Assembly (NCBI GenBank): GCA_039924845.1
Contig: JBDTAC010000013.1
Coordinates: 1 to 53,753 of the forward strand
DNA length: 53,753 bases
Direction of reading: 5' to 3'
Source: Bacteroidia bacterium
GTDB lineage: Bacteria > Bacteroidota > Bacteroidia > DATLTG01
Shown: positions 1-53,753 of the stretch, piece by piece
Position numbering within the stretch: position 1 is the stretch's first letter
How the letters are laid out: each line of letters begins with the position of its first letter
The notes under the pieces: generated by a model
The model's input: the letters and a program-made list of their open reading frames with translations, nothing else
Database searches by the model: none
Told to the model about the DNA's origin: nothing
Made by a program: the position numbers and the translations under genes

Positions 1-2602
1 TGTTCGATCCATTCGAATTAGTAGCTGTTAAACTAACGGTATAAGTTCCTGCCGTATTATAAGTTACAACTTGACTTGCAGTGCTTGATGTACCAGGAGT
101 TCCGCTTTGGAATATCCAACTATAGCTCGTTGGTCCGCCAGAGGATGTGCTTGTATAGGTAATTGAAGATCCCTTACATACAGGAGAACTTGTTGCAGTG
201 TAAGAAGCAGTTGGTACTGTAACAGCATAACTCACAATAGGAATTTGCCACATTCCGCGTCCAAAAGTCGCAGCTCTAAGCATTCCTGTCCCATAGTAGA
301 TTTCCATTTGTGTTACAATCGCATTAGCCAAACCCGTATTATAAGGTTGCCAAGACCCCAATGTGCTATCTCTATAATAAACACCTACATCCATTCCTGC
401 ATAAACTGTTCCTTTGCCGTTTTTCTGATAGGTGATGCAATTGGCTGGTAAGTTAGGCAATCCAGTAGAATAATTCGTCCAAGACGCACCTCCATTTGTT
501 GTTACAAAAATTTTATTTCCAGAAGAATATCCAGAAAACGTAACATACGCAATGTTTGCATTAGTGGGACAAATTGCTACATAACTCGCAGCTGCACTGC
601 CTGTTGGCAATCCGGAGTTAATGGTTGCCCAAGAACCACCTCCATTTGTTGTTTTATAAACACCCGTGTTTTTCACTACATAAATAACGTTGGAATTTGA
701 AGGAGCAATAGCAAACTCGTTTATATAATTAGATCCATCAGGTTGAGTTCCTATTTGATTCCAACTGCCGCCCTGATTGGTGGATTTATACAAATTTGTC
801 ATCCCTCCATAAATAGTATTAGTCACGTTTGGATCTTGTTTCCAAGGGGTAGCCCATGCTGTACTTTCAGAGGCAGGAGGACCGATTGAATTCCAAGAAG
901 CACCTCCGTTAGTAGTTACATTGAAATTTCCTTGATATTGTTCTCCATACATAGTATTGTCATTACTGTAATCTATAAAGCATTTCATCCCGTCTCCATA
1001 AAGAGATTCGCCCCAATTACTAGTAGATGTCATTAAATTTGTTCCATTGTCTTGCCATCCAGAAAGAGTCTTATTCGCATTGGTAGTGGACATCCCTAAT
1101 CCATACATTTGTCCGATTTGCAAATTATTGCTTAAATCGTTCCAAGTGGAACCATCATTTGTTGTCGTAAAAATTCCTCCATCACAACCTATAAAAACAG
1201 TTGTTCCATTGAGGTATGTAATATTATGAATATCGGCGTGAACATATCCACTTGAGGGGTTAGAAGCCGCCCAATAAGCGATACAATTTGCACCCCATGA
1301 TGTGCCTCCATTGGTAGATTTCCACACATTAACACCGCCAACAATAATCTCATTGGCATTGGTTGGACTGGCTGCAATAGACAACGTGTAAAAGCCTTGT
1401 CCCGCACCTGCATCACTTCCATCTTGATTGAACCCTAATAAATAAGGGCTTTGTGATTCGGTGTGCTTTGCTGTAAAAGAAGTACCACTGTTTGTAGATT
1501 GATATACTCCATATAAGGAATAATTACCTCCGTCCGCTGCTGCTACATAAACATAAGCTGGATTTGCAGGTGTAACTGCTAAAGACATCCGAATTAAGCT
1601 ACCTGAGTTTGGTAAACCAGATGTTACCGTAGTCCAAGTTGTACCACTATTGGTACTCATGTGAAAACTTGTTCCGGTTGCATATAAAGTAGAAGAAGTA
1701 CCCGGTTTAAATTCCATCGAGAAAATAACATCACCTCCGCTGTAAATGGAGCTCCAAGAAGTTCCTCCGTTGGTGGATTTGATAATTCCAAAATTACCAG
1801 CAGCATAAATATTTTGATCGTTGCTCGGATCAATTAATATTCTAGATACAATATCTCCATTACTTATTGTTAAGGAATAAACACTTGTCCAAGTTGTACC
1901 GCCATTTGTTGATTTTAAAATACCATAAGATGTAGTGTGCGCAGATCCGCTATAGTAACCATCTTTGTCTCCTGTTGCAGCAAACATAATTTGCGTATTA
2001 GTGGCATCAATAGCAATGTCGGAAATCCCCAACTCAGTAAATGCATCGGTATTTGTTGTCCAAGAAGTACCGCCATTTGTTGAATTCCAAATTCCACCAT
2101 CTGGCGCACCTACCCATAAATTACTCGGATTTGTCGGGTCAATGGTTACGCAATTTACACGACCCACGCCACCGCCCGCCGGTTCGGAATTAGGACCTAA
2201 ATACGACCATGTATTTGTAGATAAAGTTGATAAAGTAGAAATTGGTTTTAATTTTTGTGCACTTAAATAAGATTGGTAATTAGCGTGCGTTTTTGATAAT
2301 TGAGACAAATCTCCAGAAGGATAAACCCTTGGCGCAGCAAAATATTCCCACCTTTTAAATAATTCCCAACCCGCATTGTCTTTTTCTTCATCTTCTTCTT
2401 TTGCGTCCTTGCGAAGCTTTGCATTATCAGGATCACTGTAAAATGCTTTTTGAATGTCATAAAAATTTCCTGACGTTTTTTTTACCTGCAACCAATTATC
2501 ATTAAGACTAATTGTTTTTCCGGTCGTCCTTATCCCTTGCGAAAACGTTGTTCCGCTTATTAACAAGGCGATTGAGAGAGGAGTAAAAAATATTTTTTTC
2601 AT
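1..2602 (-). CDS. Secreted BNR/Asp-box beta-propeller protein with PKD domain, partial
   Basis: The gene begins at the ATG complementary to 2600-2602 and stays open to base 1, so its C-terminus lies outside the window (at least 867 residues). It opens with a signal peptide (MKKIFFTPLSIALLISG, ending near TFSQ). A long series of Asp-box-like turns of the type STNGGTSW, TTNGGASW and TTNDGSTW follows, typical of sortilin/Vps10-like or sialidase-like beta-propellers. At the window edge a PKD-like domain begins (SPVCKGSSITYTSTSSGGP, then TYTVSLTATNSNGSN). Such Bacteroidota proteins normally end in a type IX secretion sorting domain, which would lie in the missing part. The role is probably extracellular binding, adhesion or hydrolysis. 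No catalytic residues could be assigned. Frame and domain type are clear; the substrate is unknown. Confidence 0.85.
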   Translation of the reverse strand, partial: MKKIFFTPLSIALLISGTTFSQGIRTTGKTISLNDNWLQVKKTSGNFYDIQKAFYSDPDNAKLRKDAKEEDEEKDNAGWELFKRWEYFAAPRVYPSGDLSQLSKTHANYQSYLSAQKLKPISTLSTLSTNTWSYLGPNSEPAGGGVGRVNCVTIDPTNPSNLWVGAPDGGIWNSTNGGTSWTTNTDAFTELGISDIAIDATNTQIMFAATGDKDGYYSGSAHTTSYGILKSTNGGTTWTSVYSLTISNGDIVSRILIDPSNDQNIYAAGNFGIIKSTNGGTSWSSIYSGGDVIFSMEFKPGTSSTLYATGTSFHMSTNSGTTWTTVTSGLPNSGSLIRMSLAVTPANPAYVYVAAADGGNYSLYGVYQSTNSGTSFTAKHTESQSPYLLGFNQDGSDAGAGQGFYTLSIAASPTNANEIIVGGVNVWKSTNGGTSWGANCIAYWAASNPSSGYVHADIHNITYLNGTTVFIGCDGGIFTTTNDGSTWNDLSNNLQIGQMYGLGMSTTNANKTLSGWQDNGTNLMTSTSNWGESLYGDGMKCFIDYSNDNTMYGEQYQGNFNVTTNGGASWNSIGPPASESTAWATPWKQDPNVTNTIYGGMTNLYKSTNQGGSWNQIGTQPDGSNYINEFAIAPSNSNVIYVVKNTGVYKTTNGGGSWATINSGLPTGSAAASYVAICPTNANIAYVTFSGYSSGNKIFVTTNGGASWTNYSTGLPNLPANCITYQKNGKGTVYAGMDVGVYYRDSTLGSWQPYNTGLANAIVTQMEIYYGTGMLRAATFGRGMWQIPIVSYAVTVPTASYTATSSPVCKGSSITYTSTSSGGPTSYSWIFQSGTPGTSSTASQVVTYNTAGTYTVSLTATNSNGSN

Positions 2603-2624
2603 CTGTAATTATGTTTGGTTATGA

Positions 2625-2655
2625 CAAATATGGAAAAAGAAAAATTAGAATCCAA
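2625..2655 (-). promoter_or_regulatory. Candidate Bacteroidota promoter for the beta-propeller gene
   Basis: On the minus strand a TTG (2653-2655) is followed after 20 bases by CATATTTG (2625-2632). This is one mismatch from the phylum's -7 element TAnnTTTG at the usual spacing. It lies 22 bases before the ATG. Confidence 0.4.
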
Positions 2656-2804
2656 GTTTTTAGTCGATTAATTTTTAATGATTCTTGCGTTCCTAAAAAA
2701 CAAAAAAATTGATAACAACATTTTGTTGATTTCTTTAAAAAAAAGTTTTTAAACTCCTCTTTTGTTTCTATAGTTTTATCGTTTAAATATTAATTTTTGT
2801 CGAT

Positions 2805-4130
2805 ATGCCAAATGAAAAAAAAATTTTTGTACTCGATACTTCGGTCATTATTTATGATCACAATGCGATAAAAAATTTTAAAGAGCACGACGTCGTCGTT
2901 CCAATTACCGTTTTGGAAGAATTGGATAATTTCAAAAAGGGAAACGATACCAAAAATTATTCTGCGCGCGAATTTATCCGATACATCGACAAAATATCTG
3001 GAAACAACACTTTGCAAGATTGGGTAAAGCTCAATGGCAAAGGACTAGGAATGTTTAAAATCGAAATGCACCAACACGCTTCGCTGGATGCAGAAAAAAT
3101 TTTTGGCGAACGGAAAGCCGATCATCGCATTTTAAATTCCGCATTGTATCTTTCTGAAATACATCCCGACCGAAAAGTAGTTTTGGTTACGAAGGATATT
3201 AATTTACGTATCAAAGCAAAATCACTGAATTTAATTGCGGAAGATTACGAAACTGGAAAAATAAAAGCAGACGAATTATATACTGGAAATACGTTAATCG
3301 ACAAAGTAGCGGCGGAATCTATCACTGAAATATACGAAAAAGGTTTTTGCAAAGCAGAAACAATTCTCAAAAAAACAAAACCATTTTCCAATCATTATTA
3401 CATTTTAAAAAATGGACAAAAATCTGTTTTAGCGTATTACAATCCACTTAATGGGAATTTACAAAGAGTGAATAAGGCTGCGGCTTTCGGCATCGAACCG
3501 CGTAATGCGGAACAGGCTTTCGCGCTCGACGCCATTTTAAATCCAAAGATTAGTTTAGTAACCATTCAAGGTGTGGCAGGAACTGGGAAAACCTTGTTAT
3601 CATTGGCTGGCGCATTGGAACAAAAAAGAAATTATCATCAAATATATTTAGCGCGTCCCATCGTTCCGCTTAGTAATAAAGACATTGGTTATTTGCCAGG
3701 TGATATTAAATCGAAGCTAAATCCTTACATGGAGCCACTTTGGGATAATCTCAAATACATTAAAAATCAGTTTAACGAAAAGGAAAAAGAATACAAACAA
3801 ATTACCGAAATGGTAGAAAATGAGAAATTGGTCATTTGTCCGCTCGCTTACATTCGTGGCAGAAGTTTGTCAAATATTTTTTTTATTGTAGATGAAGCCC
3901 AAAATCTTACGCCACACGAAGTAAAAACAATTATTACGCGTGCCGGAGAAAACACAAAAATTATTTTTACTGGAGATATTTTTCAAATTGACACACCGTA
4001 TTTAGATGCTCAAAGTAACGGACTTTCCTACTTAATTGATCGCATAAAAAATCAATCTATTTATGCGCATATCACGCTCGAAAAAGGCGAGCGATCAGAA
4101 TTAGCGAATTTAGCAAACGAATTTTTATAA
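2805..4130 (+). CDS. PIN domain-PhoH family ATPase
   Basis: This 441-residue protein fuses an N-terminal PIN nuclease domain to a C-terminal PhoH-type P-loop ATPase, the YlaK/PhoH2 arrangement. The PIN part begins FVLDTSVIIYDHNA (Asp11), with further acidic candidates around Glu38/Glu39, Asp106 and Asp131. The Walker A motif is GVAGTGKT at residues 256-263 and Walker B is FFIVDEAQ at 359-366, followed by IIFTGDIFQID near 387-396. Family members are thought to act as NTP-driven RNA helicase/ribonucleases in the cytoplasm; the substrate here is inferred only. Length is normal. It is a single gene divergent from the beta-propeller gene, followed by a perfect palindrome at 4139-4168 that probably ends transcription. 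Confidence 0.93.
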   Translation: MPNEKKIFVLDTSVIIYDHNAIKNFKEHDVVVPITVLEELDNFKKGNDTKNYSAREFIRYIDKISGNNTLQDWVKLNGKGLGMFKIEMHQHASLDAEKIFGERKADHRILNSALYLSEIHPDRKVVLVTKDINLRIKAKSLNLIAEDYETGKIKADELYTGNTLIDKVAAESITEIYEKGFCKAETILKKTKPFSNHYYILKNGQKSVLAYYNPLNGNLQRVNKAAAFGIEPRNAEQAFALDAILNPKISLVTIQGVAGTGKTLLSLAGALEQKRNYHQIYLARPIVPLSNKDIGYLPGDIKSKLNPYMEPLWDNLKYIKNQFNEKEKEYKQITEMVENEKLVICPLAYIRGRSLSNIFFIVDEAQNLTPHEVKTIITRAGENTKIIFTGDIFQIDTPYLDAQSNGLSYLIDRIKNQSIYAHITLEKGERSELANLANEFL

Positions 4131-4138
4131 GAAAAGAA

Positions 4139-4168
4139 GGGCTTCAAAAAATTAATTTTTTGAAGCCC
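4139..4168. terminator. Perfect 30-nt palindrome between convergent genes
   Basis: The left arm GGGCTTCAAAAAATT is exactly complementary to the right arm AATTTTTTGAAGCCC. The centre is the symmetric ATTAAT form of the window's dispersed repeat, and the GC-containing ends make it a plausible bidirectional terminator between the phoH-like gene (+) and the lipoprotein gene (-). Confidence 0.7.
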
Positions 4169-4192
4169 AAAAATGAAATTAAAAATTGTATC

Positions 4193-4210
4193 CGAAAAAT
4201 TATTTTTTCG
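4193..4210 (-). repeat. Dispersed AT palindrome copy
   Basis: The bases CGAAAAATTATTTTTTCG lie just beyond the stop codon of the minus-strand lipoprotein gene. The copy is in the orientation that reads AATAATT along that gene. Confidence 0.75.
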
Positions 4211-4216
4211 AAATTT

Positions 4217-5203
4217 CTAATTATTAAGCGCAGCTAATTGCGATTTGAAATTAGCCGTTGTAGTTGCACTCAATGTGAAATGTACTGTTTGATTATTCCC
4301 AATTGTAATAGGTACAAATGCGCTATATACTTGACCACTTGTATTCAAAGCAACTGCCACTGCTGTACACTGTAACCCTAATGGAGCATACAAATAAGGA
4401 TAATTTTGTGAGCTTCTTTCGTAAACATGCACCATCGAATTCAAATTAGTGAAAAGAAGAAAAACATAAGCTCCTTGCACATTCGAGCTATTATTTACAA
4501 GTGTTAACGATGTTTGAGTATAGGCAGAAAAATATTGAGAATTATCACTATTACACCAACTTCCCGAATCAATTGGAGATTTAAAGTTATATAATGAAAA
4601 AACATAATTAGTAAGATTATTATATACAGTATTAATTGTAGTGTCTACAAACCATCCTGTGGTATCACCTGTTGTGGAAGCGAAGCTTCTCATCGCAGTA
4701 TCAATGGGCCAACCATTTAAAGGTTGCACTACATTTATTGGATTGCTGCCGCTTAACTTAACAGCAACACCTGCTGACTTAGCTCTTATAAAAAATTCAC
4801 CTCCCGATTTTAAAGGATGACTATTCGACATTGTCGGCATATCCGATAAAAGCATATCACTTTTTGTATAAATATCTTTGAACTCAATTGTTACATTTCC
4901 TGTTACCAATGTTCCTGTTTGTGTATAAAAAACATTCGCAGGTACATTTACTATCGTACCTTTTGGAGTTGTAAAACTTCCTCCCGCAGTAGCATTAATA
5001 GTATATGTTTGAGTTTGCACTCCGTTTTTTGCAAAAAAATCTTTCATCGAACTGTAAGTATCGGAAGTACTCGAACTTGTTGATGCTGTCGGACTTGAGG
5101 GTGTATCTTTTTTACAAGAACTTATCACGAATAACGAAATAATTGCAGTACAAAAAAATATTTTTTGGTATCCACATAATTCAGAAATAAATTTATTTTT
5201 CAT
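4217..5203 (-). CDS. Secreted lipoprotein, function unknown
   Basis: This 328-residue protein has a lipoprotein signal peptide with lipobox VISSC (Cys30), followed by KKDTPSS and a Ser/Thr-rich tether. It should therefore be lipid-anchored in the envelope. The segment GTIVNVPANVFYTQTGTLV, followed by a conserved-looking VTIEFKDIYTKSDML stretch, resembles a beta-sandwich seen in other Bacteroidota surface lipoproteins. I cannot name a family with certainty. No catalytic motif is visible. The gene stands alone, convergent with the PhoH-like gene. The start is an ATG directly before the signal peptide. Confidence 0.8.
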   Translation of the reverse strand: MKNKFISELCGYQKIFFCTAIISLFVISSCKKDTPSSPTASTSSSTSDTYSSMKDFFAKNGVQTQTYTINATAGGSFTTPKGTIVNVPANVFYTQTGTLVTGNVTIEFKDIYTKSDMLLSDMPTMSNSHPLKSGGEFFIRAKSAGVAVKLSGSNPINVVQPLNGWPIDTAMRSFASTTGDTTGWFVDTTINTVYNNLTNYVFSLYNFKSPIDSGSWCNSDNSQYFSAYTQTSLTLVNNSSNVQGAYVFLLFTNLNSMVHVYERSSQNYPYLYAPLGLQCTAVAVALNTSGQVYSAFVPITIGNNQTVHFTLSATTTANFKSQLAALNN

Positions 5204-5355
5204 GGCGTTTTATTTTTTGTTTCTGTAAATGTAATTTAATTAAAACTAAAAAGCAAATCAAGTTTCGTCTAAACTATACACGTCTGAGGGTGTATTTTTT
5301 GACTAAAATAACTCTAAATTTTGTTAATAAAGGAGCTTATATTTTAGAAAATATC

Positions 5356-5374
5356 TTGAAAAATTATTTTTCAA
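5356..5374. repeat. Dispersed AT palindrome copy
   Basis: TTGAAAAATTATTTTTCAA is an odd-length perfect palindrome in the 209-base gap between plsC and the lipoprotein gene. Nothing else was recognised in that gap. Confidence 0.7.
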
Positions 5375-5401
5375 ACACGTTTTTTGAGAAAGAAAAGAAG
5401 A

Positions 5402-5427
5402 GCTTCAAAAAATTATTTTTTCAAAAG
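5402..5427 (-). repeat. Dispersed AT palindrome supplying the plsC stop codon
   Basis: The copy overlaps the 3' end of plsC. Read on the minus strand, its TTGAAAAAATAA gives the last codons Leu-Lys-Lys and the TAA stop, and the arms CTTTTGAA and TTGAAGC continue into the non-coding side. Confidence 0.75.
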
Positions 5428-6156
5428 ATTTTTCAGCATCAATTGACGCGCTTGTTCTTTCAACGCAGGCAAATCATCTTGTGTCATTCCTTTTGTTTCG
5501 ATGGGTGTTTCCCAAATCGCTTTAATGGTTCCGGGCAGTAATTCCAAGGGACGCATCGGTGAATGGTGCTTTTTAGAATCAATAATGGTGAGCACTGCTA
5601 ACGGAATTTGTGCATCTATCGCCAATCGAAAAGCACCATCTTTAAAATCCAATAAAGGTTCTTTCGTGCGGTTACGAGTTCCTTCTGGACAAAGAAAAAT
5701 AGAAATATTTTCGTTCAGTGTTCGCTTCATTATTTCGATACTTTTTGATCGATCTTTTCTATCATTGCGATCAACAGAAACGTATAATTTTTTAATGATG
5801 TAGCCCAAAAAAGGGACTTTCGTCAGTTCTGCTTTTGCCAAAAACCGAACGGTATTTTCACAAGCAAGTGCGTAAATCGGGACATCTAATTGCGATTGAT
5901 GATTTCCAATAAAAACGTATGTTTTGGAAGGATTTATTTTTTCCATTCCGCTAATTTTTACGCGAATCAGTAAAAAGAAATAAACAAATTTTGCCCAAAA
6001 ACGAGAAACTTTATGCCCTAAATAAGGCGCGTCTTTTTTAGGAACAAATGTGAAAACAAAAAAATAACAAGGAATGATTATGACAAAACTCACTATAAAA
6101 AGAAGAAAGCCGTAAATGCCATAAAGTGTTTTAAATACGCGAAAGAAAAAGTGCAT
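5413..6156 (-). CDS. plsC: 1-acyl-sn-glycerol-3-phosphate acyltransferase
   Basis: This 247-residue membrane-bound acyltransferase transfers a second acyl chain to lysophosphatidic acid, giving phosphatidic acid in phospholipid synthesis. A hydrophobic N-terminal anchor (residues 10-40) precedes the catalytic HX4D motif, NHQSQLD (His86, Asp91), and the substrate motif CPEGTRN (Glu158 to Arg161). Length is normal for PlsC. It lies 44 bases after uvrC on the same strand and may be cotranscribed. The bases immediately before the ATG are a copy of the dispersed repeat, and another copy forms the last two Lys codons and the stop, so the gene is bracketed by the element. A related lysophospholipid acyltransferase specificity cannot be excluded. 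Confidence 0.93.
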   Translation of the reverse strand: MHFFFRVFKTLYGIYGFLLFIVSFVIIIPCYFFVFTFVPKKDAPYLGHKVSRFWAKFVYFFLLIRVKISGMEKINPSKTYVFIGNHQSQLDVPIYALACENTVRFLAKAELTKVPFLGYIIKKLYVSVDRNDRKDRSKSIEIMKRTLNENISIFLCPEGTRNRTKEPLLDFKDGAFRLAIDAQIPLAVLTIIDSKKHHSPMRPLELLPGTIKAIWETPIETKGMTQDDLPALKEQARQLMLKNLLKK

Positions 6157-6175
6157 TGAAAAATTATTTTTTTGA
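6157..6175 (-). repeat. Dispersed AT palindrome directly before the plsC start
   Basis: On the minus strand TCAAAAAAATAATTTTTCA runs directly into the plsC ATG, so the element is the immediate 5' leader or ribosome-binding region. No Shine-Dalgarno sequence is seen. A weaker variant follows at 6181-6196. Confidence 0.7.
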
Positions 6176-6200
6176 GTTGTTAAAATTAATTTTTTTCTGC

Positions 6201-8009
6201 TTACGCGACAGCATTAAAATAATCAAAAATTATTTTTGCTTTCGAAATACCAACAAAATCAGCTAATATAGCTTGTGAAGTTTCTTTTATATTTTTTACG
6301 GATTTCAATTCCCGTAATAATTTTTCTGCTGTTTTATCGCTAATTCCTTTAATTTTTGTGAGTTCTGTTTGCACTAAATTTTTCTCTCTTTTATTCCGAT
6401 GATGGGTGATTCCGAAGCGATGCGCTTCATCGCGAATTTGTTGAATGATACGCAATGTTTCCGATTTTTTATCCAAATACAAAGGCAAAGAATCACCGGG
6501 ATAATATATTTCTTCCAATCTTTTTGCGATACTAATAATTCCTACTTTACCCATCAAATCAAGCTTTTCTAAACTTTTCACCGCCGCGCTCAATTGCCCT
6601 TTTCCGCCGTCAATCACAATCAAATGCGGCAATTTCTGCCCTTCTTCTATCAAACGGTTGTAACGCCTGAAAATGATTTCTTCCATCGACGCAAAATCAT
6701 TCGGACCTTCCACAGTTTTTATATTAAAATGACGATAATCTTTTTTACTCGGTTTGGCATTTTTAAAAACCGTCATTGCCGCCACTGGAAAAGCTCCTTG
6801 AATGTTTGAATTATCAAAACATTCGATGTGAAAAGGTAATTCTGTTAAGCGCAAATCTTTTTTCATTTGCTCTAAAATCCTTGTATATCGTGCTTCGGGA
6901 TTCAGCAACTCTTCTTTTCTATTTTTTTCTTGTCGATAATATTTTACATTTCGCTCTGACAAATCAAGTAATTTCTTTTTATCTCCGCGTTGCGGAACAA
7001 AAAACACAGCTTCCGGAATGCCCATTTCCATTGGGAAAGGAACAATAATTTCTTTCGCATCGCTTTCAAAACGTTGACGCAATTCGGTAATCGCAAGCGC
7101 TAATAATTCTTCAGGCGATTCATCCAATTTTTTTTTCAATTCAATCGTATGTCCTTGGATAATCGCACCATTAAACACTTTCAAGAAATTTACATACCCG
7201 GATTTTTCATCCGTCAAAATCGAAAAAACATCCACATTGTTGATATCGGGTGTAACAATAGTTGATTTGCTTTGATATTTTTCGAGTATTTCAATTTTAT
7301 CTTTCAGAATTTGAGCTTTTTCAAATTGAAATTGCTGTGCGTAATCCTGCATCATTTGCTTCAATTGGCGGGTAACAGAATGAATATTTCCGCGAACAAT
7401 ATCTTTAATTTCACGAATGCTTTGATTGTATTCCGATTCTGTTTCCAAACCTTCGCAAGGCCCTTTGCAATTTCCCAAATGAAATTCCAAACACACTTTA
7501 AATTTTTTTTTCTGAATATTTTCTTCTGACAATTGAAGGTTGCAATTACGTATCGTATACAATTGTCGAATGAGGTCAAGCACAGTATTCATCAACTTTA
7601 TAGAGGCATACGGACCAAAATAAGAGGAGCCATCTTTAACCACATTTCGAGTAGAAAAAATTCGAGGAAAAGTTTCGTTTTTAATGCAAATCCAAGGATA
7701 CGTTTTATCGTCTTTTAGCAATACATTGTAACGCGGTTGGTACTTTTTAATGAGATTATTTTCGAGCAACAAAGCATCTAACTCCGTATCAACAACAATG
7801 TATTTAATATCGCAAATTTTACGAACAAGTACTGCCGTTTTTCCGCTCTCATGCTTGTCTTTATTGAAATACGAGGTAACTCTTTTTTTTAAATTTTTGG
7901 CTTTTCCTACGTAAATTATTTTCTCTTCTTTATCAAAATATTGATACACGCCCGGATTATCGGGCAAGGATTTTAAAATTAAATCAAGGTGTTCAGAAAT
8001 ATCCGTCAT
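6201..8009 (-). CDS. uvrC: Excinuclease ABC subunit C
   Basis: UvrC makes the dual incisions flanking bulky DNA lesions in nucleotide excision repair with UvrA and UvrB. This 602-residue protein has the N-terminal GIY-YIG nuclease domain (PGVYQYF at 19-25, IIYVGKAKNLKKR near 31-43), and a central UVR helix pair that binds UvrB (around QFQFEKAQILKDKI). The RNase H-like C-terminal nuclease carries FDNSNIQG and LIVIDGGKGQL. Tandem helix-hairpin-helix motifs end the protein (TKIKGISDKTAEKLL, LADFVGISKAKII). Length is normal. The last helix contains an in-frame copy of the dispersed repeat (6224-6238), reading KAKIIFD. A TAACTTTG box at 8032-8039 (minus strand) may be its -7 promoter element. Confidence 0.97.
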   Translation of the reverse strand: MTDISEHLDLILKSLPDNPGVYQYFDKEEKIIYVGKAKNLKKRVTSYFNKDKHESGKTAVLVRKICDIKYIVVDTELDALLLENNLIKKYQPRYNVLLKDDKTYPWICIKNETFPRIFSTRNVVKDGSSYFGPYASIKLMNTVLDLIRQLYTIRNCNLQLSEENIQKKKFKVCLEFHLGNCKGPCEGLETESEYNQSIREIKDIVRGNIHSVTRQLKQMMQDYAQQFQFEKAQILKDKIEILEKYQSKSTIVTPDINNVDVFSILTDEKSGYVNFLKVFNGAIIQGHTIELKKKLDESPEELLALAITELRQRFESDAKEIIVPFPMEMGIPEAVFFVPQRGDKKKLLDLSERNVKYYRQEKNRKEELLNPEARYTRILEQMKKDLRLTELPFHIECFDNSNIQGAFPVAAMTVFKNAKPSKKDYRHFNIKTVEGPNDFASMEEIIFRRYNRLIEEGQKLPHLIVIDGGKGQLSAAVKSLEKLDLMGKVGIISIAKRLEEIYYPGDSLPLYLDKKSETLRIIQQIRDEAHRFGITHHRNKREKNLVQTELTKIKGISDKTAEKLLRELKSVKNIKETSQAILADFVGISKAKIIFDYFNAVA

Positions 8010-8031
8010 AGCACGTTGGCTAGCTTTTACG

Positions 8032-8039
8032 CAAAGTTA
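8032..8039 (-). promoter_or_regulatory. Possible -7 box for uvrC
   Basis: TAACTTTG on the minus strand matches the Bacteroidota -7 consensus TAnnTTTG, 22 bases before the uvrC ATG. No TTG at the right distance upstream was found, so support is partial. Confidence 0.3.
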
Positions 8040-8070
8040 AGGATAAATTTTGTGCGTAAAATTTACGCCT

Positions 8071-8091
8071 TCGAAAAAAATAATTTTCCGA
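8071..8091 (+). repeat. Dispersed AT palindrome copy
   Basis: A copy with core GAAAAAAATAATTTTC lies between uvrC and the upstream sigma-operon gene. It is one of the few copies oriented against the flanking genes. Confidence 0.65.
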
Positions 8092-8100
8092 AACGCTTTT

Positions 8101-8799
8101 TTATTTTCTAGAAAAATCAACGGTATCTGGTAGCGCAGAAGGTTCCATAGCGCTTTTATTTTCAACGCTTTTCGAGAAATCAAAATTGGCATCGTTGCCG
8201 GATTTTGCGATTACGGAAGTAGAATCCGTTTTTAGTTTTTGAGATTGTGATTGATTTTTTGTTGAAGAAAAATTATTTTTTGGAGGATTTGTTTTTGCGG
8301 TTGCTGGAAAATTATTTTTTGAGATTTCTTTTTTTACTAGGATAGGATTTACAGACGTCGAAAAATTATTTTTTTGAAGCACTATTTTTATTGGTAAAAC
8401 AGGTTTTCCTGAAACAGAAATTGGATTCTTTTTTGAGATTTCTTTTTTTATTGGAGGAAGATTTTCGGGTTTCGAAAAATTATTTTTTTCAGGCGCTAAA
8501 CTTGCGGATTCGATTATCATCGCGGAAGATCTTTTTTTTGAAAAATTATTTTTTGGAGTAGTAAAAGCAATGAAATAAAATAAAATGCTTAACACAAAAA
8601 CAGATCCGACTCCGATTGCAATATTTTTTTTCTGAGCAAAAATTATCTTGAAAAAATCAGTATTAAAAAAGGATTTTTTGGTGCTGCGTTTCGGTAAAAT
8701 AGATTCTAATTTTTCCCAACAAATTTCATCGTAAGCCACTTCGTATTTTAGCAAAGTCCTTTTTATAAATGCATCGGAATTTTCGTACGGATTTTTCAT
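8101..8799 (-). CDS. Single-pass membrane protein, putative anti-sigma partner, repeat-built linker
   Basis: This 232-residue protein starts inside the stop codon of the sigma factor gene (ATGA overlap), so the two are translationally coupled. Residues 1-50 are charged and probably cytoplasmic, and a transmembrane helix follows (IAIGVGSVFVLSILFYFIAF, about 59-78). The remainder is a low-complexity, Lys/Ser/Pro-rich, presumably periplasmic tail. The position after an ECF sigma gene and the single-helix topology suggest an anti-sigma or sigma-regulatory role, but no anti-sigma domain was recognised. Five in-frame copies of the dispersed repeat lie between 8267 and 8556, encoding KNNF(S/P) each time. 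Much of the tail therefore seems to have grown by accumulating the element. Confidence 0.75.
   Translation of the reverse strand: MKNPYENSDAFIKRTLLKYEVAYDEICWEKLESILPKRSTKKSFFNTDFFKIIFAQKKNIAIGVGSVFVLSILFYFIAFTTPKNNFSKKRSSAMIIESASLAPEKNNFSKPENLPPIKKEISKKNPISVSGKPVLPIKIVLQKNNFSTSVNPILVKKEISKNNFPATAKTNPPKNNFSSTKNQSQSQKLKTDSTSVIAKSGNDANFDFSKSVENKSAMEPSALPDTVDFSRK
8267..8556 (-). repeat. Five in-frame dispersed AT palindromes in one gene
   Basis: Copies lie at about 8267-8283, 8306-8323, 8359-8379, 8472-8492 and 8539-8556. All are oriented to read AAAAAATAATTTT along the coding strand and give Lys-Asn-Asn-Phe-(Ser/Pro). This is the densest cluster of the element in the window. A degenerate relative encoding KKNPIS lies between the third and fourth copies. 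Confidence 0.85.
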
Positions 8800-9335
8800 A
8801 CAAATGCGTTTAAATTTTTTTGTAAATAAAATTTTGCTTTCGATATATTCGCAATCGCTGTTTCTTCGCTCATATCCAAGTTTTCCATAATATTTTTCAA
8901 AGAAATATCATCAATCACCGCCAAATTGTACAACACCCTGTAAGCTGGTGGCAATTGCTGTAAAGCATGCAATATAGTTTCCGTATCCATTGTTTCCAAT
9001 TTCGCTTCGCTTAATACATCATTGTTTTTTTTAACATCTCCAGCATTTACAGTACTTGCAATCAAATATTCTTTTCGGTTGTTTCGTAAATTTTTGACGG
9101 CTGCCGAAATCATTATTTCTTTCAACCAATTTTCAAAACACATCTCCGAGTTGTACTTTTTCAAGGTTTGAAAAGCAGAAAAAAATCCATCGTTTAAAAT
9201 TTCTTGTGCTTGCGGAATGTCTTTGGAATAGCGCAAACACACGCCCATCATTTTACCAAAATAACGCTCAAATAAGATTTGTTGCGCTTCTTTTTTATGA
9301 TGAATACAATTTCGAATTAGTTCCACTTCATCCAT
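8796..9335 (-). CDS. ECF-type RNA polymerase sigma factor
   Basis: This 179-residue sigma-70-family protein has region 2 in the N-terminal half (FERYFGKMMGVCLRYSKD, then AQEILNDGFFSAFQTLKKY). Region 4 at the C-terminus includes LPPAYRVLYNLAVIDDISL followed by a helix-turn-helix near IMENLDMSEETAIANISKAK. It should direct RNA polymerase to a small regulon, probably envelope-linked. It starts 5 bases after a secreted lamin-tail protein and overlaps the downstream membrane protein by 4 bases. The order is therefore surface protein, sigma factor, membrane regulator in one operon. The inducing signal is unknown. Confidence 0.9.
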   Translation of the reverse strand: MDEVELIRNCIHHKKEAQQILFERYFGKMMGVCLRYSKDIPQAQEILNDGFFSAFQTLKKYNSEMCFENWLKEIMISAAVKNLRNNRKEYLIASTVNAGDVKKNNDVLSEAKLETMDTETILHALQQLPPAYRVLYNLAVIDDISLKNIMENLDMSEETAIANISKAKFYLQKNLNAFV

Positions 9336-9340
9336 TTGAA

Positions 9341-10882
9341 TTAGTTTAATTTTGTGGCCAAAACACAGGTTTTCTTAAATTGTTTAACATCTCCATTCGT
9401 ATTAAAAACACTTATATAAATTACGTAAATTCCAGTACGCGCTTTTTCTCGATTTTCATTCGTTCCATCCCAAGAAAAAACCCCTTCTGTAGCCAACAAT
9501 TGATTTCTTGCAAGGTATTTTATCGTTCTGCCTTGCGCATCGTAAACGATAAAGGTGCCAACATATCCGGACTTTTCAAACGCATAACGAATACTTAACA
9601 CATCGTTATTTCCATCATCATCTGGCGAAAAAATTGCCGGACTAATCTGAATCGCATCAGTGCCATTTTCAGTCTTGCGATATTGAGAATTTTGATATCC
9701 AGGAGTGGACAAAACGCTTTCTGCGGCTGAATGCCAATTATTCAAATCCTGCGTAGGCTGATTAAAATCAAGTCTTTCCAGAGATATACCTTTCGTGCTA
9801 TTTAATAAGGAAAATTGCATCGAAGACTTGTACGAAAACCGGTCTATAATTGTTCCGTTAGACGACGCCAAAACGATTGTTCCGGAAGAAATGTTCATCG
9901 TCGGCAAGGAAGCCATTTGGATCAAATTGTCCGGGAATAGGCAATTGTAGCGATTTTTTAATTTCTCCGTATTGATACTTAACGCAACGTATCTTTTAGG
10001 ATATAAAAGCTTAGAATCTGTCGTAATTGTTTTTGGCGATTTTAAGGTATTGTGAATGCTATCGAAAGAGCCTAAAAACAAGTCTTTTAAATCAATTATT
10101 TTTTGCGAACGATTATAAATCTCAACAAAATGAACATCTCCGGGAAAAGGATCGGATAAAATTTCATTAATTACCACATCGTTCGGATCAATCGAATTTG
10201 TCGGAATGGTTGAATTATCAATACTATCCGAGCGAATTGGACCTATATAAAAATCATCAAAATAAAATTTTGACGCGTTAGAACTCGTGTATTTGCAAGA
10301 AATTCCGAAAAAAGAAAAATTTTCCAAATTGAGCGAATTGTCCGAACCAAAACCTTCTGAAAAATAATTTTTTCCACCCAAGGTATCAGAATAAATAGCC
10401 CAATCGCCTTGTTCACTCTTCGTAATTTTAACACGAATGACATTCGAACTTTTCGCACAGTGACCAGGAACGCCGTTAATGATCTTCGTCGTACTTGTTC
10501 CGTTTTGTTTCCAAAGTCCGATATCGTCATTCGCGCCATTTTGTCCCATGCGAATAAAATATCCATTCAAAAAACCATTCAAATCCGCATTGTCAGAAGC
10601 CAAATAAATTTTCGCTAAATTATTATCCGAAGGCGCAAATGACATTTTTATCCAAAAACTCCATTCCAAATCACCAGAAAACTCGCAAGGAACAGAAAGA
10701 TACGAAGTTCCTGCGCCCGCTGCATTTAATTGCAATTGCTTGGAAGTATTGACAGTAAAATTTTGTGAATCGCCAGTCCAAGAAGGATTTTCGGTAAAAT
10801 TTCCATCTGAAAAATCATCTTCCACTTGCGAAACTGACATCAAGGGAAAAAGAAAGGCGCTTAGAAAAAATATTTTTCTCAT
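9341..10882 (-). CDS. Secreted lamin-tail domain protein with gliding/T9SS-type C-terminus
   Basis: This 513-residue protein begins with a signal peptide (MRKIFFLSAFLFPLMSVSQ). Residues 20-215 look like a lectin-like jelly-roll (DDFSDGNFTENPSWTG, later FYFDDFYIG). A lamin-tail domain follows at about 235-395 (DVVINEILSDPFPGDVHFVE). The C-terminal domain at about 415-513 (ISPAIFSPDDDGNNDVLSI, VYDAQGRTI, TGIYVIYI) resembles FlgD-like or gliding-motility C-terminal modules of type IX secretion cargo. It should be exported to the surface. It is the first gene of the apparent three-gene operon with the ECF sigma factor. Its molecular target is unknown. Confidence 0.88.
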   Translation of the reverse strand: MRKIFFLSAFLFPLMSVSQVEDDFSDGNFTENPSWTGDSQNFTVNTSKQLQLNAAGAGTSYLSVPCEFSGDLEWSFWIKMSFAPSDNNLAKIYLASDNADLNGFLNGYFIRMGQNGANDDIGLWKQNGTSTTKIINGVPGHCAKSSNVIRVKITKSEQGDWAIYSDTLGGKNYFSEGFGSDNSLNLENFSFFGISCKYTSSNASKFYFDDFYIGPIRSDSIDNSTIPTNSIDPNDVVINEILSDPFPGDVHFVEIYNRSQKIIDLKDLFLGSFDSIHNTLKSPKTITTDSKLLYPKRYVALSINTEKLKNRYNCLFPDNLIQMASLPTMNISSGTIVLASSNGTIIDRFSYKSSMQFSLLNSTKGISLERLDFNQPTQDLNNWHSAAESVLSTPGYQNSQYRKTENGTDAIQISPAIFSPDDDGNNDVLSIRYAFEKSGYVGTFIVYDAQGRTIKYLARNQLLATEGVFSWDGTNENREKARTGIYVIYISVFNTNGDVKQFKKTCVLATKLN

Positions 10883-10894
10883 AGGATTTAGATA

Positions 10895-10920
10895 TTGCTT
10901 TTATAAATAGATTATTTTCG
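10895..10920 (+). promoter_or_regulatory. Candidate promoter of asd
   Basis: A TTG at 10895-10897 and TATTTTCG at 10913-10920 resemble the TTG/TAnnTTTG pair, though the 15-base spacing is short. It lies in the 72-base divergent gap, 34 bases before the asd ATG. Confidence 0.3.
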
Positions 10921-10954
10921 CTCGACAATAAAACGCATAAATTCATTTTAAAGT

Positions 10955-11944
10955 ATGAAAACAGCAGTTGTAGGCGCCACAGGACTTGTAGGCGGTGTAA
11001 TGATGAAAATTCTCGAAGAAAGAAATTTTCCAGTAACGGAATTTATTCCAGTTGCCTCTGAAAAATCAATCGGAAAAAATATTTTTTTCAAGGGTAAATC
11101 ATACACGATTGTTGGAATGGAAGAAGCGGTTGCGATGCGTCCGGATGTGGCGCTATTCTCGGCAGGCGGAACAACTTCCTTGGAATGGGCGCCGAAATTT
11201 GCAGCCGTTGGAACAACTGTTATTGACAATTCTTCGGCTTGGAGAATGGATGTGACCAAAAAGCTAATTGTGCCTGAAATCAATGCTTCTGAACTGACTT
11301 TAACGGATAAAATAATTGCCAATCCAAATTGTTCGACGATACAAATGGTAATGGTTTTAAATCCATTGCATAAAAAATACAAAATAAAAAGAGTAGTTGT
11401 TTCCACGTATCAATCCGTTACCGGGACAGGAAAAAAAGCAGTAGATCAGATGATGAATGAGCGTAACGGCGTGAAAGGCGAAATGGCATATCCCTACACA
11501 ATTGATATGAATGTGTTGCCGCACATTGATGTTTTTTTGGAAAACGGATATACAAAAGAGGAAATGAAAATGGTGCACGAAACCAAAAAAATACTGGGCG
11601 ATAACAGCATTCAAGTTACAGCTACTGCTGTTCGGATTCCGGTTATTGGCGGACATTCCGAATCCGTTAACATCGAATTTGAAAATGATTTTGATGTGAA
11701 CGAAGTGAAAAAAATAATGAATGAAACACCCGGACTTATTTTGGCGGACGATTTAAGGAAACTTCATTATCCGATGCCAAAAGATGCCCACAATCGAGAC
11801 GAAGTTTTTGTGGGACGAATTCGCAGAGATGAATCTTGCGCGAAATCACTAAATTTATGGATTGTAGCCGATAATTTACGCAAAGGCGCAGCTACTAATG
11901 CAGTTCAAATTGCTGAATATTTATTACAGCATAAAATGCTGTAA
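10955..11944 (+). CDS. asd: Aspartate-semialdehyde dehydrogenase
   Basis: Asd reduces aspartyl phosphate to aspartate semialdehyde with NADPH, a branch point towards lysine/diaminopimelate, methionine and threonine. This 329-residue protein has the N-terminal nucleotide-binding motif VVGATGLVGG (residues 5-14) and SAGGTTS near 69-75. The catalytic cysteine is in NPNCSTIQ (Cys126), and the substrate-binding RIPVIGGHSES segment contains the conserved His near 233. Length fits the family. The gene is monocistronic as far as can be seen. A variant of the dispersed repeat (about 11071-11092) is in frame, reading GKNIFFKG. Confidence 0.96.
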   Translation: MKTAVVGATGLVGGVMMKILEERNFPVTEFIPVASEKSIGKNIFFKGKSYTIVGMEEAVAMRPDVALFSAGGTTSLEWAPKFAAVGTTVIDNSSAWRMDVTKKLIVPEINASELTLTDKIIANPNCSTIQMVMVLNPLHKKYKIKRVVVSTYQSVTGTGKKAVDQMMNERNGVKGEMAYPYTIDMNVLPHIDVFLENGYTKEEMKMVHETKKILGDNSIQVTATAVRIPVIGGHSESVNIEFENDFDVNEVKKIMNETPGLILADDLRKLHYPMPKDAHNRDEVFVGRIRRDESCAKSLNLWIVADNLRKGAATNAVQIAEYLLQHKML

Positions 11945-11958
11945 TAAACGGCGATTTC

Positions 11959-12096
11959 TTATCCCCAAATAAAAAGAGAGGCGATAAACGACATCGCTAA
12001 AATGGCATAAATAATTGCGAATACGCCCGCTCCATCAGATACGGTAAGGTTATCGATGCAATGTGTTTTTTCTTGAGAATGTGCGTGTTGTTCCAT
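11959..12096 (-). CDS. Small single-span membrane protein, 45 residues
   Basis: Reading from the ATG at 12094-12096 gives a 45-residue product. It has a His/Gln-rich polar N-terminus (MEQHAHSQEKTHCIDNL) and one strongly hydrophobic helix (GVFAIIYAILAMSFIASLFI). A longer frame extends upstream, but its extra part reads through AT-rich non-coding sequence containing the dispersed repeat, so the short version is preferred. The function is unknown. It is convergent with asd and divergent from the SDR gene. The compositional step between soluble and membrane halves supports a real peptide, but no homologue was recognised. Confidence 0.5.
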   Translation of the reverse strand: MEQHAHSQEKTHCIDNLTVSDGAGVFAIIYAILAMSFIASLFIWG

Positions 12097-12145
12097 GATT
12101 TCGAAATTTAATTTCAGCAAAAATAAATATTCTTTTTTACACTTC

Positions 12146-12164
12146 CGAAAAAATAATTTTTCAA
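12146..12164 (+). repeat. Dispersed AT palindrome in a divergent promoter region
   Basis: CGAAAAAATAATTTTTCAA lies just before the TACTTTCG box of the SDR gene and behind the start of the small membrane protein gene, where it would fill the promoter spacer. Confidence 0.75.
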
Positions 12165-12169
12165 ATGCG

Positions 12170-12177
12170 TACTTTCG
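12170..12177 (+). promoter_or_regulatory. Possible -7 box for the SDR gene
   Basis: TACTTTCG is one base from TAnnTTTG and lies 28 bases before the ATG at 12206. The same octamer precedes the pseudouridine synthase gene at 34969-34976. No clear TTG partner is present. Confidence 0.35.
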
Positions 12178-12205
12178 TGAAAAATAATTTAATCCGATTA
12201 TTGAG

Positions 12206-12907
12206 ATGAAAGCACTTATTACAGGCGCTACCAAAGGAATTGGCAGAGAAATTACTTTTGCTTTGGCTAAAAAAGGCTACGATTTGGTACTTATTGCGCG
12301 CAATGAAAACGATTTGGAAGAACTAAAATATGCGCTCAATTCGCAAGAGCCTACACGAAAAGTCATTATCGTTTCTTGCGATCTTTCCAAAAAAGAAGAA
12401 ATAAAAGCGATGGAAATACTCGTGAAAAAAGAGTGGAAAACCTTGGATGTATTGATTAATAACGCTGGCATTTACAAAACAGGAACCGCTACCGACGAGC
12501 CAGACGGAAATTTAGAATCGTGTATCGCTTCTAATTTATACAGCGCTTACCATGTTACGCGCGCTTTCGCAGATGAAATGAAAAAAGCAGGAAAGGGACA
12601 TATTTTCAATATGTGTTCGGTATTGAGCAAACATCCGCGCGTGGACGCATCGGCCTATACAATTTCTAAATTTGCTTTGCTTGGTTTTAATCGTGTATTG
12701 TGCGAAGATATGCGTTGTTTCGGCGTAAAAGTAACCGCCGTATTGCCGGGCTCTACCAACACTGCGTCGTGGGATGGATTTAACGCGCCGGCAGACGAAT
12801 TTGTGCAGCCGAAAGATGTGGCGAATGCGATTGTAAATGCACTGGAAATGTCGCCTTCTGCACTTGCGGAAGAAATAATAATCAAACCTTTGCATCCCGG
12901 AATCTAA
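12206..12907 (+). CDS. Short-chain dehydrogenase/reductase
   Basis: This 233-residue classical SDR has a cofactor-binding TGATKGIG (residues 6-13), NNAG (85-88), catalytic Ser138 (MCSVLS), Tyr151 and Lys155 (YTISK). An Arg following the first strand (IARNE) and Lys10 fit NADP(H) preference, which is an inference. The substrate cannot be told from sequence; it resembles 3-ketoacyl reductase-like oxidoreductases. It starts a tight plus-strand cluster, followed after 11 bases by trmB. Length is typical. Confidence 0.92.
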   Translation: MKALITGATKGIGREITFALAKKGYDLVLIARNENDLEELKYALNSQEPTRKVIIVSCDLSKKEEIKAMEILVKKEWKTLDVLINNAGIYKTGTATDEPDGNLESCIASNLYSAYHVTRAFADEMKKAGKGHIFNMCSVLSKHPRVDASAYTISKFALLGFNRVLCEDMRCFGVKVTAVLPGSTNTASWDGFNAPADEFVQPKDVANAIVNALEMSPSALAEEIIIKPLHPGI

Positions 12908-12918
12908 AATTAAGAAAC

Positions 12919-13605
12919 GTGACAAAAAGAAAATTGCAACGCTTCGCGGAAACAGAAACTTTCGGAAATGTTTTTCACATCGGATACGAAGATTCTCTGC
13001 AAAATTTTTCGTTGAAGGGAAAATGGAATTCGGATTATTTTAAAAACAACCATCCGATTGTTTTGGAGTTGGGCTGCGGAAGAGGGGAATATTCGGTGGG
13101 ATTGGCGGAACGTTTCCCAGAAAAAAATTTTATCGGTGTAGATATTAAAGGCGCTCGGATTTGGCGCGGCGCGAAAACAGCCGCCGAAAATAAAATGAAC
13201 AACGTGGCTTTTTTACGCACGCGAATTGATTTTATTGAATCGTGTTTTGAGGCACAAGAAATTTCTGAAATTTGGATTACCTTTCCAGATCCGCAGCCAC
13301 AGGAAAGTCGCGAGCGGAAAAGACTTACGTCGGATTTATTTTTAAATCGCTACCAAAAAATTTTAAAACCAAAAGGTATTATTCATCTCAAAACAGACAA
13401 TGCTCCGTTTTATGAATACACATTAGAGCAGGCTCAAAAAAATAATTTTTCGATTGTGAATTCTACGCATGATTTGTATGCTGAAAAAAATATTTTTTCA
13501 AAAGAGAAAAAAGAAACCGCTGCATTGACGGAAATTCAAACGTTTTACGAAAAAAAATTTTCAGAGTTAGGATTTAAAATTTGCTATTTAAATTTTCAAA
13601 TATGA
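12919..13605 (+). CDS. trmB: tRNA (guanine-N7)-methyltransferase
   Basis: TrmB methylates N7 of G46 in the variable loop of tRNAs using S-adenosylmethionine. The 228-residue product has motif I VLELGCGRGEYSVGLA (48-63), IGVDIKGARIWRGA (72-85) and ITFPDPQPQ (120-128), followed by RKRLT. This is the Bacteroidota version of the PDP motif. Translation starts at GTG, 11 bases after the SDR stop; no better ATG is present. Two repeat copies are in frame (13435-13452 reading KNNFS, 13482-13500 reading KNIFS) in the C-terminal third. The stop overlaps the next gene's ATG (ATGA). Confidence 0.95.
   Translation: MTKRKLQRFAETETFGNVFHIGYEDSLQNFSLKGKWNSDYFKNNHPIVLELGCGRGEYSVGLAERFPEKNFIGVDIKGARIWRGAKTAAENKMNNVAFLRTRIDFIESCFEAQEISEIWITFPDPQPQESRERKRLTSDLFLNRYQKILKPKGIIHLKTDNAPFYEYTLEQAQKNNFSIVNSTHDLYAEKNIFSKEKKETAALTEIQTFYEKKFSELGFKICYLNFQI
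13435..13500 (+). repeat. Two in-frame dispersed repeats in trmB
   Basis: The copy at 13435-13452 has the AATAATT centre and encodes KNNFS. The copy at 13482-13500 has the symmetric AATATT centre and encodes KNIFS. They lie only 29 bases apart, between otherwise conserved blocks. Confidence 0.75.
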
Positions 13606-13949
13606 ACGAAAAAAAACAGGAGCCCGATTTTTTTCAAATGGTGTATCAAGTGGCACGGCTCATCCCGAAAGGGCGCGTAACGAGTTATGGCGCCATTGCT
13701 AAATATCTCGGAACAGCACGTTCTGCGCGGATGGTAGGTTGGGCGATGAATGCAGCACATGCGCAAAATCCGAAAGCTCCTGCACATCGTGTGGTTAATA
13801 GAATAGGATTGTTGACTGGAAAAAATCATTTTGAAACGCCTTTTGCGATGCAAGAATTATTAGAAAAAGAAGGAATAAGAATTGCGAAAGACCAAATAAT
13901 AAATTTTCAAAAAGTTTTTTGGGATCCGACTATTGAATTGGCATTGTGA
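13602..13949 (+). CDS. Alkyltransferase-like (ATL) protein of the MGMT fold
   Basis: This 115-residue protein matches the DNA-binding domain of O6-alkylguanine-DNA alkyltransferase: QVARLIPKGRVTSYGAIAKY, then ARMVGWAMNAA. The active-site PCHR motif is PAHRVVNR here, so the acceptor Cys is Ala. That is the hallmark of ATL proteins, which bind O6-alkylguanine without repairing it and hand lesions to nucleotide excision repair. The helix-turn-helix and arginine finger region are retained. The start is the ATG overlapping the trmB stop (ATGA), so translation is coupled. A longer frame beginning 21 bases earlier is less likely. uvrC is encoded about 5.6 kb away, consistent with but not proof of a shared pathway. 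Confidence 0.9.
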   Translation: MNEKKQEPDFFQMVYQVARLIPKGRVTSYGAIAKYLGTARSARMVGWAMNAAHAQNPKAPAHRVVNRIGLLTGKNHFETPFAMQELLEKEGIRIAKDQIINFQKVFWDPTIELAL

Positions 13950-13974
13950 TTAAAATTCAAATTATCAAAAAATG

Positions 13975-13982
13975 TATCTTCG
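13975..13982 (+). promoter_or_regulatory. Possible -7 box for a lipoprotein gene
   Basis: TATCTTCG, one base from TAnnTTTG, lies 30 bases before the ATG at 14013. The nearest TTG (13944-13946) is 28 bases away, which is too far for a firm promoter call. Confidence 0.25.
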
Positions 13983-14012
13983 TAAAAATTAGTAAACAAA
14001 TTTTTTTTATCG

Positions 14013-14558
14013 ATGAAAAAATATTTTTTCGGAGCACTTTTTTTAACCTTTATTTTAGGATGTTCGCACCAAACGAATTTTAATACGGTATTTGTAAACA
14101 GTCGTTATTCTATAAAAATTCCGGAATATTTTTCGCCCGTTTCTGATTTGGTTCCACAAGCTTCTTTGCAATACGATAACACGGAAAAAGAAGTGTATTT
14201 AGTGGTGATTACGGAATCAAAAAAGGACATGCAAAAATATAATTTGGACTACGATTTGAAAACGTATTTTCAAAATATTATTCAGCAACCGTTTACGGAT
14301 AGCGTTCAGAAAGGAACAATTTCAACGCCGATTGTCAAACAATTAAACGGTGCGAAAATGATGGAAACATCCATCACCGGAAAAGTGCACGACGGAATGG
14401 TCTCCTACAAATTAGCAGTGATAGAAACCAATACTTCCTTTTACCAAATTTTGACGTGGACAACGGCAGATAAAATGCAAAAATATGGAGATGATTTGCA
14501 ACAAATTATCGACTCCTTTCAGGAAATGCCACAAAAACAGGAGCAAAAAAATCTTTAA
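14013..14558 (+). CDS. Lipoprotein, function unknown
   Basis: This 181-residue protein has a lipoprotein signal (MKKYFFGALFLTFILGCS, Cys17). The mature part is a mixed alpha/beta domain, starting SRYSIKIPEYFSPV and including LVVITESKKDMQKY and SFYQILTWTTADK. The pattern resembles small PsbP/Mog1-like periplasmic domains, but this is a shape-level impression and not a family assignment. It follows the ATL gene by 63 bases and is followed by a repeat hairpin at 14568-14590. Confidence 0.75.
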   Translation: MKKYFFGALFLTFILGCSHQTNFNTVFVNSRYSIKIPEYFSPVSDLVPQASLQYDNTEKEVYLVVITESKKDMQKYNLDYDLKTYFQNIIQQPFTDSVQKGTISTPIVKQLNGAKMMETSITGKVHDGMVSYKLAVIETNTSFYQILTWTTADKMQKYGDDLQQIIDSFQEMPQKQEQKNL

Positions 14559-14567
14559 TATTTAAGG

Positions 14568-14590
14568 CTTCAAAAAATTAATTTTTCAAA
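14568..14590. repeat. Dispersed AT palindrome between convergent genes
   Basis: A symmetric ATTAAT copy flanked by CTTC and CAAA lies between the lipoprotein gene (+) and the OmpA gene (-). It could act as a terminator for both. Confidence 0.7.
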
Positions 14591-14595
14591 CGCTT

Positions 14596-15849
14596 TTAAT
14601 AATAGGTAATCATAATTTCCACTCGGCGATTGGCTTCGCTTTGTTCGGTATTGATAGGATTTGGGTAAATCATATTTGTGTTCCCGTAGCCTTTTGAGTG
14701 CAACCTTTTTTTCGTTATTTTTTGTAAAATCAAATATTCTTTTACGGCTTTTGCGCGTTTTTTTGAAAGTCTTCTAGAACGAAAATTATTCCGTGTTCCC
14801 GGACTATTTACATAACCTTGAATCTCAATTTTTGCGGTAGGATTTGCATTCATAAATTCTACTAAATTGAGCAAAGACGGTTTCGAAGAAACTAAAAATT
14901 CTGCTTTTTCAGGTTCAAATTTTATATTTTTTAACGTTACGTGAGAGCCGACCTTTATTTTTTTCATTTTTATTTCAAGCGTTATAGGTCCTGATTCTTC
15001 AGGGCTTACAACACTTCCGCTGTAAAAGAAATAACCTTTCGAATTACAATTTATCGCAATACTTTGCGAAGCACCGAGCACTACTGAATAAGAGGAAGTG
15101 TCTTTAATCGTAACTGTTTTATCCCCTAAACCATCAATCGCTAAAATGCCTTTGATTGGTGTTCCGTTATCTTCGTCCACAACCGAGATGGTTAAAGGGC
15201 ATTGAACTTTAATCGAACCTACTTTTACTGGGGCGGCATCTATCGTTGATTTTGCCTGTGGAGCTGGATTTGAAGTCGCAGAAAGATTTTCAATCGAAAC
15301 ATCTTGTCCGCCTTCTGTAAAATTATCAAGTACCAAATAATAAATTTCCCCCTTTTTTACAGACAATGCTTTGCTGTATGCAGGTCCTTTTCCCCAAGGC
15401 ACAAAATCTTGCGTAGCGCTTGTAGATAAACCTGTTTGACCATTGGAGCCACTATCTGGTTTAGAAATATTTGTACGTATCGGCTTTATTTTTTTTGTCC
15501 GCAAACTGTCGCAAAAACCATCTCCACCTGTGTAACGAAAAAGTAAGAAATCAACGTCGTCCGTTTTTTTGTGAGGAATAATATCAAACGTTAGCAGTGT
15601 ATCTTTTTGTACACGAAATTTCAACCATGCAATGTTGTGTTCTTTATAGAAAAAAAATAAACTCCTTTTTTTATGATCGGAAACCGTATTATTTCCACTG
15701 GTTCCATCCAATGTAATTGGACCTAAATTAGATTCTGTTACTTCTTCCATTGAATTTCCGCAATCGGAATGATCTTTGGCAAATTGCTGTGCAGAAAGAA
15801 AATTCGCACTAAAGAGGAAAAATAATAAACCGAGTAAAAAGTGTTTCAT
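14596..15849 (-). CDS. OmpA-family outer membrane/peptidoglycan-linking protein
   Basis: This 417-residue protein has a signal peptide (MKHFLLGLLFFLFSANFLSAQQ) and an N-terminal beta-rich domain of roughly 170 residues (SLFFFYKEHNIAWLKF, YLVLDNFTEGGQDVS), similar to pre-peptidase C-terminal-like modules. A beta-sandwich linker follows (CPLTISVVDEDNGTPIKG), then a C-terminal OmpA domain at about 295-417 (LKNIKFEPEKAEFL, IEIQGYVNSPG, RRLSKKRAKAVKEYL, EANRRVEIMI). The OmpA part should bind peptidoglycan. The gene has a good upstream promoter at 15869-15898. Confidence 0.9.
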   Translation of the reverse strand: MKHFLLGLLFFLFSANFLSAQQFAKDHSDCGNSMEEVTESNLGPITLDGTSGNNTVSDHKKRSLFFFYKEHNIAWLKFRVQKDTLLTFDIIPHKKTDDVDFLLFRYTGGDGFCDSLRTKKIKPIRTNISKPDSGSNGQTGLSTSATQDFVPWGKGPAYSKALSVKKGEIYYLVLDNFTEGGQDVSIENLSATSNPAPQAKSTIDAAPVKVGSIKVQCPLTISVVDEDNGTPIKGILAIDGLGDKTVTIKDTSSYSVVLGASQSIAINCNSKGYFFYSGSVVSPEESGPITLEIKMKKIKVGSHVTLKNIKFEPEKAEFLVSSKPSLLNLVEFMNANPTAKIEIQGYVNSPGTRNNFRSRRLSKKRAKAVKEYLILQKITKKRLHSKGYGNTNMIYPNPINTEQSEANRRVEIMITYY

Positions 15850-15868
15850 GTAATTTTTTTTGAAAGCA

Positions 15869-15898
15869 CAAAACTAAAATAAAAAAGCATAAAATCAA
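15869..15898 (-). promoter_or_regulatory. Bacteroidota-type promoter of the OmpA gene
   Basis: On the minus strand TTG (15896-15898) is followed after 19 bases by TAGTTTTG (15869-15876), an exact TAnnTTTG match at ideal spacing. It lies 19 bases before the ATG. Confidence 0.6.
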
Positions 15899-16004
15899 TA
15901 GCTGAAAATAGGAAGTTCTAAAATTGTTTTAACAAGGCTTCCTGAATTTTTTTTCGTTCATTTGTGGTAGTAAATTGTCATTTTTTAGAATTATTTTTCT
16001 GGAT

Positions 16005-17195
16005 ATGGACTTAAAAGAAAGAATAAAACACCTCGCCAAAAATTATTTTTCTGAAACAGTTGAAATCAGAAGGCATTTGCATGCGCATCCCGAATTGTCT
16101 TTTCAGGAAAATAACACTTCTGATTTTATCGCAGCACAACTTACCAAAATTGGAATTCCATTTAAAAGAGGAATTGCAGGAACCGGAATCGTGGCGCTTT
16201 TAGAAGGAAAAAATTCGCAAAAAAAAACAATCGCTTTGCGTGCCGATATGGATGCTTTGCCGATTGTAGAAGAAAATAAAACAACATACGTTTCGCAAAA
16301 TAAAGGCGTAATGCATGCCTGCGGACACGATGTACACACGGCTTCTTTGTTGGGTGTGGCAAAAATCCTAACGGAATTAAAAAATGATTTTGAAGGCTCG
16401 ATAAAGTTAATTTTTCAACCTGGCGAAGAAAAATTACCGGGTGGTGCTTCTATGATGATTGCAGAAGGAGTGCTTCAAAACCCGCAGCCGACTTGTATTT
16501 TCGCGCAACATGTTTTTCCTTCGATGGAAACAGGAAAAGTAGGATTTAAAAAAGGAATGTACATGGCATCTACCGATGAAATTTATTTGACGGTAAAAGG
16601 AAAAGGTGGGCATGCCGCGATGCCAAAGGAATACAATAATCCTTTATTAATTGCGTCGCGTATTTTAATCGCGTTAGAAGCAGAATTTAAAAATGAAAAA
16701 AATAATTTTCCAACTGTTCTTGCTTTCGGAAAAATAATCGGAAATGGTGCTACCAATGTTATTCCTGCGGAAGTAAAAATAGAAGGAACTTTCCGAACGA
16801 TGGATGAAAAATGGCGTTCGGAAGTGCACGAAAAAATAAAATTCATAGTGCAAAAAATAGCGAAAGATAGCGGAGGTGCTTGTGATGCAACGATTGTAAA
16901 AGGCTATCCATTTTTGGTAAACGACGAAACTGTTACTGGAAAAGCGCAGCATTGGGCAGAAATTTTTCTAGGAAAAGAAAACGTGGAAGAGTTGCCGATG
17001 CGTATGACAGCGGAAGATTTTGCTTTTTATTCGCAACAAATTCCAGCTTGCTTTTATAGATTGGGAACTGGAAATAAAGTAAAAAATATTGTTTCCGGTG
17101 TTCATACACCAACATTTGAAATTGATGAAAAAGCACTTGAAATTGGCGTGGGATTAATGACTTGGATTGCGCTGAATGAATTGGCAGAAAGATAA
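16005..17195 (+). CDS. M20 family amidohydrolase (hippurate hydrolase/N-acyl amino acid amidohydrolase type)
   Basis: This 396-residue cytoplasmic metallopeptidase-like enzyme should remove acyl groups from amino acids or related amides. Visible features are RRHLHAHPELSFQE (22-35), the metal-binding HACGHDVHTA (104-113, with Cys106 and His108), FQPGEEKLPGGASMM, and AQHVFP. A dimerisation insert and a terminal VHTPTFEIDE with a metal-site His complete the family pattern. The ATG at 16005 was chosen because MDLKERI fits the family N-terminus; a longer frame starting at 15975 is possible. Two repeat copies are in frame (16037-16053 reading KNYFS, 16694-16712 reading KNNFP). A clear terminator follows at 17195-17232. 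Confidence 0.92.
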   Translation: MDLKERIKHLAKNYFSETVEIRRHLHAHPELSFQENNTSDFIAAQLTKIGIPFKRGIAGTGIVALLEGKNSQKKTIALRADMDALPIVEENKTTYVSQNKGVMHACGHDVHTASLLGVAKILTELKNDFEGSIKLIFQPGEEKLPGGASMMIAEGVLQNPQPTCIFAQHVFPSMETGKVGFKKGMYMASTDEIYLTVKGKGGHAAMPKEYNNPLLIASRILIALEAEFKNEKNNFPTVLAFGKIIGNGATNVIPAEVKIEGTFRTMDEKWRSEVHEKIKFIVQKIAKDSGGACDATIVKGYPFLVNDETVTGKAQHWAEIFLGKENVEELPMRMTAEDFAFYSQQIPACFYRLGTGNKVKNIVSGVHTPTFEIDEKALEIGVGLMTWIALNELAER

Positions 17196-17232
17196 AATCA
17201 CTTGTTTCTCGGTAGAAAAACAAGTGATTTTA
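17195..17232 (+). terminator. Rho-independent-type terminator of the M20 gene
   Basis: AAATCACTTGTTT (17195-17207) pairs with AAACAAGTGATTT (17218-17230) across a 10-base loop, starting at the stop codon. It lies between convergent genes and is unrelated to the dispersed repeat. Confidence 0.75.
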
Positions 17233-17236
17233 GTGT

Positions 17237-17259
17237 GTTCAAAAAATTAATTTCCGAAC
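17237..17259. repeat. Dispersed AT palindrome supplying the recQ stop codon
   Basis: On the minus strand the sequence around GGAAATTAATTTTTTGAAC supplies the last Gly-Asn codons and the TAA stop of recQ (17247-17249). This is the symmetric ATTAAT form with GTTC/GAAC ends. Confidence 0.65.
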
Positions 17260-19457
17260 TCCGAAATAAATTTAATTCGCATCAAACGTATTTCTTCTTC
17301 GGTATAATCTTCTTCTCCGAGTTCCTTTAAAGCCGCGTCAATGGAGTCGGTTTGCGCCGTGCGGAAATAATCATACACTTCTTCTTGTTTATCTTCATCA
17401 ATTACATCTTCAATGTAATAATTGATGTTTACTCTGGTTCCTGAAGAAACAATACTTTCAATTTCTGAAATCAATTCACGCACAGTAAGTCCTTTTGCTT
17501 TCGCGATGTCTTCCAATCGTAGTTTACGATCAATATTTTGGATGATGTGAACTTTTAATCCGGATTTATTTACGATGGATTTCACGACCAAATCTTGCGG
17601 ACGTTCAATTTCATTTTCTTCCACATACTTTTCGATAAGCGACAAGAATGGTTTTCCGAATTTTTGCGCTTTTCCTGTTCCAACGCCTGTTATATGGATA
17701 AGTTCATCCATTTTAATAGGATATTGAATCGCCATTTCTTCCAAAGAAACCTCTTGAAAAACAACGTAAGGCGGTAAATTGTGTTGCTTCGCGGTCTTTT
17801 TACATAGATCTTTTAGCATTGAAAACAATGCTTCGTCTGCACCTGTTCCGCCTTTTTGTCCGCCGGAAGCGATGATATCATCGTCATCTTCATCCGCATT
17901 TTCATAATCATGATCTTTGGTAAGCATCATGGAAGTCGGTTTCTTCAAAAAATCTTTTCCTGCTTTGCTCAAATAAAGCGTTCCGTAACTTTCAATGTCT
18001 TTTATAAGAAGTCCTGCGATGATAGTTTGACGCACTACGGCTGTCCAAAATTTTTCCTCTTTCCCGTCTTCATTTCCTTTTCCGAAAACCTCTAATTCGT
18101 TATGTTTATAGGACTTTACGACACTATTTATGGTTCCTGTTAAAACCGCTACTAAATGTTTCGCTTTAAATTTTTCTTTTACTTCGAGAGCTGTTTCAAG
18201 AACTAAAGCCACATCGTCCATCCCTTCAAATTTTGTTTTCGGATGTGTACAATTATCGCAATTCTGACAATTATCTTGTTTGTAAACTTCTCCAAAATAA
18301 TGAAGCAATTGTTTTCTGCGACAAACAGAAGATTCTGCATAAGCAACTGTTTCCAATAATAATTGTTGTCCAATTTCTTGTTCTGCAACAGGTTTGCCCT
18401 TCATAAACTTTTCCAGTTTTTGAATGTCTTCGAAACTGTAAAAAGTAACACATTTTCCTTCGCCGCCATCGCGTCCGCCACGACCAGTTTCTTGGTAATA
18501 ACCTTCTAAACTTTTCGGAATATCGTGATGGATCACAAAACGAACATCCGGTTTGTCAATTCCCATTCCGAAAGCAATAGTAGCGACAATTACATCAATT
18601 TCTTCCATCAGAAATTGATCTTGTGTTTTAGCACGAACAGCGGCTTCTAATCCTGCGTGATAAGGCAATGCTTTGATTCCGTTTACTTGAAGTGTTTGGG
18701 CAATTTCTTCTACTTTCTTACGACTCAAGCAATAAATAATTCCTGATTTTCCGGAATTTTGTTTGACGTATTTAATAATTTCTTTGATAACATTTGTTTT
18801 CGGTCTTACTTCATAATATAAGTTAGCGCGATTAAAAGAAGATTTAAAAACGTTGGCATTTGTCATACCCAAATTTTTCTGAATATCTTCCTGAACTTTT
18901 GGTGTTGCCGTGGCAGTAAGCGCGATAATCGGAACGGTTCCAATTTGTTCAATCATTGGGCGTAAACGTCTGTATTCTGGACGGAAATCATGTCCCCACT
19001 CCGAAATACAATGTGCTTCGTCAATCGCGAAAAAAGAAATTTTTATCTCATTAAAAAATGCAATATTTTCTTCTTTGGTAAGAGATTCGGGAGCTACGTA
19101 TAATAATTTTGTTTTTCCTTTCAGAATATCTTCTTTTACTAATTTGATTTCTGCTTTATTTAAAGACGAATTTAAAAAGTGAGCGATTCCGTCTTCGTTT
19201 CCGAAGTTGCGCAAGGCATCCACCTGGTTTTTCATCAAAGCGATAAGCGGAGAAATAATAATGGCAGTTCCTTCGCTTACCAAAGCGGGCAATTGGTAGC
19301 ACAATGATTTGCCGCCGCCCGTGGGCATAATTACAAAGGTGTCTTTACGATCGAGAATACTGTTAATGATAGCTTCTTGCGGACCTTTAAAGCTGTTGAA
19401 TCCGAAAAATTTCTGTAAACAATCCTGTAAGGACGTTTCTACTTCTTGTTCTAACAT
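17247..19457 (-). CDS. recQ: ATP-dependent DNA helicase RecQ
   Basis: RecQ unwinds DNA 3' to 5' in recombination and replication-fork repair. The 736-residue protein has Walker A MPTGGGKSLCYQLPAL (near 44-59), the DEAH box AIDEAHCISEWGHDF, helicase motif VI ETGRGGRDG, and a zinc-binding region (CRRKQLLHYFG, later CQNCDNC). The RQC winged helix and an HRDC domain (about 545-640) follow. An additional C-terminal helix-turn-helix-like extension (LRLEDIAKAKGLTVRELISE) and acidic tail are present, as in other Bacteroidota RecQ. Length is normal for the phylum. It is convergent with the M20 gene and divergent from the kdsD-like gene. Confidence 0.96.
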   Translation of the reverse strand: MLEQEVETSLQDCLQKFFGFNSFKGPQEAIINSILDRKDTFVIMPTGGGKSLCYQLPALVSEGTAIIISPLIALMKNQVDALRNFGNEDGIAHFLNSSLNKAEIKLVKEDILKGKTKLLYVAPESLTKEENIAFFNEIKISFFAIDEAHCISEWGHDFRPEYRRLRPMIEQIGTVPIIALTATATPKVQEDIQKNLGMTNANVFKSSFNRANLYYEVRPKTNVIKEIIKYVKQNSGKSGIIYCLSRKKVEEIAQTLQVNGIKALPYHAGLEAAVRAKTQDQFLMEEIDVIVATIAFGMGIDKPDVRFVIHHDIPKSLEGYYQETGRGGRDGGEGKCVTFYSFEDIQKLEKFMKGKPVAEQEIGQQLLLETVAYAESSVCRRKQLLHYFGEVYKQDNCQNCDNCTHPKTKFEGMDDVALVLETALEVKEKFKAKHLVAVLTGTINSVVKSYKHNELEVFGKGNEDGKEEKFWTAVVRQTIIAGLLIKDIESYGTLYLSKAGKDFLKKPTSMMLTKDHDYENADEDDDDIIASGGQKGGTGADEALFSMLKDLCKKTAKQHNLPPYVVFQEVSLEEMAIQYPIKMDELIHITGVGTGKAQKFGKPFLSLIEKYVEENEIERPQDLVVKSIVNKSGLKVHIIQNIDRKLRLEDIAKAKGLTVRELISEIESIVSSGTRVNINYYIEDVIDEDKQEEVYDYFRTAQTDSIDAALKELGEEDYTEEEIRLMRIKFISEFGN

Positions 19458-19566
19458 TATTATTGTATTATTTAATTTAGATTAAATTTGTATCGTAAAT
19501 ATATATAAAAAAATAATTGTATCCTGTTAAAATAAAGCATAAAATTTCTAAAAATTATACAAAGGC

Positions 19567-20532
19567 GTGAAATCGAACGATGAAATTATAAAACTGGCAA
19601 TCAAAACTATTTCTTTAGAAGCAGAAGCAATTGCGAATTTGAAAAAAAATATTTCAAACGACTTTTCTGAATGCGTAAAATTAATTTATAAATCCAAAGG
19701 AAGAGTTGTCGTTACAGGTATTGGCAAAAGCGCGATTATCGCTAATAAAATTGTGGCAACGATGAATTCGACCGGAACGCCTGCTATATTTATGCACGCT
19801 GCGGATGCCATTCACGGTGATTTAGGAACAATTCAAAAAGAAGATGTGATTATTTGTATTTCGAAAAGCGGAAATACGCCCGAAATAAAAGTGTTGATTC
19901 CTTTGTTGAAAAATGGAAAAAATAAATTGATTGCTTTCGTCGGAAACACGGATTCTTATTTGGCGCAACAAGCAGATTTTGTGTTGGATTGTACTGTAAA
20001 AATGGAAGCCTGTCCGAATAATTTAGCGCCTACTTCCAGTACTACGGCTCAAATGGCGATGGGCGATGCCTTAGCCGTTTGTTTGTTGGATTACAGAGGT
20101 TTTTCAAAAACGGATTTTGCGAAATTTCATCCTGGCGGCGCGCTCGGTAAAAAATTATATTTGAAAGTGGCGGATATCAGCGTTCAAAATCAGCAACCGC
20201 AAGTAAAACCATCGGATTCGATAAAAAAAGTAATTGTAGAAATTTCTTCCAAACGTTTGGGCGCCGCGGCCGTGGTGGAAAATAAAAAATTGGTGGGCGT
20301 GATTACGGATGGTGATTTACGTAGAATGCTTGAAAAAACAGATTCTTTCGCAGCTTTAAAAGCGATTGATATTATGAATAAGAAACCGAAAACTATTGAA
20401 GCATCGGAGTTAGCGGTGGAAGCAATGCTTTTATTGGAGAAACACCATATTTCGCAAGTGGTGGTTACAGACAAAGGCAATTACGCTGGTTTTGTACATT
20501 TACACGATTTAATTCGCGAAGGAATTATTTAA
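19567..20532 (+). CDS. kdsD: KpsF/GutQ-type arabinose-5-phosphate isomerase
   Basis: This enzyme interconverts ribulose 5-phosphate and arabinose 5-phosphate, the first step to KDO for lipopolysaccharide. The 321-residue protein has an N-terminal SIS domain (GRVVVTGIGKSAIIANK, ICISKSGNTPEI, PTSSTTAQMAMGDALA, FHPGGALGKKL). Two CBS domains follow at about 205-321 (KRLGAAAVVENKKLVGVITDGDLRR, then LLEKHHISQVVVTDKGN). Translation begins at a GTG; no ATG gives the full family N-terminus. It lies 9 bases before the GT2 gene, suggesting an operon for cell-surface sugar biosynthesis. A different sugar-phosphate isomerase specificity is possible. Confidence 0.92.
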   Translation: MKSNDEIIKLAIKTISLEAEAIANLKKNISNDFSECVKLIYKSKGRVVVTGIGKSAIIANKIVATMNSTGTPAIFMHAADAIHGDLGTIQKEDVIICISKSGNTPEIKVLIPLLKNGKNKLIAFVGNTDSYLAQQADFVLDCTVKMEACPNNLAPTSSTTAQMAMGDALAVCLLDYRGFSKTDFAKFHPGGALGKKLYLKVADISVQNQQPQVKPSDSIKKVIVEISSKRLGAAAVVENKKLVGVITDGDLRRMLEKTDSFAALKAIDIMNKKPKTIEASELAVEAMLLLEKHHISQVVVTDKGNYAGFVHLHDLIREGII

Positions 20533-20541
20533 AAAGTACAA

Positions 20542-21417
20542 ATGGAAAATTCACTGACCATAATCGTTCCAGCTTATAATGAAGAAAAATCATTGGAGCA
20601 TTTTTTACCCGAACTTTTAGCTTTCTGCGAAAAAAATTTTTTTCAACTAATTGTTGTCAATGATGGTTCGTCGGATAAAACGCAAGATGTGCTTGAAAAA
20701 TACCGTCAAAAAAATAATTTTTCAAGCATTAAAAATAAAATAAATAAAGGATATGGCGGCGCTATCAAAGCCGGAATTGCAGAAGTGAAAACGAAATACC
20801 TTATTACCATTGATGCGGATGGGCAGCATTATTTGGAAGATATTGAAAAATTATATCAAGAAATAATTTCGAAAGATGCTGATATGATTGTCGGAAATCG
20901 AAAAAATAATGCGTCGGGGTATTATAGAAGTTTTGGTAAATGGCTCATTCGGAACATTGCCAAAATATTAATGCCCTTAAAAATTACAGATATTAATTCG
21001 GGAATGAAAATTTACACGACCGATTTAGCCAAAAAATACATTCGTATTTGTCCAGATTCCATGGCGTACAGCGATATTATTGCGTTAACATTTATCAGTC
21101 AAAAACAGTTGGTACTCGAAATTCCCATTCAAATAAAGCCGAGAACTTCCGGAACCAGTACGATTAGTACAAAAACAGCATTCGAAACATTAAAAGAAAT
21201 TCTCAATATTGTTGTTTTGTTTAATCCGATGCGTATCTTTTTTCCTTTGGCTTTCTTTTTTATTATTGCCGGGATTATGTGGGGATTTCCAATTGTATTG
21301 ATAGGAAAAGGAATCAGTGTGGGTGCGATGGTGAGTATTATTTCCGGAATTATTTTCTTCTTTTTCGGATTAATTGCCGAACAAATTAGTTCGATGCGAA
21401 AAGAAAATTTGAACTAA
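20542..21417 (+). CDS. Family 2 glycosyltransferase with membrane anchor
   Basis: This 291-residue protein has a GT-A fold catalytic domain: IIVPAYNEEKSLEHFLPEL (residues 8-26), LIVVNDGSSDKTQDVL, and TIDADGQHYLED with the DXD-type metal site. Two hydrophobic helices follow at about 230-285. It resembles polyprenyl-phosphate sugar transferases of the DPM1/GtrB type, which load a sugar on a lipid carrier at the inner membrane. Donor and acceptor cannot be assigned. It is likely cotranscribed with the kdsD-like gene. Repeat-like sequence is in frame twice (about 20627-20646 as EKNFFQ, 20706-20725 as QKNNFSS), both in surface-loop-like positions. Confidence 0.9.
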   Translation: MENSLTIIVPAYNEEKSLEHFLPELLAFCEKNFFQLIVVNDGSSDKTQDVLEKYRQKNNFSSIKNKINKGYGGAIKAGIAEVKTKYLITIDADGQHYLEDIEKLYQEIISKDADMIVGNRKNNASGYYRSFGKWLIRNIAKILMPLKITDINSGMKIYTTDLAKKYIRICPDSMAYSDIIALTFISQKQLVLEIPIQIKPRTSGTSTISTKTAFETLKEILNIVVLFNPMRIFFPLAFFFIIAGIMWGFPIVLIGKGISVGAMVSIISGIIFFFFGLIAEQISSMRKENLN

Positions 21418-21434
21418 TTTTTTCTCAATAAAAA

Positions 21435-21466
21435 AAGCCTTCGAAAAAATATTTTTTCGAAGGCTT
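21435..21466. terminator. Perfect 32-nt palindrome between convergent genes
   Basis: Left arm AAGCCTTCGAAAAAAT is exactly complementary to right arm ATTTTTTCGAAGGCTT. The AATATT form of the dispersed repeat is its centre. It separates the GT2 gene (+) from the small conserved gene (-), whose stop codon is at 21465-21467, and probably terminates both. Confidence 0.75.
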
Positions 21467-21944
21467 ATAAAATCGCTTGTAACCAAGAATCCTTCACTGG
21501 AATTTTCCAATTATTTTCCAAGTCAGATTTTGTATTAATCGTATTGTTGAAAATAATTGTGTCTTCGTCTACCTCTTTTGTAGCAAGCATTTGTTCAAAT
21601 TGAGAAATTTTGAAGGAATTTAATTTTCCGCTTTTTTCATACACAATTGTCGTTCTATCCAGCAAAGAAATTTGAAATTCTTTTTCTAATTGTTGAATAA
21701 AATGCACCGAAGTATCAATGGAGCAACCACTCGGAATTGCTTCGTTTTTATCGGCGCACAATACAATAAAACGACGGTGAAAAATTTCGGCTGCCGCCGT
21801 TAATTTTTGTCCGTGAGCTGCCCATTCATTGATAAATACAAAAAGTTTTTTTTGAATCTCAGATACTTCACTTTCGCTGAATTCACGGCTATTTTGGTAA
21901 ATCCAAATTTGCGCATCGGGAGCTATTTCTTTAACTAAATTCAT
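21465..21944 (-). CDS. Conserved Bacteroidota protein of the kind often labelled ABC transporter ATPase
   Basis: This 159-residue soluble protein matches from memory a short Bacteroidota family often annotated as ABC transporter ATPase. The matching blocks are AQIWIYQNSREFSESEVSEI, FINEWAAHGQKL, RRFIVLCADK, GCSIDTSVHFIQQLEKEF, and IIFNNTINTKSDLENNW. No Walker A or other ATPase motif is present, so that usual label is unsupported and the function is unknown. The ATG complementary to 21942-21944 gives the family N-terminus. A longer frame runs back into polA and is unlikely. A repeat copy lies just upstream (21948-21964). It follows polA by 67 bases. Confidence 0.85.
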   Translation of the reverse strand: MNLVKEIAPDAQIWIYQNSREFSESEVSEIQKKLFVFINEWAAHGQKLTAAAEIFHRRFIVLCADKNEAIPSGCSIDTSVHFIQQLEKEFQISLLDRTTIVYEKSGKLNSFKISQFEQMLATKEVDEDTIIFNNTINTKSDLENNWKIPVKDSWLQAIL

Positions 21945-21947
21945 ATA

Positions 21948-21964
21948 GAAAAAATATTTTTTGA
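21948..21964. repeat. Dispersed AT palindrome in the leader of the 159-residue protein
   Basis: GAAAAAATATTTTTTGA, the symmetric AATATT form, lies 3 bases before the ATG (minus strand) in the short polA-downstream gap. Confidence 0.6.
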
Positions 21965-22011
21965 AACCAGATTTTCTTCCGAAGGAAGACGGAACAAAAG
22001 TATAAAAAATA

Positions 22012-24870
22012 TCAATGTGCTTCGAGCCAGTTAGTGCCGCTGCCCATCCCGACTTCAATAGGCACCAACATTGGAATCGCATTCTTCATGCAATTTTCAA
22101 TGATTGGTTTTACAATTTCCAATTCTTTTTTCGGAACATCAAATACCAACTCGTCATGCACTTGAAGCAACATTTTTGTTTCTAATTTTTTTTCTTTTAA
22201 TGTATGTTGAATATTAATCATCGCAATTTTTATCATGTCCGCTGCACTGCCTTGAATGGGCGCATTGATCGCATTTCGTTCCGCAAATCCGCGTACAGTA
22301 GCATTGCCCGAGTTGATGTCGCGTAAATATCTTCTGCGTCCCATTACGGTTTCTACATATCCATTTTTTCGAGCAAAATCAATGCTCTCATCCATGTATG
22401 CTTTGATACGTGGATACTTTGAAAAATAATTTTCGATGATTTCTTTTGCTTCGCCACGCGAAATGTTTAAGCGTTCAGAAAGTCCGAAAGCCGATATTCC
22501 ATAGATGATTCCGAAGTTTACCATTTTCGCATTTCGACGCATGTCCGACGTTACATTTTCCAATTCCACGTTGTACACTTTCGCTGCCGTTGCTGCGTGA
22601 ATGTCTTGCCCAGAATGAAAAGCGGCAATCATTTCTTCATCTTTACTTAATGCCGCAATAATGCGTAATTCAATTTGAGAATAATCGGCGGAAAGCAATA
22701 CATAATTTTCATCTCTCGGAATAAACGCTTTGCGAATTTCGCGCCCGCGTTCCGTACGAATTGGAATATTTTGCAAATTCGGATTGTCAGAACTCAATCT
22801 TCCGGTTGCCACTACCACTTGATTGTACGAAGTATGAATTCTTCCGGTACGCGGATTTATCAGCATTGGCAAGCTATCCACGTAAGTGTTTTTTAATTTT
22901 ATCAATTCTCGGTAATCCAAAATTTTTCCGACAATAGTATGTTTGGCAGTTAATTTTGCCAACACATCTTCGCCCGTTGCGTATTGTCCAGTTTTTGTTT
23001 TTTTCGGCTTTTCGGTGATTCTTAAAATTTCAAATAAAACTTCACCCACTTGTTTTGGTGATGAAACATTGAAGGAGGTGCCCGCCAATTGCTGGATTTC
23101 GGTTTCCACCGATAAAATATCCTTTTCTAATTGAGAAGATAATTCGTTCAAGGCTTTTTTATCTAATGCGATGCCTTCCGCTTCCATTGCGGAAAGTACA
23201 GGAACTAAAGGCATTTCCATTTCCCAAAAAAGTTTTTTCATTTCCGGATTTTCCATCAACGGTTCCAACTTATTTTTAAGTTGCAAGGTGATGTCGGCAT
23301 CTTCCGCAGCATATTCTTTTATCACGTCAATTGCCACATTGCGCATACTTTGCTGCCCTTTTCCTTTTTTACCAATCAACGTTTCAATGCTCACAGGCGA
23401 ATAATTCAAATATGTTTCGGCAAGCACATTCATGTTGTGCCGCATATCTGGTTGAATGAGAAAATGCGCCACCATCGTATCGTACAATTCGCCTTTAATT
23501 TCTACATCATACCAGGATAAAACCGACATGTCGTATTTTATATTTTGTCCGATTTTAGCGATGGAAGCGTTTGCAAACAACGGTTTAAATTCGTTCACTA
23601 TTTTTTGCGCGTTATCTCTTTGTTCAGGAATGGGAATGTAATAGGCTTCGAAAGGCTTGTAAGCAAAGGATATTCCGACTAATTCGGCAGTATGAGCATC
23701 AATTCCGGTTGTTTCCGTATCGAAACAAATACTTTTTTGTGCGAGTAAATCTTGAATTAATTTCACGCGTTTCTCTTCTGTATCAATTAAGTGATACGTG
23801 TGAGGAATCGTTTGTATCGTTTCGAAAATTTTATTTTCGGGCATGATTTCTTCCGTCGAAAAATTATTTTTTTCAAGCAAAGTTTCTGTGTGTCCGAATA
23901 AATCTATTTGTGCAGATGTAGAATGATTCTTTTGAGGAAGCGATTTTTTTTCAATTTCCGGTTTCGAAAAATTATTTTTTTGAAACAAAGATTCGCCCAA
24001 TACTTGTTCCGCCAATCTGCGAAATTCAAGTTCAGAAAAAAGTTCTTGCAAAGCTTCTTTATTTCGCTCTTTCAAAATTAATTTTTCAGGTTCAAATTTT
24101 ACAGGGACATCGCAAATAATGGTCGCCAGCCATTTCGACTGAATTGCTTTATCTGAATTTTGTTCAACTTTTTCTTTTAATTTTCCTTTTAACTGTGCGG
24201 TATTTTGTAATAAATTTTCAATGCTTCCAAAATCTTTCACAAGCTGAATCGCAGTCTTTTCACCTACTCCGGGTATTCCCGGAATATTATCCACTTTATC
24301 TCCCATCAATCCCAAAATATCAATAAGCTGATTGACGTTTTGAATTTCCCATTTTTTACAAACTTCTGCAATACCCATTATTTCTGCGCCATTCCCGAGT
24401 CGCGCTGGTTTATAAATAAAAATATTTTCAGAAACCAATTGTCCGTAATCTTTGTCGGGCGTCATCATATAGGTTACAAAGCCTTGCTGTTCGGCCTTTT
24501 TAGCGAGCGTCCCGATCACGTCGTCTGCTTCGTAACCTTCCGAAAAAATCACGGGAATGTTGAATCCTTCAATTACTTTGATGATGTACGGAATTGATTT
24601 GGAAAGATCTTCTGGCATCGCTTCACGGTTGGCTTTGTATTCCGCAAATTCGATGTGGCGCACGGTAGGTTTCGCGGTATCAAAAACAACGGCAATATAT
24701 CCGGGATTTTCTTTTTTTAAAACTTCGAGTAAGGTATTTGTAAAACCGAGGATTGCCGAGGTATTCAGCCCTTTTGAATTTACGCGATGATTGTTACTGA
24801 ACGCAAAATAAGCCCGATAAATCAAGGCAAAAGCATCTAATAAAAAAAGTTTTTTGTTATTTTCCGACAT
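22012..24870 (-). CDS. polA: DNA polymerase I
   Basis: PolA fills gaps in repair and removes Okazaki primers. The 952-residue protein has the N-terminal 5'-3' exonuclease (FLLDAFALIYRAYFAF, YEADDVIGTLA, PGVGEKTAIQL), a linker of about 70 residues, and a 3'-5' exonuclease domain with an intact DXE site (ICFDTETTGIDAH). The polymerase domain contains SADYSQIELRIIAALS, RRNAKMVNFGIIYGISAFGL and LLQVHDELVFD. Proofreading residues look present. The linker (about residues 295-345) carries two in-frame repeat copies reading KNNFS and one degenerate relative (KNHST), so it may have been lengthened by the element. A candidate promoter is at 24887-24914. Confidence 0.97.
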   Translation of the reverse strand: MSENNKKLFLLDAFALIYRAYFAFSNNHRVNSKGLNTSAILGFTNTLLEVLKKENPGYIAVVFDTAKPTVRHIEFAEYKANREAMPEDLSKSIPYIIKVIEGFNIPVIFSEGYEADDVIGTLAKKAEQQGFVTYMMTPDKDYGQLVSENIFIYKPARLGNGAEIMGIAEVCKKWEIQNVNQLIDILGLMGDKVDNIPGIPGVGEKTAIQLVKDFGSIENLLQNTAQLKGKLKEKVEQNSDKAIQSKWLATIICDVPVKFEPEKLILKERNKEALQELFSELEFRRLAEQVLGESLFQKNNFSKPEIEKKSLPQKNHSTSAQIDLFGHTETLLEKNNFSTEEIMPENKIFETIQTIPHTYHLIDTEEKRVKLIQDLLAQKSICFDTETTGIDAHTAELVGISFAYKPFEAYYIPIPEQRDNAQKIVNEFKPLFANASIAKIGQNIKYDMSVLSWYDVEIKGELYDTMVAHFLIQPDMRHNMNVLAETYLNYSPVSIETLIGKKGKGQQSMRNVAIDVIKEYAAEDADITLQLKNKLEPLMENPEMKKLFWEMEMPLVPVLSAMEAEGIALDKKALNELSSQLEKDILSVETEIQQLAGTSFNVSSPKQVGEVLFEILRITEKPKKTKTGQYATGEDVLAKLTAKHTIVGKILDYRELIKLKNTYVDSLPMLINPRTGRIHTSYNQVVVATGRLSSDNPNLQNIPIRTERGREIRKAFIPRDENYVLLSADYSQIELRIIAALSKDEEMIAAFHSGQDIHAATAAKVYNVELENVTSDMRRNAKMVNFGIIYGISAFGLSERLNISRGEAKEIIENYFSKYPRIKAYMDESIDFARKNGYVETVMGRRRYLRDINSGNATVRGFAERNAINAPIQGSAADMIKIAMINIQHTLKEKKLETKMLLQVHDELVFDVPKKELEIVKPIIENCMKNAIPMLVPIEVGMGSGTNWLEAH
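23856..23985 (-). repeat. Two in-frame dispersed repeats in the polA interdomain linker
   Basis: Copies at 23856-23877 and 23964-23985 both read KNNFS on the coding strand (LEKNNFSTEE and FQKNNFSKPE). They flank a degenerate copy (QKNHSTSA) between the 5' nuclease and the proofreading domains. Confidence 0.8.
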
Positions 24871-24886
24871 AATTTTCTTCTGATGA

Positions 24887-24914
24887 GGAAGCTAAATTAA
24901 TCTTTTCGGAGCAA
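24887..24914 (-). promoter_or_regulatory. Weak candidate promoter of polA
   Basis: Minus-strand TTG (24912-24914), a spacer of 17 bases, then TAGCTTCC (24887-24894), a two-mismatch -7 element, 16 bases before the ATG. Confidence 0.3.
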
Positions 24915-24936
24915 GATTTGGAGATAAATTTTCGGG

Positions 24937-24959
24937 TTCGAAAAAATATTTTTTCGAAA
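24937..24959. repeat. Dispersed AT palindrome between polA and its upstream gene
   Basis: TTCGAAAAAATATTTTTTCGAA with further flanks is a nearly perfect hairpin in the AATATT form. It lies just after the stop of the 190-residue secreted protein and could terminate that gene. Confidence 0.7.
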
Positions 24960-24968
24960 GGCTTTTTC

Positions 24969-25541
24969 TTAATGATTTTGCTGCTTCGCCCACTGATTGT
25001 ATTGATTAATCACGTCTTGAATATCATCGAAGCTGTATTTTTGTTGATCAATATCTTGTACCAAATCAGTATCGTCTTTTAGCAACTCCGCCATATCTTT
25101 TTTAAATTTTCCGGATTTAATGTGAATTAAATTTGCTTTTTCATCGCCATTTTTTTCGACATAAAAATCCGAATCCGTTACGATTTTATTCATTGCTTCT
25201 GTTTCGTATTTTGATTCGTATAAATTCAATGCTCCCAAAGCTTCTACGCGCACAAAAACCATTTCACCATCTACTTTTTTTTGGATAAATGTTTGCGTTA
25301 AAAAACCATATCCTTGCAATTTTTCTGCGTGATATGTTTTTCCTTCTTCTCTTTCAGAAACACGAAAATAAACCTTCGTAAAATTATCTACATCCTTTTT
25401 AGGATTTTGTCTGATTTCACCTTTCATTGTATCGCCTTTCAACGTTACAATGTATCCTTTTACAAAAGTCATTTGACCAAAAGCACTTGTGTTTAAAAGC
25501 ATTCCAGACAAACACAACATTCCAAGAAATATTTTTTTCAT
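24969..25541 (-). CDS. Secreted protein, function unknown
   Basis: This 190-residue protein has a signal peptide (MKKIFLGMLCLSGMLLNTSAFGQ) and a mature domain beginning MTFVKGYIVTLKGDTMKGEI. It continues with charged, beta-strand-like segments (NFTKVYFRVSEREEGK, FVRVEALGALNLYES). The pattern fits small periplasmic/secreted proteins common in Bacteroidota, but I cannot name a family. The inner ATG was preferred over one 39 bases upstream because it immediately begins the signal peptide. Confidence 0.75.
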   Translation of the reverse strand: MKKIFLGMLCLSGMLLNTSAFGQMTFVKGYIVTLKGDTMKGEIRQNPKKDVDNFTKVYFRVSEREEGKTYHAEKLQGYGFLTQTFIQKKVDGEMVFVRVEALGALNLYESKYETEAMNKIVTDSDFYVEKNGDEKANLIHIKSGKFKKDMAELLKDDTDLVQDIDQQKYSFDDIQDVINQYNQWAKQQNH

Positions 25542-25623
25542 TGATTTTGTTTTTAATTTTAAAAAAATTGAACTCAACAAATAACCTGTTTTTATTTTAG
25601 AAAATAAAATTATTAGCTAAAAA

Positions 25624-26637
25624 TTATTTGTCTTGATATATTAATTCAAGTAATAATTGTCCGACTACATTCAATGTTTTTTTATTGATAACGCTCATGT
25701 TATCGCTGTGGCAATGGTGGAAATAGGGATAATTTCTGCGAGCGGGATCGTAATGTACAATGTCAATTGTAGGAATTCCAGTAATCGCATTTACGTAATA
25801 ATGATCGTCCGTTGTTTCACCCGTTTTTGCATCAATAAAATAATTAGAATAACCCAATTTTGCCGCGGTTTCCCAAACTTTTTGTACCACATTTGGCGCA
25901 AAACGCATCGAAGTTCCTTCCATCGGAAAAGTGGCGTTTGCCGCGCCCACCATATCTAACAGAATACCATATTTAGCAGAATAATTTGGCGTCGGTAAAT
26001 TTTTCGACCAATATTGAGAACCCAAACACCAGGTATCTGGCGTTTCTGAATTTTCTTCGCCATAATCTTCAATGTCAAAAAACACAATGTCTACACCAGT
26101 TCCAGTCTTTTGTAAATTTAATTGTCGCGCTACTTCCAATAAAACACCTACACCGCTTGCTCCATCATCGGCGCCATCAAAAGGTTTTGTTGGGTTAATA
26201 CTGTCTAAATCTGCCCAAGGGCGCGTATCCCAGTGCGCCGTTAATAAAATACGATTGTTGGATTCCGGCTTATAAGATGCCGTAATATTTTTCAAAATGA
26301 AAGATTTGGAATCGTAAGTTGTTACGGTTGCTTGTTGTACAATAACTTTCAATCCGTATGATTTTAATTTCTCGATTAAAAAATCAGCGCAATTTTCGTG
26401 TGCTTTTGTACCTGGGATTCGAGGCCCAAAATCTACTTGTGTTTTTATAAATGTGTAGGCTGAATCCGAATTAAACTGCGGCGCAATCACCTGTGGTGCT
26501 TGTGTTACAGCTTTTTCGGTGCTTGTTGTGGAAGTTTGATTTTGCGAATTATTATTACAAGCGATAAACAGGAAAAAAATAATTACTGTTCCGAAAATTA
26601 TTTTTTTGTTATTCCTGAATTGTCCAGTTTGCGCCAT
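25624..26637 (-). CDS. M28 lipoprotein, glutaminyl-peptide cyclotransferase-like
   Basis: This 337-residue protein has a hydrophobic export signal ending in a lipobox-like LFIAC. The zinc enzyme fold of M28 peptidases and glutaminyl cyclases follows: LTAHWDTRPWAD, DGADDGASGVGVLLE, FFDIEDYGEENS, CLGSQYW, and the final metal-site region HCHSDNM. Family members cyclise N-terminal glutamine to pyroglutamate or act as aminopeptidases, and the WD/DGADDGASG pattern favours the cyclase branch. It overlaps the end of cysS by 29 bases, so it is probably coupled to cysS. The overlap contains an AT-palindrome variant reading NKKIIFG. Confidence 0.88.
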   Translation of the reverse strand: MAQTGQFRNNKKIIFGTVIIFFLFIACNNNSQNQTSTTSTEKAVTQAPQVIAPQFNSDSAYTFIKTQVDFGPRIPGTKAHENCADFLIEKLKSYGLKVIVQQATVTTYDSKSFILKNITASYKPESNNRILLTAHWDTRPWADLDSINPTKPFDGADDGASGVGVLLEVARQLNLQKTGTGVDIVFFDIEDYGEENSETPDTWCLGSQYWSKNLPTPNYSAKYGILLDMVGAANATFPMEGTSMRFAPNVVQKVWETAAKLGYSNYFIDAKTGETTDDHYYVNAITGIPTIDIVHYDPARRNYPYFHHCHSDNMSVINKKTLNVVGQLLLELIYQDK

Positions 26638-28081
26638 CTTTGGTGTCTTTAATAGTGATATTTAATTGAGAAAGGTCATCTCGTATTTTATCCGAAACAG
26701 AAAAATCTTTTTTTGCTTTTGCATCGTTCCGAAATGCTAAAATCATTTTCATAACACCATCCAAAGCTCTATTATTATTCGTTTCTGTTGTTTCGGATTG
26801 CAATCCGAAGATGTCAAAAATAAAGTTTTGAAAAAGACTTTTTAAAGTTTGTAAGTCGTCAGCAGTTAAAAATTCTTTCCCATCATTTACCGAATTAATA
26901 ATACGTACCGCTTCAAATAAATTTGCCAAAACAGTTGGACTGTTGAAATCATCGTTCATGGCATCGTAACATCTTTTTTCAATCGCTTTTATGTCGGAAG
27001 TAGATGTGTCGGATATTTTTAAATTTTGTAACGTTTTGTAAGCAGCCATTAATCGCGCAAAGCCTTTTTCAGATGCTTGCAAAGCCTCGTTTGAAAAATC
27101 AAGTGTACTGCGGTAATGTGTTTGAAGCATAAAAAAGCGAACCGTCATTGGCGAATATCCTTTTTCTAACAGCGGATGATTGCCTGAAAATAATTCGTGC
27201 GGCAGAAAACCATTTCCAGCTGTTTTACTCATTCGCACACCATTTACGGTAAGCATATTGGTGTGAATCCAATATTTAACAGGCTGTTTGTGATAACAAG
27301 CTTGCGATTGCGCAATTTCGTTGGTGTGATGCGTAGCTTGTAAATCCATTCCACCTCCGTGGATATCAAAGGTTTCACCCAAATATTTTTCGCTCATTGC
27401 GGAACATTCGATGTGCCAACCTGGAAATCCCCAACCCCAAGGCGAATACCATTTCATTAATGTTTCGGGTTTTGCACTGATCCATAAAGCAAAATCGAGG
27501 CGACCTTTTTTTTCGTCTTGTCCGCTTAATTCGCGCGTATTGGTCATTAAATCTTCCAACAGACGATTGGTTAATTGTCCGTAGTTATTAGTTTTTGCAT
27601 ATTTTTCTACATCAAAATAAACCGTTCCATCGATTTCGTAAGCATATTCGTTAGAAATAATATGTTTTATCATTTCTATTTGTTCGCTAATATGCCCAGT
27701 GGCAGTAGGTTCAATAGAAGGTGGTAAATTATTGAAAGCGCGCATTACATCGTGAAAACGAAGTGTGTATTTCTGCACAATTTCCATGGGCTCCACTTGT
27801 TCTATTTTCGCTTTTTTGGCAAATTTATCATCGCCTTCATCGCGATCGCCTTCTAAATGTCCGGCATCGGTTATATTTCGCACATAGCGCACTTTGTATC
27901 CTAAATGAAGTAGATAACGATAAATTAAGTCGAATGAAATAAACGTGCGACAATTTCCTAAATGCACATCGCTGTAAACTGTTGGTCCGCAAACGTACAA
28001 TCCTACAAAAGGAGGCTTTAACGGCTCAAAAATTTCTTTTTTTCGAGAAAGTGTATTGTATAGGAATAAGGGCTCTGACAT
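26609..28081 (-). CDS. cysS: Cysteine-tRNA ligase
   Basis: CysRS charges tRNA-Cys. The 490-residue protein has the family landmarks: zinc-site CGPTVY and HIGH-like HLGNCRTF near the N-terminus, FPGWHIECSAM, the zinc ligands around GGGMDLQATHHTNEIAQ, and KMSKS-like RMSKTAGN. The C-terminal anticodon-binding domain ends TKDGANWTIQE. The ATG at 28079-28081 (MSEPLFLYN) was chosen over a TTG nine bases earlier. A TACCTTTG box on the minus strand (28088-28095) lies only 6 bases before the ATG and could drive a leaderless message. Confidence 0.97.
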   Translation of the reverse strand: MSEPLFLYNTLSRKKEIFEPLKPPFVGLYVCGPTVYSDVHLGNCRTFISFDLIYRYLLHLGYKVRYVRNITDAGHLEGDRDEGDDKFAKKAKIEQVEPMEIVQKYTLRFHDVMRAFNNLPPSIEPTATGHISEQIEMIKHIISNEYAYEIDGTVYFDVEKYAKTNNYGQLTNRLLEDLMTNTRELSGQDEKKGRLDFALWISAKPETLMKWYSPWGWGFPGWHIECSAMSEKYLGETFDIHGGGMDLQATHHTNEIAQSQACYHKQPVKYWIHTNMLTVNGVRMSKTAGNGFLPHELFSGNHPLLEKGYSPMTVRFFMLQTHYRSTLDFSNEALQASEKGFARLMAAYKTLQNLKISDTSTSDIKAIEKRCYDAMNDDFNSPTVLANLFEAVRIINSVNDGKEFLTADDLQTLKSLFQNFIFDIFGLQSETTETNNNRALDGVMKMILAFRNDAKAKKDFSVSDKIRDDLSQLNITIKDTKDGANWTIQE

Positions 28082-28087
28082 AAAAGT

Positions 28088-28095
28088 CAAAGGTA
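28088..28095 (-). promoter_or_regulatory. Possible -7 box for a near-leaderless cysS transcript
   Basis: TACCTTTG matches TAnnTTTG exactly. No TTG partner at 17-23 bases was found, and the position would place the transcription start at the ATG. Confidence 0.3.
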
Positions 28096-28140
28096 AAAAA
28101 GAATTTTTAGAATGAAGAAATGATTTTGCGATGAACGATC

Positions 28141-29040
28141 TTATTTCGTTTTATCGTCTATTGGGGCATCTCCAATATAAACTCCCGATTTGTAAACTGC
28201 GATTCGGCTGAGAATACCGTCATTGGAATAGTAATAGCATTTACCATCCTTCAAAACACCGTGTACAAAATTTCCGTCTTTAGCGATTTGTTTGTTTCTA
28301 TTGTAGAGTTTAAAATAACCTTCACCAGTAAAAACTTGAGTTGGTAAATTCGGTTTTTCATCCGCTTTTACAACTACTTTAGGTGCACTTGTAGCTGGAG
28401 GATTGTCTTTTACAACAGTTATCGGTTTTGTTGGTTGATATTCTTTCGTATTTGCAGCATCTAAGTTTCCGTTTACAAAGGGCTTTTCAGCTTTTATTTG
28501 TCCATTATCGTAATATTCTTTTAAAGTACCATTTTCTTTTCCGCCATTCCAGTTTCCATCCATCATTACTTGTCCATTGGGGTAATAATATTTTTGCTCT
28601 CCTTCTCTTTTTCCCATCGTGTTAAATTTAAACTCTTGCTCCACTTTTCCATTATTGTAATAGAGTTTATAATCGCCCACCCATCTGTGATTTTGCCAAA
28701 GACCTTCTTCTGAAATTTTACCACTATCATTATACATTATAGCATATCCATTTGGCACATTGTCTTTGTAAGTAAGTTTGTTTTTAGTGAAGCCGCTTGG
28801 ATAATATTGCTCCCAAATTCCCTGTTTTTTGCTGTCTGTAAAATTACCTTCCTCTACTTTTTGATCGTCTGTATATCCAGGTAATTTGGCTGTTTTATTA
28901 AGAATAATCCAATGTCCTTGTTTCAAACCATTTGCATCCACATAATTAGGAGCGGAGCCCTGCCCAGTAGCAGATTGAGAATACTGAGAAACAGTAATTC
29001 CTGCTAAAATCAACAACGATACGAGTATATTTTTTTTCAT
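28141..29040 (-). CDS. Secreted YwqK/MORN-type repeat protein
   Basis: This 299-residue protein has a signal peptide (MKKNILVSLLILAGITVSQ). It then has repeated YwqK/MORN-like beta-hairpins of the type WEQYYPSGFTKNKLTYKDN, YNDSGKISEEGLW, YYPNGQVMMDGNW and YYDNGQIKAEKPF. A Pro/Thr-rich break comes near 210-240, and then a final pair (FKLYNRNKQIAKDGNF). Such proteins are sometimes called antitoxin YwqK-like, but no toxin lies nearby and the secreted form argues against that role. The function is unknown. The ATG at 29038-29040 immediately begins the signal peptide. A good promoter lies at 29077-29108. Confidence 0.85.
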   Translation of the reverse strand: MKKNILVSLLILAGITVSQYSQSATGQGSAPNYVDANGLKQGHWIILNKTAKLPGYTDDQKVEEGNFTDSKKQGIWEQYYPSGFTKNKLTYKDNVPNGYAIMYNDSGKISEEGLWQNHRWVGDYKLYYNNGKVEQEFKFNTMGKREGEQKYYYPNGQVMMDGNWNGGKENGTLKEYYDNGQIKAEKPFVNGNLDAANTKEYQPTKPITVVKDNPPATSAPKVVVKADEKPNLPTQVFTGEGYFKLYNRNKQIAKDGNFVHGVLKDGKCYYYSNDGILSRIAVYKSGVYIGDAPIDDKTK

Positions 29041-29076
29041 CTTTGGTGTAAAAATTAAATCCCAAATATCCACTTA

Positions 29077-29108
29077 CAAAGCTAAATTAGAAACATTTCA
29101 CTTGTCAA
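29077..29108 (-). promoter_or_regulatory. Bacteroidota-type promoter of the YwqK-repeat gene
   Basis: TTG (29106-29108, minus strand), 21 bases, then TAGCTTTG (29077-29084), an exact TAnnTTTG match at allowed spacing, 36 bases before the ATG. This is among the best promoter matches in the window. Confidence 0.6.
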
Positions 29109-29222
29109 GTTTATCTTTTCGCCTAATCGCTCTTTATTTTCGACTAAGGGGGAGAAACAGATCTCTCTTCCCTTCAAACATAAACTGTGTGGAGTTCTAC
29201 GCAGGGACAAAATAAAAGGTTA

Positions 29223-29244
29223 CAAAAAAATAATTTTTTAAGAA
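29223..29244 (+). repeat. Dispersed AT palindrome at the end of the threonine dehydrogenase gene
   Basis: CAAAAAAATAATTTTTTAAG abuts the TAA stop (29238-29240) of the minus-strand dehydrogenase gene. The rest of the gap 29109-29222 shows nothing recognisable. Confidence 0.65.
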
Positions 29245-30188
29245 ACTTTTTTTAGATGATCGAGCATATCTTTTGTCATTTTTGACAAATCATACTTCGG
29301 AATCCAGCCCCAATCGTTTCTGGCAGGCTTATCGTTGATGCTTCTGGGCCAACTGTCGGCAATAAGCTGACGAGCATCTGGTTCGTAGCTAATTTCAAAC
29401 TCCGGAATGTGTTTTTTGAGTTCAAAAGCGATTTGCTTCGGCGAAAAACTCATCGCGCCTATATTATAACTCGAACGAATAATTAATTTCTCTGCTGGAG
29501 CATCCATAATATTTATAGTTGCATCAATGGCATCGGGCATATACATCATTGGCAAAGTGGTATTTTCCGACAAAAAACATTCGTAACGTTTATTTTTCAA
29601 AGCTTCGTGAAAAATATGTACTGCATAATCCGTTGTCCCTCCGCCAGGAGCTGATTTGTAGCCAATTAAGCCTGGATAACGCAAACTCCGAACATCTACA
29701 CGATATTTATGAAAATAATATTCGCACCAACGTTCACCTGCTAATTTACTGATTCCGTAAACAGTGCTGGGTTCCATAACTCCATATTGAGGCGTATTGT
29801 CTTTGGGCGTATTGGGTCCGAAAACAGCGATGGAGCTGGGCCAATATAATTTTTTGATGCGTTCTTCTTTGGCTAAATCCAATAGATTAATCAACCCTTC
29901 CATATTGAGTTGCCAGCCAAGTTTCGGGTTTCTTTCGGCTGTAGCCGATAAAAGAGCCGCCAATAAATAGACTTGCGTAATTTTATGTCGAGAAACAACT
30001 TCGTCCAGATTTTTGATATTTAAAACATCCAACACTTCAAATATTCCGTCCGAAGAATTTTTTATCGGTTTTACAACATCCGACGCCACCACACCATCAT
30101 TTCCATAGATAGAACGAAGCCTTTCCACCAATTCAACACCAATTTGTCCGTTGGCACCGATTACTAAAATAGTTTCTTTTTCAGCCAT
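29238..30188 (-). CDS. NAD-dependent L-threonine 3-dehydrogenase, SDR type
   Basis: This 316-residue extended SDR has the N-terminal NAD motif VIGANGQIGVELVERL. YLLAALLSATAERNP and WPSSIAVFGPN precede the catalytic Tyr-Lys pair in YGISKLAGE, followed by RYPGLIGYKSAPGGGTTDYA. The last three are characteristic of the bacterial short-chain threonine dehydrogenases that oxidise L-threonine to 2-amino-3-ketobutyrate. The medium-chain Tdh is a different family. A UDP-sugar epimerase would be the main alternative, but the GGGTTDYA block argues against it. The ATG at 30186-30188 (MAEKETILVIGANG) is preferred over an upstream TTG. It is divergent from trhO. Confidence 0.9.
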   Translation of the reverse strand: MAEKETILVIGANGQIGVELVERLRSIYGNDGVVASDVVKPIKNSSDGIFEVLDVLNIKNLDEVVSRHKITQVYLLAALLSATAERNPKLGWQLNMEGLINLLDLAKEERIKKLYWPSSIAVFGPNTPKDNTPQYGVMEPSTVYGISKLAGERWCEYYFHKYRVDVRSLRYPGLIGYKSAPGGGTTDYAVHIFHEALKNKRYECFLSENTTLPMMYMPDAIDATINIMDAPAEKLIIRSSYNIGAMSFSPKQIAFELKKHIPEFEISYEPDARQLIADSWPRSINDKPARNDWGWIPKYDLSKMTKDMLDHLKKVS

Positions 30189-30257
30189 AATATTCTGCAA
30201 TTTTGTCGGCTAAATTATTGTTTTATCTGCAATACGATGCAATAAATCCGCAATTAA

Positions 30258-30265
30258 TATCTTTG
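30258..30265 (+). promoter_or_regulatory. Possible -7 box for trhO
   Basis: TATCTTTG matches TAnnTTTG exactly and ends where a copy of the dispersed repeat begins, 21 bases before the ATG. The transcript would start inside the repeat. No TTG was found at 17-23 bases. Confidence 0.35.
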
Positions 30266-30286
30266 CAAAAAATAATTTTTCGAAGC
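30265..30286 (+). repeat. Dispersed AT palindrome directly before the trhO start
   Basis: A copy with core AAAAAATAATTTTTCGAAGC ends one base before the ATG, so it forms the whole leader and translation initiation region of trhO. Confidence 0.7.
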
Positions 30287-31333
30287 ATGCTTTTATACAA
30301 TCGGCAAAATAAGAAAGAATTAAAGCAAAAATTGCAGGCAGAAACCATTCGTCGCATCACTGTTTCTTTTTATAAATATGTGATGGTAGATGATCCGCAA
30401 GCTTTGCGCGATAGCTTTTATGAAGGCTGGAAAGCTCTGAATATTTTCGGACGAATTTACATTGCGCACGAAGGAATTAATGCGCAAATGTCGGTTCCTG
30501 AAAAGAATTGGGATGTTTTTAAACAAAATTTATATCAAGATAATCGTTTTAAAGATGTTCCCTTAAAAATTGCGGTGGAGGACGATGGAAAATCATTTTA
30601 TAAATTGGCTGTAAAAATACGCACTAAAATTGTTGCCGACGGCTTAAACGACGATGCTTTTGATGTAACCAATGTCGGGAATCATTTAACGGCAAAAGAA
30701 TTTAACGAAGCGCTCGAAAAGCCCGAAACCATTGTGGTGGATATGCGTAATCATTATGAAAGTGAAATCGGTCATTTTGAAAATGCCATTTGTCCGGACA
30801 CGGATACTTTTCGAGAAGAATTGCCGCTTGTATTGGATTTATTGAAGGAGAAAAAAGAAAAAAAAGTTTTGCTGTATTGCACCGGCGGAATTCGTTGCGA
30901 AAAGGCGAGCGCCTATTTAAAACATCACGGATTTAAAGATGTGAACCAATTGCACGGCGGAATTATCGATTACGTGCGACAATTAAAAGCAGAAAATTTG
31001 CCTTCTAAATTTATCGGAAAAAATTTTGTTTTTGACGAACGAGTGGGAGAGCGCATTACCGAAGATGTGATTTCGGAATGTCATCAATGCGGAAAAACCT
31101 GTGATACACACGTAAATTGTGCGAATGAAGATTGCCATTTACTTTTTATTCAGTGCGATGAATGTGCGGAGAAAATGAAAGGTTGTTGCACGCCAAAATG
31201 TATGGAAATTGCGGCTTTGCCGATAGAAGAACAACGAAAAATCCGAAAAGGACGAAAAAAAGAAGATTCACTTTCCGTTTATAAAAGTCGTTTGCGACCG
31301 AATTTAAAAGATATCTTGAAAAATAAAGAGTGA
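30287..31333 (+). CDS. trhO: Rhodanese-type tRNA uridine-34 hydroxylase TrhO
   Basis: TrhO (YceA family) uses molecular oxygen to form 5-hydroxyuridine at tRNA position 34. The 348-residue protein begins MLLYNRQNKKELKQKL and continues RRITVSFYKYVMVDDP (N-terminal domain). A rhodanese domain has the active-site loop LLYCTGGIRCEKAS (Cys198), followed by HGGIIDYVRQL. A Cys-rich C-terminal zinc-like region (CHQCGKTCDTHVNCANEDC, CDECAEKMKGCC) completes the family architecture. The reading frame extends upstream through the repeat from a TTG, but the family N-terminus begins at the ATG at 30287. Confidence 0.92.
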   Translation: MLLYNRQNKKELKQKLQAETIRRITVSFYKYVMVDDPQALRDSFYEGWKALNIFGRIYIAHEGINAQMSVPEKNWDVFKQNLYQDNRFKDVPLKIAVEDDGKSFYKLAVKIRTKIVADGLNDDAFDVTNVGNHLTAKEFNEALEKPETIVVDMRNHYESEIGHFENAICPDTDTFREELPLVLDLLKEKKEKKVLLYCTGGIRCEKASAYLKHHGFKDVNQLHGGIIDYVRQLKAENLPSKFIGKNFVFDERVGERITEDVISECHQCGKTCDTHVNCANEDCHLLFIQCDECAEKMKGCCTPKCMEIAALPIEEQRKIRKGRKKEDSLSVYKSRLRPNLKDILKNKE

Positions 31334-31345
31334 TTTTTTTGTCCT

Positions 31346-31367
31346 CCGAAAAATTATTTTTTCGAAG
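31346..31367 (-). repeat. Dispersed AT palindrome after trhO
   Basis: CCGAAAAATTATTTTTTCGA with GAAG flank, a hairpin 12 bases after the trhO stop. It is opposite to the usual gene-aligned orientation. Confidence 0.75.
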
Positions 31368-31382
31368 TACGAAAAAAGATCG

Positions 31383-31403
31383 TTGAAAAATTATTTTTTT
31401 GGA
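31383..31403 (-). repeat. Second dispersed AT palindrome after trhO
   Basis: TTGAAAAATTATTTTTTTGG, a second copy 15 bases on. The remaining gap to 31538 has no recognised gene or promoter. Confidence 0.7.
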
Positions 31404-31538
31404 ATCGTTTTCTAACACTTGAAAAAAGAATTGTTATTTCACGTTTGGATATTTATTTGAGTAGTATGAATGGGAAAGAAAAGTGGATACGCAATATTTA
31501 GCTTAATCCTGCGTTGAAGTGTTTTAATTAGAGCACAA

Positions 31539-31913
31539 ATGAAAAAAATATTTTGGGGAGTTTCCCTTTTGTTCGTTTCGTTAATTGCGTGCAAACACGA
31601 ACCCGTTGTTCCAAATAGTCCCATTATTAGTTTCAGCAACGATGTACAACCTATTATTATCGGCAATTGTACACAATCGAGTTGCCACGGAAATGGTAGT
31701 GGAAGAGATTCTGATCGCGCCTTACTCACGTATAATGAAGTTATCAATTATGGGCAAATTACTCCGGGCAATGCACAAAACAGTCAGCTTTATACCGATA
31801 TTGCACCGAAAGGAACTCAACAACAAATGCCACCAACACCAACGCCCGAATTAAGCAATCAACAAATTCTTACTATTTATCTTTGGATTTTACAGGGCGC
31901 AAAAAATAATTAA
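31539..31913 (+). CDS. Lipoprotein with c-type haem-like motif CX4CH
   Basis: This 124-residue protein has a lipobox (VSLIAC, Cys18) and a mature domain FSNDVQPIIIGNCTQSSCHG. The Cys44-His50 segment is C-X4-C-H instead of the canonical C-X2-C-H. A Met-Pro-Pro near residue 94 could give the axial ligand, and the C-terminus is QQILTIYLWILQGAKNN. The layout matches the following gene, so the two look like tandem paralogues. It should be lipid-anchored in the envelope and carry one haem if the motif is functional. CX4CH attachment by the normal cytochrome c machinery is uncertain. The gene is 7 bases before its neighbour and heads a three-gene operon. Confidence 0.8.
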   Translation: MKKIFWGVSLLFVSLIACKHEPVVPNSPIISFSNDVQPIIIGNCTQSSCHGNGSGRDSDRALLTYNEVINYGQITPGNAQNSQLYTDIAPKGTQQQMPPTPTPELSNQQILTIYLWILQGAKNN

Positions 31914-31920
31914 TTTCATC

Positions 31921-32298
31921 ATGAAAAAACTTCTTTTATTTTTAATTTTTGTTTTTATACTAGGATTGGGTTCTTGTTATTACGATAATTTCGAAGAAAT
32001 AAATCCTTCGGCAGATTTAAATACAGCATGCGATACCACATCTACGCCAAGTTATTCGACAAAAGTACAACCTGTTTTATCTAACTACTGTTATTCTTGC
32101 CACAACAGCAGTACGGCAGGCGGAGGAATTGTTTTAGATACTTATGCAGGTGTTCAATCTGCTGCTCATTCGGGACAATTAGTAGGCGCTACTGCACCAT
32201 TGCGCGGCTATATTCCAATGCCCCCAAGCTCAAAAATTAATTCATGCAGTATTCGGCAAATTGAACTTTGGGTAAATCAAGGTGCTTTAAATAATTAA
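31921..32298 (+). CDS. Lipoprotein cytochrome c-like, CXXCH
   Basis: This 125-residue protein has a lipobox (LGLGSC, Cys19) and the mature-domain haem motif CYSCH (Cys57, Cys60, His61) after YSTKVQPVLSNY. A Met-Pro-Pro near residue 101 may provide the distal ligand. The end IRQIELWVNQGALNN mirrors the preceding protein's ending. It is therefore the canonical haem partner in a tandem pair. It should be an envelope lipoprotein that passes electrons or binds haem. It lies 7 bases after the CX4CH gene and 6 bases before the DUF5777 barrel gene. Confidence 0.85.
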   Translation: MKKLLLFLIFVFILGLGSCYYDNFEEINPSADLNTACDTTSTPSYSTKVQPVLSNYCYSCHNSSTAGGGIVLDTYAGVQSAAHSGQLVGATAPLRGYIPMPPSSKINSCSIRQIELWVNQGALNN

Positions 32299-32304
32299 AA
32301 TGGT

Positions 32305-33201
32305 ATGAAACTAAAAATATTCCTCCTCCTGATTTTTTTAAGTTCTTTTATCAGATCGTTTGCACAACAAACAACTACGGACGATTTGACCTCTTTAATG
32401 GACAGTTTAAGTAATAAACCTAAAAAGAAAGAACTGGTTACAAATACGTTTAACAACAGTCATTTGATTAATCAACAAACAACAGAAGTAGTTGGAAAAA
32501 ATTCGTTGGATTTCCGAATTGAACATCGTTTTGCCAATCTAAATTCAGGCGCATACAATGCTTGGGGATTTGATGGTCCAGCGAACATTCGATTGGGTTT
32601 GGATTACAGTTATGACGGGCGATTGATGGTTGGTATTGGTAGAAGTTCCTTAAATAAAATGGTAGATTCCTATCTTAAATATCAAATTTTAAGACAAAAA
32701 ACTTTTTCAATGCCTATCAGTTTGGTCTTGGTTTCTTCCTTTTTTTATACCAACGAACACATTCCGGATGACAATGGATTTGCTGTGTATCCAACCCTTT
32801 ACGACCGATTTTCGTATTGCCACGAATTAATTATTGGACGCAAATTTTCAGACAAATTTTCACTTCAAATCGCTCCGCTTTATTTGCATTATAATATTGT
32901 TCCAACCATTACCGACCGAAACGATGTATGGGCAATTACTGCCGCGGCACGTTATAAGCTTGGGAAACACTTTGCTTTAGATGCCGAAACCGCATATACT
33001 GTTCTTCATTATTCAAATACTGTTTATTATAACGAATCTGGACTCGGAATTGAAATTGAAACAGGAGGACATGTTTTTCAAGTATTTTTTACGAATTCCG
33101 ATGGCATGGACGAAAATCAGTTTATTGCGCGTACCACTTCCACTTGGACAAATTGGGGTTTTAAACTCGGATTCAATATCTCGAGAATATTTGTTTTGTA
33201 A
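32305..33201 (+). CDS. DUF5777 family outer-membrane beta-barrel-like protein
   Basis: This 298-residue protein has a signal peptide (MKLKIFLLLIFLSSFIRSFAQ). Alternating beta-strands with aromatic edges follow (SLDFRIEHRFANLN, LRQKTFSMPISLVLVSS, FALDAETAYTVLHYS, WTNWGFKLGFNISRIFVL). The final aromatic-plus-leucine strand is typical of outer-membrane barrels. The FRIEHRFANLNSG and IRLGLDYSYDGRLMVGIGRS blocks fit DUF5777. Transport or docking roles are unproven. It is the last gene of the operon with the two haem-motif lipoproteins, which suggests they act together at the outer membrane. Confidence 0.85.
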   Translation: MKLKIFLLLIFLSSFIRSFAQQTTTDDLTSLMDSLSNKPKKKELVTNTFNNSHLINQQTTEVVGKNSLDFRIEHRFANLNSGAYNAWGFDGPANIRLGLDYSYDGRLMVGIGRSSLNKMVDSYLKYQILRQKTFSMPISLVLVSSFFYTNEHIPDDNGFAVYPTLYDRFSYCHELIIGRKFSDKFSLQIAPLYLHYNIVPTITDRNDVWAITAAARYKLGKHFALDAETAYTVLHYSNTVYYNESGLGIEIETGGHVFQVFFTNSDGMDENQFIARTTSTWTNWGFKLGFNISRIFVL

Positions 33202-33230
33202 CAACATTATTCATATTGTGATTTTTATCC

Positions 33231-33251
33231 TCCAAAAAATTATTTTTTGGA
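33231..33251 (-). repeat. Dispersed AT palindrome between convergent genes
   Basis: TCCAAAAAATTATTTTTTGG with outer TCC/GGA pairing forms a hairpin after the DUF5777 stop and before the tadA end. Confidence 0.75.
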
Positions 33252-33267
33252 AGCACGAAAAATGGAC

Positions 33268-33290
33268 TTTGAAAAATTAATTTTTTGAAG
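33268..33290. repeat. Dispersed AT palindrome supplying the tadA stop codon
   Basis: A symmetric ATTAAT copy. Read on the minus strand, TCAAAAAATTAA gives the last codons Ser-Lys-Asn and the TAA stop of tadA. Copies at 33231-33251 and here together separate the convergent genes. Confidence 0.7.
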
Positions 33291-33726
33291 CCCTTTTTTT
33301 CTGAAAAAAATCTCTGAGCAATTGTGCGCATTTAGGCTCTAAGATACCTGATTTAACAATAGTTTTCGGATGAAAAATATTTTTTTTGATCGTAGAAAAT
33401 CCTCTTTTTTCATCCGATGCGCCGTAGACAACGCCTTTTAGTTGTGTCCAAAATGCGCCACCAGCACACATTACACAAGGTTCTAAGGTTACGTACAAAA
33501 CACATTCTGTTAAATATTTTCCGCCTAAAAACGCAGTAGCACTTGTAAATGCTTGCATTTCGGCATGCGCCGTTACATCGTTTAAACGCTCTGTATAATT
33601 GTGCGCGCGCGCAATAATTTTATTTTCGCAAACAATTACGGCACCAACCGGAACTTCGTCCGCTGTAAAAGCCTTGTGCGCTTCTTTCAGCGCTTCACGC
33701 ATAAAATAATCATCGGTAAAATCCAT
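33277..33726 (-). CDS. tadA: tRNA adenosine(34) deaminase / nucleoside deaminase
   Basis: This 149-residue zinc deaminase has HAEMQAF (His54, Glu56) and PCVMCAGG (Cys84, Cys87), the two halves of the cytidine/deoxycytidylate deaminase metal site. VPVGAVIV precedes them, and the C-terminal region resembles TadA, which makes inosine at the tRNA-Arg wobble position. A guanine deaminase-type relative is possible, but the size and motifs favour TadA. The C-terminal residues Ser-Lys-Asn and the stop codon derive from a dispersed repeat copy. A second AATATT variant is in frame near 33371-33390 (KKNIFHPK). Confidence 0.9.
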   Translation of the reverse strand: MDFTDDYFMREALKEAHKAFTADEVPVGAVIVCENKIIARAHNYTERLNDVTAHAEMQAFTSATAFLGGKYLTECVLYVTLEPCVMCAGGAFWTQLKGVVYGASDEKRGFSTIKKNIFHPKTIVKSGILEPKCAQLLRDFFQKKRASKN

Positions 33727-33798
33727 CGTAAAAATAAATTTTCGTTAAGAAGATACGAATTACGCGAAGTATTTGAGTTTTTCTGCTTTTCGTGATGC

Positions 33799-33818
33799 TC
33801 GAAAAATTATTTTTTCGA
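33799..33818 (-). repeat. Dispersed AT palindrome between two minus-strand genes
   Basis: TCGAAAAATTATTTTTTCGA plus outer CTTCG-like flanks, after the DUF4412 gene stop. This is the canonical gene-aligned orientation. Confidence 0.75.
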
Positions 33819-33836
33819 AGTATCAAAAAACGGAAA

Positions 33837-34481
33837 TTATTTTCCGTCAAATTTTTTGAAATCTTTCGGAACTTCAAACAACGATGCATCCAATGTTTTT
33901 TGGGTTATTTCCGTAACATCCATGCGATTTACTTGTTTGTTATCGGTTATAGTTGTTTCTACGGATGAAAAAGGAAATTCACCTTTTAAGCCAACAATCT
34001 GTTGGATATACACCGAAGATTTATCTTTTCGATTCAATAATTTTAATAATCGGTGAAAGAAATTAAATTTACTTTCCGCAATCCAATACGATATTTGTGT
34101 GTTATCGGTCGTGTTTTTTACCACGTATTCGCGACAATTATAACCCATAATTGCTTTCACGTTTTTGGTTTTTGTAACCACGCAATTTGCATTTACAGAA
34201 GCTGATGCTCCCGCTTTTTTATCCATATACAATTTGCGATCGTAGTTTAACGAAAGCATTGTATTTGCTTTTAAATCCACCAAAAAACTACCGTCCGTTT
34301 TGCCATTTTTATCCAATTCATCAATGCGAACTTTATCTCCTTTTACATAATAAACATAATTTGTATTTGCTAAATCAGTTTGTTTTTGAAATTTGATAAT
34401 ACCTTCAAACGATTGCGCAGAAGCGGTAGAACCAACAAGGATAAACACGAATACAAATAGTTTCAAAAATTTATTTTTCAT
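33837..34481 (-). CDS. DUF4412-like secreted protein
   Basis: This 214-residue protein has a signal peptide (MKNKFLKLFVFVFILVGSTASAQS) and repeating strand blocks: FEGIIKFQKQTDLANTNYVY, YVKGDKVRIDELDKNG, AIMGYNCREYVVKNT, and ISYWIAESKFNFF. This matches the beta-rich DUF4412 family found in Bacteroidota periplasm. No enzymatic motif is visible. The ATG at 34479-34481 directly begins the signal peptide and is favoured over one 51 bases upstream. Confidence 0.82.
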   Translation of the reverse strand: MKNKFLKLFVFVFILVGSTASAQSFEGIIKFQKQTDLANTNYVYYVKGDKVRIDELDKNGKTDGSFLVDLKANTMLSLNYDRKLYMDKKAGASASVNANCVVTKTKNVKAIMGYNCREYVVKNTTDNTQISYWIAESKFNFFHRLLKLLNRKDKSSVYIQQIVGLKGEFPFSSVETTITDNKQVNRMDVTEITQKTLDASLFEVPKDFKKFDGK

Positions 34482-34503
34482 GATAGTTTTTTTTGTTGAG
34501 CGA

Positions 34504-34532
34504 TAAAAATAACATTTTTTTATGAGATGCAA
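34504..34532 (-). promoter_or_regulatory. Candidate promoter of the DUF4412 gene
   Basis: Minus-strand TTG (34530-34532), 18 bases, then TATTTTTA (34504-34511), one base from TAnnTTTG, 22 bases before the ATG. Confidence 0.35.
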
Positions 34533-34557
34533 ATTTTAAGCATTGATTTGCGTTGTA

Positions 34558-34574
34558 TCAAAAAAATAATTTTA
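34558..34574 (+). repeat. Dispersed AT palindrome directly before the yraN start
   Basis: TCAAAAAAATAATTTTA runs into the yraN ATG (34574), so the element forms the immediate leader, as for plsC and trhO. Confidence 0.6.
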
Positions 34575-34936
34575 TGGCAGCGCACAATATAACCGGAAAA
34601 CAAGGCGAACAATTAGCGAGTAGTTTTCTGGAAGCAAAAGAATACGAAATCTTAGAAAAAAATTGGCATTTTAAAAATGCGGAAATAGATATTATTGCGC
34701 GTTCTAAAAATGTATTGATAATTGCGGAAGTAAAAACGCGCAGCAGCAATTATTTCGGCGAGCCAGAAACGTGGGTAACGCGCGAAAAACAACGCTTATT
34801 AATAAAAGCTGCCGCGGCTTATATCGAAAAAAATAATTTAGATATAGAAGTTCGTTTTGATATTATTTCCGTGTTGATGAACGGAGAACAAGCAAAAATA
34901 AATCACATCGAATCGGCGTTTTATGCCTTGAGATAA
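34574..34936 (+). CDS. yraN: YraN family (UPF0102) endonuclease-like protein
   Basis: This 120-residue protein has the compact nuclease-like fold of UPF0102: GKQGEQLASSFLEAKEYEI, then NAEIDIIARSKNVLIIAEVK. The Glu, Asp, Glu and Lys of EIDI...EVK form a PD-(D/E)XK-like site, followed by KTRSSNYFG. Members are thought to act in DNA processing, but the biological role is unsettled. The ATG at 34574 is preferred because the family begins at HNITGKQGEQLA; a frame extending from a TTG is less likely. A partial repeat variant is in frame at 34824-34840 (IEKNNLD). It lies 60 bases before the pseudouridine synthase gene. Confidence 0.88.
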   Translation: MAAHNITGKQGEQLASSFLEAKEYEILEKNWHFKNAEIDIIARSKNVLIIAEVKTRSSNYFGEPETWVTREKQRLLIKAAAAYIEKNNLDIEVRFDIISVLMNGEQAKINHIESAFYALR

Positions 34937-34968
34937 AAGAAAATTCGTCAAAATCCCTCTAAAATCCT

Positions 34969-34976
34969 TACTTTCG
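34969..34976 (+). promoter_or_regulatory. Possible -7 box for the pseudouridine synthase gene
   Basis: TACTTTCG is one base from TAnnTTTG and the same octamer as before the SDR gene, 20 bases before the ATG at 34997. No TTG at proper spacing. Confidence 0.3.
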
Positions 34977-34996
34977 CGTAAATTTTAGTAAATACC

Positions 34997-36466
34997 ATGA
35001 TAAGACGTCCGAATAAAAAAGGAAAACCCGCTGAGAAAAGAGATTTTTCGCCGCGCGAAGGAGATTCAGAAAAAAGAAGTTTCGGTGGAGACGATCGCAA
35101 AAGTTTTGGCGAGAAAAAAAGTTTCACCCCACGTGAACGTGATGGAGAAAAAAGAAGTTTTGGCAGCGATGATCGTAAAAAGTTTGGCGAGAAAAAAAGT
35201 TTCACCCCACGTGAACGTGATGGAGAAAAAAGAAGTTTCGGTGGAGATGATCGTAAAAGCTTTGGCGAGAAAAAAAGGTTCACGCCACGCGAGCGTGACG
35301 GAGAAAAAAGAAGTTTTGGTGGAGATGATCGTAAAAAGTTTGGCGAGAAAAAAAGTTTCACGCCACGTGAACGTGATGGAGAAAAAAGAAGTTTTGGTGG
35401 AGATGATCGTAAAAAGTTTGGTGAGAAAAAAGGTTTTACGCCACGCGAACGTGATGGAGAAAAAAGAAGTTTCGGTGGCGATGATCGTAAAAAGTTTGGT
35501 GAGAAAAAAAGTTTTACGCCACGCGAAGTCGACGATGATAACGAGCGCAGCGAAAACACCGGAGAAAAAAAATATTTTGCGACGCACGGAAAAAGAAATA
35601 ACGACAAATACGATTTAGAAGACAATCACCGCAAAACATACGAGGAAAAAACACGCATTGCTTCGGATGGAAAACCTTTGCGTGAGGAATTAAAAAAATC
35701 CGTGAAAACAAAAAAAGCGGTAGAAAAAGATTTCGCTGAAGTGAACAAAGAACTCGGGTTGATTCGTTTGAATAAATACATTGCGAATGCAGGCGTTTGC
35801 TCACGCAGAGAAGCGGATCAAATGATTGCGACAGGCGTGGTTTCGGTAAACGGAAAAATAATTACCGAAATGGGATTTCGTGTAAAGGCTACAGATATTG
35901 TAAATTACGGCGGACAAACACTTCGACACGAAAAAAATGTGTATCTTTTGTTGAACAAACCGAAAGATTTTATCACGACCGTGGAAGATGCAAGAGGTCG
36001 TAGAACAGTAATGGAATTGGTACAAGGAGCTTGTAACGAACGTATTTATCCAGTTGGAAGATTGGATAGAAATACGACAGGATTGTTGATGTTTACCAAC
36101 GATGGTGAAATGACGGATCGCTTGACACATCCGCGTTACGGCATCAAAAAAATATATCACGTTACCTTGGATCAAAATGTAGCGCGCGAAGACATCGATA
36201 AAATTTCGGAAGGAATAGAGCTGGAAGATGGATTTATCAAGGCAGATGAGATTAGTTACGTAGATGGCGCGAAAGACGAAATTGGAATTGAAATACATTC
36301 TGGAAGAAACCGAATTATCAGAAGGATTTTTGAAACACTTGGCTACAAAGTTTTGAGATTGGATCGTGTTTATTTTGGTGGACTCACAAAAAAAAATCTT
36401 CCGAAAGGCAGATGGCGATTGCTTACCGAGCAAGAAATTATTATGCTAAAAATGGTCCCTAAATAA
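34997..36466 (+). CDS. RsuA/RluB-family pseudouridine synthase with long basic repeat N-terminus
   Basis: This 489-residue protein has two parts. Residues 1-177 are a low-complexity, Lys/Arg/Gly/Asp-rich tail made largely of near-identical 26-residue units (GEKKSFTPRERDGEKRSFGG plus DDRKSF or DDRKKF), likely disordered and RNA-binding. From about residue 250 follow an S4 RNA-binding domain (IRLNKYIANAGVCSRREADQ) and the catalytic domain with VYLLLNKPKDFITTVED and PVGRLDRNTTGLLMF containing the catalytic Asp. It ends in RNRIIRRIFETLGYKV. It modifies uridines in ribosomal RNA, and the RluB-like branch is likeliest. The repeat tract is discussed separately. It is followed after 10 bases by the AsmA-like gene. 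Confidence 0.93.
   Translation: MIRRPNKKGKPAEKRDFSPREGDSEKRSFGGDDRKSFGEKKSFTPRERDGEKRSFGSDDRKKFGEKKSFTPRERDGEKRSFGGDDRKSFGEKKRFTPRERDGEKRSFGGDDRKKFGEKKSFTPRERDGEKRSFGGDDRKKFGEKKGFTPRERDGEKRSFGGDDRKKFGEKKSFTPREVDDDNERSENTGEKKYFATHGKRNNDKYDLEDNHRKTYEEKTRIASDGKPLREELKKSVKTKKAVEKDFAEVNKELGLIRLNKYIANAGVCSRREADQMIATGVVSVNGKIITEMGFRVKATDIVNYGGQTLRHEKNVYLLLNKPKDFITTVEDARGRRTVMELVQGACNERIYPVGRLDRNTTGLLMFTNDGEMTDRLTHPRYGIKKIYHVTLDQNVAREDIDKISEGIELEDGFIKADEISYVDGAKDEIGIEIHSGRNRIIRRIFETLGYKVLRLDRVYFGGLTKKNLPKGRWRLLTEQEIIMLKMVPK
35108..35497 (+). repeat. 78-bp tandem repeat inside the pseudouridine synthase gene
   Basis: Five near-perfect 78-bp (26-codon) units run in frame here, with a degenerate partial unit before (from about 35042) and another after (to about 35527). 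The differences are mostly synonymous or single-residue (Ser/Lys/Gly changes), pointing to recent amplification. Long shadow frames open on both strands are a result of this periodicity. Confidence 0.92.
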
Positions 36467-36476
36467 AAAATCTTCG

Positions 36477-39095
36477 ATGCGATTTTTAAAAATCACAGGA
36501 ATTATTTTTTTAAGCATTTTCCTTTTAGGTGTGATTGGTGGTTTTGTCATCGTTCATTTTTATCAGAACGAAGTAAAAACACTGGTCGTTGCGCAAGTCA
36601 ATAAAAATTTAAACACGCAAGTAATTGTGGATGCGAAAGACATTCACTTTTCTGTTTTCAGTAGCTTTCCCTATGCATCCGTGGAGTTTAATAATGTGAA
36701 AGCATTGGATGCTTGGGACGAACCCATAAAAGACACGCTTTTTAAAGCCAAAACTATTTCTTTAGAATTTAATTTGATGGATGTTTTTCATAAAAAATAT
36801 GCTGTCGAAAAACTGAACATTAACGGTATTCAACTCAATATTCGCATCAACGAAAAAGGAGAAAACAATTATCATTTTTGGAAAACAGCTTCTGATTCAA
36901 CTGCGATAAAAGACACTACAAAAAATAATTTTTCATTTGCCTTAAATAAAATAAGCATTAAAAATGCGGAGGTAAAATATCTCAATAAATTCAATCAATC
37001 GGATTGTGAATTTTTATTGAAAAATTTTACGTTAAGTGGTAAATTTAGCACAGATAAGTATGACTTGGAAACCGGCATTTCTGGACTTGTTCACAAAATG
37101 ACTTTCGATAATAAAAATTATTTAAAAGAAGAGCCTGTTAATGTAAAACTTTCCTTGTTTGTAGATAATAAAACGCAAACGTACAATATAAAAGCCGGTG
37201 AAATTTCTTTGTCGAAATTGACGATGGATGTATTCGGATCGCTCGTAAATACACCGACAGAAGGCATCGCTGATTTTTTAATACAAGGTAAAAATATGGA
37301 CATTCAATCGGCTTTGTCCTTAATGCCTACGCAGGTAAAAAAATACATGAATCGTTACAAAAGCAACGGCGATTTTTATTTCAAATTACAAGTAAAAGGT
37401 CCGATTGGACACGCTGTTTGGCCTGATATGAGTGCAACTTTCGGAATTAATGAAGGAAAAATTTCCGTAGAAAAATCTTCCTTGGCTTTGAAGAATGTGA
37501 ATTTGCAGGGAGCGTTTTCATCTCAACAAGGAAAAACGCCGCAAAAAACGGTTCTTTCGATTAATCAATTTTCTGCCGAATTAAATGGCGGAAATATCAA
37601 TGGCTCTTTTCACATTCATAATTTTAATGATCCCGTTTATAACGTGAATGCAAATGCGAACATTAGTTTGGATGCGCTGCATCAATTTATTCCGATGGAT
37701 ACGGTGGAAAGCATGAGCGGAAATTTAAAAGTTTCGATTATTTACAACGGAAAATTAAAGAGTTCGGAAAATTATTATTCTGATGTTTCTTCGGCTACGA
37801 CTGCTTCTGGGACAGTTATGCTGAGCAATGCTTCTGTGCGCCTCAAAAATAATACTTTGCATTTTGATAATATCAACGGTAATTTTTCTGTCAATAATAA
37901 TGATTTACTTATCAATGATTTTTCTGGAATTATTTCGGGAAGTGATTTTGATTTAAAAGGTACTTTGAAAAATATTTTTCCATACTTGTTTGTGAAAAAT
38001 CAAACCGTAACGGCTGATGCCACGCTCCATTCAAACAAATTAGATTTGAACGAATTTCTTGAAAATAAAAATGAAGAAAGCAAAAAAGATACGCCCAAAT
38101 ACAATTTGCATTTCAGTAAAAACATAGCGTTTACGCTGAACACAAGCATTCAACATTTTGTTTTTAGGAAAGTGGACGCCACCAATGTACGTGGTGTTTT
38201 TCGTTTGCAAAACCAACAACTTACGGTGGATAGCGTTTCGTTAAATACGATGGATGGCTCGGTAACATTGTCGAACGGAATTATTGATGCTTCGCAAAAA
38301 GGTAAAATCATAACAAGTTGCAACGCTCAATTGACGAATTTAAACATCACAAAAATGTTTTCTGAGATGGGAAATTTCGGACAAGAAATTATTAAAGACG
38401 ACAACCTAAAAGGTACAGCCAATGCGGATATTCAGTTTGTTGCGGAATGGACGCCTGCTTTAGTTATTTTGGAAAATACAATTTATCTCCACAGTAATTT
38501 TACCATTCAAGATGGAGAATTAATCCATTTTAAACCGATGCAATCCATGTCGAAATTTATTCGTTTATCCGAATTGGAAGACATTAAATTTTCCACTTTA
38601 CAAAATCAAATTGTGATAAAAGATCGCAAAATTAGTATTCCGCAAATGGATATTAATTCCAGCGTCCTCAATGTGAGTGGCTCTGGTACGCACACATTTG
38701 ACAATGCCATTGATTACAAAGCAAAATTTTTATTGAGTGATTTGCTTGCCGCGAAATTTAAACGGAATAAAAAGCCTACGGATAATTTTGGGGAAGAAGA
38801 AAACGACGAAAGTGGAAAAACAGCTTTGTTTATTTCCATGACGGGGACGGTAAATAATCCGATTATTAAATACGATACGAAAGGTGCTTTGCAAAAAATA
38901 AAACAAGATTTGAAAGTCGAAAAAACAGATCTAAAATCCATTTTGAAAAAAGAATTTGGCTTGTTTAAAAAAGATACGACGCTAAACAATTCCGACAAAA
39001 CACCTAAAAAAACAACCTTCAAAGTAATTTGGGATGGAAATAAAAAAGCAGCTATTCCAGCAGATACCGCTGTTGCCAAAGACGATGATTATTAA
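36477..39095 (+). CDS. AsmA-like envelope protein
   Basis: This 872-residue protein has a single N-terminal membrane helix (ITGIIFLSIFLLGVIGGFVI) and a very long periplasmic beta-rich region. It begins VNKNLNTQVIVDAKDIHFSV, FPYASVEFNNVKA, and ends with a typical AsmA C-terminal half (LHLHSNKLDLNEF-like positions near 510-525, then GTANADIQFVAEW). AsmA-like proteins form bridge-like beta-groove structures implicated in phospholipid transfer to the outer membrane and in its biogenesis. A repeat copy is in frame at 36919-36935 (TTKNNFSFAL). It lies 10 bases after the pseudouridine synthase gene. Confidence 0.85.
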   Translation: MRFLKITGIIFLSIFLLGVIGGFVIVHFYQNEVKTLVVAQVNKNLNTQVIVDAKDIHFSVFSSFPYASVEFNNVKALDAWDEPIKDTLFKAKTISLEFNLMDVFHKKYAVEKLNINGIQLNIRINEKGENNYHFWKTASDSTAIKDTTKNNFSFALNKISIKNAEVKYLNKFNQSDCEFLLKNFTLSGKFSTDKYDLETGISGLVHKMTFDNKNYLKEEPVNVKLSLFVDNKTQTYNIKAGEISLSKLTMDVFGSLVNTPTEGIADFLIQGKNMDIQSALSLMPTQVKKYMNRYKSNGDFYFKLQVKGPIGHAVWPDMSATFGINEGKISVEKSSLALKNVNLQGAFSSQQGKTPQKTVLSINQFSAELNGGNINGSFHIHNFNDPVYNVNANANISLDALHQFIPMDTVESMSGNLKVSIIYNGKLKSSENYYSDVSSATTASGTVMLSNASVRLKNNTLHFDNINGNFSVNNNDLLINDFSGIISGSDFDLKGTLKNIFPYLFVKNQTVTADATLHSNKLDLNEFLENKNEESKKDTPKYNLHFSKNIAFTLNTSIQHFVFRKVDATNVRGVFRLQNQQLTVDSVSLNTMDGSVTLSNGIIDASQKGKIITSCNAQLTNLNITKMFSEMGNFGQEIIKDDNLKGTANADIQFVAEWTPALVILENTIYLHSNFTIQDGELIHFKPMQSMSKFIRLSELEDIKFSTLQNQIVIKDRKISIPQMDINSSVLNVSGSGTHTFDNAIDYKAKFLLSDLLAAKFKRNKKPTDNFGEEENDESGKTALFISMTGTVNNPIIKYDTKGALQKIKQDLKVEKTDLKSILKKEFGLFKKDTTLNNSDKTPKKTTFKVIWDGNKKAAIPADTAVAKDDDY

Positions 39096-39108
39096 AGCCT
39101 TTTTTACG

Positions 39109-39129
39109 TTTGAAAAAATAATTTTTCGA
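39109..39129 (+). repeat. Dispersed AT palindrome between AsmA-like and DUF3089 genes
   Basis: TTTGAAAAAATAATTTTTCG with outer TTTG/CGAG flanks lies in the 65-base gap. The DUF3089 gene's first codons (39162-39181) also form a good match to the element. Confidence 0.7.
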
Positions 39130-39160
39130 GACTCATTTTTTTTTATTTTAAAATACCTTC

Positions 39161-40183
39161 ATGAAAAAAATAATTTTTCTGCCCTTATTTTTCGCTTTAT
39201 TTTCGTTGAGTTCTTGCATGTGGATGATTCGTCCGTCAAAAAGTTTTGATGCGTACAAACATCCGGTAGCGCCCGATTACAGCAATCCGAATTGTTGGGC
39301 GGCGCTTCCAACTATAAAAAATGCGTCCGATTCAATTCCGAAAAATAGTGATTTAAAAGACGATCAAAAAAATGCAAAAGCGGATGTGTTTTTTATTTAT
39401 CCAACGTCTTATTTTCGTCGTAAAAATTGGAACGGCGATGTGTATGACAAACACTTAAACAAGCGTACCGACAAGGAATCCATCTATCATCAAGCTTCTG
39501 TTTTTAATGGTAGTTGTCGTATTTATGCGCCGCGTTATCGTCAAGCCACTTTGTATTCTTTTGTAGATACAACAAAAGGAAAACAGCCGCTTGATTTTGC
39601 TTACGAAGATGTGAAAAAAGCATTTCAATATTATTTGGATCATTACAATAATGGCCGACCGATTATCATTGCATCGCACAGCCAAGGCTCATTTCATGCG
39701 CGACGATTGTTGCACGATTTTTTTGAGAATAATCCGAATCTAAGAAAACGTTTGGTTGCCGCATATCTCATTGGCGGAGAAGTCAGAACAGATGATTATG
39801 CAAACATTCCGCCTTGCGATTCGGCTAATCAAATTGGGTGTACCATTGGCTGGAATACCTTAAAATGGGGCATTTCGGGAACTAAACGCGTAAAATATTC
39901 TGGGTTACTTTGTGTGAATCCCTTGACGTGGAAGCGTGACACGGCTTATGCCGGAAGAGAAAAAAATATAGGCGGTGTTCCGATTTCTTTCAAGCGAATT
40001 GATAAAAATGTGTGCGATGCGGAATGTTCTAACGGAAAATTATGGATTCACAACCCACGCAAAGCAGGATATCCAAGCCTTTTCGGATATTATCACATTG
40101 TGGATTACGGACTTTTTTACATAAACATTCGTGAAAACGTACAAGCGCGAATCAAAAATTATTTTTTGGAGACAGGAAAATAA
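39161..40183 (+). CDS. DUF3089 lipoprotein, alpha/beta-hydrolase-like
   Basis: This 340-residue protein has a lipobox (LFSLSSC, Cys19). A region with the DUF3089 landmarks follows: ADVFFIYPTSYF, SCRIYAPRYRQATLYSF, a nucleophile elbow PIIIASHSQGSFHARRLL (Ser in GHSQG-like SHSQG), and RLVAAYLIGGE. These suggest a hydrolase-fold esterase/lipase-like protein in the periplasm or on the surface; the substrate is unknown. The first codons MKKIIFL form a copy of the dispersed repeat (39162-39181), and the end contains another reading KNYFLE (40152-40170). Confidence 0.88.
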   Translation: MKKIIFLPLFFALFSLSSCMWMIRPSKSFDAYKHPVAPDYSNPNCWAALPTIKNASDSIPKNSDLKDDQKNAKADVFFIYPTSYFRRKNWNGDVYDKHLNKRTDKESIYHQASVFNGSCRIYAPRYRQATLYSFVDTTKGKQPLDFAYEDVKKAFQYYLDHYNNGRPIIIASHSQGSFHARRLLHDFFENNPNLRKRLVAAYLIGGEVRTDDYANIPPCDSANQIGCTIGWNTLKWGISGTKRVKYSGLLCVNPLTWKRDTAYAGREKNIGGVPISFKRIDKNVCDAECSNGKLWIHNPRKAGYPSLFGYYHIVDYGLFYINIRENVQARIKNYFLETGK

Positions 40184-40187
40184 GTCG

Positions 40188-40209
40188 TTTGAAAAATTAT
40201 TTTTTCAAA
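40188..40209 (-). repeat. Dispersed AT palindrome between convergent genes
   Basis: TTTGAAAAATTATTTTTTCA plus a final AA lies just after the DUF3089 stop and before the OmpA lipoprotein gene end. It may terminate one or both. Confidence 0.75.
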
Positions 40210-40268
40210 TATTCAATTTTCTAACTTTTAAACTTGGAACTTAAAAACTTTCGAACTTAGAGCCCAGT

Positions 40269-41255
40269 TTAATTATTGTTCAGCACTTTAAACAATTCGT
40301 CCAATTTCGGAGTAAGAATAATATCCGTTCTTCTGTTTTTCGCTCTGCCCTCAGAAGTATTGGTACTATCCACCGGGTTGTATTCGCCACAACCAGCTGC
40401 AGTAAGATGGGCTGGATCAACACCTGAATTTTTCAATAAAATTTTCACAACAGAAGTAGCACGCATCACGCTCAAATCCCAATTGTCTTTGATATCGCCT
40501 CTGCCTTTCATCGGCACGTTGTCGGTATTTCCTTCCACCATTATGTTGATGTCTTGATTTTGTGCCAACACTTTTGCCAATGTTTGCAAAGCATCTATGC
40601 CTTTTGATTCCACTTGCGTGCTGCCCGAAGCGAACAATAAACTTTCGTCCAAGGAAACATAAATTTTCCCATTTTTCTCGGTTACGGTCAATCCTTTATT
40701 TTCAAATCCGAGCAAGGCGTCCGACACTTTTTTCTTCAAATCTTGCACCGCTTGATCTTTTTGTTTCAACACTAATTCCAATTCGTTTACGCGTGCTTCA
40801 CGTTTTTGAAGTTCGATGGTTAATGAATCCAAATTGTGTTTTTCGGCATTTAATTGATCTTGTTTTTTCAATAATTCTTCTTGCGTGCTTTGCAATTGTC
40901 CGGAAAGTTGTTTGGTATCGGATAAATTTCCAGCAAGTAATTGATTGTATTTGGATAATAATTCTTCGTTGATCTCATTTAATTTATCGTATTTCTGAGT
41001 GGTTTCGCGATAACTATTTCCCATGATGGAAGTGTCATTCTGCAAGCCTTTGATATCGGTTGTGTTATGCGCAATTTGATCTTTCATGTCTGCATTTTTC
41101 GATTGACAATCTTGATCCGTTGCTTTTAACGCAGCCAATTCACTTTCACAACTTTGGCGTTTCGCTTGTTCTTCCTGCAATTTTTTTTGCGGAACGCAAG
41201 AAAAAATAGTAGCCGTTAGTATGAATAGAAGGCAAATTTTATAGGCAATGCGCAT
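40269..41255 (-). CDS. OmpA-family lipoprotein with coiled coil
   Basis: This 328-residue protein has a lipoprotein signal (MRIAYKICLLFILTATIFSC, Cys20). A long Gln/Glu/Lys-rich coiled coil covers about 25-190 (KLQEEQAKRQSCESELAALK to VLKQKDQAVQDLKKKV). An OmpA peptidoglycan-binding domain ends the protein (INIMVEGNTDNVPMKG, NWDLSVMRATSVVKILL, RAKNRRTDIILTP). The architecture is like a spacer linking outer membrane to cell wall. The ATG at 41253-41255 was chosen because it opens the lipoprotein signal; a longer upstream frame exists. Confidence 0.9.
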   Translation of the reverse strand: MRIAYKICLLFILTATIFSCVPQKKLQEEQAKRQSCESELAALKATDQDCQSKNADMKDQIAHNTTDIKGLQNDTSIMGNSYRETTQKYDKLNEINEELLSKYNQLLAGNLSDTKQLSGQLQSTQEELLKKQDQLNAEKHNLDSLTIELQKREARVNELELVLKQKDQAVQDLKKKVSDALLGFENKGLTVTEKNGKIYVSLDESLLFASGSTQVESKGIDALQTLAKVLAQNQDINIMVEGNTDNVPMKGRGDIKDNWDLSVMRATSVVKILLKNSGVDPAHLTAAGCGEYNPVDSTNTSEGRAKNRRTDIILTPKLDELFKVLNNN

Positions 41256-41376
41256 GGCTTTTATTTTTAGAATGAATTTGGTAAACGGAAAATATATGCA
41301 AAGAAACGCTTTCTGCATCAGTAAAGCGCAAGAAAAACAATATTGTATCAACAGTTAAAAGTTAATAAACTACATT

Positions 41377-41398
41377 CCGAAAAATTATTTTTTCAAAG
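41377..41398 (-). repeat. Dispersed AT palindrome in the divergent gap
   Basis: CCGAAAAATTATTTTTTCAA, followed after 19 bases by the -7 box of DUF4271 and then another copy. Confidence 0.75.
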
Positions 41399-41417
41399 CC
41401 TCCTTTTTCCATTTGTA

Positions 41418-41425
41418 TATCTTTG
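41418..41425 (+). promoter_or_regulatory. Possible -7 box for the DUF4271 gene
   Basis: TATCTTTG matches TAnnTTTG exactly. It lies between two copies of the dispersed repeat (41377-41398 and 41449-41468). No TTG at 17-23 bases. Confidence 0.35.
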
Positions 41426-41448
41426 TGTTTGTAGCGCAAGGATTTTTA

Positions 41449-41468
41449 CAAAAAAATAATTTTTGCAG
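41449..41468 (+). repeat. Dispersed AT palindrome in the DUF4271 leader
   Basis: CAAAAAAATAATTTTTGCAG lies between the putative transcription start and the ATG at 41491. Confidence 0.65.
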
Positions 41469-41490
41469 AAATTTTATTGCCGTTTTATCC

Positions 41491-42381
41491 ATGTCTCTAA
41501 AAAAAAGTCATTCGAAAAATAATTCTGGAACGGCAGGCTTTACTAACCTTACGCGTGAAACTATTCATGCAAATAATAAAAATAATAACGCAGGTTTAAC
41601 CGCGGCTCCTAATACGGAACCAATTTGGATGGGCGCTGGAAATGCGCCAATTACGCAGTTTCAAGGTCGTCCCGAAAAATCTTTGTTTACCGGACATGAA
41701 CTGCAAACGAAGCAATTGCAACCGCTTTACGAGCCCATTTTTGAAGCGTATTGGGTAAGTGGAATTATTTTGTTGATTGTGATTCTTTTTGCTTGGTTAA
41801 ATACGGGTTATCGCAAACGTGTGCGGCAAATTTTTAATGCGACCTTGAGTGTTCGTTATCTCAATCAATTTTTGCGTGAAGAATATACCTTGGCGGGCAT
41901 TGCATCCATTTTATTATCACTTGTTTTTGTGTTGGTAAGTGCGCTTTTTATTTTTCAGGCAAATGCCGAATATCATTTTTTATTTTTGAAAGAAAAAGGA
42001 ATCGTATTGTATTTTATGCTTTGTCTTTGCGTGATTATCGTGTATTCAATCAAATTAATTTCCACCTCATTTATCGGTTTTGTATTAAATAAAAAAAATG
42101 AATTCTCGGAATATATTTTAACCATTTTTATGTTTAATGAAACACTCGGATTGCTTCTGATACCAGTCGTTATCAGCATTGCGTACGTAAAAATGATTCC
42201 GCTTTCGTTTTTTTATATTTTAGGAGGCGGAATTATCGCTGTAACCTTAGTGTACAGAGTGCTTCGAGGAATATTTTTCGGAATCAATAGCCCAAATATT
42301 TCGAAATCTTACTTATTTCTCTATCTTTGCGCCCTTGAAATTTTACCATTGGTCGTTTTTATTAAATTGCTCATCAGGTAA
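41491..42381 (+). CDS. DUF4271 membrane protein
   Basis: This 296-residue protein has a polar N-terminus (about residues 1-85). Seven or so hydrophobic helices follow, such as WVSGIILLIVILFAWL, IASILLSLVFVLVSALFIF, and ILGGGIIAVTLVYRV. The adjacent hemD is the usual partner of DUF4271 in Bacteroidota, which hints at a role linked to haem or the membrane, but no function is known. The longer frame would start at a TTG; the ATG at 41491 lies after the repeat leader. Confidence 0.83.
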   Translation: MSLKKSHSKNNSGTAGFTNLTRETIHANNKNNNAGLTAAPNTEPIWMGAGNAPITQFQGRPEKSLFTGHELQTKQLQPLYEPIFEAYWVSGIILLIVILFAWLNTGYRKRVRQIFNATLSVRYLNQFLREEYTLAGIASILLSLVFVLVSALFIFQANAEYHFLFLKEKGIVLYFMLCLCVIIVYSIKLISTSFIGFVLNKKNEFSEYILTIFMFNETLGLLLIPVVISIAYVKMIPLSFFYILGGGIIAVTLVYRVLRGIFFGINSPNISKSYLFLYLCALEILPLVVFIKLLIR

Positions 42382-42437
42382 TTAGAGTTATCAGGAAAAA
42401 AAAGTTCGTTTGTTTTTTAACTAACATTATTTAGTCC

Positions 42438-43184
42438 TTGAAAGTAAAAAGTATTCTTGTTACACAGCCTAAGCCTGAATCGGAAAAATCACCTTATTTT
42501 GATTTAGCGAAAAAGCACAATGTAAAAATAGACTTCCGCGAATTTATTCATTTGGAAGGCATTCCCTCGCACGAGTTTCGCAAAACGCGAATTGTTATTT
42601 TGGAACATTCTGCCATTATTTTAACGAGCCGAAATGCGGTGGATCATTTTTTCAGAATCTGTGAAGAAATGCGCGTTACCGTACCGGACGACATGAAATA
42701 TTTTTGTATTTCCGAGTCTACAGCTTTGTATCTTCAAAAACACATTGTGTATCGCAAACGAAAAATTTTTTATGGCAAACAAACCATGAAAGATTTGGGC
42801 GAAATCATCAAAAAACACAAAGAAGAAAAATATTTATTGCCTTGTTCTGATATTCAAAAAGAACAAATTACGGACATCTTAGACACGCAAAAAGTAAAAT
42901 ATACGAAAGCTGTTTTATATAAAACAGTGTGTAGCGATATCTCGGATTTGGCAAATGTAAATTACGATATATTGGTGTTTTTCAGTCCTTCCGGAATAAA
43001 ATCCTTGTTTAAAAATTTTCCAAAATTTAAACAAAATAAAACGCGCATCGCCGCTTTCGGACCATCCACGGCAGAAGCAGTAAAAGAAGCTGGATTGAAA
43101 TTAAATATTCACGCTCCGCAACCCGCTTCGCCTTCCATGACAATGGCTTTGGAACAATACATCAAAGAAGCCAACAAAAAATAA
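42438..43184 (+). CDS. hemD: Uroporphyrinogen-III synthase
   Basis: HemD closes hydroxymethylbilane to uroporphyrinogen III in haem synthesis. The 248-residue protein opens MKVKSILVTQPKPESEKSPY, which fits the Bacteroidota HemD N-terminus, and has IILTSRNAVDHFF, FCISESTALYLQKH and ILVFFSPSGIKSLFKNFP. These are standard pieces of the two-domain fold. The start is TTG (42438) and gives the conserved N-terminus. It lies 56 bases after DUF4271, in the usual Bacteroidota order. A repeat copy follows the stop (43189-43213). Confidence 0.9.
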   Translation: MKVKSILVTQPKPESEKSPYFDLAKKHNVKIDFREFIHLEGIPSHEFRKTRIVILEHSAIILTSRNAVDHFFRICEEMRVTVPDDMKYFCISESTALYLQKHIVYRKRKIFYGKQTMKDLGEIIKKHKEEKYLLPCSDIQKEQITDILDTQKVKYTKAVLYKTVCSDISDLANVNYDILVFFSPSGIKSLFKNFPKFKQNKTRIAAFGPSTAEAVKEAGLKLNIHAPQPASPSMTMALEQYIKEANKK

Positions 43185-43188
43185 GCCT

Positions 43189-43213
43189 CTCAAAAAAATA
43201 ATTTTTCGAAGCC
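43189..43213 (+). repeat. Dispersed AT palindrome after hemD
   Basis: CTCAAAAAAATAATTTTTCG with AGCC flank begins 5 bases after the hemD stop. It is a likely terminator-like hairpin in the standard orientation. Confidence 0.75.
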
Positions 43214-43298
43214 GTTTTTTACCCTTCTTTTCGCGAAAAATAAATTTCTGTTGCCACAGAAAAACAAGTCCATTGAAAATAAAATTTATCTTTACCGC

Positions 43299-45146
43299 AT
43301 GAAAAATTTGTTTGGTGTATTGGGTTACGTAAAAGGCTATTGGCGCTACGGTATTTCAAACATTATTTTTAATATTATCGCCGTTATTTTTTCGCTCTTT
43401 TCATTGACGATGGCGATTCCGTTATTGGATCTTTTGTTTCAAACAAATGATACAGATTATGTGAAAACATTGGCTGCTGGCGAACCGGCTTTTCATCTTT
43501 CGGTGAGCTCACTTTCCAATCTTTTCAATTATCGCATCACGTATATTATTGTGCAAAACGGTAAATTGCATGCGCTGTTAATGATGTGTTTGCTGATTAC
43601 GGTTGTGATTCTTTTTAAAAATTTTTTCCGCTACATGGCGATGTATTTTTTGTCGCCCATTCGCAATGGCGTGGTAAAAGATTTCCGAAATGCTATTTTT
43701 AAAAAATCATTGGATTTGCCACTTTCGTATTATTCGGAAGAGCGCAAAGGCGATATCATGTCGCGCATCACAACGGATGTACAAGAAATAGAATGGTCTA
43801 TTATGAGCTCGTTGGAAATGATTTTTCGCGATCCTTTCAACATTGTTATTTTTTTAGCGACGCTTATTTTTATGAGTCCGCAACTTTCTTTGTTCGTATT
43901 TGTACTGCTTCCCATCACTGGCGGATTGATTGCTTTGATTGGAAAAAGTTTGAAAAGGACTTCTGCGCAAGCGAAAGAAAAACTGGGAACTTTATTTTCC
44001 ATTATGGAAGAAACATTAGGCGGATTGCGCATTATCAAAGGCTTTAACGCTGAAAAAATGGTAGGCGAAAAATTCCAAAAAGAAAATCAAGGCTATACGC
44101 GATTGATGATTAAAACATATCGCAAAGTAGATTTATCATCGCCGATGAGCGAGTTTTTAGGCACTTTGGTGATGATGGTGGTGATGTATTTCGGTGGAAA
44201 ATTAGTGCTGAGTCCCGCACAAACGTTAAAACCTTCTGAATTTATTGATTACGTCATTATTTTTTCGCAAATCATTCCGCCCGCTAAATCCTTGACAACA
44301 GCGTATTACAACGTACAAAAAGGGTTGGCTTCCATTGATCGCATCAATAAAATTTTAGATGCAGAAATTTCCATCCGCGAAAACGAAAATCCAACAAGCA
44401 TCACTACTTTTCAACAAGAAATTGCGTACAAAAATGTTTCTTTCGCTTACCGTAAAGGCGATACTGGCTGGGTGTTGCGCAACATTAATTTAAAAATAGA
44501 AAAAGGAAAAACGATTGCATTGGTAGGACAATCAGGTTCTGGAAAAAGTACGATGGCAGATATGCTTCCGCGTTTTTACGACATTGATGAAGGAGATATT
44601 TTAATTGATAATCATCCGATTAAAAATTTAAAAATAAAGGATTTACGAGCATTGATGGGTATTGTAACGCAAGAATCCATTTTGTTTAACGATACTATTT
44701 TCAACAACATTGCTTTCGGAATGCAAAATGTAACGGAAGAAAAAGTCATAGAAGCCGCTAAAATCGCGAATGCGCACGATTTTATTATGCAAACAGAAAA
44801 CGGATATCTAAGTAATATTGGCGATAGAGGAAGTAAATTATCTGGCGGACAAAGGCAACGATTGAGTATTGCGCGTGCAGTTTTGAAGAATCCCCCGATT
44901 TTAATTTTGGATGAAGCAACTTCTGCGCTTGATACAGAATCGGAGCGTTTGGTGCAAGATGCGCTGAATAAATTAATGAAAAACCGCACCTCGTTGGTAA
45001 TTGCGCATCGACTTTCAACGATTCAACACGCGGACGAAATTATTGTTTTGCAAAAAGGAGAAATCATCGAACGCGGCAATCACGCAGTATTATTGGCGAA
45101 AAACGGCGCGTATAAAAAATTGTATGATATGCAGGCGTTTCTGTAA
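43299..45146 (+). CDS. ABC transporter, MsbA-like exporter
   Basis: This 615-residue half-transporter combines a membrane domain and an ATPase. About six helices run to residue 310 (ISNIIFNIIAVIFSLFSLTM, HALLMMCLLITVVILF, IVIFLATLIFMSPQLSLFVF). The nucleotide-binding domain has Walker A VGQSGSGKST, signature LSGGQRQR and Walker B ILILDEATSAL, followed by a switch His (VIAHRLST). It would export lipid A or other lipid/drug substrates, and the MsbA branch is likeliest. An ATG at 43299 (MKNLFGVLGYVKGYW) is preferred to the upstream TTG. It stands alone before the biotin carrier gene. Confidence 0.9.
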   Translation: MKNLFGVLGYVKGYWRYGISNIIFNIIAVIFSLFSLTMAIPLLDLLFQTNDTDYVKTLAAGEPAFHLSVSSLSNLFNYRITYIIVQNGKLHALLMMCLLITVVILFKNFFRYMAMYFLSPIRNGVVKDFRNAIFKKSLDLPLSYYSEERKGDIMSRITTDVQEIEWSIMSSLEMIFRDPFNIVIFLATLIFMSPQLSLFVFVLLPITGGLIALIGKSLKRTSAQAKEKLGTLFSIMEETLGGLRIIKGFNAEKMVGEKFQKENQGYTRLMIKTYRKVDLSSPMSEFLGTLVMMVVMYFGGKLVLSPAQTLKPSEFIDYVIIFSQIIPPAKSLTTAYYNVQKGLASIDRINKILDAEISIRENENPTSITTFQQEIAYKNVSFAYRKGDTGWVLRNINLKIEKGKTIALVGQSGSGKSTMADMLPRFYDIDEGDILIDNHPIKNLKIKDLRALMGIVTQESILFNDTIFNNIAFGMQNVTEEKVIEAAKIANAHDFIMQTENGYLSNIGDRGSKLSGGQRQRLSIARAVLKNPPILILDEATSALDTESERLVQDALNKLMKNRTSLVIAHRLSTIQHADEIIVLQKGEIIERGNHAVLLAKNGAYKKLYDMQAFL

Positions 45147-45198
45147 AATACTTTCGCAGAATTTTTTTTCTGCAAGGAACTAAAAAATAAATTTTTGT

Positions 45199-45708
45199 AT
45201 GCTAAAAATTTCTGTAAACAATCAAAAAATAATTTCCATTGATTTGGAAAATACCTCATCTAACAAAGGAAAAATGGATGGGAAAGATTTTGAATGCGAT
45301 GTCCTTTCGGTGAAAAAAGATTTTTTTCACGTGATAAAAAATAACAAATCCTATTCTGTTGAAATCATAAAAACAGAACCGTCCGAAAAAAAAATTTCGA
45401 TAAAAGTAAATGGCACTTTGTATGAATTATCCGTAAAAGATAAATACGATGAATTGTTGCACCAATTAGGTTTTGACGCATCCAACGCCAAAAAAATAAA
45501 CGAAGTAAAAGCACCGATGCCCGGTTTGGTTTTGGAAATTTTAGCGCAAGAAGGAGCTTCCATAAAAAAAGGCGATCCATTACTTATTTTGGAAGCAATG
45601 AAAATGGAAAATGTCCTGAAAAGTCCAGTGGATGCGGTTGTAAAAAAAATAAACGTGCAAAAAGGAAACGCTGTTGAAAAAAATCAAGTGTTGTTGCAAT
45701 TTATTTAG
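45199..45708 (+). CDS. Biotin carboxyl carrier protein-like subunit
   Basis: This 169-residue protein ends in a biotinyl domain: VKAPMPGLVLEILAQEGASI, then the biotinylation motif EAMKMEN with Lys135. Its N-terminal 90 residues resemble the carrier parts of acyl-CoA carboxylases (propionyl- or acetyl-CoA-type). Biotin ligase would attach biotin and a carboxylase partner encoded elsewhere would use it. The other subunits are not in this window. A repeat-like leader (AAAAAATAAATTTTTG) directly precedes the ATG. It is 52 bases after the ABC exporter gene. Confidence 0.88.
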   Translation: MLKISVNNQKIISIDLENTSSNKGKMDGKDFECDVLSVKKDFFHVIKNNKSYSVEIIKTEPSEKKISIKVNGTLYELSVKDKYDELLHQLGFDASNAKKINEVKAPMPGLVLEILAQEGASIKKGDPLLILEAMKMENVLKSPVDAVVKKINVQKGNAVEKNQVLLQFI

Positions 45709-45724
45709 AACGAAAAAAAACGTC

Positions 45725-45745
45725 TCAAAAAAATAATTTTTCAAA
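45725..45745 (+). repeat. Dispersed AT palindrome after the biotin carrier gene
   Basis: TCAAAAAAATAATTTTTCAA lies 17 bases after the stop, in the 150-base gap before pdhA. Apart from it nothing was recognised there. Confidence 0.75.
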
Positions 45746-45858
45746 TCCGTTTATTTCTCGAATTTATATTCGCATAATGAAACATCAAATCCACTAAAGA
45801 AAATCAAATTTTTATTTTAAATTTGTCTTTTCTTTTTTCAGATTAATAAAAAAACCGC

Positions 45859-46878
45859 ATGGAAAAAACAGTTGAAAAGAAGAGTCAGCCCGCCACTTTT
45901 AGTAAGGAAATATATTTGCAATGGTTCGAGAATATGCTGCTGATGCGCAGATTCGAGGAAAAAGCAAGTCAGTTGTACATTCAACAAAAAATCAGAGGAT
46001 TTTGCCATTTGTATATCGGTCAGGAAGCCCTTGTAGCTGGCGCTGTTTCAGCAATTACAAAAAATGACAACATGATTACCGCTTATCGCGATCACGCACA
46101 TCCCATCGGGAAAGGCATGAATCCGAAATATATAATGGCGGAATTATTTGCGAAATCTACTGGATGCTCTAAAGGTAAAGGCGGTTCGATGCACATGTTT
46201 GATGTGAAAAATAGATTTTTTGGCGGGCACGGAATCGTTGGTGGACAAATTCCTCTGGGTGCAGGTCTCGCTTTCGCAGAAAAATATAAAGGCACTAAAA
46301 ATGTAACGCTGTGTTATATGGGCGACGGAGCTGTACGTCAAGGTGCGTTTCACGAAGCGTTGAATATGGCAATGACCTGGAAACTTCCTGTTATTTTTAT
46401 CATTGAAAACAATCATTACGCGATGGGAACTTCTGTAGAAAGAACCAGCAACGTAACCGATTTATATAAATTAGGAAGTGCATTTGAAATGCCTTCTTTT
46501 CCGATTGATGGCATGTGTTGCGAAACCGTTCACGAAGCGATTTCTACTGCTGCGGAAAGAGCGAGAAAAGGCGAAGGTCCGACATTGCTCGAAATGAAAA
46601 CGTATCGCTACAAAGGGCATTCCATGAGCGATCCAGCAACGTATCGTTCGAAAGATGAAGTGGAAGAATACAAAGCAAAAGATCCCATTGAACATGTTTT
46701 ATTGCAAATCAAAAAAAATAAATTTGCAAGCGATGCAGACATCGAATTGATTGAAGCAAAAATAAAAAAAGAAATAGACGAAGCCGTTCAGTTTGCAGAA
46801 GAATCGCCTTATCCGGATCCATCCGAATTGTACAAAGATGTGTATTCACAAACCGATTATCCCTATATCATCGAATAA
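45859..46878 (+). CDS. pdhA: Pyruvate dehydrogenase E1 alpha subunit
   Basis: E1 alpha binds thiamine diphosphate and with E1 beta decarboxylates pyruvate. The 339-residue protein has YLQWFENMLLMRRFEEKASQ, GFCHLYIGQEALVAGAV and YRDHAHPIGKGM. The TPP-binding block is GDGAVRQGAFHEALNMA with IENNHYAMGTS. Length is normal. The next gene is E2, with 19 bases between. The E1 beta gene is missing here and is probably elsewhere in the genome, which is usual for several Bacteroidota. Confidence 0.95.
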   Translation: MEKTVEKKSQPATFSKEIYLQWFENMLLMRRFEEKASQLYIQQKIRGFCHLYIGQEALVAGAVSAITKNDNMITAYRDHAHPIGKGMNPKYIMAELFAKSTGCSKGKGGSMHMFDVKNRFFGGHGIVGGQIPLGAGLAFAEKYKGTKNVTLCYMGDGAVRQGAFHEALNMAMTWKLPVIFIIENNHYAMGTSVERTSNVTDLYKLGSAFEMPSFPIDGMCCETVHEAISTAAERARKGEGPTLLEMKTYRYKGHSMSDPATYRSKDEVEEYKAKDPIEHVLLQIKKNKFASDADIELIEAKIKKEIDEAVQFAEESPYPDPSELYKDVYSQTDYPYIIE

Positions 46879-46897
46879 TAAAATTTAATTTTTAGCT

Positions 46898-48160
46898 ATG
46901 GCAGAAATAGTGCGTATGCCCAAATTAAGCGACACAATGACCGAAGGCGTTGTTGCAGCGTGGCATAAAAAAGTGGGAGATTCCGTAAAATCCGGAGAAT
47001 TGTTGGCAGACATTGAAACGGATAAAGCAACGATGGAATTTGAATCGTTTCAGGATGGCGTTTTATTGTACATCGGTGTAGAAAAAGGCAAAGCTGCTCC
47101 AATAGATTCAATCCTCGCGATACTCGGAAAAAAGGGCGAAAGCATTCAATCTTTGTTAGACGAAGAATCGAAAAAAGCACCTGCAAAAAAAGAAGAGAGA
47201 CCAGCGGAAGAACCGAAAAAAACAGCTCTCGTTGAACAGAAAAAGGAAATTGTTACAACGGTAAAAAATACGGCTCCCGAAAAAATAATTTTTGAAAGCA
47301 CCACTAACGACGGTCGTTTGAAAGCATCGCCTTTGGCGAAAAAAATGGCGGAAGACAAAGGAATTGATATTTTACAAGTGCGAGGCAGCGGTGATGGCGG
47401 AAGAATTGTGAAACGGGATGTTCAATTTTACGCACCTTCTGGAAATTCTCAACACATTGTTTCTACCGAGAGTTATACAGAAGAGCCTGTTTCGCAAATG
47501 CGTAAAACCATTGCACGCAGACTCGCCGAAAGTAAATTTTCGGCACCACATTTTTATTTGACAATGGAAGTGGATATGGACGAAGTTGTAAAAACGCGCC
47601 AAACCATTAATACTGTTACCAACGTAAAAATTTCTTTTAATGATATCGTTATAAAAGCTGCTGCTGCTGCTTTACGCAAACATCCGAAAGTAAATGCTTC
47701 TTGGTTGGGCGATGTAATTCGTTACAACGAACACATTCACATCGGCGTAGCCGTAGCGGTGGAAGAAGGCTTATTAGTTCCGGTAGTGAAATTTGCCGAT
47801 AACAAAACACTTTCTGAAATTAGCACTGCTGTAAAGGCTTTCGGACAAAAAGCAAAAGATAAAAAATTACAACCTGCCGATTGGGAAGGAAATACATTTA
47901 CTATTTCTAACCTCGGAATGTTTGGTATTGACGAGTTTACAGCTATTATCAATCCGCCAGATGCCTGTATTTTGGCCGTGGGCGGAATTAAAGAAATACC
48001 AGTAGTGAAAAACGGACAAATTATTCCTGGAAACGTGATGAAAATGACACTTTCCTGTGATCATCGTGTGGTGGATGGAGCCATGGGCGCAGCGTTTTTA
48101 CAAACGCTTAAACTATTGCTCGAAAATCCAGTCTTATTACTCGGAATGCAATCTATTTAA
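46898..48160 (+). CDS. pdhC: Dihydrolipoamide acetyltransferase, pyruvate dehydrogenase E2
   Basis: E2 moves the acetyl group to CoA. The 420-residue protein has one lipoyl domain (1-75, lipoylated Lys43 in ETDKATMEFE) and a Lys/Glu/Pro/Ala-rich linker. A peripheral subunit-binding domain is at about 144-181 (RLKASPLAKKMAEDKGIDIL). The catalytic domain ends with the SCDHRVVDGA motif. An in-frame dispersed repeat copy in the linker (47277-47298) reads PEKIIFEST. It is the second gene of the pdh pair. Confidence 0.95.
   Translation: MAEIVRMPKLSDTMTEGVVAAWHKKVGDSVKSGELLADIETDKATMEFESFQDGVLLYIGVEKGKAAPIDSILAILGKKGESIQSLLDEESKKAPAKKEERPAEEPKKTALVEQKKEIVTTVKNTAPEKIIFESTTNDGRLKASPLAKKMAEDKGIDILQVRGSGDGGRIVKRDVQFYAPSGNSQHIVSTESYTEEPVSQMRKTIARRLAESKFSAPHFYLTMEVDMDEVVKTRQTINTVTNVKISFNDIVIKAAAAALRKHPKVNASWLGDVIRYNEHIHIGVAVAVEEGLLVPVVKFADNKTLSEISTAVKAFGQKAKDKKLQPADWEGNTFTISNLGMFGIDEFTAIINPPDACILAVGGIKEIPVVKNGQIIPGNVMKMTLSCDHRVVDGAMGAAFLQTLKLLLENPVLLLGMQSI
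47277..47298 (+). repeat. In-frame dispersed repeat in the pdhC linker
   Basis: CCGAAAAAATAATTTTTGAA reads Pro-Glu-Lys-Ile-Ile-Phe-Glu. This is a different frame from the KNNFS copies, showing the DNA element and not the peptide is the constant part. Confidence 0.75.
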
Positions 48161-48163
48161 TTC

Positions 48164-48181
48164 TCTAAAAATTAATTTTTA
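48164..48181. repeat. Dispersed AT palindrome after pdhC
   Basis: CTAAAAATTAATTTTTAT, the symmetric ATTAAT form, directly after the pdhC stop in a 40-base gap. Confidence 0.55.
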
Positions 48182-48200
48182 TATTTACAAAAACAAATAA

Positions 48201-48605
48201 ATGAAAAACATGAAAACAAAAATCTCTTATGTATTGGCTTGCTTCCTGATGTTAGGATTTTTCGCAGCCAATGCGCAATCGCAAAACGGAAATACACCAG
48301 AAATGCGCACGTCGAAAATAGTTATTGAAATGGTAAAAGCCTGCAACCTTTCTGCTGATCAACAATCTAAAATGAGTGCCGTAATTTTAGAACGCGAAAA
48401 ACAAAAAGATGCAGACATCGCGCAATACAGCAACAACCCAGAAGGCATGAAAGCGGCGACAAAAGCCAGAAATCAAAAAGCAAAACAAGCAGCGCTAACG
48501 ATTATGTCGCAAGAGCAATTAAACGCCTGGAAAGCCTATCGCAAACAAAAGAAAGAAGCAATGGAGGAAAAAAGAGAAAACCCGAATCCTGCTCCTCAAA
48601 ATTAA
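48201..48605 (+). CDS. Small secreted helical protein, function unknown
   Basis: This 134-residue protein has a signal peptide (MKNMKTKISYVLACFLMLGF, ending near FAANAQ). A helical, charged mature domain contains MRTSKIVIEMVKACNLSADQ, QQSKMSAVILEREKQKDADI and LTIMSQEQLNAWKAYRKQKK. The pattern resembles the LTXXQ-type Spy/CpxP-like periplasmic chaperones, though no family is named with certainty. It is followed by two hairpins. Confidence 0.7.
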   Translation: MKNMKTKISYVLACFLMLGFFAANAQSQNGNTPEMRTSKIVIEMVKACNLSADQQSKMSAVILEREKQKDADIAQYSNNPEGMKAATKARNQKAKQAALTIMSQEQLNAWKAYRKQKKEAMEEKRENPNPAPQN

Positions 48606-48632
48606 GCTTTGAAAAAATAATTTTTCGAAAGC
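48606..48632 (+). repeat. Dispersed AT palindrome overlapping a terminator
   Basis: A copy with core TTTGAAAAAATAATTTTTCG and outer GC/GC pairing begins right after the stop codon. Its right end overlaps the first arm of the terminator at 48629-48655. Confidence 0.75.
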
Positions 48633-48655
48633 CTTCCGTTTAATAGAAGGCTTTT
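48629..48655 (+). terminator. Rho-independent terminator of the small secreted protein gene
   Basis: AAGCCTTC (48629-48636) pairs with GAAGGCTT (48646-48653) across a 9-base loop, followed by a run of T to 48659. It stands after the small secreted protein gene. The remaining gap to 48796 contains another repeat copy only. Confidence 0.8.
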
Positions 48656-48764
48656 TTTTCGATAAAACTATTTGATTTGCATTCTTAGAAATTTGTTTTT
48701 ATCTTGTATTCACAAATGAATATTTAGAAATAATATTTTCCCTTTTTTAAGTAAAAAAATCATT

Positions 48765-48786
48765 GTCAAAAAAATAATTTTTCAAA
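48765..48786 (+). repeat. Dispersed AT palindrome in the leader of the M43 protease gene
   Basis: GTCAAAAAAATAATTTTTCA and AA, ending 10 bases before the ATG at 48797. This is another leader copy. Confidence 0.75.
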
Positions 48787-48796
48787 CACCTTTATC

Positions 48797-50917
48797 ATGA
48801 ATATAATTACAAAAAAAATTTCTGGAATACTCGCTTTTTCTTTATTGATAGCTGTTTCTGGTTTTTCGCAAGCTGATTATTTGCATTGCGGAAGCAGCGA
48901 AGCCAATCAAAAAATTAGTCAAAAATATTCCAAACAAGTTGCTCAAACAACGGATGCTTTGGAAACTTGGACAAAAAACTATGTTCTTGCGCATCGTTTG
49001 GATCGTATTTCAAATGGAAATTCCACTCAGAGCTCAGCGCCATCGCCCATTTATACTATTCCCATTGTGTTTCACATCATTCACAACTACGGGGCAGAAA
49101 ATATATCGGATGCGCAAGTGTACGACGAAATGAAGATTTTAAATCGGGATTATCGAAAAATAAATCCAGATACAACTGCCATTATTCCTTCTTTTAAAGG
49201 AATTGCAGCCGATGCAGGAATTCATTTTCAATTAGCGAATATTGATCCGAACGGAAATTGCACCAATGGAATTGATCGTATTGTTTCTACACTTACCTAT
49301 AATGCTGACGATAATTCGAAATTAGACGATTGGCCCGATAGTAAATATTTAAATATTTGGGTAGTGGCGAGTATTGCGAACGGAGCAGCAGGATATGCTT
49401 ATTTACCGCCCAATGCCCAATACATTCCGCAATACGATGGCGTACTTATTTTATCGTCTTATATAGGCAGCATTGGAACAGGTAGTCCGATTACATCTCG
49501 CGCATTAACACATGAAATTGGTCACACACTTAATTTAGAGCATCCTTGGGGAAATACCAATCAGCCAGGGGTAGCTTGCGGAGATGATGGCGTAACAGAT
49601 ACTCCTATTACGAAAGGCTTCACATCTTGCCCTTCTACGCCGAGCCAAGCTGCTATTTGCAATCCGCCCACCATCGAGAACTATCAAAATTACATGGATT
49701 ATTCCTATTGCTCTTGTATGTTTACGCAAGGCGGCGTCTTGCGGATGCGCGCAGCTTTGACTTCCAATATAGCCAATCGGAATAATTTATGGTCTACATC
49801 CAATTTAATTGCTACTGGCACCAATGGAACTCTCGTAAATGTTTGTGCTCCAAAAGCAGATTTTATTGCCAATGCATATAGTGTTTGCGCAGGATCTGGA
49901 CTCCAATTTACGGATGAATCATGGAACGGACATCCTACTTCATGGTTATGGACTTTCCCCGGTGGAACACCTTCAACATCTCCGGACTCAATGCCAACTA
50001 TTATTTACAATACTCCTGGTATATATAATGTAACGCTCAAAGCTTCAAACGGAAGTGGAAGCAATACGCTCACAAAAAATTCCTATGTAACGGTAGAATC
50101 AACAACACCTAAATATACCGATTGGTTTTATTCCGATGGTTTTGAAAATTGCACCGCTGTTCCAAATACAGACTGGAGCGTAAACAATCCCAACAGCGAT
50201 GTAACTTGGGCACGTACAACATCCGTGGCACATTCAGGTTCGGCATCTGTGTGGATTAACAGCAACAGCAATACTGCTGGAAATTACGATGAACTAATCA
50301 GTCCCTCCATAGATTTTTCTAAAATCACCAGTCCTACTCTTACCTTTTACTTGGCGTATGCACAAAAAAGTAGTACAACCAATGATCAATTGCAGGTATC
50401 GTGTTCTACTAATTGCGGACAAACATGGAATACCCGATACAATAAATCAGGAGCTACGCTTTCTACAGGCGGCGTACAAACAGGAAATTTTGTTCCAAAT
50501 GGAAGTCAATGGCGGCAGGAAACGGTTTCTATTTCACCATTTGCCAGCAGCCACGATGTGCGTATTAAATTCAAGTTTGTGAGCGAAGCCGGTAATAATA
50601 TTTATTTAGACGATATTAATATTTCTGGACCTGCTGGTGTTCCAGAGCGCTCTGGCGAACAAATAAATCTGGCTGTTTATCCCAATCCATTGGAAAACAA
50701 CTCTGTTATTTCTTTCATTCTTCCCGATAAGGAAAATGTAAATTTAATGGTTTACGATATTTTGGGACGTCTTGTATCCAATTTAGAGAACAGCGAATTA
50801 GGCGCAGGAGCACACACGTATTCCATTGGAAAAAATAATTTGAAACCCGGTATTTATTTTGTGAAAATGATTGCGAACGGACATTTATTCGTCCAAAAAT
50901 TAATGGTAAATCCATAA
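48797..50917 (+). CDS. Secreted M43 family metalloprotease with PKD and T9SS sorting domain
   Basis: This 706-residue protein has a signal peptide and propeptide. The zinc-protease domain has HEIGHTLNLEH (residues 239-249), preceded by YTIPIVFHIIHNYGAENISD, the pappalysin (M43) pattern. A methionine turn follows near ENYQNYMDYSYC. A PKD domain is at about 355-430 (FTDESWNGHPTSWLWTFPGG), then a jelly-roll region (SPSIDFSKITSPTLTFYLAY), and last a C-terminal sorting domain (VYPNPLENNSVISF, GIYFVKMIANG, VQKLMVNP) for type IX secretion. It is a secreted or surface protease; the substrate is unknown. A partial repeat copy is in frame near 50829 (IGKNNLK). Confidence 0.93.
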   Translation: MNIITKKISGILAFSLLIAVSGFSQADYLHCGSSEANQKISQKYSKQVAQTTDALETWTKNYVLAHRLDRISNGNSTQSSAPSPIYTIPIVFHIIHNYGAENISDAQVYDEMKILNRDYRKINPDTTAIIPSFKGIAADAGIHFQLANIDPNGNCTNGIDRIVSTLTYNADDNSKLDDWPDSKYLNIWVVASIANGAAGYAYLPPNAQYIPQYDGVLILSSYIGSIGTGSPITSRALTHEIGHTLNLEHPWGNTNQPGVACGDDGVTDTPITKGFTSCPSTPSQAAICNPPTIENYQNYMDYSYCSCMFTQGGVLRMRAALTSNIANRNNLWSTSNLIATGTNGTLVNVCAPKADFIANAYSVCAGSGLQFTDESWNGHPTSWLWTFPGGTPSTSPDSMPTIIYNTPGIYNVTLKASNGSGSNTLTKNSYVTVESTTPKYTDWFYSDGFENCTAVPNTDWSVNNPNSDVTWARTTSVAHSGSASVWINSNSNTAGNYDELISPSIDFSKITSPTLTFYLAYAQKSSTTNDQLQVSCSTNCGQTWNTRYNKSGATLSTGGVQTGNFVPNGSQWRQETVSISPFASSHDVRIKFKFVSEAGNNIYLDDINISGPAGVPERSGEQINLAVYPNPLENNSVISFILPDKENVNLMVYDILGRLVSNLENSELGAGAHTYSIGKNNLKPGIYFVKMIANGHLFVQKLMVNP

Positions 50918-50930
50918 AATATTTTTTACG

Positions 50931-51344
50931 ATGAAAAAAAATATCTTTCTTTTTTCGATGATTCTTTTCGGAATACACACTGCATTTGGGCAAACCACTG
51001 CCGTAAAAGACGAACTAACTGTCAAGGAAAAAATGCTTTGTAAAACATGGACGATGGTTTCATCGGAGCAATTTGGAGTGGCGGAACAAGCTACTGCCGC
51101 AGAAAAAAAGGATGGAATCAGCTTTTCGGAAAATAGAACCGTAACGCTTACGCGAGAAGGGAAAACAGAGCAAGGCACTTGGAAAACCAATAAAAACCAA
51201 ACCTATATTTATATTTCGATTGATAATTCGAAAGATAAAATACTCTTTAAACTCATCAGCGTCAGCGAGAATGAACTTGTGTATGAATATCAAGATCCGG
51301 AACTTATCCGTACAGCTTATACTTTTGCGGCTTCGAAAAAATAA
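50931..51344 (+). CDS. Small secreted lipocalin-like protein
   Basis: This 137-residue protein has a signal peptide (MKKNIFLFSMILFGIHTAFG). The mature domain reads LTVKEKMLCKTWTMVSSEQF, ISFSENRTVTLTREGKTEQG, TWKTNKNQTYIYISIDNS and LVYEYQDPELIRTAY. The strand layout with an initial W and an ending aromatic pair resembles small lipocalin-like Bacteroidota families. The C-terminal Ser-Lys-Lys and the stop TAA are supplied by a dispersed repeat copy (51332-51353). It lies 13 bases after the M43 protease gene, so it could share its transcript. Confidence 0.75.
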   Translation: MKKNIFLFSMILFGIHTAFGQTTAVKDELTVKEKMLCKTWTMVSSEQFGVAEQATAAEKKDGISFSENRTVTLTREGKTEQGTWKTNKNQTYIYISIDNSKDKILFKLISVSENELVYEYQDPELIRTAYTFAASKK

Positions 51345-51353
51345 TTTTTCAAA
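51332..51353 (+). repeat. Dispersed AT palindrome supplying a stop codon
   Basis: The sequence TTCGAAAAAATAATTTTTCA supplies Ser-Lys-Lys and the TAA stop of the 137-residue protein, then its right arm runs into the gap. Confidence 0.8.
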
Positions 51354-51445
51354 TTGATTTTTCATTCGTATATCGTAGTTCTTCAGAATATTTGGAAATT
51401 GGATCAAAAATCCGATATTCGCAGCCTATTTATCTAAAAACAAGT

Positions 51446-53593
51446 ATGAAAATTAAAACATTTTTACCTTTAGCTACATCATTAATGATGATTTACTCTT
51501 GCGGAAATAAAAGCAAACAAGCTGACAACACAAAAACTATTTCTCCGGACAATCCATTCCTGACAGCAAGTACATTGCCTTTTCAGGCTCCTGATTTTAC
51601 AAAAATTAAGGACAGTGATTTTAAACCAGCTATCGAAGAAGGTATCCGTCAACAATTGGCGGAAGTAGAAAAAATAGCAAACGATTCTGCTACTCCAACT
51701 TTTGAAAACACATTTGTGGCACTGGAGAAAAGTGGGCAAATGCTTCGTAGAGTGAATGGCGTATTCAATTTATTAACGGGCGCCAATACGGATTCTGTAT
51801 TAGAAAAAGTATCTGAACAAGTTGCACCGGAACTTTCCGCAGCTGGCGATGCAATTGATTTGAATTCAAAATTATTTAAGCGCGTAAGTACCATTTACGC
51901 TGAAAGAACGCAGCTAAAATTAGATTCTGAATCTGTTCGTTTGATAGAATTTTATTATCAAAAATTTGTATTGGCAGGTGCTAATTTATCTGACAATGCG
52001 AAAGACAGTCTGAAAAAGCTGAATGGTGAAGAAGCGAGTTTGATGGCAAAATATACCAATCAATTGCTTGCTGCTGCCAAGGCTGGTGCTTTAGTAGTAA
52101 GCGACAAAGCAGAGTTGGCAGGTCTTTCAGACGAGGAATTAAATGCCGCTGCTCTCACAGCTAAAAAAAATAATCAGCCTGGAAAATGGATGATTGAATT
52201 ACAAAATACAACGCAGCAACCTGCATTGCAAGAATTGACCGTGCGCGCTACACGTCAAAAACTTTTTGAAGCATCTTGGAACCGTGCAGAAAAAGGAGAT
52301 TCTAACGATACTCGTTCCACTATTTCACACATTGCGATGATTCGTGCACAGAAAGCGAAATTATTAGGTTTCAAAAATTATGCTTCGTGGACATTGATGG
52401 ATCAAATGGCGAAAACAGAAGGAACCGTAGAACAATTTTTACTTCGTTTGGTGCCTGCTGCTACCGCAAAAGCAACGGAAGAAGCAGCGGATATCCAAAA
52501 AGTAATTGACCAACAAAAAGGTGGATTTCAGTTGCAAGCTTGGGATTGGGATTTTTATGCAGAACAAGTGCGCAAAGCAAAATACAATTTAGATGAAAAT
52601 GAAATAAAACCCTATTTCGAGTTAAACAGCGTTCTGCAAAATGGCGTGTTTTATGCAGCTCATGCGCTTTACGGAATAATCTTTAAAGAGAGAAAAGACA
52701 TTCCCGTTTATAATAAAGATGTACGAGTATTTGAAGTATTTGACAAAGACGGAACTTCGATGGCTCTGTTTTATTGCGATTATTTTAAACGTGAAAATAA
52801 AAACGGTGGCGCTTGGATGGACAATATCATTGGACAATCAAAATTACTGGGAACAAAACCAATTATATTTAACGTTTGCAATTTTACGAAACCTGCCGAC
52901 GGACAACCTGCGCTCATCAGTTTTGACGATGTTACTACTATGTTTCATGAATTTGGACATGGTTTACATGGCATGTTTGCAAATCAGCAATATTTAAGTC
53001 TTTCGGGAACAGCTACTGCGCGAGATTTTGTTGAATTTCCTTCTCAATTTAATGAGCATTGGGCTTCTGATCCGCAAGTATTCAAAAATTATGCGAAAAA
53101 TTACAAAACAGGCGAACCAATGCCACAAGAATTGGTAGATAAAATTAAAAAAGCAGCCACCTTCAATCAAGGATATGATTTGACAGAAATTTTGGCAGCA
53201 GCCGATTTAGATATGCAATGGCATTCTTTATCTGCCGATAGTCCTTTACAAAATGTGGATACTTTTGAAATCCAAGCTTTGCGCAGAACACATCTTGATT
53301 TACCGCAAGTGCCGCCACGTTATCGTTCCAGTTATTTCTTACATATTTGGAGCAATGGATATGCGGCTGGTTATTATGCTTATTTATGGACAGAAATGTT
53401 AGATGACGATGCTTTTGCTTGGTTTCAAGAACACGGAGGACTTACACGTGAAAACGGTCAGCGTTTCCGCGATATCATTTTGTCGCGCGGCAATACCGAA
53501 GATCTTGCCACCATATTTAGAAAATTCAGAGAAAGAGATCCAGACATTCAACCGATGTTGAAAAAACGTGGTTTGGTGGACACAAAAAACTAA
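51446..53593 (+). CDS. M3 family metallopeptidase lipoprotein (Dcp-type)
   Basis: This 715-residue protein has a lipobox (MIYSC) after MKIKTFLPLATSL and a mature domain of M3 type: FKPAIEEGIRQQLAEVEKIA, TPTFENTFVALEKSG, and the catalytic HEFGHGLHGMF (His501, Glu502, His505) followed by FVEFPSQFNEHWA. These match peptidyl-dipeptidase Dcp, which removes C-terminal dipeptides. The lipobox suggests anchoring in the envelope. The ATG at 51446 is preferred to a TTG 54 bases upstream because it opens the signal. The last 78 bases are duplicated in inverted form at the window edge, so the 3' flank of the gene is uncertain. Confidence 0.93.
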   Translation: MKIKTFLPLATSLMMIYSCGNKSKQADNTKTISPDNPFLTASTLPFQAPDFTKIKDSDFKPAIEEGIRQQLAEVEKIANDSATPTFENTFVALEKSGQMLRRVNGVFNLLTGANTDSVLEKVSEQVAPELSAAGDAIDLNSKLFKRVSTIYAERTQLKLDSESVRLIEFYYQKFVLAGANLSDNAKDSLKKLNGEEASLMAKYTNQLLAAAKAGALVVSDKAELAGLSDEELNAAALTAKKNNQPGKWMIELQNTTQQPALQELTVRATRQKLFEASWNRAEKGDSNDTRSTISHIAMIRAQKAKLLGFKNYASWTLMDQMAKTEGTVEQFLLRLVPAATAKATEEAADIQKVIDQQKGGFQLQAWDWDFYAEQVRKAKYNLDENEIKPYFELNSVLQNGVFYAAHALYGIIFKERKDIPVYNKDVRVFEVFDKDGTSMALFYCDYFKRENKNGGAWMDNIIGQSKLLGTKPIIFNVCNFTKPADGQPALISFDDVTTMFHEFGHGLHGMFANQQYLSLSGTATARDFVEFPSQFNEHWASDPQVFKNYAKNYKTGEPMPQELVDKIKKAATFNQGYDLTEILAAADLDMQWHSLSADSPLQNVDTFEIQALRRTHLDLPQVPPRYRSSYFLHIWSNGYAAGYYAYLWTEMLDDDAFAWFQEHGGLTRENGQRFRDIILSRGNTEDLATIFRKFRERDPDIQPMLKKRGLVDTKN

Positions 53594-53615
53594 GTTGAAA
53601 AATTAATTTTTCAAC
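53594..53615. repeat. Dispersed AT palindrome after the M3 gene (mirrored at 53654-53675)
   Basis: GTTGAAAAATTAATTTTTCA and final AC form a perfect 22-base palindrome in the ATTAAT form. The second copy at 53654-53675 is the mirror image in the fold-back. Confidence 0.7.
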
Positions 53616-53617
53616 GC

Positions 53618-53651
53618 AAAAAAAGCACGAACATTTGTTCGTGCTTTTTTT
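53618..53651. terminator. Terminator hairpin at the centre of the fold-back
   Basis: GCACGAACA (53625-53633) pairs with TGTTCGTGC (53636-53644) across a TT loop, with AAAAAAA before and TTTTTTT after. This is a typical bidirectional terminator. It ends the M3 peptidase gene if the left arm is the genuine copy. Confidence 0.7.
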
Positions 53652-53753
53652 GCGTTGAAAAATTAATTTTTCAACTTAGTTTTTTGTGTCCACCAAACCA
53701 CGTTTTTTCAACATCGGTTGAATGTCTGGATCTCTTTCTCTGAATTTTCTAAA

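Follow-up and report, generated by a model that had tools for sequence, protein, structure and literature searches.

A lineage-private palindromic DNA element, possibly a self-DNA uptake tag, has overwritten part of a disordered protein tail in a Bacteroidia bacterium

The window analyzed here, a stretch of 53,753 nucleotides from a Bacteroidia bacterium (contig JBDTAC010000013.1 of assembly GCA_039924845.1), carries at positions 8101–8799 (minus strand) an open reading frame encoding a protein of 232 amino acids with no Pfam match. In this protein, a short N-terminal region is followed by one predicted membrane segment and then by a disordered tail rich in K, S, N and P; the putative periplasmic location of the tail is drawn from that one hydrophobic segment only. 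Directly upstream lies the gene for the partner of this protein, an ECF sigma factor (8796–9335, minus strand; Pfam Sigma70_r2 and Sigma70_r4_2), whose orthologues in the class show at most 44% identity. In the class, orthologues keep the order of a sigma factor gene followed by a gene for a membrane protein whose long tail is of low complexity, and a PorP/SprF gene is usually next. In the window, the place of the latter is occupied by uvrC (6201–8009), and an FGDMID-type C-terminal motif, present in most of the class orthologues inspected, is missing from the tail protein; the regulator may therefore have changed its role. The CHU_C domain, of the T9SS type, was also matched in the Pfam search and, along with the PorP/SprF neighbours in the relatives, points to membership of Bacteroidota.

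A preliminary description had reported five in-frame copies of a KNNF(S/P) segment in this tail, and these were confirmed. KNNFS occurs four times and KNNFP once, spanning positions 8269–8553, and on the coding (minus) strand each copy reads as the 12-mer AAAAATAATTTT. Copies 1 (TPKNNFSKK, 8542–8553), 2 (PEKNNFSKPEN, 8476–8487), 3 (LQKNNFSTS, 8362–8373) and 5 (PPKNNFSST, 8269–8280) have an exact core, with 14-mers at 8541–8554, 8475–8488, 8361–8374 and 8268–8281, respectively, while copy 4 (ISKNNFPAT, 8308–8319) has the 12-mer core with the last T of the 14-mer changed to C. Flank scores for copies 1 to 5 were 2.0, 11.0, 16.5, −2.2 and −4.9. A sixth copy (8076–8087, plus strand; flank score 12.6) is intergenic, located just downstream of the tail gene and between it and uvrC.

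Exact 12-mers numbered 42 in the window, compared to 0.83 expected from dinucleotide shuffles. No other 300 bp in the 888 kb of genome sampled is as dense as the tail with its five copies (the runner-up has three), and approximately 0.016 clusters this dense are expected per genome according to a Poisson estimate from the mean genome density. The five copies are not fully independent, as the tail contains an internal duplication of two units that are 80% identical and 114 bp apart: unit A (8311–8384, minus strand), with copies 3 and 4, and unit B (8425–8498, minus strand), with copy 2. Where unit A has copy 4, with AAAAAATAATTTT, unit B has AAAAAAGAATCC, so that the two differ here by in-place substitutions. 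Both this duplication and low constraint contribute to the record copy density of the tail.

Each of the five KNNFS segments is a copy of a palindromic DNA element found throughout the genome. Since variation is tolerated mainly at two central W positions and at the edges, the motif was defined as the palindrome AAAAAWTAWTTTTT, a 14-mer with 1,617 sites in the 2.66-Mb genome vs. 8 for the reversed control. The exact 15-mer AAAAAATAATTTTTC was found 758 times in the same genome and its reversed controls not at all. Within 888 kb, perfect copies of the 14-mer outnumbered one-offs (513 vs. 455, the latter distributed over 40 possible variants), and 332 of the one-offs correspond to an edge position or a register shift. 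In the count made for the strict 15-mer, there were 118 perfect copies vs. 154 one-offs, and 123 of the latter fell at four tolerated positions.

With YR flanks added, the resulting 18-mer has 1,023 sites in the source genome, compared to 0–6 per genome in 394 other genomes of the class. Further, no comparable repeat was seen in four class relatives (100 kb each). A GTDB r220 search for the 22-mer TTCGAAAAAWTAWTTTTTCGAA, which may not cover the records of the source genome itself, gave four scattered single matches only; viral contigs gave none, and an exact-string literature search for the element returned unrelated papers only.

Around the element core, TTCRAAAAAWTAWTTTTTYGAA, AT-tracts recur on both sides at a phase of approximately 12 bp. 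In stacked sites, TTCR/YGAA stands beside the core, followed by GC-biased spacers and then by the AT-tracts, the positions of which are A or T with no fixed base. AT peaks were observed at about 17.5, 30.5, 42.5 and 53.5 bp from the element centre, and phasing extends approximately 55 bp to each side. That this phasing is a mere by-product of clustered sites was rejected, as isolated sites (none other within 160 bp) keep the phase; beyond 25 bp from the centre, their phasing was matched by none of 2,000 simulated nulls. Close neighbouring sites are spaced at 23, 36–37, 49 and 62 bp. Neighbouring copies are phase-locked genome-wide in steps of approximately 12–13 bp, which is not the helical repeat of 10.5 bp. 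Away from the sites, AT content in coding DNA has an ordinary period of about 11 bp, unlike the phasing of roughly 12 bp around the element. The palindrome arms do not covary, paired cells being at or below expectation, and below it at the first flank position, which indicates that selection acts on half-sites of the duplex and not on a hairpin.

This architecture is what gives weight to the main rival of the interpretation that we favour, namely a chromosome-organising site. Here, a lineage-specific dimeric nucleoid-associated or architectural protein would bind the palindrome and wrap or bend the phased AT-tracts, so that intergenic sites organise the genome and coding copies are tolerated or useful extras. 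Two-fold symmetry without arm covariation, AT phasing out to 55 bp per side and the regular neighbour spacings are all consistent with such a protein, as is the strong preference for intergenic DNA in all gene orientations. Sites of nucleoid proteins, such as the AT palindromes of Lrp/Fis-like proteins, likewise combine two-fold symmetry with AT-rich phased flanks, but their consensus is usually relaxed, unlike that of the element, and we know of no nucleoid-protein site that matches its sequence. No candidate protein was identified, and it is not evident of what use five copies in a coding tail, or the many in enzyme loops, would be. Near-misses are very few, whereas sites of intracellular regulators are usually relaxed in consensus, following the argument of PMC1626085. 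On balance, we consider a chromosome-organising site unlikely, though to be taken seriously.

The location of the copies was determined in 888 kb (a third of the genome) sampled as stretches, with home-made rough gene calls that assigned 88% as coding. Non-coding DNA held 258 of the 327 18-mers, that is, 2.4 per kb vs. 0.09 in genes, and coding sequence contained roughly one-quarter to one-third of the 14-mers. Every intergenic class carries the element. Divergent spacers are the least dense, and in tandem spacers the sites lie preferentially on the 3′ side of the gene upstream; on both counts, a promoter or operator role was disfavoured. A cluster of PHA synthase, phasin and thiolase genes on its own contig (L028:1–18660) has one copy vs. 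about 11 expected, and may be a recent import that has yet to gain copies. A second tail of the kind described above was observed in a protein of 1,992 amino acids (L011:4685–10663, minus strand), where four more SKNNFS/QKNNFS copies lie in a disordered stretch rich in N, S, T and D.

Those 14-mers that lie deep in genes use all three reading frames (72/36/18), and coding copies have a mean flank score of 1.4, compared to −15.2 at random coding positions and −13.8 at other AT runs; AT-tracts at steps of approximately 12 bp surround these copies as well. At the protein level, KNNF was found 72 times outside the tail gene, in unrelated proteins across the proteome, vs. 3.3 for the mean permutation (approximately 20-fold), and in 68 of these 72 cases it is encoded by AAA AAT AAT TTT. 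Including the tail gene, the same codons account for 73 of 77 cases, compared to a share of about 39% predicted by codon usage (p = 4e-25). Peptides read from the other frames were also inflated relative to permutations (EKIIF, 24 vs. 0.3; KKYFF, 16 vs. 0).

These results bear on the two explanations offered in the preliminary description. The accumulation of a DNA element in a tolerant disordered tail was supported by a genome-wide and mostly intergenic distribution, the use of three frames, fixed codons and the non-coding flank signature of coding copies. The alternative, in which KNNFS is itself selected because the tail uses it for binding or processing, agrees with the single frame used by all five tail copies, but is contradicted by the proteome-wide excess of KNNF with fixed codons in unrelated proteins and by the equal inflation of EKIIF and KKYFF. 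Moreover, KNNFS was absent from all orthologous tails inspected among the class relatives. We therefore regard peptide-level selection as extremely improbable.

The preliminary description had further envisaged that the copies were gained as precise insertions. This was examined by an approach modelled on that used for USS (PMC1626085), in which coding copies were aligned to class relatives. No gaps were found within element-coded residues in any of the 11 alignments of well-conserved proteins with a local identity of at least 50%, which does not support insertion as the route. Alignments of TrmB, Asd and SufS agreed with gap-free replacement, and MutS showed a 2-residue gap relative to its best PDB homologue. 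Identity to homologues was 27% for element-coded residues vs. a gene average of 45% (p = 8e-5). In the TrmB-like gene of the window (12919–13605, plus strand), which has two in-frame copies (QKNNFS and EKNIFS), the first aligns gap-free to homologues; the second is 16 codons away, in a loop of variable length.

Abundance, palindromy, intergenic sites and, in tandem spacers, the preference for the 3′ side of genes would also fit a dispersed mobile element, a hairpin repeat of the REP or MITE-like type, or an RNA terminator. An inserted mobile element was rejected because the flanks are A-or-T mixtures rather than one copied sequence, and the alignments are gap-free; a hairpin, terminator or REP sequence was rejected because the arms lack the covariation that would keep pairing. 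Together with the many copies inside genes, this makes explanations of this class very improbable. In a similar vein, REP/BIME and MITE-like repeats resemble the element in being palindromic, intergenic and present in many copies, but they are copied blocks or hairpins, unlike an element with degenerate flanks and non-covarying arms. Taken together, the intergenic bulk of the copies, the three frames, the fixed codons and the gap-free replacement of residues indicate a DNA-level element made by substitution, and speak against both a selected peptide and an insertion. The element is a lineage-private duplex motif that is kept near-perfect, and it has overwritten part of the disordered tail of the protein encoded at 8101–8799.

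Substitution origin would also be compatible with a biased mutation or repair process, specific to the lineage, that creates and keeps the exact sequence through repair or modification and without any selected use. HIP1 (GCGATCGC) of cyanobacteria offers a parallel, in that it is a palindrome of very high copy number for which a methylation-linked repair model has been proposed (PMC4390886). However, HIP1 is short (8 bp), GC-rich and linked to DNA methyltransferases (PMC4390886), and an AT palindrome of 14–22 bp with tracts phased out to 55 bp would be hard to derive from a repair specificity, which makes this process an improbable origin.

The reading that we favour, with a probability of roughly 0.45, is that the element is a self-DNA uptake tag of the uptake-signal-sequence (USS) kind, spread by molecular drive. 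In this scenario, the competence machinery would include a receptor with two-fold symmetry that recognises the symmetric duplex and favours fragments in which the element is present. Among the conspecific fragments that enter the cell, those with a perfect match would be recombined back into the genome more often, and through this molecular drive perfect copies would accumulate. They would do so mainly where selection does not remove them, namely between genes and in disordered parts of proteins, of which the tail is an example. Within genes, the element arises by substitution of nucleotides at places where the protein can accommodate the residues that it encodes, and in the tail the copy number was additionally raised by the one internal segmental duplication.

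Several lines of evidence lead us to this preference. In the USS of Pasteurellaceae, perfect copies outnumber one-offs, copies originate by mutation, and AT segments lie 12 bp apart (PMC1626085). In line with this, the element shows lineage-specific abundance, an excess of perfect copies, a substitution origin and AT segments at approximately 12 bp. ComEC and DprA are present in the source genome; both are found in most bacteria and are not diagnostic. Against an uptake tag, a type II/IV pilus ATPase (PF00437) was not found in the source genome, so that the uptake machinery would differ from that of Haemophilus and Neisseria. Elsewhere in Bacteroidota, Riemerella columbina shows a preference for its own DNA, for which no tag is known (PMC7965970), and Riemerella anatipestifer transforms with ComEC, DprA, ComF, RecA and proteins unrelated to known competence machinery (PMC8459023).

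The comparison with known tags also reveals where an uptake tag fits less well, the main misfits to USS being palindromy and the strong intergenic bias. To our knowledge, none of the known USS and DUS is palindromic, which counts against an uptake tag, and the long symmetric phased AT pattern also suits an intracellular DNA-wrapping protein. The USS of Haemophilus influenzae and other Pasteurellaceae resemble the element in occurring at about one copy per 1–3 kb with perfect copies exceeding one-offs, and share with it a substitution origin inside genes, an intergenic excess and AT-rich flank segments centred 12 bp apart (PMC1626085, PMC2346458). They have, however, a 9-bp GC-containing core with AT segments on one side only, and 47–70% of them lie in coding sequence in five Pasteurellaceae (PMC2346458). 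In the element, by contrast, AT segments flank an AT palindrome on either side; its copies are intergenic to a greater extent, and it resides in a genome without a pilus ATPase. The DUS of Neisseriaceae are, like the element, dispersed, of high copy number and lineage-specific. With these points in mind, we put forward only tentatively the full combination of a palindromic uptake tag, a pilus-independent uptake system in Bacteroidia, phased AT-tracts replacing a GC-containing core, and disordered tails reshaped by molecular drive.

As far as the literature searched shows, Pasteurellaceae and Neisseriaceae are the only groups with established dispersed uptake tags, and the element, if it is indeed such a tag, would be the first uptake sequence known outside these two families. 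As some Bacteroidota prefer their own DNA, it would also provide a concrete candidate for the sequence of the mark, in a genome without a pilus ATPase. If it were a chromatin site instead, a bacterial chromosome organised by approximately 1,600 near-perfect copies and AT-tracts at a 12-bp phase would be an arrangement not described before. With regard to protein evolution, the tail is a clear case of peptides written into disordered tails by pressure at the DNA level.
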